Shown here piece after piece: positions 1 to 32,395 of a stretch of DNA of 32,395 nt. How positions within the stretch are numbered: position 1 is the stretch's first letter; the number at the start of each line of letters is the position of its first letter. The translations under genes were made by a program, and so were the position numbers. Under the pieces are notes generated by a model. The model was not told the DNA's origin, made no database searches, and worked only from the letters and a program-made list of their open reading frames with translations. This DNA comes from Roseinatronobacter ekhonensis (GTDB taxonomy: Bacteria > Pseudomonadota > Alphaproteobacteria > Rhodobacterales > Rhodobacteraceae), in NCBI RefSeq assembly GCF_900499075.1, contig NZ_UIHC01000039.1, positions 1-32,395 of the forward strand, read 5' to 3'.

Positions 1-289
1 AGGGTTCACTCGACATTTGAACGGGGCGTTTAACGCTGCCTGAAAGGCCGACTGTCACGCTGGTGTCTGCAACGGACCTGCTGCAAGTATCCCTGTCAAA
101 CTGTGCAACATTCCCTGTCGCGCCACACTATCCACAGCAAAATGCGTCGATCCGCAAAAATAGCTTTACAGAATCTTGCTTTGACTACACCATATATAGT
201 AAGCGCACGCAGAGGCGTTGGAACACATAGCGGTAAACACTGTGCCTTGTGGAACGCGAAACAGGCGCACGTAGTAATGTGAGGCGGGC
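1..289. other. Non-coding 5' flank of the ybjN-like gene
   Basis: This stretch holds no coding region I can support in any frame. The part around positions 150-200 is more AT-rich than its surroundings, with a TATATA run near 193-198 that probably belongs to a promoter for the gene starting at 290. I could not fit a convincing -35/-10 pair with normal spacing. A GAGG-containing ribosome binding site lies just before the ATG at 290. The upstream neighbour is outside the window. Confidence 0.4.
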
Positions 290-793
290 ATGTCAGCAGC
301 AGAACTCTACCTCTCCAACGACGATATTCACCCTATCGACATGGTCGAAACGCTTGCCACCCATCACGACTGGGATTTCGACCGCTTGGCCGACGACCAG
401 ATCGCGATGGTGGTCGAGGGGCAATGGCGCAGCTACAGCCTGTCACTTGCAATCGCGCCGGGCGGCGATGTGCTGCGCCTGATCTGCACGTTTGAAATGG
501 ACCCGCCCGATGCCGCGATGCCTGCGCTCTATGAAACCCTCAGCCGTGCCAATGACATGGTCTGGTCGGGCTCTTTCAGCTTCTGGAACGCGCAACGGCT
601 GATGGTCTGGCGCTATGGCTTGTTGATGTCGGATGAACAACCCGCCGGGATTGATCAGATCGACCGGATGCTGCGAAGTGCGATTGCCGCGGCAGAACGC
701 TTCTATCCGGCCTTCCAGCTTGTGGCATGGGCCGATCACAGCCCGCAGGCCGCATTGGATCTGGCCTTGGCCGACGCCGTCGGGCGGGCGTAA
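290..793 (+). CDS. YbjN domain-containing protein
   Basis: This 167-residue soluble protein resembles the YbjN family (type III secretion chaperone-like fold). The family's biochemical role is not settled; E. coli YbjN has been linked to stress and motility phenotypes. The N-terminus (residues 13-30) has the typical 'IDMVETLATHHDWDFDR' start, followed by a beta-rich core and a C-terminal helical part. There is no signal peptide or membrane segment. The ATG at 290 follows a GAGG-type ribosome binding site. It is the first gene of a + strand run and lies 74 bp before proC, an order common in Rhodobacterales. Family assignment is by sequence pattern; function is unassigned. Confidence 0.75.
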   Translation: MSAAELYLSNDDIHPIDMVETLATHHDWDFDRLADDQIAMVVEGQWRSYSLSLAIAPGGDVLRLICTFEMDPPDAAMPALYETLSRANDMVWSGSFSFWNAQRLMVWRYGLLMSDEQPAGIDQIDRMLRSAIAAAERFYPAFQLVAWADHSPQAALDLALADAVGRA

Positions 794-867
794 CACAGGG
801 GCGCAGACCCTCTTGAACCTTGGTTGCCGCAGGCGCATGATGCAGGTGCAACAATCGGGGTTCACAC

Positions 868-1674
868 ATGCATGATATCAACGCGCGCGGCATTGTGCTG
901 CTGGGCTGTGGCAAGATGGGATCGGCCATGCTGGCTGGTTGGCTGGCGCAGGGGATAGAGCCGGGCGCGGTGCATGTGATCGACCCCAACCCGTCGGACT
1001 GGCTGCGCAGCACAGGCGTACAGTTGAATGTCGGATTGCCGCCGGCCCCGGCGGTCGCGGTGCTTGCGGTCAAACCGCAGATGATGGGCGCGGCCTTGCC
1101 GCAACTGGCGGCCCTTGGCGAGGGCGAAACGCTGTTTGTTTCCATCGCGGCAGGCACCACGCTGGCGACACTTGGCACCGCGCTGGGCGAAGGCAGCCCG
1201 ATTATCCGCGCCATGCCCAATACCCCCGCCGCCGTGGGCGCGGGGATTTCCGGGATCATCGGCAATGCACAGGTCGGCCCTACGCATCTGGAACAGGCAG
1301 AGCGGCTGCTATCCGCCGTGGGCGAGGTCGTCACGCTGGATGACGAATCCCAGATGGATGCCGTGACCGGCCTGTCCGGCTCTGGTCCCGCCTATGTTTT
1401 CCACATGATCGAAGCGATGGCGCAGGCTGGCATGGCCCAAGGCCTAAGCGCGGATCTGGCGATGCAACTGGCCCGCGCAACGGTGGTCGGCGCGGCGCGG
1501 CTGGCAGATGATAGCCCCGACAGCGCCGCGACCTTGCGCGAAAACGTCACCAGCCCAAATGGCACCACCGCCGCAGCACTCGCAGTGCTGATGGATGACA
1601 CCAATGGCTTGCCGCCCCTGATGGTCCGGGCAATCGCGGCGGCGGCCGACCGCTCGCGCGAGCTGGCGCAATGA
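868..1674 (+). CDS. proC: Pyrroline-5-carboxylate reductase
   Basis: ProC reduces 1-pyrroline-5-carboxylate to L-proline with NAD(P)H, the last step of proline synthesis, in the cytoplasm. The 268 residues match the family length. The N-terminus has the Rossmann motif GCGKMG (about residues 13-18). 'VKPQMM' follows the cofactor domain, and 'AMPNTPA' lies near residue 113. The C-terminal helical domain carries the P5CR signature 'LRENVTSPNGTT' with the Gly-Thr-Thr turn. The ATG at 868 gives the family N-terminus. The stop overlaps the start of the next gene as ATGA, so the two are probably cotranscribed. No anomalies seen. Confidence 0.95.
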   Translation: MHDINARGIVLLGCGKMGSAMLAGWLAQGIEPGAVHVIDPNPSDWLRSTGVQLNVGLPPAPAVAVLAVKPQMMGAALPQLAALGEGETLFVSIAAGTTLATLGTALGEGSPIIRAMPNTPAAVGAGISGIIGNAQVGPTHLEQAERLLSAVGEVVTLDDESQMDAVTGLSGSGPAYVFHMIEAMAQAGMAQGLSADLAMQLARATVVGAARLADDSPDSAATLRENVTSPNGTTAAALAVLMDDTNGLPPLMVRAIAAAADRSRELAQ

Positions 1675-2006
1675 CCATCAGCTTTGACGAGTTCCAAAAG
1701 GTCGATATCCGCGTGGGCCGCATTACCCATGCCGAACCCTTCCCCGAAGCGCGCAAACCCGCGATCAAGCTTTGGGTGGATTTTGGCGCAGACATCGGTG
1801 TTCGGAAATCCTCGGCACAGATTACCGCGCATTACGAGCCCCAGGCGCTGGTCGGGCGGCAGGTGTTGGCGGTCGTGAATTTTCCGCCCCGCCAGATCGG
1901 CCCGTTCATGTCCGAAGTGCTGGTGCTGGGCGCAGCCGATGATGCGGGCAATATATCGCTGGTGGCGCCCGACCACCCCGTGCCGCTTGGCGCACGGATG
2001 CATTAG
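1671..2006 (+). CDS. csaA: CsaA-like tRNA-binding domain protein
   Basis: This 111-residue protein is a single OB-fold tRNA-binding domain of the CsaA/EMAP type. 'FDEFQKVDIRVGRI' opens the fold (residues 5-18). 'KSSAQIT' (about 46-52) and the closing 'VLVLGAADDAGNISLVAPD' segment are the expected blocks. CsaA proteins are reported as export-related chaperones and tRNA binders, but the physiological role is uncertain. The start overlaps the proC stop (ATGA), which fixes the start codon. The gene ends 9 bp before the dehydrogenase gene. The family is clear; the exact role is not. Confidence 0.88.
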   Translation: MTISFDEFQKVDIRVGRITHAEPFPEARKPAIKLWVDFGADIGVRKSSAQITAHYEPQALVGRQVLAVVNFPPRQIGPFMSEVLVLGAADDAGNISLVAPDHPVPLGARMH

Positions 2007-2015
2007 AGGACCCTC

Positions 2016-2969
2016 ATGGCAGAGCTTTACATCACCCGCCCCCTGCCCGACCGTGTGCTGGACCGCGCGCGCGAGCGGTTCAACGTGACCCTGCGCGAAC
2101 AGACGACCCCGTTGAAAAAGGGCGAGATGCGCGCGGCGCTGGTGCTTTATGACGTTGTCTTGCCCACCTTGGGCGACATGTTCACCGCGGACGTGTTCGA
2201 CGGCATGGCAAGCGCGCGCTGCAAATTGCTCGCGAATTTCGGCGTCGGGTACAACCATATCGACGTGTCGGCGGCGCAGGCTGCCGGCATCTCCGTCACC
2301 AACACGCCCGGTGCAGTGACCGAGGCCACCGCCGACATTGCCCTGATGCTGATGCTGATGACCGCGCGCCGCGCAGGCGAAGGCGAACGCATGGTGCGGG
2401 CGGGCAAATGGGCCGGATGGCACCCCACGCAGATGCTGGGTCTGAACCTAGGGGGCAAGACCTGCGGCATTGTCGGTATGGGGCGCATCGGGCAGGCAAT
2501 AGCGCGGCGTGCGCATTTCGGGCTTGGGATGGAGGTGATCTATCACAACCGCTCTGCCAAGGCGCTCGACATGCCCGCGCGGCAAGTGGGCAGCCTGACC
2601 GAATTGATGGGGGGCGCGGACATCGTGGTTCTGGCCGTCCCCAGCGGGCCCGACACCCACCACCTGATCGATGCAGCGGCCTTGGCGACCATGCAACCGC
2701 ACGCCCATCTGGTCAACATCGCGCGCGGCGATGTCGTGGATGAAGACGCGCTTGTCGCGGCGCTGCAAGCGGGCCAGATCGCGGGCGCGGGGCTGGATGT
2801 CTATGAGCATGAACCCAAGGTGCCCGACGCCTTGCGCGCCATGGAAAACGTAACGCTTCTGCCGCACCTCGGCACAGCCGCGCTGGATGTGCGCGAAGAG
2901 ATGGGGCTGATGGCAGTCGAAAACGCCATCGCCCATCTGGACGGTCAGCCATTGCCGAACCCGGTCTGA
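2016..2969 (+). CDS. D-2-hydroxyacid dehydrogenase (glyoxylate/hydroxypyruvate reductase type)
   Basis: This 317-residue NAD(P)-dependent D-isomer 2-hydroxyacid dehydrogenase is closest in pattern to GyaR/GRHPR enzymes, which reduce glyoxylate or hydroxypyruvate. The substrate-binding segment 'NFGVGYNHID' is at 74-83. The nucleotide-binding loop is GMGRIG (154-159). The catalytic triad is visible as Arg237 in 'NIARGDVVDE', Glu266 in 'DVYEHEP' and His284 in 'LPHLGTA'. The ATG at 2016 follows an AGAGGA ribosome binding site. It sits 1 bp before the FAD oxidoreductase gene, so the two may act together in 2-oxo/amino acid turnover. Substrate preference cannot be told from sequence. Confidence 0.88.
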   Translation: MAELYITRPLPDRVLDRARERFNVTLREQTTPLKKGEMRAALVLYDVVLPTLGDMFTADVFDGMASARCKLLANFGVGYNHIDVSAAQAAGISVTNTPGAVTEATADIALMLMLMTARRAGEGERMVRAGKWAGWHPTQMLGLNLGGKTCGIVGMGRIGQAIARRAHFGLGMEVIYHNRSAKALDMPARQVGSLTELMGGADIVVLAVPSGPDTHHLIDAAALATMQPHAHLVNIARGDVVDEDALVAALQAGQIAGAGLDVYEHEPKVPDALRAMENVTLLPHLGTAALDVREEMGLMAVENAIAHLDGQPLPNPV

Positions 2970-2970
2970 C

Positions 2971-4188
2971 ATGACCACGCAGGCCGAAATCGCCGTCATC
3001 GGCGCGGGCGTTGTTGGCTTGACCTGCGCGCTGCGCCTGCACCACGCTGGACATGCGGTGGTACTGGTCGCGCCAGAGGATGACGAAACCGGCGCAAGCT
3101 ATGGAAATGCAGGCGTTATCGCGGATTATGGCGTTCTGCCTATAGGCACCCCCGATGTCCTGCGCGACTTGCCGCGCCTGTTGTTCAACCGCGACAGTCC
3201 TTTGGCCATACGCCACGCCGCGATTGCCACACTGGCCCCTTGGCTGCTGCGGTTCGCGCGTGAATGCCTGCCGGGGCGGGCGCAGGCCAATGCGGCGGCA
3301 ATTGCCGCCCTTCTGGCCCCCTCGGCGCAGATGTGGCGCGATCTGGCGGGCGAGATCGGCGCGCGTGACCAACTCAAGGCGCATGGCTCGCTTTACCTGT
3401 ATGAACGCACGGATCAGGCGGTGGATCTGACGGCCTATCGCAATCTGGGCGTGACCGTTGACGCGCTAAGCGATGCCGAACTGCGCCAGTTGGAACCCGC
3501 GCTGCGCGGGCATGCCGGCGGGGCGTTCTTTCCCAATACGATCACCATCGATGACCCCGCGACCTTGCTGCGCGCCCTGCGCGCGGCGGTGGCGGATATT
3601 GCGCGCGTCACGGCACGGGTCGAACGGCTGGAGCGGGGCCGCGATGGCCTGCGCCTGACCGGCCCGGGCCTAGACCTGCGCGCCGCGCGCGTGGTTCTGG
3701 CGGCGGGCGCGTGGTCGAAGCGCTTGGCCGCACTGATAGGCGACAAGGTGCCGCTGGACACCGAACGCGGTTACCATCTGGAATACGACATGCCCGAAAA
3801 CCCGCTGACGCGCCAGACAAGCCCCATCGCACGCGGGTTCTATTTCTGCCCCATGCAAGGGCGCTTGCGAGTGGCGGGCACGGTCGAGTTGGGCGGGCTG
3901 TCAGCCCCGCCCGCGCCGCATCGTTGGGCCATGATGGAACGCGGCGCGCGCGCCATCCTGCCCGACCTGCCCGAGCCGTCGCGCCGGTGGATGGGGTTTC
4001 GCCCCTCCATCCCCGATTCGCGCCCCGTGATCGGACCGTCGCGGGGCGGTGCCGATGTGATCCATGCCTATGGCCACGGTCATCTGGGCCTGACGCTGGC
4101 CCCCGTGACCGCGCAAATGGTGCTTGACATGGTGGCGGGGCGCACGCCGTTTCTGGACCCGGCGCCCTACCGAGTGGACCGTTTCTGA
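2971..4188 (+). CDS. FAD-dependent oxidoreductase, D-amino acid dehydrogenase (DadA) type
   Basis: This 405-residue protein of the DAO superfamily oxidises an amine or amino acid with FAD. The N-terminal dinucleotide-binding motif GAGVVG is at about residues 11-16. The DadA-type block 'GASYGNAG' follows at about 41-48. The C-terminal FAD-contacting region includes 'GFRPSIPDSRPVIG' and 'YGHGHLGLTLAP'. The length fits DadA-like enzymes. The start codon lies 1 bp after the stop of the dehydrogenase gene. The 3' end overlaps the convergent znuB gene by 22 bp. The substrate could be a D-amino acid, D-hydroxyproline or sarcosine-like compound; nothing here decides. Confidence 0.85.
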   Translation: MTTQAEIAVIGAGVVGLTCALRLHHAGHAVVLVAPEDDETGASYGNAGVIADYGVLPIGTPDVLRDLPRLLFNRDSPLAIRHAAIATLAPWLLRFARECLPGRAQANAAAIAALLAPSAQMWRDLAGEIGARDQLKAHGSLYLYERTDQAVDLTAYRNLGVTVDALSDAELRQLEPALRGHAGGAFFPNTITIDDPATLLRALRAAVADIARVTARVERLERGRDGLRLTGPGLDLRAARVVLAAGAWSKRLAALIGDKVPLDTERGYHLEYDMPENPLTRQTSPIARGFYFCPMQGRLRVAGTVELGGLSAPPAPHRWAMMERGARAILPDLPEPSRRWMGFRPSIPDSRPVIGPSRGGADVIHAYGHGHLGLTLAPVTAQMVLDMVAGRTPFLDPAPYRVDRF

Positions 4189-4970
4189 AGCGCCACACGC
4201 GCCAGCGTGGTCGCCAGAAACAGCCCCGCCGCGACCACCACGATGGACGGACCCGACGGCGTGTCTTGTGCCAGCGACAGTTGCAGCCCGCCCCAGACCG
4301 ACAGTCCGCCAAGCGCGATAGCGCCCAAAGCCATTGCCTCCGGCCCACGCGCCAGGTTGCGGGCGGCAGCGGCCGGAATGATCAGCATCGCCGCGATCAA
4401 AAGCGCGCCGACGATCTTCAGCGACACCGCCACAACTATCGCCAGTGCAACTGTCAGCACCAACCGTTCGCGCGCGGGGTCGATACCTGCGGCGTGGGCC
4501 AGATCTTCGGAGAGTGTCGCGGTCAACAATGGGCGCCAGCGCCATGCCAGCAGCGCCAGAACCGCGCCCGCGCCAAGCGCGATCACGCCAAGATCGGCAC
4601 GCGAGACCGCCAGAATGTCGCCAAACAGATAGGATGTCAGGTCTACCCGTACGCCGGGCAGGTAGGACACGGCAACCAACCCGCAGGCCAGCGCGGAATG
4701 CGCCAGCACCCCCAGCGTGGTATCCATCGCCCAGCCGCGCCCCGCAAGTGCTGCCACTGTCATCGCCATGGCCAGCGCGACCAGCATGATCCCCAGATAC
4801 AGGTTCAGCGCGAACCCAAGCGCCAGCGCCACGCCAAGAATGGCGGCATGGGCGGTTGCGTCGCCGAAATAGGCCATGCGCCGCCAGACCACGAAACAGC
4901 CCAAAGGTCCTGCGGCCAGCGCGACCATCAGCCCCGCCAGAAGCGCGCGCAACAGGAAGTCATCCAGCAT
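4167..4970 (-). CDS. znuB: Zinc ABC transporter, membrane permease ZnuB
   Basis: ZnuB is the membrane subunit of the high-affinity zinc importer and forms the channel that receives Zn2+ from ZnuA. The 267 residues are hydrophobic throughout, with several membrane helices of the ABC-3 permease family. Recognisable blocks are 'GPLGCFVVWRRMAYFGDATAHAAILGVAL' split over the first cytoplasmic loop, and the late 'KIVGALLIAAMLIIPAAAARNLA' helix. The open frame extends upstream, but the ATG at 4970 gives the family N-terminus 'MLDDFLLRALLAG'. It overlaps the znuC 3' end by 11 bp, indicating translational coupling. Its own 3' end overlaps the convergent DadA-like gene. Confidence 0.92.
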   Translation of the reverse strand: MLDDFLLRALLAGLMVALAAGPLGCFVVWRRMAYFGDATAHAAILGVALALGFALNLYLGIMLVALAMAMTVAALAGRGWAMDTTLGVLAHSALACGLVAVSYLPGVRVDLTSYLFGDILAVSRADLGVIALGAGAVLALLAWRWRPLLTATLSEDLAHAAGIDPARERLVLTVALAIVVAVSLKIVGALLIAAMLIIPAAAARNLARGPEAMALGAIALGGLSVWGGLQLSLAQDTPSGPSIVVVAAGLFLATTLARVALQKRSTR

Positions 4971-5688
4971 GGGCGTGATCCTCGTGGTCATGGTCGTGAT
5001 CGTGCTGGTAAAGCGCCAGCGCGCCGCCCGTGCCATGGCCAAAGAGCGCGCGGTATTCGGGGGCCGCGCGCACCACATGCGGCGCGCCCGCGCAACAGAT
5101 ATGCCCGTTCAGGCAGATCACGCGGTCGGACGCGCTCATCACCACATGCAGGTCATGGCTGACCGAAAGCACCGCGCAGCCCAGCTCGCGGCGGACATCT
5201 TCGATCAGCCGGTAAAAGGCGGCTGTGCCGGGCTGGTCCAGCCCCGCCGTCGCCTCGTCCAAGATCAGGATGTCGGGCCGCGACAGAAGCGCGCGCGCCA
5301 GCAGCACCCGTTGGAACTGCCCGCCCGAAAGCGTGGTCATGTCCTGCGCGGCCACCCCCGGCACACCGACACGCGCCAGCACTTCGGCGATGCGCGCCTT
5401 GGTCTGCCGCTCTGGCAGCGACAGGAACCGCGTGACCGGCATGGGCATGCTCGGGTCGATATGCAGTTTTTGCGGCACATACCCGATACGCAACCCCGCC
5501 TGCCGCGTCACCCGCCCCTTGGACGGGGCGACAACCCCCAGAATAGCGCGCAGCAATGTGCTTTTGCCGGACCCGTTCGGACCGACAATGGTCACGATCT
5601 CGCCCGCGTGAATGCTCAGGTCGATATGGTGCAACACCTCGCGCCCGCCAAGGCGCACGGCCAGATGATCGGTGGCGATCAGGCTCAT
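4960..5688 (-). CDS. znuC: Zinc ABC transporter, ATP-binding protein ZnuC with His-rich tail
   Basis: ZnuC powers zinc import by ATP hydrolysis at the cytoplasmic face of ZnuB. The 242 residues contain Walker A GPNGSGKST (36-44), Q-loop near 'VPQK' (71-74), the signature LSGGQ (120-124), Walker B LILDEAT (141-147) and the switch His178. The C-terminus ends in a short His/Asp tail (229-242, alternating H and D), which could bind metal. The ATG at 5688 gives a standard N-terminus and overlaps the zur stop codon, so zur-znuC-znuB is one operon. The upstream open-frame extension reads into zur and is not used. Confidence 0.94.
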   Translation of the reverse strand: MSLIATDHLAVRLGGREVLHHIDLSIHAGEIVTIVGPNGSGKSTLLRAILGVVAPSKGRVTRQAGLRIGYVPQKLHIDPSMPMPVTRFLSLPERQTKARIAEVLARVGVPGVAAQDMTTLSGGQFQRVLLARALLSRPDILILDEATAGLDQPGTAAFYRLIEDVRRELGCAVLSVSHDLHVVMSASDRVICLNGHICCAGAPHVVRAAPEYRALFGHGTGGALALYQHDHDHDHEDHAHAG

Positions 5689-6179
5689 GAAGGATGTCCC
5701 GCGCAGGTGTTGCAGCGCCCCACGGCCTCTATCGTGGCGCGGTCCAGCGCAAACCCCGCCGCTATGGCGGCCTCTGTCAGGGCAGCGGTCACAGCACCCG
5801 CAGGCGCTTCGGTCACGCTGTCGCAACGGTCGCAGATCAGGAACGCCGCCGCGTGATCCTGCGCCGGATGCGCGCAGGCGGTAAAGGCGTTGAGCCGCCG
5901 GATACGGTGGGCAAAGCCATGCTCTACCAGCCAGTTGAGCGCACGATACGCGACCGGCGGCTGGGTGCCGTAGCCTTCTGCCGACAATTGTTCCAACACG
6001 TCATAGGCCCCCATCGCGCCATGCGCCGCGATCAACATTTCCAGCGTGCGAAGGCGCACGGGGGTCAGACGCAACCCCATGGTTCGGGCGCGCATCTCTG
6101 CCTGCGCCAGGATACTGGCCGCGCCCTGTGCACCGCTATGGTCGGGGCAACAAAACGCGGAATGGGTGTGATTGCTCAT
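5685..6179 (-). CDS. zur: Zinc-responsive Fur-family repressor Zur
   Basis: Zur is a dimeric Fur-family repressor that binds its operator when zinc-loaded and shuts off zinc uptake genes. The 164 residues include a winged-helix domain ('LTPVRLRTLEMLIAAHG', 38-54; 'QPPVAYRALNWLVEHGF', 73-89). Two structural zinc CXXC pairs are present, C116/C119 and C156/C159. A Cys-Cys pair (10-11) and several His near the N-terminus (4, 6, 14) are additional possible metal ligands. The ATG at 6179 is preferred over an upstream in-frame start that would run into the operator. It heads the zur-znuC-znuB operon, divergent from znuA. The location beside zinc genes separates it from Fur, PerR or Irr. Confidence 0.93.
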   Translation of the reverse strand: MSNHTHSAFCCPDHSGAQGAASILAQAEMRARTMGLRLTPVRLRTLEMLIAAHGAMGAYDVLEQLSAEGYGTQPPVAYRALNWLVEHGFAHRIRRLNAFTACAHPAQDHAAAFLICDRCDSVTEAPAGAVTAALTEAAIAAGFALDRATIEAVGRCNTCAGHPS

Positions 6180-6189
6180 CGGCCTGCCC

Positions 6190-6226
6190 TTGACTGTTAT
6201 GATATAACGTAAGATAGGTTTTGTAA
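6190..6226. promoter_or_regulatory. Divergent zur/znuA promoter region
   Basis: Toward zur, a -35-like TTACAA (complement of 6221-6226) and a -10-like TATCAT (complement of 6199-6204) are spaced 16 bp apart. The -10 element overlaps the Zur palindrome. Toward znuA, TTGACT (6190-6195) is a possible -35 directly abutting the palindrome, but no -10 fits the spacing well (GATAGG at 6213-6218 is the best at 17 bp). Two GTAAC direct repeats (6223-6227, 6231-6235) follow. AAGGAG at 6238-6243 is the znuA ribosome binding site. Confidence 0.42.
6196..6208. promoter_or_regulatory. Zur box between zur and znuA
   Basis: GTTATGATATAAC is a palindrome with perfect 5-bp arms (GTTAT/ATAAC) and a 3-bp centre. 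It matches the core of known Zur operators (GTTATANTATAAC type). It lies 41 bp before the znuA start and 16 bp before the zur start, where one dimer site could control both directions and make zur autoregulated. Binding is inferred from sequence only. Confidence 0.78.
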
Positions 6227-6249
6227 CTTTGTAACACAAGGAGACAGAG

Positions 6250-7506
6250 ATGCGCTACTCCATCGCTTTGGCCGCTGCAATACTTGGCACCCCGCTTGCC
6301 GCCCATGACATTCGTGTGGTGACGGATATTCCGGTCACGCATTCGCTGGTCAGCATGGTGCTGGGCGATCACGGCACAGTGGATCTGATGCTGGATCGCG
6401 GCGCGAATGCGCATTCCTACCAGTTGCGCCCGTCGCAGGCACAGGCCTTGTCGCAGGCCGATCTTGTGGTCTGGGTGGGCGAAGGCATGACGCCTTGGAT
6501 GGGCCGTGCGATGGCAGGACTGGCCGCTGATGCGCATTCGGTCGCACTGCTGGAGGTCGAGGGCGCGATGCTGCGCGACTTCGGCCAAGCGAAGGACGCA
6601 CATGACCACGATGACCATGCGGATGAACACGCGCATGATGAACACGCGCATGATGACCACGGCCACGAAGACCATGCGGATGAGCACGCGCATGACGACC
6701 ACGGCCATGAAGACCATTCGGATGAGCACGCACACGACGACCATGGCCATGACGACCACGCCGAAGAGCACGCGCATGACGACCATGGCCATGACGACCA
6801 CGCCGAAGAGCACGCACACGACGACCATGGCCATGTCGACCACGCCGAAGAGCACGCGCATGACGACCATGGCCATGAAGACCACGCGGACGAACACGCG
6901 CATGAAGACCACGCCGAGGAGCATGCGCACGACGACCATGCCCACGAAGACCACGCTGACGACCATGCGCATGACCACGCCCATAGCGGCCTCGACCCGC
7001 ATGCTTGGCTCGATACGCGCAACGCGGCGATCTGGCTGGACGTGATCGCCGAAGAACTGGCCGAACATATGCCGGATCATGCCGATGCATTCACCGCCAA
7101 TGCACAAGCCGCCAAGGCCGACATTGCTACCCTGACCGCAGAGTTGGACACCATCCTAGCCCCTGCACGCGATATGGCCTTTGTGACCTTCCATGACGCT
7201 TACGGCTATTTCGTCAACCAGTTCGACCTGACCCAAGCGGGCGCGATTGCGCTGGGGGATGCCGCCAGCCCCGGCGCGCAGCGTCTGGCCGCATTGCGCA
7301 CAGAGATGGAGGCCGATGCCGCCGTCTGCATCTTCCCCGAGGCAGCACATGACCCGGCGCTGGTCACGACCATGATCGAAGGCACGGGCGTGCGCCTTGG
7401 CGCCACGCTTGACCCCGCTGGCAGCTTGCTGGACCCGGGCGCCGGGCTGTACGGCGAATTGATGCGCGACATGGCCAAAGCCATCGCGGATTGCGCGCAG
7501 GGCTAG
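6250..7506 (+). CDS. znuA: Zinc ABC transporter, periplasmic zinc-binding protein ZnuA with expanded His-rich loop
   Basis: ZnuA captures Zn2+ in the periplasm and delivers it to ZnuB. The 418 residues start with a signal peptide (about 1-18, cleavage near LAA-HD). Likely metal ligands are His31, His55, His251 in 'DPHAWLD' and His315 in 'FHDAYGYF'. Residues 118-246 are almost only His, Asp, Glu and Ala, in 14-residue repeats of the type DEHAHDDHGHEDHA. Many ZnuA proteins have a charged His-rich loop at this place, but this one, about 130 residues, is far longer than usual and accounts for the large protein. A strong AAGGAG ribosome binding site precedes the ATG. The Zur box upstream implies induction by zinc shortage. 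Confidence 0.95.
   Translation: MRYSIALAAAILGTPLAAHDIRVVTDIPVTHSLVSMVLGDHGTVDLMLDRGANAHSYQLRPSQAQALSQADLVVWVGEGMTPWMGRAMAGLAADAHSVALLEVEGAMLRDFGQAKDAHDHDDHADEHAHDEHAHDDHGHEDHADEHAHDDHGHEDHSDEHAHDDHGHDDHAEEHAHDDHGHDDHAEEHAHDDHGHVDHAEEHAHDDHGHEDHADEHAHEDHAEEHAHDDHAHEDHADDHAHDHAHSGLDPHAWLDTRNAAIWLDVIAEELAEHMPDHADAFTANAQAAKADIATLTAELDTILAPARDMAFVTFHDAYGYFVNQFDLTQAGAIALGDAASPGAQRLAALRTEMEADAAVCIFPEAAHDPALVTTMIEGTGVRLGATLDPAGSLLDPGAGLYGELMRDMAKAIADCAQG
6601..6988 (+). repeat. Tandem 42-bp repeat encoding the ZnuA His-rich loop
   Basis: Six in-frame 42-bp units (14 codons each) run from 6637 to 6888. Partial units flank them at 6601-6636 and 6889-6988. Each unit encodes a variant of DEHAHDDHGHEDHA. 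Differences between units are mostly synonymous changes (CAC/CAT, GAC/GAT) and D/E swaps. This pattern suggests growth by slippage or unequal recombination, with selection keeping the reading frame and the histidines. Confidence 0.93.
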
Positions 7507-7527
7507 ACGAAACAGCGCCCAAAGGTT

Positions 7528-7554
7528 AGGTCTGGGGCACACAGCCCCGGACCT
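7528..7554 (+). other. Hairpin between znuA and ispH
   Basis: AGGTC-T-GGGGC (7528-7538) pairs with GCCCC-G-GACCT (7544-7554) around a 5-base loop. This gives an 11-bp stem with one wobble pair. No T-run follows, so it is not a standard intrinsic terminator. It lies in the 62-bp znuA-ispH gap and might protect the znuA mRNA end or partly separate the two genes. Confidence 0.4.
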
Positions 7555-7568
7555 GAAAGCGCTTTGAG

Positions 7569-8513
7569 ATGACCGCACTTACCCTCTATCTGGCTGCCCC
7601 GCGCGGCTTTTGCGCGGGCGTCGACCGCGCGATCAAGATCGTGGAAATGGCCTTGGAAAAATGGGGCGCGCCGGTCTATGTGCGCCATGAGATCGTGCAT
7701 AACAAATTCGTCGTCGACAGCCTGCGCGAGAAGGGCGCAGTGTTTGTCGAGGAGTTGGACGACTGCCCCGATGACCGCCCGGTGATCTTTTCCGCTCATG
7801 GTGTGCCGAAATCGGTGCCAGAAGCGGCGCAGGCGCGGCAAATGCTGTTTGTGGATGCCACCTGTCCGCTGGTCAGCAAGGTCCATATAGAGGCCGAACG
7901 CCACCATGAAAACGGGTTGCAGATGGTCATGATCGGCCATGCGGGCCATCCTGAAACCGTGGGCACGATGGGGCAACTGCCCGAGGGTGAGGTGCTGCTG
8001 GTCGAAACCGCCGAGGATGTGGCGGGGTTGGACGTGCGCGACCCCGAAAAACTGGCGTTCATCACCCAGACCACGCTGTCGGTGGATGACACCGCCGATG
8101 TGGTTGCGGCCCTGCAAGCGCGGTTTCCGGCCATCGTTGGCCCCCACAAAGAAGACATCTGCTACGCCACCACCAACAGGCAGGAAGCGGTCAAGGCCAT
8201 CGCGCCCATGATCGACGCGCTGCTGGTGATCGGCGCACCGAATTCGTCCAATTCGCAACGGCTGGTCGAGGTGGGCCGCGCCAAGGGCTGTGCTTATGCG
8301 CAACTGGTGCAGCGCGCGGCCGATATTGACTGGCGCGCGCTGGACGGTGTGCAATCGGTCGGCATCACCGCCGGTGCCTCGGCCCCGGAAGTGCTGATAA
8401 ACGAGGTGATCGACGCCTTCCACGCCCGCTATGACGTGACGGTAGAACTGGTGGAAACCGCGAAAGAGCGGGTGGAATTCAAGGTGCCGCGAGTGTTGCG
8501 GGAAAGCGCTTGA
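7569..8513 (+). CDS. ispH: 4-hydroxy-3-methylbut-2-enyl diphosphate reductase
   Basis: IspH (LytB) is the last enzyme of the MEP isoprenoid pathway and makes IPP and DMAPP from HMBPP with an Fe-S cluster. The 314 residues match the family. The three cluster cysteines are C15 ('[11 protein letters not shown]'), C99 ('DATCPLV') and C198 ('[10 protein letters not shown]'). Active-site residues are visible as H44, H77 ('SAHGVP'), H127 and E129 ('GHAGHPET'). '[11 protein letters not shown]' lies in the C-terminal domain. The ribosome binding site before 7569 is weak (TTGAG). It is separated from znuA by a hairpin and is probably an independent housekeeping gene. Confidence 0.97.
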
Positions 8514-8545
8514 CGCCATGACAAGCACTTGATTTTTGTCCAACG

Positions 8546-8649
8546 CGCCCCGGACTTGATCCGGGGCCTCTTGGTCAAAAGCACCCCCGGTCCTAGTAGA
8601 ATGAGTATCTAGAGCACGCGCGGCAAGGCCCCGGATCAAGTCCGGGGCG
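8546..8649. repeat. REP-like inverted repeat pair (copy 1)
   Basis: Two perfectly complementary 24-bp arms (8546-8569 and 8626-8649) flank a 56-bp spacer. Each arm is itself nearly palindromic (CCCCGGA-CTTGA-TCCGGGG). A second pair with the same core (CCCCGGG-CTTGA-CCCGGGG) occurs at 18633-18706. This is the layout of dispersed REP/BIME-type intergenic repeats. It fills most of the 236-bp gap between ispH and the LysE-family gene; the remainder shows no gene. Confidence 0.85.
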
Positions 8650-8749
8650 ATGGGCGGCTTGGTATCATCACTTCAGATATTTTCAACTATCCACTTGCCC
8701 TGCCCCAGCCTGCGCGCCATCCTGCATCTCAGTGATAGGACCACCGCCC

Positions 8750-9363
8750 ATGCTCTCGACCCAGTTCTTGCTGACCGCGCTTGTGGTCGTGCTCGCCCCC
8801 GGAACCGGGGTTGTCTACACGCTCGCGGTCGCCTTGGGACAAGGGCGGCGCGCGGGTCTTTGGGCGGCCTTGGGCTGCACCTTTGGCATTGTCCCCGCCA
8901 TGCTGGCGGCGATGTTCGGGCTGGCCGCGCTCATGCACAGTTCGGCCCTGTTGTTTCAAGCCGTGAAAGTCGCCGGCGTCGCCTATCTTCTGTATCTAGC
9001 GTGGCAGATGTTGCACGAGGGCGGCGCGCTGGGGTACAAGAAAACCCAGCGCCCACGCCGGGACTGGTTATCGCCAAGCGCGGCGCGCTGTTGAATATCC
9101 TGAACCCCAAATTGTCGATTTTCTTTCTGGCGCTTTTACCGCCCTTCCTGAGCGGCAACGCGGCGACCGCCACACAGGAACTGGCGCTGATGGGTGCCGT
9201 ATTCATGGCGCTGACATTCGCGGTCTTTGCCGTCTATGCGGTGGCCGCCGCACAAGCGCGCGATTGGCTCTTGGGCAGCGCAAGGGCCATGCGCTGGCTG
9301 AACCGCGCCTTTGCCACGGTCTTTGCGGGCCTTGCCGGACGTCTTGCCATGGAGCGCGCATGA
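8750..9363 (+). pseudogene. LysE/RhtB-family amino acid exporter, frameshifted
   Basis: Two overlapping frames together make one LysE-family exporter of about 205 residues. The N-terminal half starts at 8750 ('MLSTQFLLTALVVVLAPGTG') and continues to about 9034. The C-terminal half ('ALLNILNPKLSIFFLALLPPF', a family hallmark) is in the frame one base back and ends at 9363. Adding one G to the GGGG run at 9031-9034 joins them as ...GGALGVQENPAP. In the read frame the first half stops at 9094. Family members export neutral or basic amino acids through about six membrane helices. It may be a true pseudogene, a sequencing error in a G run, or less likely a programmed shift. The 3' end overlaps the next gene. 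Confidence 0.8.
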
Positions 9364-9806
9364 TCCCCCGCGCCGCCCTTATCCTCGGCCTTGCGGGCCT
9401 GATCCCCTTTGGCTTCGGGCTGGCCACGATCCTCTCGCCCGCGTTGGCAGAGGCCACGATCCGCGCGATCGGTCCGCGTTTCGCGGGGCAATATGTGCTG
9501 ATCGCCTATGGCACCGTGATCCTGTGCTTTATGTCGGGCGTGCTCTGGGGCTTTACGGCCAAAGGGGCCGAACATAATTGGACCGGCTATGCGCTATCGG
9601 TCGCCCCCGCGCTTTGGGCGTTTTTCTTCGTCGGCGGCGGCGCGACGCAGGCGCTGGCCGCCCTGCTGACGGGATTTGTCGTGCTGCTGGTGATTGACCA
9701 GCAATTCAGCCTGTGGGGCCTGACCCCGCCTTGGTGGATGAAGCTGCGGCTACTGCTGACAGCGGGTGTTGCGCTATGCCTTGCGGGCGGTATCTGGCTG
9801 GGGTAG
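9360..9806 (+). CDS. DUF3429-like membrane protein
   Basis: This 148-residue integral membrane protein has about four or five hydrophobic helices: 'ALILGLAGLIPFGFGLATIL', 'YVLIAYGTVILCFMSGVLWGF', 'LSVAPALWAFFFVGG', 'ALAALLTGFVVLLVIDQ' and a C-terminal 'LLLTAGVALCLAGGIWLG'. The order 'YG..IL.FM.G..WG' and 'DQ' before the last helix fits DUF3429 proteins, which have no known function. The ATG at 9360 overlaps the stop of the LysE-family gene, which fixes the start; an upstream start would read through that gene. It is followed 33 bp later by a GST gene. Confidence 0.75.
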   Translation: MIPRAALILGLAGLIPFGFGLATILSPALAEATIRAIGPRFAGQYVLIAYGTVILCFMSGVLWGFTAKGAEHNWTGYALSVAPALWAFFFVGGGATQALAALLTGFVVLLVIDQQFSLWGLTPPWWMKLRLLLTAGVALCLAGGIWLG

Positions 9807-9839
9807 CCCTTGGCCTGATCCTGCAGGAAAGGCCCGCCC

Positions 9840-10448
9840 ATGCATCTTTATTCCATGCCATCCTCTGGCAACAGCTACAAGGTGCGGCTGCTTTTGGCGC
9901 TTTTGGGCCAATCGGTGGATATGACGGATGTCGAGTACGGCTGGCCCGCGCTGGAGCGTGCCAAGGCCGAAGGCGCACTGCCCTTCGGCAAGGCCCCGGT
10001 GCTGGCGCTGGACGATGGCACGCTGCTGCCCGAATCGAACGCGATCCTGATGTATCTGGGGCATGGCACAGCCTTCATCCCGGCCAGCCCGACTGCGCAG
10101 GCGCAAACGCTGGGCTGGATGTTCTGGGAGCAGAACCAGCATGAAGGCGTGATCGCCGTGCGCGCGGCGTTGCGGACCTATCCGCACCGCGCGGCGCAGG
10201 CCACGCCAGAGCGTCTGGCGCAGCTACTGGACGCGGGCCATGACCTGCTCGCGGTCATGGAGAGGCATCTGGACGGGCGCGACTGGCTGGTGGGAAATGA
10301 CCCGACGCTCGCGGATATCTGCCTTTACGCCTATACCCACAGCGCGGGTCCGAAAGGAGGGTTCGACATGGGCCGGTACCCCGCCATTGGCGCATGGCTG
10401 GACCGTGTGGCCGCCCTGCCCGGCTTTGCCCCGATGGGTGCGCAATGA
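9840..10448 (+). CDS. Glutathione S-transferase family protein
   Basis: This 202-residue cytosolic GST has an N-terminal thioredoxin fold (residues 1-78) and a C-terminal helical domain. '[20 protein letters not shown]' (4-23) is the family opening, with Ser9 or Asn11 in the place of the catalytic residue. '[20 protein letters not shown]' holds the cis-Pro and the glutathione-binding Glu-Ser pair. '[16 protein letters not shown]' is the GST C-domain motif. GST members conjugate or reduce with glutathione; the substrate cannot be told. A GCAGGAAAGG ribosome binding site precedes the ATG. The stop overlaps rnhA as ATGA. Confidence 0.87.
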
Positions 10449-10906
10449 CCCGCCTTGTCGCCTATACCGATGGTGCGTGCAGCGGCAATCCCGGTCCCGG
10501 CGGTTGGGGCGTGCTGATGCGGGCCGAGCGGGATGGCGCGGTGCTGAAAGAGCGTGAATTGCAGGGCGGCGAGCGTGACACCACCAATAACCGGATGGAG
10601 TTGATGGCCGCGATCTCGGCGCTGGAGGTGCTGGAGCGACCTTCGGAACTGACCATCGTCACCGACAGCGCCTATGTGAAAAACGGCGTCAGCCAATGGA
10701 TACATGGCTGGAAGCGCAATGGCTGGCGCACCGCCGACAAGAAACCCGTCAAGAATGTCGAGCTTTGGCAGCGGCTGGACGCGGCGCAAGCACGCCACAC
10801 GGTGACTTGGGAATGGGTCAAGGGCCATGCAGGCCACCCAGAGAACGAACGCGCGGATGAGTTGGCGCGCGCCGGCATGGCCCCGTTCAAACCGGGCAAG
10901 CCATGA
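10445..10906 (+). CDS. rnhA: Ribonuclease HI
   Basis: RNase HI cleaves RNA in RNA:DNA hybrids, removing primers and R-loops. The 153 residues match the bacterial enzyme. The catalytic residues are Asp9 ('[16 protein letters not shown]'), Glu52 ('NNRMELMA'), Asp74 ('VTDSAYV'), His128 ('[17 protein letters not shown]') and Asp138. The basic-protrusion region '[20 protein letters not shown]' is present. The ATG at 10445 overlaps the GST stop and gives the standard N-terminus. The 3' end overlaps the TRIC gene as ATGA, so GST-rnhA-TRIC are probably translated from one message. Confidence 0.97.
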
Positions 10907-11526
10907 CCTTGTTGCAGGTGCTGGATCTGGCGGCGGTGTTCGTCTTTGGTCTGACCGGCGCTTTGGCCGCAAGCCGCGCGCAGTTGGACATCGTGGGCTT
11001 TGTGTTCCTTGCCTGCCTGACAGCGGTCGGCGGCGGCACATTGCGCGATGTGGTGCTGGGGCGCGACACCGTGTTCTGGGTGGCGGAACCCTTGATGATC
11101 GTCTCGGCCACAGCGGCCGCCGTGCTGGTGTTCTTCACCGCCCATAGGGTCGAATCGCGGCTGCGTACATTGGAATGGCTGGATGCGGTCGCGCTGGCGG
11201 TCGCGGTGCCCGCCGGTGCGGGGCTGGCCCTGAGCATGGACGCGCCATGGATCATCGTGGCGATCATGGGCGTGGCGACTGGCACATTCGGCGGACTAAT
11301 GCGTGACGTGGTCTGCAACGAAGTTCCGCTGATCCTGAAAAAGGGCGAGCTTTACGCGACCGCCGCGCTTGCAGGCGTCTTGTTGGCACTGGGCGCGGCG
11401 GCTGTCGGGGTGCCGAGTGGCGGCGCGCTGGTCGCCTGCGGTTGCGCGACATTCGCATTGCGCGCGGGGTCCATGCTGTTTGGCTGGAACCTGCCGGTCT
11501 ACAAAAGCCGCCCGCCGCGCAAGTAG
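10903..11526 (+). CDS. TRIC/UPF0126 family cation channel-like membrane protein
   Basis: This 207-residue membrane protein has two repeats of three helices. The two repeat signatures are '[18 protein letters not shown]' continuing to '[14 protein letters not shown]', and '[16 protein letters not shown]' followed by '[14 protein letters not shown]'. The Gly-rich kink plus 'LRD/MRDV' motifs are characteristic of bacterial TRIC (trimeric intracellular cation channel) homologues, formerly UPF0126. These form K+-permeable trimers; the bacterial role is unclear. The start overlaps the rnhA stop. It is the last gene of the + strand run, facing convergent - strand genes. Confidence 0.88.
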
Positions 11527-11615
11527 CGCCCGTCCTCAAACCGTGATGCGTCATACGGTGGGTTGCAAACCGTAAGCGCATGGATTGTGCCGCGGCCAGC
11601 AAGGACCCTTGGCAG

Positions 11616-11948
11616 CTAGACGGTGCAGCGCAAAGCTGCGATCGTTCCCAAAAAAACGGCTATCACACTGGACGCGATCACAACGAGCAACGGTCCAAGA
11701 AATGGGTGCCACTGAACGGCATTGAACGTCTTCACAGCCAGGACCAACGCCACCAGGGTTGCAAGGCCACCAATCCACAAATTCGCAACCGCCCCAAACA
11801 AACCACCCATACAGGCACCGTCTGAAATAATGTCCCGGCTGGACGAAACCATAACGTAAACACCAACCGCGATTTGAAGAGTGGAGATTCCCAAGGCAAC
11901 ACGCCAGCGCTTTGCCGCCCAGTTCGAACTTGCTGCACCACGCGTCAT
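11616..11948 (-). CDS. Small hypothetical membrane protein
   Basis: I do not recognise this 110-residue protein. It has three hydrophobic segments (about residues 17-34, 48-72 and 83-105) and a short basic N-terminus (MTRGAASSNWAAKRWR), so the N-terminus probably faces the cytoplasm. A GGAG ribosome binding site 6 bp before the ATG at 11948 supports expression. Its codons are less GC-biased than the neighbours, which suggests recent gain or weak constraint. It lies between the TRIC gene (convergent) and the Mth938-like gene (same strand, 44 bp upstream). No catalytic motif is visible. Confidence 0.6.
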   Translation of the reverse strand: MTRGAASSNWAAKRWRVALGISTLQIAVGVYVMVSSSRDIISDGACMGGLFGAVANLWIGGLATLVALVLAVKTFNAVQWHPFLGPLLVVIASSVIAVFLGTIAALRCTV

Positions 11949-11992
11949 TCAGGGCTCCAAAATTCTTTGCGCAGATACGGGGGCGCCAAGCG

Positions 11993-12355
11993 CTACGCCC
12001 CAACAGCCGCCAGAAGCGCCACCGCCACCCGGCGCTGTTCGGACAACAGCACGTTATAGGTGCGGCAGGCGGCGGGGCTGTCCATGACCTCTGCCCCGAT
12101 CCCGGCGGCGTCCAACTCTGCGCGCAGGCCCTTGGGTAGGTGCGCGATCTGCGGGCCAGTGCCAACCAGCAGCACATCGACCCGCCCGGCCAGTGCCAGA
12201 AGCGGCGCGGCCTCGTCATAACCGCCCCAGCCATGCACTTCACCACCATAGATCAGCACCGGCGCGGGATAGGTCTGCCCGCCCAGCCGGTAGAAATCGG
12301 GCCCGTAGCCCTCTATGGGTTTGGCGTCACCGAATTCTATCTCGGAGAGTTGCAT
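11993..12355 (-). CDS. Mth938-like domain-containing protein (DUF498)
   Basis: This 120-residue soluble protein has the Mth938/DUF498 fold found also in the mitochondrial complex I assembly factor NDUFAF3. The hallmark core is 'VLLVGTGPQIAHLP' (about residues 61-74), with 'GAEVMDSPAACRTYNVLLSEQRRVAVALL' at the C-terminus. The molecular function is not established; in bacteria the gene commonly follows secDF. The start lies 1 bp after the secF stop, so it is probably in the yajC-secD-secF operon. The NDUFAF3 link is by fold family and does not prove a complex I role here. Confidence 0.85.
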   Translation of the reverse strand: MQLSEIEFGDAKPIEGYGPDFYRLGGQTYPAPVLIYGGEVHGWGGYDEAAPLLALAGRVDVLLVGTGPQIAHLPKGLRAELDAAGIGAEVMDSPAACRTYNVLLSEQRRVAVALLAAVGA

Positions 12356-12356
12356 C

Positions 12357-13328
12357 TCAGCCCTCTTTGACTCCGAATTGCGTGCCTGCGGTATCGCCCG
12401 CAGCTTTCGTCCAGTCGCGTTTCACCCCGAAGCGATAGAGCACAACAGAGGCCACGAAAACCGACGAATACGTCCCCACGATGATACCCCAGATCATGGC
12501 GAAGACGAAACCACGGATCACGTCGCCCCCCAGCACAAACAGCGATATCAACGCGATCAGCGTGGTGACAGAGGTCATGACCGTGCGCGACAGCGTGTCA
12601 TTGATGGACAGGTTCAACACCTCGCGCAGCGGGCGTTTCTTGAACTTGATCAGGTTCTCGCGCACACGGTCGAATACGACCACGGTGTCATTCAACGAAT
12701 AGCCGACGATGGTCAGCAGCGCCGCGATAATCGCAAGATCGAAACGGATTTGCAGCGCCGCAAACAAACCGATGGTCAGCACCACGTCATGCACAAGCGC
12801 CGCGACTGCGCCAACAGAAAACTGCCATTCAAAGCGCAGCCAGATGTAGAACAGCACCGCCCCGAGTGCCAGCAGCACCGAGATCACCGCCGATTGCACC
12901 AATTCGCCCGATACTTTTGGCCCGACAGAGTCCACCGATGCGAAGGTCAGCGTCGGGTCCAGCACTTGCAAGGCCGCGCGGATCGACTCAAGCTGTTCGG
13001 GGGTTTTTGCTTCCTGGCCTTCCTGCGCTTGGATTCGGACCATTGCCACGTTGCGGTCCGGTCCAAAGGACGGGTCGAACACTTCGGTGATGGACACATC
13101 GCCAAAGCCCAACGGTTCTAGCGCCGCGCGGTAGGCACCGATATCGACCGGCTGAACCGCTTCGGTGCGGATCGTCGTGCCGCCCTTGAAGTCGATCCCG
13201 AAATTCAGCCCCATCATAAAGAAGGCAACGACGGACAGCACCATCGCCAGCATCGACGCGCCAAACGTGTAGCGCCAGAAGCGGAAGAAATCTACCGAGG
13301 TGTCTTGCGGAACAAGTTTCAGGCGCAT
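12357..13328 (-). CDS. secF: Protein translocase subunit SecF
   Basis: SecF works with SecD in the inner membrane and uses the proton motive force to help pull secreted proteins through SecYEG. The 323 residues have a first helix ('FGASMLAMVLSVVAFFMMGLN' region), the hallmark 'GIDFKGGT', a periplasmic domain, then five helices. 'TIVGYSLNDTVVVFDRVREN' is the conserved D-containing segment in helix 4, and 'SINDTLSRTVMTSVTTL' follows. It starts 9 bp after the secD stop. Length and motifs are normal. Confidence 0.97.
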   Translation of the reverse strand: MRLKLVPQDTSVDFFRFWRYTFGASMLAMVLSVVAFFMMGLNFGIDFKGGTTIRTEAVQPVDIGAYRAALEPLGFGDVSITEVFDPSFGPDRNVAMVRIQAQEGQEAKTPEQLESIRAALQVLDPTLTFASVDSVGPKVSGELVQSAVISVLLALGAVLFYIWLRFEWQFSVGAVAALVHDVVLTIGLFAALQIRFDLAIIAALLTIVGYSLNDTVVVFDRVRENLIKFKKRPLREVLNLSINDTLSRTVMTSVTTLIALISLFVLGGDVIRGFVFAMIWGIIVGTYSSVFVASVVLYRFGVKRDWTKAAGDTAGTQFGVKEG

Positions 13329-13337
13329 GGGCTTTCC

Positions 13338-14999
13338 TTATATCGCAAGGGTTTTGGGGCGGCGACGCTCAAAATACATCACCATCATCACACGCGTCAC
13401 GAGAAGCGCGGTAAAGACCGAGGTGATAATCCCCAGCCCCAACGTGACGGCAAAACCGCGCACCGGGCCGGACCCCATCGCAAACAGGATCAGCGCAGTC
13501 AGGAAGGTGGTGATATTCGCGTCCAGAATGGCCGAGAGCGCCTTTTCGTAGCCAAGCTCAATCGCGCGTGCCGGTCCTTTGGCGGTCCGCATCTCTTCGC
13601 GTATTCGCTCGAAAATCAGCACCGTGGCGTCCACCGCCATCCCGATGGTCAGCACGATCCCTGCGATCCCCGGCAGGGTCAGCGTGGCCCCGATCAGCGA
13701 CAGCAGCGCAAAGATCATCGCCACGTTAAGCAGCAGGGCAATATTCGCGATCACGCCGAAAATACCGTAGCTGGCCAGCATGAAAACCAGCACCGCACCC
13801 ATGGCGACAATCGCGGCAATGCGACCTGCGTCAATGCTGTCTTGCCCCAGTTCGGGGCCAACGGTGCGTTCTTCCAGAAACTCCATCTCAGCGGGCAGCG
13901 CGCCAGAGCGCAGCAGGACCGCAAGCTGAGTCGATTCCTCGACCGTGAAGCGGCCGGTGATAATTCCTGAACCGCCCGGAATATGGCTTTGGATCGTGGG
14001 CGCGGACACGACCTCTCCATCCAGCACAATCGCAAAGGGGCTGCCGATATTTTCGGCGGTATAGAGGCCAAAAGCCCGCCCGCCCTGCGCATTGAACCGG
14101 AAATTTACCGCCGGGCGGTTATTCTGGTCCATCGCGGCGCTGGCATCGACCAGTTGGTCGCCGGTCACAACTGGGGTTTGTTCCACCTCGTAAAATGTGC
14201 CGGGCGCATCAAGCGAGGGGTATATCGCGTTGCGCGGCCCCGGCACTTCGTCCGGGTCCGATGTGACGCCCACGACCGGGTGAAAGGTCAGGCGCGCGGT
14301 CGTGCCGATCAGCGCCTTCAACTCGTCGGCAGATCCGATGCCCGGCACCTGAATCAGGATTCGGTCCTCGCCCTGCCGCTGGATGCTGGGTTCACGCGTG
14401 CCCGCTTCGTCGACGCGACGGCGGATAATTTCAAGCGAGGTCCGCATGGTGCGCTCGTCGGTAGCCATGCGTTCGGCCTCTGACAGCGTGACTACCAGTT
14501 CCTCACCCTCGACCCGCACTTCCAGATCGTTGGCGGCGCCAAACCCGGTCAGGCTTTGCGTGGGTTGCGCCAACTCGCGCACGAAGCCTGCGGCCTGATC
14601 AATGGCGGCGGGGTTGCCAAGCTGCACCCGCAATTCACCGACATCGTCAGTGGACATGCGCCGCACCGCGCCTACAGTGTCACGTTCTTCGCGCAAACGG
14701 TCGCGCACGCTGGGCCAGAGTGCATCGACACGGTCGGCATACACATCCGCAACCTGAACTTCGGCCAGCAGATGCGCGCCGCCGCGCAGATCAAGCCCCA
14801 GATTGACCAGAAAGGACGGCAGGAAACCGGGCCATGCCGCCAGATCCTCTTCGGCAAAAGCCTCACCACGCTCCTGCGCCGTGACCGCGTCATTGTGCCG
14901 CTCGACCTGCGCATAGAACAAGTTCGGCACGGCGATCAGCAGCGCCAATGCGCAGGTGCTCCAGATGAGGATGCGTTTCCACATCGGAATATGCAGCAT
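13338..14999 (-). CDS. secD: Protein translocase subunit SecD
   Basis: SecD forms the SecDF complex that drives late steps of protein export with the proton gradient. The 553 residues start with a membrane helix ('ILIWSTCALALLIAVPNLFY'). 'NLGLDLRGGAHLLAEV' is the family signature. A large periplasmic P1 domain follows, then six helices, including 'AGIVLTIGMAVDATVLIFERIREE' with the conserved Asp needed for proton flow. An AGGAT ribosome binding site precedes the ATG at 14999; Met6 is a less likely alternative start. Downstream of yajC and upstream of secF, the usual order. Confidence 0.97.
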   Translation of the reverse strand: MLHIPMWKRILIWSTCALALLIAVPNLFYAQVERHNDAVTAQERGEAFAEEDLAAWPGFLPSFLVNLGLDLRGGAHLLAEVQVADVYADRVDALWPSVRDRLREERDTVGAVRRMSTDDVGELRVQLGNPAAIDQAAGFVRELAQPTQSLTGFGAANDLEVRVEGEELVVTLSEAERMATDERTMRTSLEIIRRRVDEAGTREPSIQRQGEDRILIQVPGIGSADELKALIGTTARLTFHPVVGVTSDPDEVPGPRNAIYPSLDAPGTFYEVEQTPVVTGDQLVDASAAMDQNNRPAVNFRFNAQGGRAFGLYTAENIGSPFAIVLDGEVVSAPTIQSHIPGGSGIITGRFTVEESTQLAVLLRSGALPAEMEFLEERTVGPELGQDSIDAGRIAAIVAMGAVLVFMLASYGIFGVIANIALLLNVAMIFALLSLIGATLTLPGIAGIVLTIGMAVDATVLIFERIREEMRTAKGPARAIELGYEKALSAILDANITTFLTALILFAMGSGPVRGFAVTLGLGIITSVFTALLVTRVMMVMYFERRRPKTLAI

Positions 15000-15069
15000 G
15001 GGTCGGGTATCCTGTCAGGTTTTTACAGTATCAAGTCGCGGTCGCGACGTGGTGCAAGGGGCGCGCGGA

Positions 15070-15393
15070 TTATTCTTTTGCCGCGGGTTCGGTTTTCGAC
15101 ATCACAGTTGCGATAGTCTGCTTCAGAATACGCACGCGCACGCCCTCGGCGATCTCGACCTCGACCTCGCCATCTTCCTTGACCTTGGAGATTTTGCCGA
15201 CAATGCCGCCCTGCGTGACGACCTGATCGCCCCGGCGCAGCGCCTCGACCATCGCCTGATGTTCCTTCACCTTCTTTTGCTGCGGACGGATCAGCAGGAA
15301 GTACATGATTACGAAGATCAGAATAAACGGGATGATCGAAATCAGGCCACCTGCGGCCCCGGCGTCTTGTGCATAAGCGGGTGTGACGAACAT
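15070..15393 (-). CDS. yajC: Preprotein translocase subunit YajC
   Basis: YajC is a small inner-membrane partner of SecDF; it also binds AcrB in E. coli. The 107 residues have an N-terminal segment 'MFVTPAYAQDAGAAGG', one membrane helix ('LISIIPFILIFVIMYFLLI'), the hallmark 'RPQQKKVKEHQAMVEALRRGD' and a beta-rich tail ('VVTQGGIVGKISKV'). The ATG at 15393 has an AGGAG ribosome binding site 5-6 bp upstream, so the longer open frame is not used. It heads the yajC-secD-secF-Mth938 operon. Confidence 0.95.
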   Translation of the reverse strand: MFVTPAYAQDAGAAGGLISIIPFILIFVIMYFLLIRPQQKKVKEHQAMVEALRRGDQVVTQGGIVGKISKVKEDGEVEVEIAEGVRVRILKQTIATVMSKTEPAAKE

Positions 15394-15439
15394 GAAAGCT
15401 CCTGTCTGGTTGCGGCCCGGCATGCGGGCAGGAAAGCGT

Positions 15440-15455
15440 GGCCCCTTGCGGGGCC
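15440..15455 (-). other. Small GC hairpin upstream of yajC
   Basis: GGCCCC (15440-15445) pairs with GGGGCC (15450-15455) around a 4-base loop. It lies in the 120-bp gap between the NDUFAF6-like gene and yajC. On the - strand it is followed by ACGCTTTCC, too poor in T for a confident terminator. It may weakly separate the two transcription units. Confidence 0.25.
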
Positions 15456-15513
15456 GGATTTGGCGCGCACCCTACTGGCAGGCATGACCCTTGGCAAGGC
15501 GAACCGGACCGGC

Positions 15514-16281
15514 CTACCAGCGCTGTGATAGCGCACGCAAAAGCAGGCCGCCACGGCGGCGGAATTCGGACGGGGCCAGCGCGCCTGCCGTGACGCAGGC
15601 AGGGTCTTTGGCCGCACGCGACAGCACCGCGCCCGCCTGAAACCCGGCCAGAAGTGCAGGCGCAGCGCTTTTTGGCACCGTTGCGCGGACTTTGCGCGCT
15701 TGGGCAAGAGCGTCCAGCCCCGCACGGGCCATATCGGCCATATCCGCGCCCTCTGGCACCGGCGGGCGGCCATTGGCGTCCAAGGCGGGCACCGCTTGCA
15801 GCCATTGCGCGATCCCATTGGCCCGGCCCATCGCGCGGCTTGCCTGTTCCGCGCCGTCGGGCGCGCCCAGAATACGGGCCGCCAGCCACATCAGGTTGCC
15901 CGCGCTCTGGTCGATATGGGCCAGCCATGCCGCCATATCTGCAAAGGGCGCGCGGTCGATATGCCAATGCCGCGCATCAATCATCTGGTGGCCAAGCGCT
16001 GTCGGCAAATCATGCGCGGCCCATAGCGCCGCCAGAGGTTCGGCCACCTCATACGCGCGCGGTGGTTTTCCGGCGGCGATGTCGTCCAGCGCATCGGTCC
16101 AGAATTGCAGCCGCATCTGCGCGATCAGCGGTTGTTCCGAGACATAGGGCGCACGCGCGATTTCCAGATTGAACGCATAGAGCACCCAAAGCTGTGCGCG
16201 CAATTCGGGCGGCGCAAGCAAGCTGGCGGCGTGGCGGTCAGGATCGGAGGCCGCGACACGGTCTTCGAGCGTCTCGGTCAT
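15514..16281 (-). CDS. Squalene/phytoene synthase-fold protein (NDUFAF6-like)
   Basis: This 255-residue protein belongs to the squalene/phytoene synthase superfamily but looks like the NDUFAF6 branch. 'LLAPPELRAQLWVLYAFNLEIARAP' (21-45) and 'RLQFWTDALDDI' (57-68) fit that branch, where the first Asp-rich motif is altered. The second motif region is 'HIDQSAGNLMWLAARILG' (122-139) and lacks a DXXXD pair. NDUFAF6 is a mitochondrial complex I assembly factor with no shown prenyl-transferase activity, so a catalytic carotenoid role is doubtful. The ATG at 16281 overlaps the methyltransferase stop, giving tight coupling. A true isoprenoid enzyme is the alternative. Confidence 0.8.
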   Translation of the reverse strand: MTETLEDRVAASDPDRHAASLLAPPELRAQLWVLYAFNLEIARAPYVSEQPLIAQMRLQFWTDALDDIAAGKPPRAYEVAEPLAALWAAHDLPTALGHQMIDARHWHIDRAPFADMAAWLAHIDQSAGNLMWLAARILGAPDGAEQASRAMGRANGIAQWLQAVPALDANGRPPVPEGADMADMARAGLDALAQARKVRATVPKSAAPALLAGFQAGAVLSRAAKDPACVTAGALAPSEFRRRGGLLLRALSQRW

Positions 16282-17006
16282 TCCGGCGCGACCACCATCA
16301 ACGCATAGGCAATTTCCGACGGGGCGGCGCGCCAGCGGGCGATCTCCGCCTCTGCCTGGTCCAGCGCTGCCGCAAGCGTCGGAGTGGCGCCGGGGCGCAG
16401 GCTGGCAATGCGGCGCTCCATCGGCAGGTAGTAGTTTTCCCACGCGGCACCGATTTGAAGGTTTTCCCCCAGCACCCGGTAGCCCGCTTGCGCGACCCGG
16501 TCGCGAATGCCCTCCATATCCGTGATCTGCGCATACTCCGCCGACCAGAAATCGCGCGCCGCCTGCGACGGGCGCGGCAACATGCAAGGCTCTGAGAACG
16601 CCACGCGCCCGCCTGTCGCCAGGGCGGGACGCCACGCGCGCAAAGCCTGGCCGATCCCGATGAAATAGATCGCGCCCGCGCACCAGATCAGGTCATACGG
16701 CCCGTCAAGCCTGGCCATATCGCCCTGGCGCACCTGCACGCGGTCGCCGAATGGCGCCGTGCGCTTTTGCGCTGCTGTGACGAATTGCGCGATCTTGTCG
16801 ACCGCGTCGATCTGCGCTTTAGGGCGTTCCTTGGCTAACGTCAGAGTATCGGCCCCCGACCCGCAGCCAGCATCACAAATTCGGGCCGTGGCGGGGGTGC
16901 CTGCGACAGACAAGGCCCAGCCCAGATCGGCGGGCGCACCCGGCCCCTCGCGGGCCAGATCGCTGTAGAGCGTCAGGAACGCTTCGTCTTGGCTCAGCTC
17001 GGACAT
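16278..17006 (-). CDS. Class I SAM-dependent methyltransferase
   Basis: This 242-residue protein has the Rossmann-like methyltransferase fold. Motif I is 'ICDAGCGSGADTLTLA' (about residues 43-58), motif II contains 'IDAVDK', and motif III/post-I is 'GDMARLDGPYDLIWCAGAIYF'. The C-terminal part ('ENYYLPMERRIASLRP') is less conserved and probably recognises the substrate. The substrate is unknown. Its 3' end overlaps the NDUFAF6-like gene by 4 bp, and its start lies inside the cimA 3' end by 13 bp, so it is probably cotranscribed with both. It does not show the features of NDUFAF5. Confidence 0.8.
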   Translation of the reverse strand: MSELSQDEAFLTLYSDLAREGPGAPADLGWALSVAGTPATARICDAGCGSGADTLTLAKERPKAQIDAVDKIAQFVTAAQKRTAPFGDRVQVRQGDMARLDGPYDLIWCAGAIYFIGIGQALRAWRPALATGGRVAFSEPCMLPRPSQAARDFWSAEYAQITDMEGIRDRVAQAGYRVLGENLQIGAAWENYYLPMERRIASLRPGATPTLAAALDQAEAEIARWRAAPSEIAYALMVVAPE

Positions 17007-18622
17007 GGGCGCACTCCATCGCGCAAAAGTTTCCAGATCACGGCGTCCAGCAGGGCCTCGAAGCTGGCATCGACGATGTTGGCCGAGACCCCCACGGTGG
17101 ACCAGCGCCGCCCCTGCCCGTCCTCTGAATCGATGATGACACGGGTCACGGCCTCTGTCCCGCCTTGGGTGATGCGGACCTTGAAATCCACCAGTTTCAT
17201 ATCGTCAATCGCGCCCTGATAGGGCCCCAGATCCTTTGCCAACGCCTTTGCCAGCGCGTTAACGGGGCCACGGTCATGCCCTTCGGCATCCATCGATTCG
17301 GACACGGACAGTTTCTTGTCATCCCCGATTTTCAGCACCACGACCGCTTCGGACAGGGACACCATCTGGTCATACTTGTTCTTGCGCCGCTCGACCGTCA
17401 CGCGGTAGCGCTTGACCTCGAAAAACTGTGGCACCTGCCCCAAGGCCCGCCGCGCGAGCAGCTCAAAGCTCGCCTGTGCGCTGTCATAGGCATAGCCCGC
17501 TTCCTCGCGGGTTTTGATGTCGTCCAGAATGCCGGGCAAGCGCGGGTCATCGCGGGCCACTGCCAGACCCATATCCGCCAGCACCATCCGCAGGTTCGAC
17601 TGCCCCGCCTGGTTCGACATGGGCACAAGGCGCGCGTTGCCCACCAGCGACGGGTCGATATGCTCATAGGTGGACGGGTCTTTGGCAATGGCGCTGGCAT
17701 GCAGCCCGGCCTTGTGGGCAAAGGCCGACGCGCCGACATAGGGCAATGTGCGCAGTGGCACACGGTTTATGATGTCGTCCAGCTTGCGCGAGATGCGCAA
17801 AAGCTGGCCAAGCGCCTCGGGGCTGACGCCGGTTTCAAACCGCGCGGCAAAGCTGGGCTTCAACGCCAGCGTCGGGATCAGCGTGGTCAGGCTGGCATTG
17901 CCGCAACGCTCACCAAGCCCGTTCAGCGTGCCTTGAATCTGGCGTGCGCCCGCCTCGACCGCCGCAAGCGTGCAGGCCACCGCCTGGCCCGTATCGTCAT
18001 GGCAATGAATGCCCAGACGGTCGCCGGGGATACCGCTGGCGATGACGGCTTCGGTGATCGCGCCAATTTCATTCGGCAACGTGCCGCCATTGGTATCGCA
18101 GAGCACGATCCAGCGCGCGCCCGCTTCTTGGGCGGCGTGCAGCGCTTGCAGGGCGTAGTCAGGATTGGCCTTGTAGCCGTCGAAGAAATGTTCGGCGTCG
18201 AAATGCGTTTCGCGGGATTGGGCCACGCAATGCGCAACAGACGCGCGGATACTCTCGAGGTTGTCCTCCAGCGTGATCCCCAGCGCGTGGGTGACATGGT
18301 AATCATGCGCCTTGCCGACAAGGCAGACCGAATTTGTGCCCGCGTTCAGCACAGCGGCCAAGACATCGTCGTTTTCCGCCGACCGCCCCGCGCGCTTGGT
18401 CATGCCAAATGCGGTCAGGGTGGCACGGGTGGCGGGCGGGCTTGCGAAAAACTCGCTATCCGTCGGGTTCGCACCGGGCCAGCCGCCCTCAACATAGTCG
18501 ATCCCAAGCTGGTCCAGCATCGCCGCGATCTGGTGCTTCTCGGCAGTCGAGAATTGCACACCCTGCGTCTGCTGCCCGTCGCGCAGGGTCGTATCATAAA
18601 GGTACAGGCGCGCGCGAGTCAT
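16994..18622 (-). CDS. cimA: (R)-citramalate synthase
   Basis: CimA condenses pyruvate and acetyl-CoA to citramalate, a threonine-independent entry to isoleucine synthesis. The 542 residues have a DRE-TIM (HMGL-like) barrel: 'LYDTTLRDGQQTQGVQFS' (metal Asp, catalytic Arg) at the N-terminus, and 'GIHCHDDTGQAVACTLAAVEAGA' with 'QGTLNGLGERCGNASL' (His/Asn metal ligands). A C-terminal LeuA-type regulatory domain (about 420-540) probably binds isoleucine. The 'LRDGQQTQGVQFS' form and length favour CimA over 2-isopropylmalate synthase. I chose the ATG at 18622; a GTG at 18628 is possible. A REP-like repeat begins 11 bp upstream of the start. Confidence 0.9.
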   Translation of the reverse strand: MTRARLYLYDTTLRDGQQTQGVQFSTAEKHQIAAMLDQLGIDYVEGGWPGANPTDSEFFASPPATRATLTAFGMTKRAGRSAENDDVLAAVLNAGTNSVCLVGKAHDYHVTHALGITLEDNLESIRASVAHCVAQSRETHFDAEHFFDGYKANPDYALQALHAAQEAGARWIVLCDTNGGTLPNEIGAITEAVIASGIPGDRLGIHCHDDTGQAVACTLAAVEAGARQIQGTLNGLGERCGNASLTTLIPTLALKPSFAARFETGVSPEALGQLLRISRKLDDIINRVPLRTLPYVGASAFAHKAGLHASAIAKDPSTYEHIDPSLVGNARLVPMSNQAGQSNLRMVLADMGLAVARDDPRLPGILDDIKTREEAGYAYDSAQASFELLARRALGQVPQFFEVKRYRVTVERRKNKYDQMVSLSEAVVVLKIGDDKKLSVSESMDAEGHDRGPVNALAKALAKDLGPYQGAIDDMKLVDFKVRITQGGTEAVTRVIIDSEDGQGRRWSTVGVSANIVDASFEALLDAVIWKLLRDGVRPCPS

Positions 18623-18632
18623 AGGCACCCCG

Positions 18633-18706
18633 CGCCCCGGGCTTGACCCGGGGCCTCTGGGGTGGGGCAGCAGTTGGCCGCGGGGCCCCGGGTCAAGCCC
18701 GGGGCG
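18633..18706. repeat. REP-like inverted repeat pair (copy 2)
   Basis: Two perfectly complementary 23-bp arms (18633-18655 and 18684-18706) flank a 28-bp spacer. Each arm has the core CCCCGGG-CTTGA-CCCGGGG, the same family as the pair at 8546-8649 but with a different closing base and shorter spacer. It lies directly upstream of cimA, so it falls in that gene's leader or promoter zone. Confidence 0.87.
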
Positions 18707-18893
18707 GGTATCGCGTTATTGTCAAACGGTGAACACTTGGCCCTAATGCCTGACCCGCCCACCCACGGGGCACGCCTTAAACAACTCTTCTCGCGGGTCG
18801 CCTGCGACCCGCTTCGCCCCCGACCCGACCCCCAGGGCGGGGACGAAATCGCCCCCACCCTCGGGTCGGGGGCTACGCTTGGATATGCGACGA
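18707..18893. repeat. Intergenic region with nested inverted repeats between cysS and cimA
   Basis: No gene is visible here. An 8-bp hairpin GCGGGTCG/CGACCCGC (18793-18800 with 18805-18812, 4-base loop) is followed by a perfect 13-bp inverted repeat (18816-18828 with 18861-18873, arm GCCCCCGACCCGA). The second could fold the cysS mRNA end. There is no T-run, so it is not a typical intrinsic terminator. A cimA promoter is expected here, but none stands out. Confidence 0.7.
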
Positions 18894-20297
18894 TCATTCG
18901 AGGCCCTCCAGCTTGGACGGGTTAAAGTCGGGGCCGGGGACGAGTTCTACGCCCTCTTTCGACATACGCACTTCCAAACCAGCAGAAACAAGCCGCCTCT
19001 TGAAATCATCGACTGGGCCAAAGTCTTTGTTTGACTTCGCGCTTTTTCTCAATGCGGAAAGCACTTCCGACAACCCTTCAAGCCTTTGGGTTATGCTCTC
19101 ACTATCATCTTTCCAATAAGCCATTCCGCCGAGGTTTAGACCAAGAAAATCGAGCGCGGCTGCCATTGATACAGAATCTCTCTGTCTGTAAAACTCACGC
19201 AGGCAAGTAAGGGCTCCATGTGAATTAAGATCATCAGACAATGCTTTTATTATCGCTTCCGGCGGGGCTCCAACTCTTTGCTGGTGGGCGAGCGATTTGA
19301 AGCGAGACAGTTCGCGCTCCGCCTCGCGCGCCTTCTCCTCCGTCCAATCCATCGGCTTGCGGTAATGCGTGGACAGCATCACAAAGCGGATCACCTCGCC
19401 CGGCCAGCCCTGCTCCAGCAAATCTCGCACCGTAAAGAAATTGCCCAAGCTCTTGGACATCTTCTTGCCCTCGACCTGCACCATTTCATTGTGCAGCCAG
19501 AAATTCGCAAACCCCGCATCCGGGTGCGCGCAGCAGCTTTGCGCAATTTCGTTCTCATGGTGCGGGAATTGCAAATCAATACCCCCACCGTGAATGTCAA
19601 ACGACGCCCCCAGCAACTCATCCGCCATGGCCGAGCATTCGATATGCCAGCCCGGACGGCCCCGGCCCCAAGGGCTGTCCCAGCCCGGCTCGTCGCTGGC
19701 AGAGGGCTTCCACAGCACGAAATCCATCGGGTCGCGCTTATAGGGGGCCACTTCCACCCGCGCGCCGGCGATCATGTCATCGACCGTGCGGCCCGACAGG
19801 CGGCCATACTCGGGGTAAGAGCGTACATCGAACAGCACATGCCCCTCGGCGGCATAGGCGTGGCCCTTGGCCACCAGCCCTTCGATCATACCGACCATTT
19901 GCCCGATGAATTCGGTCGCGCGCGGCTCTACGCTGGGCCGCAAAGCGCCCAAAGCGTCCATATCGGCGTGGTACCAGTCGATTGTCTCATCCGTCAGGCT
20001 ACGGATGATGGCGTTCAGGTCGCGCGTGTCGCCCCGCGCCTGTATGTCCCGCGCCCGCGCGTTGATCTTGTCATCGACATCGGTGAAATTGCGCACATAG
20101 GTCACGTGATCTTTGCCATAAACATGGCGCAGCAACCGATACAGCACATCGAACACCACCACCGGCCGCGCATTGCCCAAGTGCGCGCGATCGTAAACCG
20201 TGGGGCCACAGACATACATCCGCACATTGTCATGGTCGATGGGCGTGAACGCCTCTTTCCGGCGGGTGCGGGTGTTGTGAAGCGTGATCTGGGTCAT
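18894..20297 (-). CDS. cysS: Cysteinyl-tRNA synthetase
   Basis: CysRS charges tRNA-Cys with cysteine. The 467 residues show zinc ligand C30 ('[10 protein letters not shown]'), the HIGH-type motif HLGN (39-42), C221 ('WHIECSAMA'), '[10 protein letters not shown]' (H246, E248 or nearby) and KMSKS (279-283). The first 335 residues use GC-rich codons like the neighbours. From about residue 336 to 460 (nucleotides 18915-19292) the codons shift to AT-richer choices (AGA, ATA, AGG, TTA-type), covering the C-terminal helical anticodon-binding part. The domain is still intact and ends in '[12 protein letters not shown]'. The enzyme should be active, with a tail possibly acquired by recombination. Confidence 0.95.
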
Positions 20298-20448
20298 CCG
20301 GTCCTCTCGGGCGCAGCGCCTTGGCGGGAGGGATCAGACACGAATAACCACCCGCCAAAGCCGTCAGCGGCAGATGCAGCAGCAAAGGGTGAGGGTCAAG
20401 CAATTCATGGGCCGGAGCCTAGCCCCAAGCCCATCCGGTGCCAAGACG
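20298..20448. other. Gap upstream of cysS, no gene seen
   Basis: This stretch separates cysS from the terminator of the sulfide module. I see no coding frame with support. It must hold the cysS promoter, but no clear -35/-10 pair stands out. Confidence 0.35.
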
Positions 20449-20481
20449 AAAACGGCCCGCGCCTGGGAGCAGCGCGGGCCG
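20449..20481 (-). terminator. Intrinsic terminator of the sqr operon
   Basis: CGGCCCGCGC (20453-20462 on the + strand) and GCGCGGGCCG (20472-20481) form a perfect 10-bp stem with a 9-base loop. Read on the - strand, the stem is followed directly by TTTTCGTC. It lies about 50 bp after the stop of the small membrane protein gene, so it ends the sqr transcript. Confidence 0.8.
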
Positions 20482-20531
20482 GAACCACGGGGCGGCCTTG
20501 CGGGGAGGCGCGCGCCGCCCGTGATATTCCC

Positions 20532-20888
20532 TCAACTTTCCGATTGCTTGCCGCGCACCAGCGATTGCGCGACATAGACAAGGATGGCAAACCCGACCGC
20601 GCCCGCGCCGAAAATGCCCAATAGCAGCAGCGCGTCAATCGGCCCGCCCATATGCTGCAACCCCGACCGCGTCACCCACAGCACAAACCACACCGCCGCG
20701 ATCCCGCCTATCGGCATAGATAGCTGCGCCAGCAAAAACTTGCGCATCGACATTTCGCGGTCGCGTACCAGCACATAGACATAGGCCACGGTAATCAGCG
20801 CCGCGACCACGACCATGGCCCAGAACAGGCCCTTGCCGAAGATCTCTTCGAACACCGCCAGAATGGTGCCAAACGTCATTTCTTCCAT
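20532..20888 (-). CDS. Small membrane protein next to sqr (possibly DUF5368)
   Basis: This 118-residue protein has three or four hydrophobic helices: 'GLFWAMVVVAALITVAYVYVLV', 'LLAQLSMPIGGIAAVWFVLWV', and 'ALLLLGIFGAGAVGFAILVYVAQSLV'. A short charged loop 'RDREMSMRK' follows the first. The ATG at 20888 has an AGGAG ribosome binding site 8 bp upstream; the next in-frame Met (MTFG) is less well placed. I think it belongs to DUF5368, but this is from memory of the sequence style and is not certain. It lies downstream of sqr in one transcript and shares its terminator, suggesting a role with sulfide oxidation or quinone-linked membrane work. Confidence 0.7.
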   Translation of the reverse strand: MEEMTFGTILAVFEEIFGKGLFWAMVVVAALITVAYVYVLVRDREMSMRKFLLAQLSMPIGGIAAVWFVLWVTRSGLQHMGGPIDALLLLGIFGAGAVGFAILVYVAQSLVRGKQSES

Positions 20889-20959
20889 ATCTCGATCTCC
20901 TCTTGCAGGCTTCATCTTGCCCGAAATACTCGCGGGGGAACGGGCCGCTTGCGGCGCGT

Positions 20960-20975
20960 GGGGGCGGCAGCCCCC
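20960..20975 (-). other. Hairpin between sqr and the small membrane protein gene
   Basis: GGGGGC (20960-20965) and GCCCCC (20970-20975) form a 6-bp stem with a tetraloop in the 100-bp gap. With no T-run it is unlikely to stop transcription. It may set different mRNA levels for the two genes. The nearby segment around 20912-20938 (CTTCATCTTGCCCGAAATAC and following Gs) looks like a sequence I associate with Rhodobacterales intergenic regions. Confidence 0.35.
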
Positions 20976-20988
20976 TGCCCGCCCAGCC

Positions 20989-22308
20989 TTAGGCGCGCCC
21001 GCGCAGCATGGCGTTATAGGTGGCTTTCAGCGCGACTTCCTTCATCAGCCACGACACCCACAGCTCCTCCAGCGGCGCGATCACACCGGGGAAGGACGGG
21101 ACAAGATGGTTCTTGTAGTCGAACTCGATCAGCATCGCGCGGCCGATGCGGGTGATCAGCGGGCAGGATGTGTAGCCGTCGAAAATCTTGGTGCCTTCGC
21201 GGCCTGCGATCTCGCTGACCAGATGGTCCTCGACCACGGGCTGGTGCCATTTCACGCTCGCCGCCGTTTTGCCCTTGGGCACGCCGTTGATGTCGCCGAT
21301 GCCGAAGACATTGGCATAGCGCGCGTGGCGCAGGGTTTGCTGGTCCACCTCGATCCAGCCTTGATCGGTCCATTTATCAGCCCATGACAGGCCAGACTCG
21401 CGCACAACCTGCGGCGCGCGTTGCGGCGGGATGACGTTGATGAAATCGAACGCGGTGGTCATATCCCCTTCGGGGGTGGCGTAGGTTGCGGTTTTCGCGC
21501 CTGCATCCACGGCTTTCAGAACATGGCTCCAGCGGTAGTCGATCCCACGGTCGTCGAATAGCTGGCGCACGCGGTGGTCCACCACAGGCACGCCGAACAG
21601 GCTGGCCGAATGCGCGTTATAGGTCAGGTCGACCTTGTCGCGGTTGCCCTTGCGGGTGGCGATATCCTCGGCAAGGAAGGTAATTTTCAGCGGCGCACCG
21701 GCGCATTTCATTTCGGTCGCGGGGCGCCCAAACAAGCCAACGCCGCCTTCATCTGTGAACTTGTCCAGCGCGGCCCATGTTTTCGCGGCCTGCTCCGGCC
21801 CGGCATAATGCGCGGTGATCCCGGTGTCGGGGCCGGTCTGAGCCAGATCGAACCCCTCGACCGCATCCCAGTCCAGCGTCAGACCGGTGGCAACGATCAA
21901 GTAGTCATAGTCAACGCGTTCACCGCCCAAAGTGGTGATACGGTTCGCCTCTGGGTCGATCTCGGCGGCGTAATCGGCGATAAAATTTATCCCGCGCGGC
22001 AGCCAATCGGTCGTTTGGCTGACGGAATAAGTCGCGCCTTGCAACCCTGCTGCGATCAACGTGAAGCCGGGCTGGTACCAGTGTTCGGCACGGCCGTCGA
22101 TCACGGTGATCTGCGCGCCGTCCAGACGGTCGGCCAAGCGGTTGGCAATCGCTGCCCCGCCGGCACCGGCCCCAAGAATGACAATGCGGGCCGAGGTCTT
22201 GACGGTTTGTGCCTGTGTCGCGGCACCTGTGGTCGCAAGGGCTACGCCGCCTGCCGCAAGGCTCATAAAGCCGCGGCGGCTAAGCTGTCCAAGTTCGAAT
22301 CTGTTCAT
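20989..22308 (-). CDS. sqr: Sulfide:quinone oxidoreductase, type II-like, Tat-exported
   Basis: SQR oxidises sulfide to sulfane sulfur and passes electrons to quinone, using FAD. The 439 residues start with a twin-arginine signal ('LSRRGFMSLAAGG', 9-21), so the enzyme faces the periplasm. The FAD-binding motif is GAGAGG (46-51). There are exactly two cysteines, C202 in 'MKCAGAPLKI' and C382 in 'GYTSCPLIT', matching the catalytic pair of SQOR-like type II enzymes. 'YANVFGIGDINGVPKGKTAAS' and 'LIEFDYKN' support that type. The C-terminus 'YNAMLRGRA' also fits. Flavocytochrome c sulfide dehydrogenase flavoprotein is the alternative, but the pattern is closer to SQOR. Confidence 0.88.
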   Translation of the reverse strand: MNRFELGQLSRRGFMSLAAGGVALATTGAATQAQTVKTSARIVILGAGAGGAAIANRLADRLDGAQITVIDGRAEHWYQPGFTLIAAGLQGATYSVSQTTDWLPRGINFIADYAAEIDPEANRITTLGGERVDYDYLIVATGLTLDWDAVEGFDLAQTGPDTGITAHYAGPEQAAKTWAALDKFTDEGGVGLFGRPATEMKCAGAPLKITFLAEDIATRKGNRDKVDLTYNAHSASLFGVPVVDHRVRQLFDDRGIDYRWSHVLKAVDAGAKTATYATPEGDMTTAFDFINVIPPQRAPQVVRESGLSWADKWTDQGWIEVDQQTLRHARYANVFGIGDINGVPKGKTAASVKWHQPVVEDHLVSEIAGREGTKIFDGYTSCPLITRIGRAMLIEFDYKNHLVPSFPGVIAPLEELWVSWLMKEVALKATYNAMLRGRA

Positions 22309-22351
22309 GTCGGCCCCATCTGGTCGGTATACATATGGATACTTTTATATA

Positions 22352-22380
22352 TCATTACATTCGAATTTATATGCAATCAA
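22352..22380 (-). promoter_or_regulatory. Putative sqr promoter with inner palindrome
   Basis: On the - strand, TTGATT (complement of 22375-22380) and TAATGA (complement of 22352-22357) are spaced 17 bp apart, about 45 bp before the sqr start. The spacer holds the palindrome ATTCGAAT (22359-22366), a possible repressor site for the divergent Rrf2-type regulator. The region is strikingly AT-rich against the GC-rich surroundings. Confidence 0.45.
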
Positions 22381-22436
22381 GTCGGCAAAGATGACTCGAC
22401 GCTGCGACATATTGCCATGACCATACATCTCGAAAC

Positions 22437-22450
22437 TTGATTTCGATCAA
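22437..22450. promoter_or_regulatory. FNR/FnrL-type binding site
   Basis: TTGAT-TTCG-ATCAA is a perfect match to the FNR consensus TTGAT-N4-ATCAA. Its centre is 33 bp upstream of the centre of a -10-like TAATAT (22474-22479). That is close to the -41.5 placement of class II FNR activators for a start near 22486. It predicts low-oxygen induction of the Rrf2 regulator gene. It is also about 130 bp from sqr, which it could influence. Confidence 0.8.
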
Positions 22451-22473
22451 AGCCGCAGCGGGTCCGGACGGGT

Positions 22474-22479
22474 TAATAT
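22474..22479 (+). promoter_or_regulatory. -10 element of the rrf2-type gene
   Basis: TAATAT lies 55 bp before the ATG at 22534. No good -35 hexamer is seen, as expected for an FNR-dependent promoter where the upstream site (22437-22450) replaces it. An AGAGGAG ribosome binding site (near 22522-22528) precedes the start codon. Confidence 0.45.
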
Positions 22480-22533
22480 GACTTCAGGGAATATATATCG
22501 AACCGGGGCGCTTTCGGCCCCAGAGGAGTAAGC

Positions 22534-23040
22534 ATGCGCCTGACGACACGAACCAATCTCGCCTTGCGCACCCTGATGGTCTGCGCGGTCAATACCGACC
22601 GTTTGGTGCGCAAACAGGATGTGGCAAAGACGATCAACGCGTCGGAAAACCATCTTGCGCAGGTCATCAACAAACTGGCGCAGGACGGGTTCATCACCAC
22701 GCAGCGCGGGCGGCATGGCGGGTTCAGCCTGAACAAGGCGGCGAGTTCCATTGGCGTGGGCGAGGTGCTGCGCGCCTTCGAGGCCGACCTGCCGCTGATC
22801 GAGTGTTTTTCCGAAACCAACACCTGCCCGCTGAAAGATCATTGCCGCATGGGCACACATCTGAAGCGCGCGGTGGATGCGTTTTACGGGGCGCTGGACG
22901 AGTTGTATCTGTCCGATCTGGTCGACTGCAATTCGGGTCTGGAACGGTTGCTGCAACTGGAAGGGCCACATTTGCCGCAGCAGTGCCAGCCGGGCCACGC
23001 CGCGCGCGCGGCGGCCACGATTGCCCCCGAAGCGGCCTGA
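22534..23040 (+). CDS. Rrf2 family regulator, NsrR-like
   Basis: This 168-residue regulator has an N-terminal winged helix ('MRLTTRTNLALRTLMVCA'; recognition region 'ASENHLAQVINKLAQDGFI', 36-54; wing 'QRGRHGGFSL', 57-66). Three cysteines, C91, C98 and C104 ('ECFSETNTCPLKDHC'), match the Fe-S ligand cluster of NsrR/IscR-type proteins. The spacing is closest to NsrR, a nitric oxide sensor. The C-terminus has an unusual extension of about 25 residues after the family core. It is divergent from sqr and probably controls it, perhaps in response to NO, redox state or reactive sulfur. Its own promoter carries an FNR site. Confidence 0.87.
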   Translation: MRLTTRTNLALRTLMVCAVNTDRLVRKQDVAKTINASENHLAQVINKLAQDGFITTQRGRHGGFSLNKAASSIGVGEVLRAFEADLPLIECFSETNTCPLKDHCRMGTHLKRAVDAFYGALDELYLSDLVDCNSGLERLLQLEGPHLPQQCQPGHAARAAATIAPEAA

Positions 23041-23136
23041 AACGGCCGCTCACGCATCCGTGATGCGACGATCTGAAACTATCTGAACAATGGTGCCGTT
23101 CCCTTCGTGTCTTGGACAAAAAAGGGAAAGACACCG

Positions 23137-23913
23137 ATGAAACAGATGATGATTATCGCCAGCCTGCTGGGCGCCACCGCAGCCGCACCGCTTGCCGCGC
23201 AAACTGCAATCGGGCTTAGCGGCGATCGCACGCTCACCGTGATCGACCTTGGCGCGGGTTCCGTGACCGCATCCCAGGACGTGATGGTCGAGGGCCGCTT
23301 GCTGGGCATTGACTACCGCCCGAACACAGACACGCTGATTGGCGTGACAGAGGCGTTCGAGGTGGTCAATATCGACGCCACCACCGGCATGACAACGCCG
23401 CTTGTGACCATGGAGATGGCTCTGCCCATCGCCGATGGTGCCACCGTGATCGTGGACATCAACCCCGCTGCCGACGCACTGCGCTTCATGTCGGGCACGG
23501 TCAACCATCGTATAAACCTTGGCACCGGCGCCGTCATGGTCGATGGCAGCCTGCATTTCGATGACGGCACGATGGGCGCGCCCATGGTCGGCGGCACCGC
23601 CTATAGCAACTCTTTCGGCAAGCCCGATGCGACGGCGATGTATAACATCGACACGATGCGCCATGCGCTGCTGCGCCAGACAGCCCCGAATGACGGCACA
23701 AACGCCATGATCGGCGAATTGGGCGCAATGGTCGAAGGGCCGGTGGCCTTCGACATCGCAACCGACGCGATGGGCACAAACACCGCATGGCTGTCAGCCA
23801 ATGGCGGGCTGCACACGGTTTCGCTGGACAGCGGCATGGTCACGGAAAGCTGGATGATCGACGGGCTGGACGTGACGCTGCGGGACATGACCGTTATGGC
23901 CGCCGATATGTAA
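23137..23913 (+). CDS. DUF4394-like secreted protein
   Basis: This 258-residue protein begins with a signal peptide ('MKQMMIIASLLGATAAAPLAAQ', cleavage after LAA or AQ). The mature part resembles DUF4394: 'GLSGDRTLTVIDLGAGSV', 'LLGIDYRPNTDTLIGVTEAFEVVNID', 'VDINPAADALRFMSGTVNHRINLGTG' and 'PMVGGTAYSNSF' follow the beta-propeller-like repeat pattern of that family. The function is unknown. The ATG at 23137 follows a GGGAAAG ribosome binding site; the upstream in-frame start would spoil the signal peptide. It lies 96 bp after the Rrf2 gene and ends before a strong terminator. Confidence 0.78.
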   Translation: MKQMMIIASLLGATAAAPLAAQTAIGLSGDRTLTVIDLGAGSVTASQDVMVEGRLLGIDYRPNTDTLIGVTEAFEVVNIDATTGMTTPLVTMEMALPIADGATVIVDINPAADALRFMSGTVNHRINLGTGAVMVDGSLHFDDGTMGAPMVGGTAYSNSFGKPDATAMYNIDTMRHALLRQTAPNDGTNAMIGELGAMVEGPVAFDIATDAMGTNTAWLSANGGLHTVSLDSGMVTESWMIDGLDVTLRDMTVMAADM

Positions 23914-23939
23914 CCTGTTCGCGCCATGGCGAAAACGAG

Positions 23940-23973
23940 CGCGCGCCGGGTCCGATGGCCCGGCGCGCGTTTT
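23940..23973 (+). terminator. Intrinsic terminator after the DUF4394 gene
   Basis: GCGCGCCGGG (23941-23950) pairs perfectly with CCCGGCGCGC (23959-23968) around an 8-base loop, extended by one C-G pair, and is followed by TTTT. It ends the DUF4394 transcript. It also shows that the next gene cannot start at the TTG at 23975 and needs its own promoter. Confidence 0.88.
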
Positions 23974-24043
23974 ATTGCCCTTGATGCAATGCGGGCGGGC
24001 GGCTACCCCTGTAGCTGCCCTATACAATGCCGGACCCATCCCC

Positions 24044-24805
24044 GTGCCAGAGCTTCCGACCCTTCGCCTGTTCGGGCTTGACCTGATCTCTGCCAGCCGC
24101 ACCGACGCGATCCGCGATCTGCTGGCGCGCCCGCACGCACGTGTGGCCTTCGTGAATGCGCATTGTGTGAACGTAGCGGCGCGGGATGACGCGTATCGGC
24201 ACGCGCTGCAAAGCGCCGATATGTTGTTACCCGACGGCGCGGGACTGGAACTGGCGGCCAAACTGCACGGCGTACGGTTTGCGGCCAATCTGAACGGCAC
24301 CGATCTGGGGCCAGAACTGGCGCATGCTCTGGCCGAGGATGGGCATTCGCTATTTCTGCTGGGTGCCGCACCCGGCGTGGCAGAGCGCGCGGGCGCACGC
24401 CTGCAAGAGCTTGCGCCAAAGCTACGCATTGCGGGCACGCGCGACGGGTTCGCGGGCCTGCAAAACCCGCAAGCGGCCATTGACGCCATAAATTCCAGCG
24501 GTGCCGACATGGTCTGGATGGCCACGGGCGTGCCGCATCAAGACCTCTGGCTGGCCGAGCATGCGCATGCGCTGAACGCGCGCCACTTGCTGGGTGTGGG
24601 CGCGTTGCTGGATTTCCTGTCGGGCCGCGTTGCGCGCGCGCCCATCATGCTGCGCCGCGCACGGCTGGAATGGGCGTGGCGGCTGGCGCTGGAACCGCGC
24701 CGCATGTTCGGGCGCTATATTCTGGGCAATGCGGCATTCATTCTGCGCGCACTTGCGCACCGGGTGACGGGTGATCGCTCACAAAACTGTAATCGGAGCG
24801 GGTGA
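24044..24805 (+). CDS. WecG/TagA/CpsF family glycosyltransferase
   Basis: This 253-residue GT26-type transferase adds a sugar (often N-acetyl-mannosamine or its uronate) to a lipid-linked precursor at the cytoplasmic membrane face. 'VAFVNAHCVNVAARDDAYRHA' and 'ADMLLPDGAGLELAAKL' hold the conserved Asn and Asp. 'NLNGTDL' follows where many members have an Arg-containing version, then 'LFLLGAAPGVAERAG'. 'MVWMATGVPHQDLWLAEH' and 'GVGALLDFLSG' complete the core. I prefer the GTG at 24044; an ATG at 23984 would add 20 residues that look unlike the family. It is the first of four genes of a probable polysaccharide locus. Confidence 0.82.
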   Translation: MPELPTLRLFGLDLISASRTDAIRDLLARPHARVAFVNAHCVNVAARDDAYRHALQSADMLLPDGAGLELAAKLHGVRFAANLNGTDLGPELAHALAEDGHSLFLLGAAPGVAERAGARLQELAPKLRIAGTRDGFAGLQNPQAAIDAINSSGADMVWMATGVPHQDLWLAEHAHALNARHLLGVGALLDFLSGRVARAPIMLRRARLEWAWRLALEPRRMFGRYILGNAAFILRALAHRVTGDRSQNCNRSG

Positions 24806-24870
24806 TGATCTTTCCGCAAAATCGCCGCATTCCTAGGGCAGTCAGGGCGCAACCCTGATAGAGAGCAGCT

Positions 24871-25854
24871 ATGCGATTTGACCTGAAACGCCTGTTTGCT
24901 TTGACCGCGCTGCTGGGCCTGTGTGCCCTGACGCTTGGCTATGCCCTGCGCCCGCCTGCCCCGCTGGAGCGGGACGAACGGCTTGCGCATTATACCGCGC
25001 CCCTGCCCAAACCAGACGGCGGTTTTGCCACCTTCTACCTTGGCCACAGCCTGATTGGCCCCGACATTCCCGCCTTTGTCGTGCAACTGGCGCAAGCGGC
25101 GGGAAAACCCGGTGCGCGCTACAACAGCCAGCTTGGATGGGGGGCCAGCCTGCGCACACATTGGCACCCGGACGAGGCGATTCCCGGTCATGAGATGATG
25201 AACCGCCCGCCCGCCTATCGCCCCGCAAAACCGGCGCTGGAAAGCGGCGACTATGACGCGCTGGTAATGACAGAGATGATCAACCTGAAAGACGCGATCC
25301 GCTGGCATGATTCGGGGCACTACACCGCGCTGTGGGCGCAACTCGCACGAAAACATGCACCCGAAATACGGATTTACAAATACGAGACATGGCATTCCTA
25401 CGCAAACTCCGCCGACTGGCTGGCGCGCATTGACCACGATGCAGAGGCGCTTTGGGAGGGCACTATTCTGGCGCAGGCCAAGGCCTACCCGGATGTCGGC
25501 ACGATCCATGTTATTCCCGCAGGGCGCGCAATGGCGGCATTCGCGCGCGAGTTGACCGCGCGCGGCGGCCTGCCGGGAATGCCTGACACAAGTGCGCTGT
25601 TTGCCCTGACCGAGGATGGAACCCGCGACGACATCCACCCAAGCGACAAGGCGGCCTATCTGATTGCGCTGGTCCATTTCGCCACGCTGTACCATGCTGA
25701 CCCGCGCGGCTTGCCACACCGCTTGCAGCGCGCCGATGGCACGCCCGCCGATGCGCCCGCGCCCGAAGTCGCCGCGCTTATGCAGCAGGTCGCGTGGGAC
25801 GTCGTGCGCAATGTCCGCTCGACCGGGCTGGCACAGGCCACAGGGGAAAGCTGA
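24871..25854 (+). CDS. SGNH-hydrolase-like exported protein
   Basis: I do not recognise a named family for this 327-residue protein. It has an N-terminal membrane anchor or signal ('LFALTALLGLCALTLGYAL', 8-26). 'FYLGHSLIG' puts Ser60 in a block I-like place of the SGNH/GDSL fold. 'TRDDIHPSDKAAYL' gives an Asp253-x-x-His256 block V. These support an esterase or acetyl-transfer role on a glycan, but that is inference. The rest ('LVMTEMINLKDAIRWHDSGHY') is unusual. Its stop overlaps the start of the next gene by 1 base. Upstream 65 bp carry no obvious terminator, so it is likely in the same transcript as the WecG-type gene. Confidence 0.7.
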   Translation: MRFDLKRLFALTALLGLCALTLGYALRPPAPLERDERLAHYTAPLPKPDGGFATFYLGHSLIGPDIPAFVVQLAQAAGKPGARYNSQLGWGASLRTHWHPDEAIPGHEMMNRPPAYRPAKPALESGDYDALVMTEMINLKDAIRWHDSGHYTALWAQLARKHAPEIRIYKYETWHSYANSADWLARIDHDAEALWEGTILAQAKAYPDVGTIHVIPAGRAMAAFARELTARGGLPGMPDTSALFALTEDGTRDDIHPSDKAAYLIALVHFATLYHADPRGLPHRLQRADGTPADAPAPEVAALMQQVAWDVVRNVRSTGLAQATGES

Positions 25855-27566
25855 TGCGCGTGTTGGCCGTTCTGATCGCGCTCTGGCTGCCGATGGCGGC
25901 ATTGGCCGAAGGGTTTTTGTCACCTCGCGACGCGGGCGTGCCGCGCTGGCTGGGCATGAACCTGACCGAATTGCGCGACTATCAACCGCAACGCCCGTTC
26001 ATAGACGTGATGAAAAACGCCCGCCCCTGGATTGCACACCGCAACGGCCAATGGGGCGGGTATGAAGAAGCCGACCTGAGGGCTATGGGCGCGCTCGATG
26101 CGCATGGCTGGCCGCGCTTTGTGCCCGAGGATGCCAGCGCGCTGGCCAGCCTGATGCTGGTGGACCTGCACCCCGACGCGGGCGGCGTGGCAGGCAACTA
26201 CCGTGTGACGTGGTCAGGGCGCGCGGATGTGCAGATCACAGGCCGCGTGGGCGGCACGCGGCGGCGCGGCCCGAACGAGATCTGGTTCAGCACCGCGCCC
26301 GGCCCCGGACTGGTGGAACTGCAAGTCTCGGATATCGACGCGGATGATCCGATCCGCGATATTGCCGTCGTGTATCAGCCCCATATCGCGGCCTATGACG
26401 CAGGCGAAATCTTCAATCCCGACTGGTTGGCGCGGGTCGCGGGGATGGCGGTGTTCCGGTTCATGGAATGGCAGGACACCAACCGCACCACCCTGTCGGA
26501 CTGGGCCGACCGCCCGGTGCCGCAGGATTATACCTATACCCGCAACTCTGTCCCGCTAGAGGTCATGATCCGGCTGGCCAACCAGACCGGCACCGAGCCG
26601 TGGTTCAACATCCCGCATCTGGCCACCGATGACTATATCGCTCAGATGGCGCAGGTGATCCGTGACCGCCTGGACCCCGGTTTGCGCGCATGGATCGAAT
26701 TCTCGAATGAGACCTGGAACTGGTCCTTTCCGCAAGCAAACCATGCCCGCGAGCAGGCGCAGGCGCGTTGGGGCGACGGGGATCGCTGGCAGGAATGGAA
26801 CGCCATGCGCGCGGCACAGATGGTGCAGATTTTCGACCGCGTGTTTGACGGGCAGCGCGACCGGCTGGTGCGGGTGCTGGCCACGCAAACCGGCTGGCAC
26901 GGGCTGGAAAACCAACTGCTGGCCCCAAGCTGGCAGGCCGAGACCCCCGCCAACCCCGCGCCGCCGACACTGTTTGATGCCTATGCCATCACCGGCTATT
27001 TCAGCGGGCTTCTGGGCAATGATGAAAAGGTGGACATGACGCGCGGCTGGTTGCGGGATGCAACAGCGCTGGCCGAGGAGGAGGGCCGCGCCCAAGGGCT
27101 GGACGGGGCTGCATTGGCTGAATTCACTCGCGCCCGCGCACATGACATTCTGCGCCCGCGCATGATTGCCGAATTGCGCGATGGCGCCATCAGCGGCGAC
27201 CGCCGCAACACGGTCGCGTCGTTTCTGGACACCGACCTGCCCTACCACCGCGACGTGGCCGACCGCTGGGGGCTGGACCTTGTGGCCTATGAGGGCGGCA
27301 CGCATCTGGTTGGCGTTGGCCCCCATATGGAGGACACGGACCTGACCGCGTTGTTCATTGACGTGAACTATTCGCAGGGCATGGCCGATCTCTACACCTT
27401 GCTGTTGCAAGGCTGGGTCGCGGGTGGGGGCGGGTTATTCGCGCATTTCACCGATATTCGGGCACCGGGGCGCTGGGGCAGCTTTGGCGCATTGCGCCAC
27501 CTGGACGACCACAACCCCCGTTGGGATGCATTGGTCGGGTTCGACCCCGCACAGGTGCAACCATGA
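25854..27566 (+). CDS. Secreted glycoside-hydrolase-like protein
   Basis: This 570-residue exported protein starts with a signal peptide ('MRVLAVLIALWLPMAALA', cleavage about 18/19). An N-terminal beta-rich domain (about 20-180) precedes a barrel-like domain. 'WIEFSNETWNWSFPQ' (280-294) has Glu286 after Asn as in clan A hydrolases (acid/base on strand 4). 'LDLVAYEGGTHLVG' (475-488) offers Glu480 as nucleophile on strand 7. The pair suggests a retaining glycosidase acting on a polysaccharide; the substrate is unknown. The ATG at 25854 overlaps the previous stop and the 3' end overlaps the GT2 gene. A non-catalytic glycan-binding protein is the alternative. Confidence 0.7.
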   Translation: MRVLAVLIALWLPMAALAEGFLSPRDAGVPRWLGMNLTELRDYQPQRPFIDVMKNARPWIAHRNGQWGGYEEADLRAMGALDAHGWPRFVPEDASALASLMLVDLHPDAGGVAGNYRVTWSGRADVQITGRVGGTRRRGPNEIWFSTAPGPGLVELQVSDIDADDPIRDIAVVYQPHIAAYDAGEIFNPDWLARVAGMAVFRFMEWQDTNRTTLSDWADRPVPQDYTYTRNSVPLEVMIRLANQTGTEPWFNIPHLATDDYIAQMAQVIRDRLDPGLRAWIEFSNETWNWSFPQANHAREQAQARWGDGDRWQEWNAMRAAQMVQIFDRVFDGQRDRLVRVLATQTGWHGLENQLLAPSWQAETPANPAPPTLFDAYAITGYFSGLLGNDEKVDMTRGWLRDATALAEEEGRAQGLDGAALAEFTRARAHDILRPRMIAELRDGAISGDRRNTVASFLDTDLPYHRDVADRWGLDLVAYEGGTHLVGVGPHMEDTDLTALFIDVNYSQGMADLYTLLLQGWVAGGGGLFAHFTDIRAPGRWGSFGALRHLDDHNPRWDALVGFDPAQVQP

Positions 27567-28396
27567 GCATCGTCATCTCTATCATCATCCCCGCGAATAA
27601 CGAGGCCCGTTATATCGGCCAATGCCTTGCCGCCTTGCTGGACAGCGACCCGGTGCCGGGCCATGCGCTGGAACTGATTGTGGTGGCCAATGGCTGCACC
27701 GATAACACGGTCAAAGTGGCCGGGCGCTATGACATGCCCGCCCGTGAACGCGGCTGGATGCTGAAGGTGCTGGACCTGCCCGAAGGCTCGAAAATCAAGG
27801 CGCTGAACATGGGCGATATGACAGCGATCGGGCGCTACCGCGTCTATCTGGATGCCGATGTGCGGGTCAGCCCGCCGCTATTGGGCCAGATCATCGCAGA
27901 GCTGAGCACCAACGCCCCCCGATATGCCACTGGCACGCCGCAGATTGCGCGCCCGGAAAGCCGCCTGACACGCGCCTATGCGCGGTTCTGGCAGCGCGTG
28001 CCGTTCAACCAGGGTCAGGCCCCCGGCTTCGGGCTGTTCGCCGTCAACACCAATGGGCGCGCACGTTGGGCAGAGTTCCCCGACGTGATCGCTGATGATA
28101 CCTTCGTGCGGCTGCTCTTCGCGCCGTCAGAACGCGCGCAGGTTGCGGCAAGCTATATCTGGCCAATGGTCGAGGGGCTGGGGCGGCTGGTTCGGGTGCG
28201 GCGCCGTCAGGATGCGGGCACCTCTGAAATCGCGACGCGGTATCCAGAGCTTTTGGAAAACGAGGCCAAGGGCCGCCCGGATATTACCGCGCTGGCCAAG
28301 GCCGATCCGGTGGGGTTTGCGGTCTATGCCTTTGTCGCGGTCATGGTGCGCGCGGGCCGTCCCTTTGCGGGCACGGATTGGTCACGCGGCCGCTAA
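27563..28396 (+). CDS. Glycosyltransferase family 2
   Basis: This 277-residue GT-A fold transferase moves a sugar from a nucleotide sugar to an acceptor. '[20 protein letters not shown]' (6-25) is the GT2 start, '[10 protein letters not shown]' (40-49) binds the nucleotide, 'YLDADV' (95-100) holds the D97-x-D99 metal motif, and '[10 protein letters not shown]' (175-184) holds the likely catalytic Asp pair. There is no QXXRW motif and no multi-helix membrane domain, so it is not a processive synthase. A C-terminal hydrophobic stretch ('[13 protein letters not shown]') could attach it to the membrane. The start overlaps the previous gene (ATGA); the 3' end overlaps convergent trpF by 15 bp. Confidence 0.87.
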
Positions 28397-29038
28397 CCCG
28401 CGCGCCGCTTGCACAAAGCCGACCATGCGCGCGGGGTCTTTCAGCCCCGGCGCGGCTTCGACGCCAGAGGACACATCGACCAGCTGCGCGCCCGTCAAGC
28501 GGATCGCTTCGGCCACGTTGTCAGGCGTCAAGCCGCCGGCCAGCATCCACGGTTTGACCCAGTCCCGCCCCGCGATCAATCGCCAGTCGAAAGACAGGCC
28601 ATTACCGCCGGGTAGCGCCGCGTCCTGCGCCGGTTTCGCATCGACCAGAATCTGGTCCGCCACCGCTTCGAATTGTGCCAGCTTGGGCAGGTCATCCGCA
28701 GTGGCAATGCCAACCGCCTTCATCACCGGAAGGCCGAACCGGGCGTGTATCTCGGCCACGCGGGCGGGCGTTTCAGACCCGTGAAGCTGGATCATATCAA
28801 TCGGCACCTGCGCCAGAATCGCGTCGAGCATCGCATCATCGGCATTGACCACAAGCGCGACCTTGGCCAGCCCGACAGGTGCGGCCAAAGCCAGATCGCG
28901 CGCGGCCTCTAGCGTCAGATTGCGCGGTGATTTCGGGAAAAACACGAACCCCGCGTAGCTGGCCCCGGCCTTTGCGGCATGGTCCAGATCCTGCGCGCGA
29001 GTCAGGCCGCAGATTTTGACGCGCGTATGGGCAGACAT
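28382..29038 (-). CDS. trpF: Phosphoribosylanthranilate isomerase
   Basis: TrpF converts phosphoribosylanthranilate to CdRP in tryptophan synthesis. The 218 residues form a (beta/alpha)8 barrel. The catalytic Cys10 ('VKICGLT') and Asp133 ('ILVDAKP') are present. 'IQLHGSE' (83-89) and '[12 protein letters not shown]' are family blocks, and 'DVSSGVE' binds phosphate at the C-terminus. The ATG at 29038 gives the family N-terminus; the longer open frame reads into lapA. It starts 7 bp after the lapA stop. The ihfB-lapA-trpF order is common in alphaproteobacteria. Confidence 0.96.
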
Positions 29039-29045
29039 TCGTGGG

Positions 29046-29402
29046 TTACTTTGCTTCCAGCACGGCCAGAACGTCATCCTTCTGGGCCGCAGCAGGTGCT
29101 GCTTTTTCCAGCTTGGCCAAATCCGCTTCCAGCGCGTCGACACGGCGGCGCAGGCGCGCGGCTTCGGCGCGGTAGCTATGTTCGCGTAGCCATTCCCAGA
29201 TGAAGCCCAGCATCAGCCCCAGCCCGATAGCCAGCCCCAGCAAGATGAACAGCGGCAAGCCGAAGCCGAAATTGAAGCCGATCAGATTGCCGATGGTTTC
29301 GGGAAACAACTGGACCGCCACAAAGTCGCGGTTCGCAAGCGCGATGGTCGCCAGAACGATCGCGATGATCGCGGACAGGGCGATTCGCAGGTAGGCCATC
29401 AT
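29046..29402 (-). CDS. lapA: LapA domain-containing membrane protein
   Basis: This 118-residue protein has two membrane helices ('[17 protein letters not shown]', 8-24; '[25 protein letters not shown]', 47-71) and a cytoplasmic coiled coil ('[23 protein letters not shown]'). It fits the LapA/YciS (DUF1049) family, which in E. coli works with LapB in controlling lipopolysaccharide synthesis. Two adjacent ATGs are possible (29402, 29399); an AGGAG 9 bp before the first favours it. It lies 6 bp after ihfB in the same operon. Confidence 0.85.
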
Positions 29403-29408
29403 ATCGGT

Positions 29409-29696
29409 TTACTCCTCGATACCGTTGAGCCGGTCGCGCAACAGCTTGCCGGTCTTGAAAAATGGGACGGCCTTTTCGGCCACGTCAACGCTTTCGCCGG
29501 TGCGCGGATTGCGCCCCACGCGGGCATCGCGTTTCTTGACGGAAAACGCGCCAAAGCCGCGCAATTCGACGCGTTCACCGCGCGCCAGCGCTTCGGTAAT
29601 CTCATCAAAAATCGTGGCGACGATGCGTTCGACATCGCGCTGAAACAGATGTGGGTTTTCTTCCGCGATCTTCTGGATCAGTTCCGATCGGATCAT
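29409..29696 (-). CDS. ihfB: Integration host factor subunit beta
   Basis: IHF-beta pairs with IHF-alpha to bend DNA at specific sites in transcription, replication and recombination. The 95 residues are the normal length. '[18 protein letters not shown]' starts the dimerisation helices, '[26 protein letters not shown]' is the DNABII signature with the intercalating Pro64, and '[15 protein letters not shown]' closes. The beta identity rests on the N-terminus and '[22 protein letters not shown]'. The ATG at 29696 is the family start. It is the first gene of ihfB-lapA-trpF. Confidence 0.95.
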
Positions 29697-29751
29697 CCAA
29701 GTTACCCCCGCAAGCCCGCGCATTGGTTGCGCTTTTCAGGTTTGTATAACG

Positions 29752-29800
29752 AAAAGGGCGGGGCAACGCCATAGAAACCGACATTCGCCCCGCCCCCTTT
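29752..29800 (-). terminator. Terminator of the TRAP permease gene
   Basis: AAAGGGCGGGGC (about 29753-29764) can pair with GCCCCGCCCCCTTT (29787-29800) with a small bulge, around a 22-base loop. On the - strand the stem is followed by TTTTCG. It lies just after the TRAP permease stop at 29814 and before ihfB. Confidence 0.65.
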
Positions 29801-29813
29801 GGTGGACCTCCGC

Positions 29814-32222
29814 CTAGAAGGCAGGCTGTGTCTGCCGCCGCCGTTGCAGCAAGATCACCATCCCCAGCAACAACAGCGCCGGAATGTAGAATATTTGCTG
29901 CGGCAGGCGGTCGGCTTCACGGGCAACGCTGACAAGCTGCACTTGCTGATCGGCGTAGAAGTCGAAATCCGCCAGTTTTTCCTGATAGGGCGTTCCGAAC
30001 ATCGGCTCATCCATGGCAACCCCGTCCTCTGACGGCAGCAGGAACAGGCCCGTGCCTTGCAGACGCTGGCCCGGTGGCGTGTCATCCACGTTCAGCACCA
30101 GCGTTGTCGAGCGCGGCTCTCCGGTGTTGAAATCCGGCCCCTCGACATACAGGCGCAGTTCCGCCCCCGGCGCGGCATTGGCCAGCACCTCTTCAAAACG
30201 CTCGCCCGGCAATTCCTCGAACGGCGGCTGGATACGGTCCAGCCAGAAGTTTGGCACAAACAGCGTAAACGCCACCAGAAGCAGCGCCGCTGATTCCCAA
30301 AGTTTGGACCGCGCCAGGAAATAGCCTTGCGTTGCAGCGGCAAACAGCAGCATCGCGAATGTGGCAATGCAGAAGATAAACACCGCCTGCAAAATGCCTG
30401 CCGTGGTCCCAAGGTCCACGCCATACAGGATAAGCGTGGGGTTGTAGATGAACAGGAAGGGCAGCGCGAGCGTGCGCAGGCTGTAGAAGAACGCGGTAAA
30501 GCCGGTCTTGATCGGATCACCGCCCGACACGGCGGCGGCCGCAAAACTGGCCAGCCCCACTGGCGGTGTGACATCGGCCATCAGCCCGAAATAGAACACG
30601 AACAGATGCGCCGCGATCAGGGGCACGATCAGCCCTTCGCTGGCGCCCAGCGTAACCACCACCGTGGCCATGAGCGAGGACACCACGATGTAATTGGCCG
30701 TGGTCGGCAGGCCCAGACCCAGCACGAGCGAGAAGAAGCCCACGAGCACCAGCATCAGGAACAGGTTGCCCATCGACAGCAGTTCCACCAGCCCGGCCAG
30801 TTCGGTGCCGATGGGTGTGCGCGTGACCGTGGCCACGATAATCCCTGCCGCGCCGGTCGCCACGGCAATCCCGATCATGTTGCGAGCGCCCGCGATCATC
30901 CCCTCGATCAGATCGGCCACGCCTGCGCGCATGTGGGACATAAAATCCCCCTCGCCGCGCAGCATGGCCTTTATCGGGCGTTGCGACAGGATGATGAACA
31001 ACATGCTCAGCACCGCGAAATAGGCAGATTTCGACGGCGATTGCCGTTCCACCATCAGGAACCACACAAGGATAACTATGGGCAGCAGGTAATGCAGGCC
31101 GGTCGGAAAGACCTCGTTCATCTTGGGCAGCTTGACCACTTCGGAATTGGGGTCATCCATTTCCAGGTCCTCGCGGCGGCTGGCAACCCACAGGCAGGCC
31201 AGATAGATCACAGCCAATGCGGCCAGAATGATCGGGGCCGACAGCGCGGGCGCGGCGGCACGCAGCCCGTTCACGCCCAGAATGACGCCGTAGAACACCG
31301 CCCCCGCCACGACAAAGCCAAGGGCGACCTTGCCCAGCATGACCAGCAGCGACCCGCCCTTGCCCAGTGCCGGGATGCCGTTGCGCAACGCTTCAAGGTG
31401 GACGATGTAGATCAGCGCGATGTAGGAAATGATCGCGGGGATGAAGGCGTGCTTGATGACCTCTAGATAGGAAATGCCGACAAATTCCACCATCAGGAAC
31501 GCCGCTGCCCCCATCACCGGCGGCATGATCTGGCCGTTGACCGAGGACGACACTTCCACCGCGCCCGCCTTTTCAGAGGTGAACCCCACGCGTTTCATGA
31601 GCGGAATGGTGAAAGTGCCGGTCGTCACCACATTGGCAATGGAAGAGCCGGAAATCAGCCCCGTCGCGCCCGACCCCACCACGGCCGCCTTGGCAGGGCC
31701 GCCGCGCAAATGCCCCAGCCCGGCAAATGCAAGCTGAATGAAATAATTGCCCGCGCCCGCCTTGTCCAAAAGCGCGCCGAACAGCACGAACAGGAACACA
31801 AAGGCCGTGGACACACCCAAGGGGATGCCGAACACCCCTTCGGTCGACAGCCATTGCGTGTTGATGATGGCATCGAAAGAGCGGCCTTCATGCGCGATCA
31901 GGTCGGGGATCAACCAGCCGGTGCCGAAATAACTATAGGCCAGAAAAATGCTGCCGACGATGGTCAGCGCGGGGCCAAGCGCGCGGCGCGCGGCCTCCAA
32001 CATCAGCACAAGGCCGACCACACCGACCCAGATTTGCGTTTGCGTCGGCAAACCTTCGCGGGCCGATCCAGAAATCTCGCGCGAGAACCAGAACACATAG
32101 AACGCGCAGCCTGCTGCGACGATCGCCATGGCCCAGTCCAGAATAGGGATATGCTTGCGCGGCGATTTCTTGAACGCCGGATAGGCCAGAAAGGCCAGAA
32201 ACAGCGCAAACGCCAGATGCAT
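29814..32222 (-). CDS. TRAP transporter fused permease (TAXI type), 5'-truncated by an IS
   Basis: TRAP fused permeases import organic acids or amino acids with an ion gradient and a periplasmic TAXI-type receptor. The 802 residues read here contain a DctQ-like part, then the DctM part with 'ATGLISGSSIANVVTTGTF', 'SSVNGQIMPPVMGAAAFLM' and 'LGLGLPTTANYIV'. A C-terminal DUF3394-like domain and a last helix follow. The frame stays open upstream of the ATG at 32222 with family-like residues ('VIGSDQTRPMHLAFALF') up to about 32273, where IS-like sequence begins. The true N-terminal helices are therefore missing. Translation from Met 32222 is possible, but the product is probably defective. Confidence 0.85.
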   Translation of the reverse strand: MHLAFALFLAFLAYPAFKKSPRKHIPILDWAMAIVAAGCAFYVFWFSREISGSAREGLPTQTQIWVGVVGLVLMLEAARRALGPALTIVGSIFLAYSYFGTGWLIPDLIAHEGRSFDAIINTQWLSTEGVFGIPLGVSTAFVFLFVLFGALLDKAGAGNYFIQLAFAGLGHLRGGPAKAAVVGSGATGLISGSSIANVVTTGTFTIPLMKRVGFTSEKAGAVEVSSSVNGQIMPPVMGAAAFLMVEFVGISYLEVIKHAFIPAIISYIALIYIVHLEALRNGIPALGKGGSLLVMLGKVALGFVVAGAVFYGVILGVNGLRAAAPALSAPIILAALAVIYLACLWVASRREDLEMDDPNSEVVKLPKMNEVFPTGLHYLLPIVILVWFLMVERQSPSKSAYFAVLSMLFIILSQRPIKAMLRGEGDFMSHMRAGVADLIEGMIAGARNMIGIAVATGAAGIIVATVTRTPIGTELAGLVELLSMGNLFLMLVLVGFFSLVLGLGLPTTANYIVVSSLMATVVVTLGASEGLIVPLIAAHLFVFYFGLMADVTPPVGLASFAAAAVSGGDPIKTGFTAFFYSLRTLALPFLFIYNPTLILYGVDLGTTAGILQAVFIFCIATFAMLLFAAATQGYFLARSKLWESAALLLVAFTLFVPNFWLDRIQPPFEELPGERFEEVLANAAPGAELRLYVEGPDFNTGEPRSTTLVLNVDDTPPGQRLQGTGLFLLPSEDGVAMDEPMFGTPYQEKLADFDFYADQQVQLVSVAREADRLPQQIFYIPALLLLGMVILLQRRRQTQPAF

Positions 32223-32273
32223 CGGCCGCGTCTGGTCGGACCCGATAACGCGCGCGCCGGGGATGTATTGAAG

Positions 32274-32395
32274 TGGTCCTGCTTTTTAGGACAGGTTTGC
32301 GGCTTGTCTAAGATGCATCAGATTTATGTTCATGCCGCTTTTCGTATCTCTGCTTGCTCGAAGTATGCCGCGTCTGGGGTGCGTTTGTCGAGCGC
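32274..32395 (-). mobile_element. Insertion sequence end (IS3-like), partial
   Basis: The element edge begins TGGTCCTGC at 32274, with a short hairpin (GTCCT/AGGAC) inside the terminus. It contains the 3' end of a transposase gene on the - strand and runs off the window. It cuts the reading frame of the TRAP permease. TG ends and the transposase tail fit the IS3 family. The other end and any target duplication are outside the window. Confidence 0.75.
32330..32395 (-). CDS. IS transposase C-terminus (partial)
   Basis: Only the last 21 residues are in the window: ALDKRTPDAAYFEQAEIRK plus AA, then TGA. The 'LD.RTPD.AYF' pattern is the usual end of the integrase (OrfB) part of IS3-family transposases. 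It is too short for a subgroup call. The gene reads toward the TRAP permease remnant on the same strand, so transposase readthrough could reach it. Confidence 0.7.
   Translation of the reverse strand, partial: ALDKRTPDAAYFEQAEIRKAA

Follow-up and report, generated by a model that had tools for sequence, protein, structure and literature searches.

Genes for predicted exported SGNH-like and glycosidase-like proteins in Roseinatronobacter ekhonensis belong to a conserved PKS/NRPS cluster probably linked to exopolysaccharide assembly

Results

A four-gene locus in R. ekhonensis

We analysed a window of 32,395 nt on contig NZ_UIHC01000039.1 of R. ekhonensis (GCF_900499075.1), by which we mean the whole stretch of DNA under study. 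The features considered here are as follows.

23940 to 23969, no strand assigned: terminator-like hairpin in the gap between a DUF4394 gene and g1 (scan, with the T-run read by eye)
24044 to 24805 (alternative start TTG at 23975), + strand: g1, open reading frame with a PF03808 match
24871 to 25854, + strand: g2, open reading frame with SGNH-like residues
25854 to 27566, + strand: g3, open reading frame with a predicted clan-A barrel
27563 to 28396, + strand: g4, open reading frame with a PF00535 match

The open reading frames, their junctions and the hairpin stem confirmed the original prediction of four genes on one strand, in this order and with these overlaps, downstream of a hairpin. A gap of 65 bases separates g1 from g2; g2 and g3 overlap by 1 base (TGATG), and g3 and g4 by 4 bases (ATGA). 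The hairpin, on the g1 side of the DUF4394 gene, has a stem of 11 G+C pairs and a loop of 8 bases; the scan placed it on the - strand, and a + strand end of TTTTATT was also read by eye. Its stem is the longest among the region's 5 terminator-like sites, a number not above chance (mean 3.6, sd 1.8). A sigma-70-like promoter scan of the region gave none on the + strand and one on the - strand, which equals the chance mean. Within the genus the four genes are under purifying selection, with dN/dS of 0.12-0.26 in 10/10 pairs (g1 contributing one pair only). The only two further genomes of the genus in which both flanks are covered (L002, and G134 = L015) carry all four as one group, with shared flanking gene families.

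The outer genes were assigned from profile matches. Read from the TTG at 23975, the g1 protein scored 177.9 bits against PF03808 (gathering cut-off 27.4, E 1.9e-52) and 118.1 bits against TIGR00696 (cut-off 69), and its scores against the NCBIfam equivalog models all lay far under their cut-offs. These profiles class g1 as a WecG/TagA/CpsF GT26-type glycosyltransferase, which may move a sugar of the N-acetylmannosamine type onto an undecaprenyl-linked acceptor. Both of the g1 relatives scanned were WecG and Bac_transf fusions. The g4 protein scored 64.3 bits against PF00535 (gathering cut-off 23.3, E 1.7e-17), which classes it as a GT2 glycosyltransferase.

Two predicted exported proteins, SGNH-like and glycosidase-like

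The N terminus of g2, read by eye, holds a hydrophobic segment with no obvious cleavage site. SGNH/GDSL proteins carry the nucleophile serine in a motif close to the N terminus, and a DxxH motif towards the C terminus; g2 has both: GHS60LxG in its N-terminal part and D253xxH256 in its C-terminal part. The SGNH-like motifs of the original prediction proved to be conserved, with S60, D253 and H256 invariant in 12/12 family members. The window protein had no match at E <= 0.1 in Pfam and NCBIfam, and none in Pfam even at E <= 5; among the family members there were weak matches to DUF4886 in 5/12 (best 8e-4) and to Lipase_GDSL_3 in 2/12 (best 0.16). A sequence search of solved structures with g2 returned rows at chance level only, and a scan of viral contigs returned 0 relatives. 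The motifs and the hydrophobic segment suggest that g2 is probably a membrane-anchored SGNH-like exported esterase or acyltransferase.

The N terminus of g3, also read by eye, is signal-peptide-like and ends ALA-E. No match was found for g3 at E <= 0.1 in Pfam, NCBIfam or PDB sequences (best PDB match 0.15), and no glycoside hydrolase (GH) family Pfam match among 22 g3 family members. Its predicted structure is a (beta/alpha)8 barrel of the clan A glycoside hydrolase type, in which N285 and E286 (SNE) follow the strand at 279-283 and E480 (YEGG) lies in the strand at 475-483; these three residues are invariant in 22/22 aligned members. Judged by an Asn-Glu acid/base after strand 4 and a nucleophile Glu on strand 7, with strand numbers assigned by hand, E286 and E480 are the likely acid/base and nucleophile. 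The predicted fold and kept glutamates mark g3 as a secreted clan-A glycoside-hydrolase-like protein, as had been proposed. A hydrolase-like fold had been anticipated for both middle proteins: the g3 model bore this out, and the g2 model reached a pLDDT of only 38.3, from an input alignment of just 4 sequences. Structure comparisons with the g3 model put GH51 at the top of the VIA list, whereas the Foldseek list has many GH10 entries, and g3 was therefore not placed in any single GH family. It lacks an N-terminal g2-like domain found in many relatives. Its relatives on IMG/VR contigs had other queries in their stored flanks at 0/36 loci and are therefore uninformative on function.

g2-g4 form the tail of a PKS/NRPS cluster in many relatives

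In many relatives the gene order is type I PKS, GT2, NRPS, PPTase, g2, g3, g4, with g2-g4 as the tail. The NRPS has the arrangement formyltransferase-adenylation-(luciferase-like monooxygenase, LLM)-carrier, and we used TIGR04020 as its marker. WecG-type genes with weaker matches are found close to PKS/NRPS-g2-g4 clusters in some genomes. Genes for Wzx, Wzz, a tyrosine-kinase-like protein and an initiating transferase (Bac_transf) also adjoin the cluster in relatives. The surface-glycan theme of the original prediction was upheld. Twelve of 20 stretches around g3 contained the NRPS, and 11 of those 12 had matches to g2, g3 and g4 together; the other 8, some of them incomplete, had no NRPS match, and four of them contained a PKS (L025, L028, L031 and L033).

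Co-occurrence was measured in 196 genomes of the order Rhodobacterales. Every genome with g2 also carried the TIGR04020 NRPS (59/59). For strong g2 matches the NRPS was present in 56 genomes and absent in 0, versus 29 and 111 where a strong match was lacking (p 8e-28), and at genus level 26/26 g2 genera fall within the 38/87 NRPS genera (p 2.6e-13). The NRPS was likewise found in 72/82 genomes with g3 and 81/91 with g4. These genes also lie close together: no more than 5 kb separates g2 from the NRPS in 49/56 genomes, and g4 from g3 in 64/74 genomes with both. Among plasmid records the proportion in which g2 and the NRPS are on one and the same record is 5/14. Among the 85 NRPS genomes, strong g2 was absent in 29 (any g2 match in 26), g3 in 13 and g4 in 4. 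A 41-kb stretch of P. aminovorans holds g2 with no PKS in the stretch, and two Rhizobium records have g3 distant from the NRPS. We conclude that g2-g4 are members of a conserved and larger gene cluster centred on a PKS and an NRPS-like enzyme.

Close relatives of g1 served as an internal control, the NRPS being present in 17/31 genomes with one versus 68/165 without (p 0.17). Outside the genus, close g1 relatives in the 196 genomes showed no linkage to g2-g4 and no association with the PKS/NRPS cluster; g1 is an addition to g2-g4 at genus level. The neighbourhood in Rhodobacterales was therefore kept in part, g2-g4 staying together and g1 not, outside the genus. This bears on the view that g1-g4 are a compact stand-alone unit for decorating and trimming a glycan, which draws support from purifying selection on the four genes and from their joint presence in L002 and G134. 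We rejected the small self-contained pathway of the original prediction because, beyond the genus, close relatives of g1 show neither linkage nor association; the tie of g2-g4 to the PKS/NRPS cluster also counts against it, and we regard it as highly improbable.

A second explanation is that the PKS/NRPS product is a free, possibly glycosylated secondary metabolite, that g2-g4 serve the polysaccharide only, and that the exopolysaccharide genes are mere neighbours, placed there through common regulation or the structure of an island. It fits the cataloguing of the cluster as secondary-metabolite PKS/NRPS in the accessible text of PMC4337385 and PMC5014874, the occurrence of TIGR04020-type proteins on Streptomyces and Nostoc plasmids as well, and the 10 genomes with g3 and 10 with g4 that lack the NRPS. 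It is at odds with the finding that 0 of the 196 genomes have g2 without the NRPS, and with several loci in which g2 lies 3' of the NRPS/PPTase with touching or overlapping ends. The linkage to polysaccharide genes is moreover seen again in the Hyphomicrobiales, where Shinella and Aminobacter have a PKS and NRPS pair amid export-type polysaccharide genes (in the Aminobacter stretch g2, g3 and g4 were all absent at 1e-8). Together these points make a free metabolite unlikely.

Core and export genes elsewhere in the genome

In R. ekhonensis, as in G134, g2-g4 and the PKS/NRPS core are on separate contigs. The core is intact on contig C181, with adjacent PKS, GT2, NRPS and PPTase genes in the order BY-kinase-like, Wzz, Wzy-like, type I PKS, GT2, NRPS, PPTase. 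The Wzz (PF02706, 29.4 bits) scored above its cut-off, and the Wzy-like protein scored 21.8 bits for Wzy_C, below the Pfam cut-off of 31.7. A Wzx-like flippase is encoded on C114 (PF13440, 161.8 bits) and an initiating sugar transferase (Bac_transf) on C102 (PF02397, 178.8 bits), both above cut-off. It had been foreseen that the locus would draw on other loci for its flippase, polymerase and initiating transferase, and candidates for all three are thus present. The PKS has KR and DH families, its DH domain lacking the searched motif; the ER family was not found.

Discussion

We propose, with a probability of roughly 0.7, that g2-g4 are the detached exported and assembly arm of a PKS/NRPS-linked exopolysaccharide pathway with its core on C181, to which g1 was added at genus level. 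Gene content, gene order in relatives, co-occurrence, the predicted g3 fold and the conserved residues of g2 and g3 are observed, and the chemistry is inferred from them. The best reading of the association is that a PKS/NRPS-made group would decorate or anchor a Wzx/Wzy-type exopolysaccharide. In such a pathway, the C102 initiating transferase and g1 would start an undecaprenyl-linked oligosaccharide, which g4 and other glycosyltransferases would lengthen. The C114 Wzx would flip it and the Wzy-like protein of C181 would polymerise it under control of Wzz. In parallel, the NRPS may load, formylate and oxidise an aminoacyl group, which the PKS may extend, the acyl product then being joined to the glycan. 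Facing the periplasm, g2 may remove or transfer the acyl ester, and g3 may trim or cut the polymer outside the cytoplasm. Because the exported SGNH-like g2 occurs only alongside the PKS/NRPS, the acyl product is suggested to leave the cytoplasm. Several results weigh against this pathway: the separate contigs in R. ekhonensis and G134, the NRPS genomes that lack g2, g3 or g4, the genomes with g3 or g4 but no NRPS, the g3 stretches with no NRPS match, the plasmid, P. aminovorans, Rhizobium and Aminobacter records described above, the low pLDDT of the g2 model, the Wzy_C score under its cut-off and the motif lacking in the PKS DH domain. More tentatively, and with the odds about two to one against it, the orphan cluster kept in roseobacters and in some Hyphomicrobiales could make, in place of a free metabolite, a formylated, oxidised aminoacyl-polyketide built covalently into an exported polysaccharide; the outcome would be a hybrid polyketide-peptide-polysaccharide, with g2 as its dedicated acyl handler outside the cytoplasm and g3 as its glycosidase.

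A role as lipid anchor or carrier end-group has been proposed for RkpA-type capsule PKSs. The PKS/NRPS product could by analogy be such an end-group of the polysaccharide and not a side chain, g2 then processing the anchor. WcbR/RkpA type I PKS genes occur in rhizobial and Burkholderia capsule clusters (PMC3908369, accessible text); as described, the wcb/rkp clusters and the present one are alike in having a type I PKS gene among their polysaccharide genes. Against this, the same text mentions for wcb/rkp no NRPS that carries a formyltransferase and an LLM, and a PKS with KR and DH in which ER was not found gives by itself no hint of a long saturated lipid. We consider an anchor rather improbable, if less so than a free metabolite.

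A decorated or anchored exopolysaccharide would have consequences for a long-known cluster. According to the accessible text of PMC4337385 and PMC5014874, the roseobacter orphan cluster comprises a PKS, a glycosyltransferase, an NRPS and a PPTase and was found in 28/57 genomes, its product then being unknown; the former describes it as well conserved in the lineage and uncharacterised in product. Our reading offers a first testable idea for that product, and the tie to exported SGNH-like and glycosidase-like proteins and Wzx/Wzy machinery shifts the search for it from extracts to the cell surface or matrix. If correct, a polyketide/peptide substituent or anchor would join known exopolysaccharide chemistry in widespread marine bacteria.

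Comparison with known systems

In its four types of gene the published roseobacter cluster agrees with the core that adjoins g2-g4 in relatives and is intact on C181, a match by composition only since the available text of PMC4337385 and PMC5014874 gives no sequences. That text names the four genes and treats them as secondary metabolism, whereas the cluster in relatives runs on into g2-g4 and Wzx, Wzz, Wzy-like and sugar-transferase genes; Roseinatronobacter differs in turn by having g2-g4 set apart from the four-gene core. Our literature search, with subscription papers mostly outside it, found none linking the cluster to glycan genes. The original prediction did not recognise its gene set as a described system; the PKS/NRPS core to which g2-g4 are tied in relatives has been described, by composition, as the orphan cluster. 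The wcb/rkp capsule clusters are a further parallel, and the accessible text of PMC3908369 makes no mention there of a formyltransferase-A-LLM-PCP NRPS, a PPTase, g2 or g3.

Some Wzx/Wzy-dependent pathways for exopolysaccharides include exported hydrolases or SGNH acyltransferases, such as those of the AlgJ/AlgX, WssI and PslG types. The present system shares with them an initiating transferase, a flippase, a Wzy-like candidate, Wzz, and predicted exported SGNH-like and clan-A glycosidase-like proteins, and would differ in the source of its acyl group, which would be the PKS/NRPS.

Conservation of the g1-g4 locus within the genus

The window is contig C67 of its genome in its entirety, and carries the locus as follows:

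24044-28396, + strand: g1 (WecG/TagA-type transferase), g2 (SGNH-like exported protein, no family assigned), g3 (glycoside-hydrolase-like protein, no family assigned) and g4 (GT2)

The positions of the open reading frames, with overlaps of one base (g2/g3) and four bases (g3/g4), confirmed the original prediction of four genes on one strand, the last three overlapping or touching. Immediately 5' of g1 are genes for an Rrf2-type regulator and a DUF4394 protein (22534-23913), and L004/L015 and L005 likewise have a member of the DUF4394 family 5' of the locus. The genes scanned on the 3' side include those for TrpF, a LapA-domain protein and a TRAP transporter, all on the - strand. Two further genomes of the genus have both flanks in the data, Roseibaca domitiana (L002) and G134 (L015), and each has the g1-g4 block and common flanking families; dN/dS was 0.12-0.26 in 10/10 pairs. 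Conserved co-occurrence of the four genes across relatives had been proposed as a check that they form a unit. It was seen within the genus; elsewhere g2-g4 lie, in many relatives, in a larger cluster, and close relatives of g1 are at least 16.5 kb from g4, the smallest distance in genomes carrying such relatives.

g2-g4 belong to a larger PKS/NRPS and polysaccharide cluster

Neighbourhood comparison with g3 as bait revealed a recurrent neighbour set flanking g3 in relatives. Pfam analysis identified a PKS (KS-AT-KR-DH-ACP-TE), an NRPS-like protein (formyltransferase, adenylation and carrier domains, the adenylation domain being interrupted by a luciferase-like monooxygenase), a PPTase, GT2 and GT4 glycosyltransferases, a Wzx-type flippase and an initiating sugar transferase (Bac_transf); a further, Wzy-like protein matched below threshold. 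Twenty stretches around relatives (L015-L034) were searched with proteins of the window and of contig C181 from the same genome. The NRPS was present in 12/20 stretches, and 11 of these 12 matched all of g2, g4 and the bait g3, which is cut in L024. The full set of Bac_transf, kinase-like protein, Wzz, Wzx, g4, g3, g2, PPTase, NRPS and GT2 was found in L020, L021, L023 and L032; in all of these but L023, Bac_transf, the kinase-like protein and Wzz are encoded on the opposite strand. L026 had the same set minus a Wzx match, and in L016-L019, L022, L024 and L034 it was partial, cut or rearranged. The NRPS was not found in L015, L025, L027-L031 and L033; four of these eight stretches contain the PKS.

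Of the order's 196 genomes searched, 85 matched the NRPS model TIGR04020, with one copy each (E <= 1e-80), while g2 was found in 59 (E <= 1e-3), g3 in 82 and g4 in 91 (E <= 1e-20). Every g2 genome (59/59) had the NRPS. For the 56 strong g2 genomes, the split by NRPS presence was 56/0 against 29/111 (p 8e-28), and at genus level 26/26 g2 genera fell among the 38/87 NRPS genera (p 2.6e-13); these p-values overstate independence because the genomes are related. g2 and the NRPS shared a contig in 53/56 strong g2 genomes and lay within 5 kb in 49/56, and g3 and g4 lay within 5 kb in 64/74 genomes with both.

Membership of g2-g4 in this pathway is our best-supported claim. The domain content, together with the strict dependence of the exported SGNH-like protein on the NRPS, suggests that a PKS/NRPS-made acyl group may decorate the polysaccharide. 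Alternatively, the PKS/NRPS product could serve as a lipid anchor or be a free metabolite.

g1 and other WecG-type transferases

Close relatives of g1 served as an internal control and showed no association with the NRPS (17/31 genomes with a close relative vs 68/165 others, p 0.17). Weaker WecG-type matches lay within 30 kb of g4 in 5/17 genomes with weaker matches only (G006, G068, G092, G098, G163). WecB/TagA/CpsF genes were annotated in 4/6 plasmid-borne clusters viewed and not in the other two, Aminobacter among them; three were ~30% identical to g1, and that of Shinella had no match to g1 at 1e-8. These observations count against a simple reading of g1 as foreign. A WecG-type transferase thus recurs, but g1's own subfamily does not. 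Both g1-subfamily relatives scanned (2/2) were fusions with Bac_transf.

The core elsewhere in the genome

The core of PKS, GT2, NRPS and PPTase is intact on the 136-kb contig C181, all genes on one strand:

21543-22430, + strand: kinase-like protein
22449-23810, + strand: Wzz
23824-25326, + strand: Wzy-like protein
within 24960-31661, + strand: PKS, its start probably past the Wzy-like gene
31637-32644, + strand: GT2
32654-37183, + strand: NRPS
37180-37881, + strand: PPTase

In this PKS, the KS cysteine, AT serine, carrier and thioesterase motifs were all found; the DH motif that was sought did not turn up in the DH region. The Wzz and kinase-like proteins matched XrtA-type models below cut-off. 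Two further contigs encode a Wzx-like flippase (C114; 49% to a cluster Wzx) and a Bac_transf (C102; 48%). In G134 the NRPS and g1-g4 are likewise on different contigs, and therefore both parts are kept but split in both examinable genomes of the genus.

Plasmids and variant architectures

Outside the order, plasmids from Shinella, Aminobacter, Rhizobium and Neorhizobium carry PKS and NRPS relatives together. The pair in Shinella zoogloeoides neighbours genes for a PPTase, WecB/TagA/CpsF, polyprenyl glycosylphosphotransferase, polysaccharide export, flippase, O-antigen ligase and a g3 relative; that in Aminobacter neighbours PPTase, flippase, export, O-antigen ligase and GH9 genes, and g2-g4 were not detectable in that stretch. 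Weak g2 relatives lie ~20 kb (Shinella sp. PSBB067) and ~27 kb (Neorhizobium sp. SOG26) from the NRPS, g3 is far from it in two Rhizobium records, and g2 and the NRPS shared 5/14 plasmid records. The Ruegeria sp. SCSIO 43209 plasmid, which also bears the PKS/NRPS pair, has a VPLPA-CTERM exosortase XrtD gene ~2.6 kb from g2 (L097 15842-20870).

The g3 relatives of L028 and L033 have a different N-terminal domain, opening with a GNSL motif, and their genomes (G138, G041) have the NRPS without a separate g2 match; this domain is possibly a replacement for g2. The L034 relative has the same type of domain though its genome (G005) also has g2. A Paracoccus marcusii plasmid encodes a very large protein, annotated as a family 16 glycosylhydrolase, with g3-like and g2-like stretches (L038 15459-22367). 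C-terminal RTX calcium-binding repeats occur in g3 relatives L029 3733-7290, L030 3204-5444 (slightly under the curated cut-off) and L031 1831-3972. IMG/VR environmental contigs labelled viral held g3 relatives at 36 distinct loci (L055-L090), with L056 and L060 sharing a contig of 285 kb; other cluster genes were not found in the stored flanks.

Comparison with known systems

The extension of the core to g2-g4 and polysaccharide machinery was not found in searches of an open-access collection, outside which most subscription papers lie. Earlier papers already describe the four-gene core as an orphan cluster (PMC4337385, PMC5014874), and WcbR/RkpA clusters provide a precedent for a type I PKS inside a capsule cluster (PMC3908369). 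The orphan core and capsule-cluster type I PKSs are thus known, and what appears new here is the extension of the core to g2-g4 and polysaccharide machinery.
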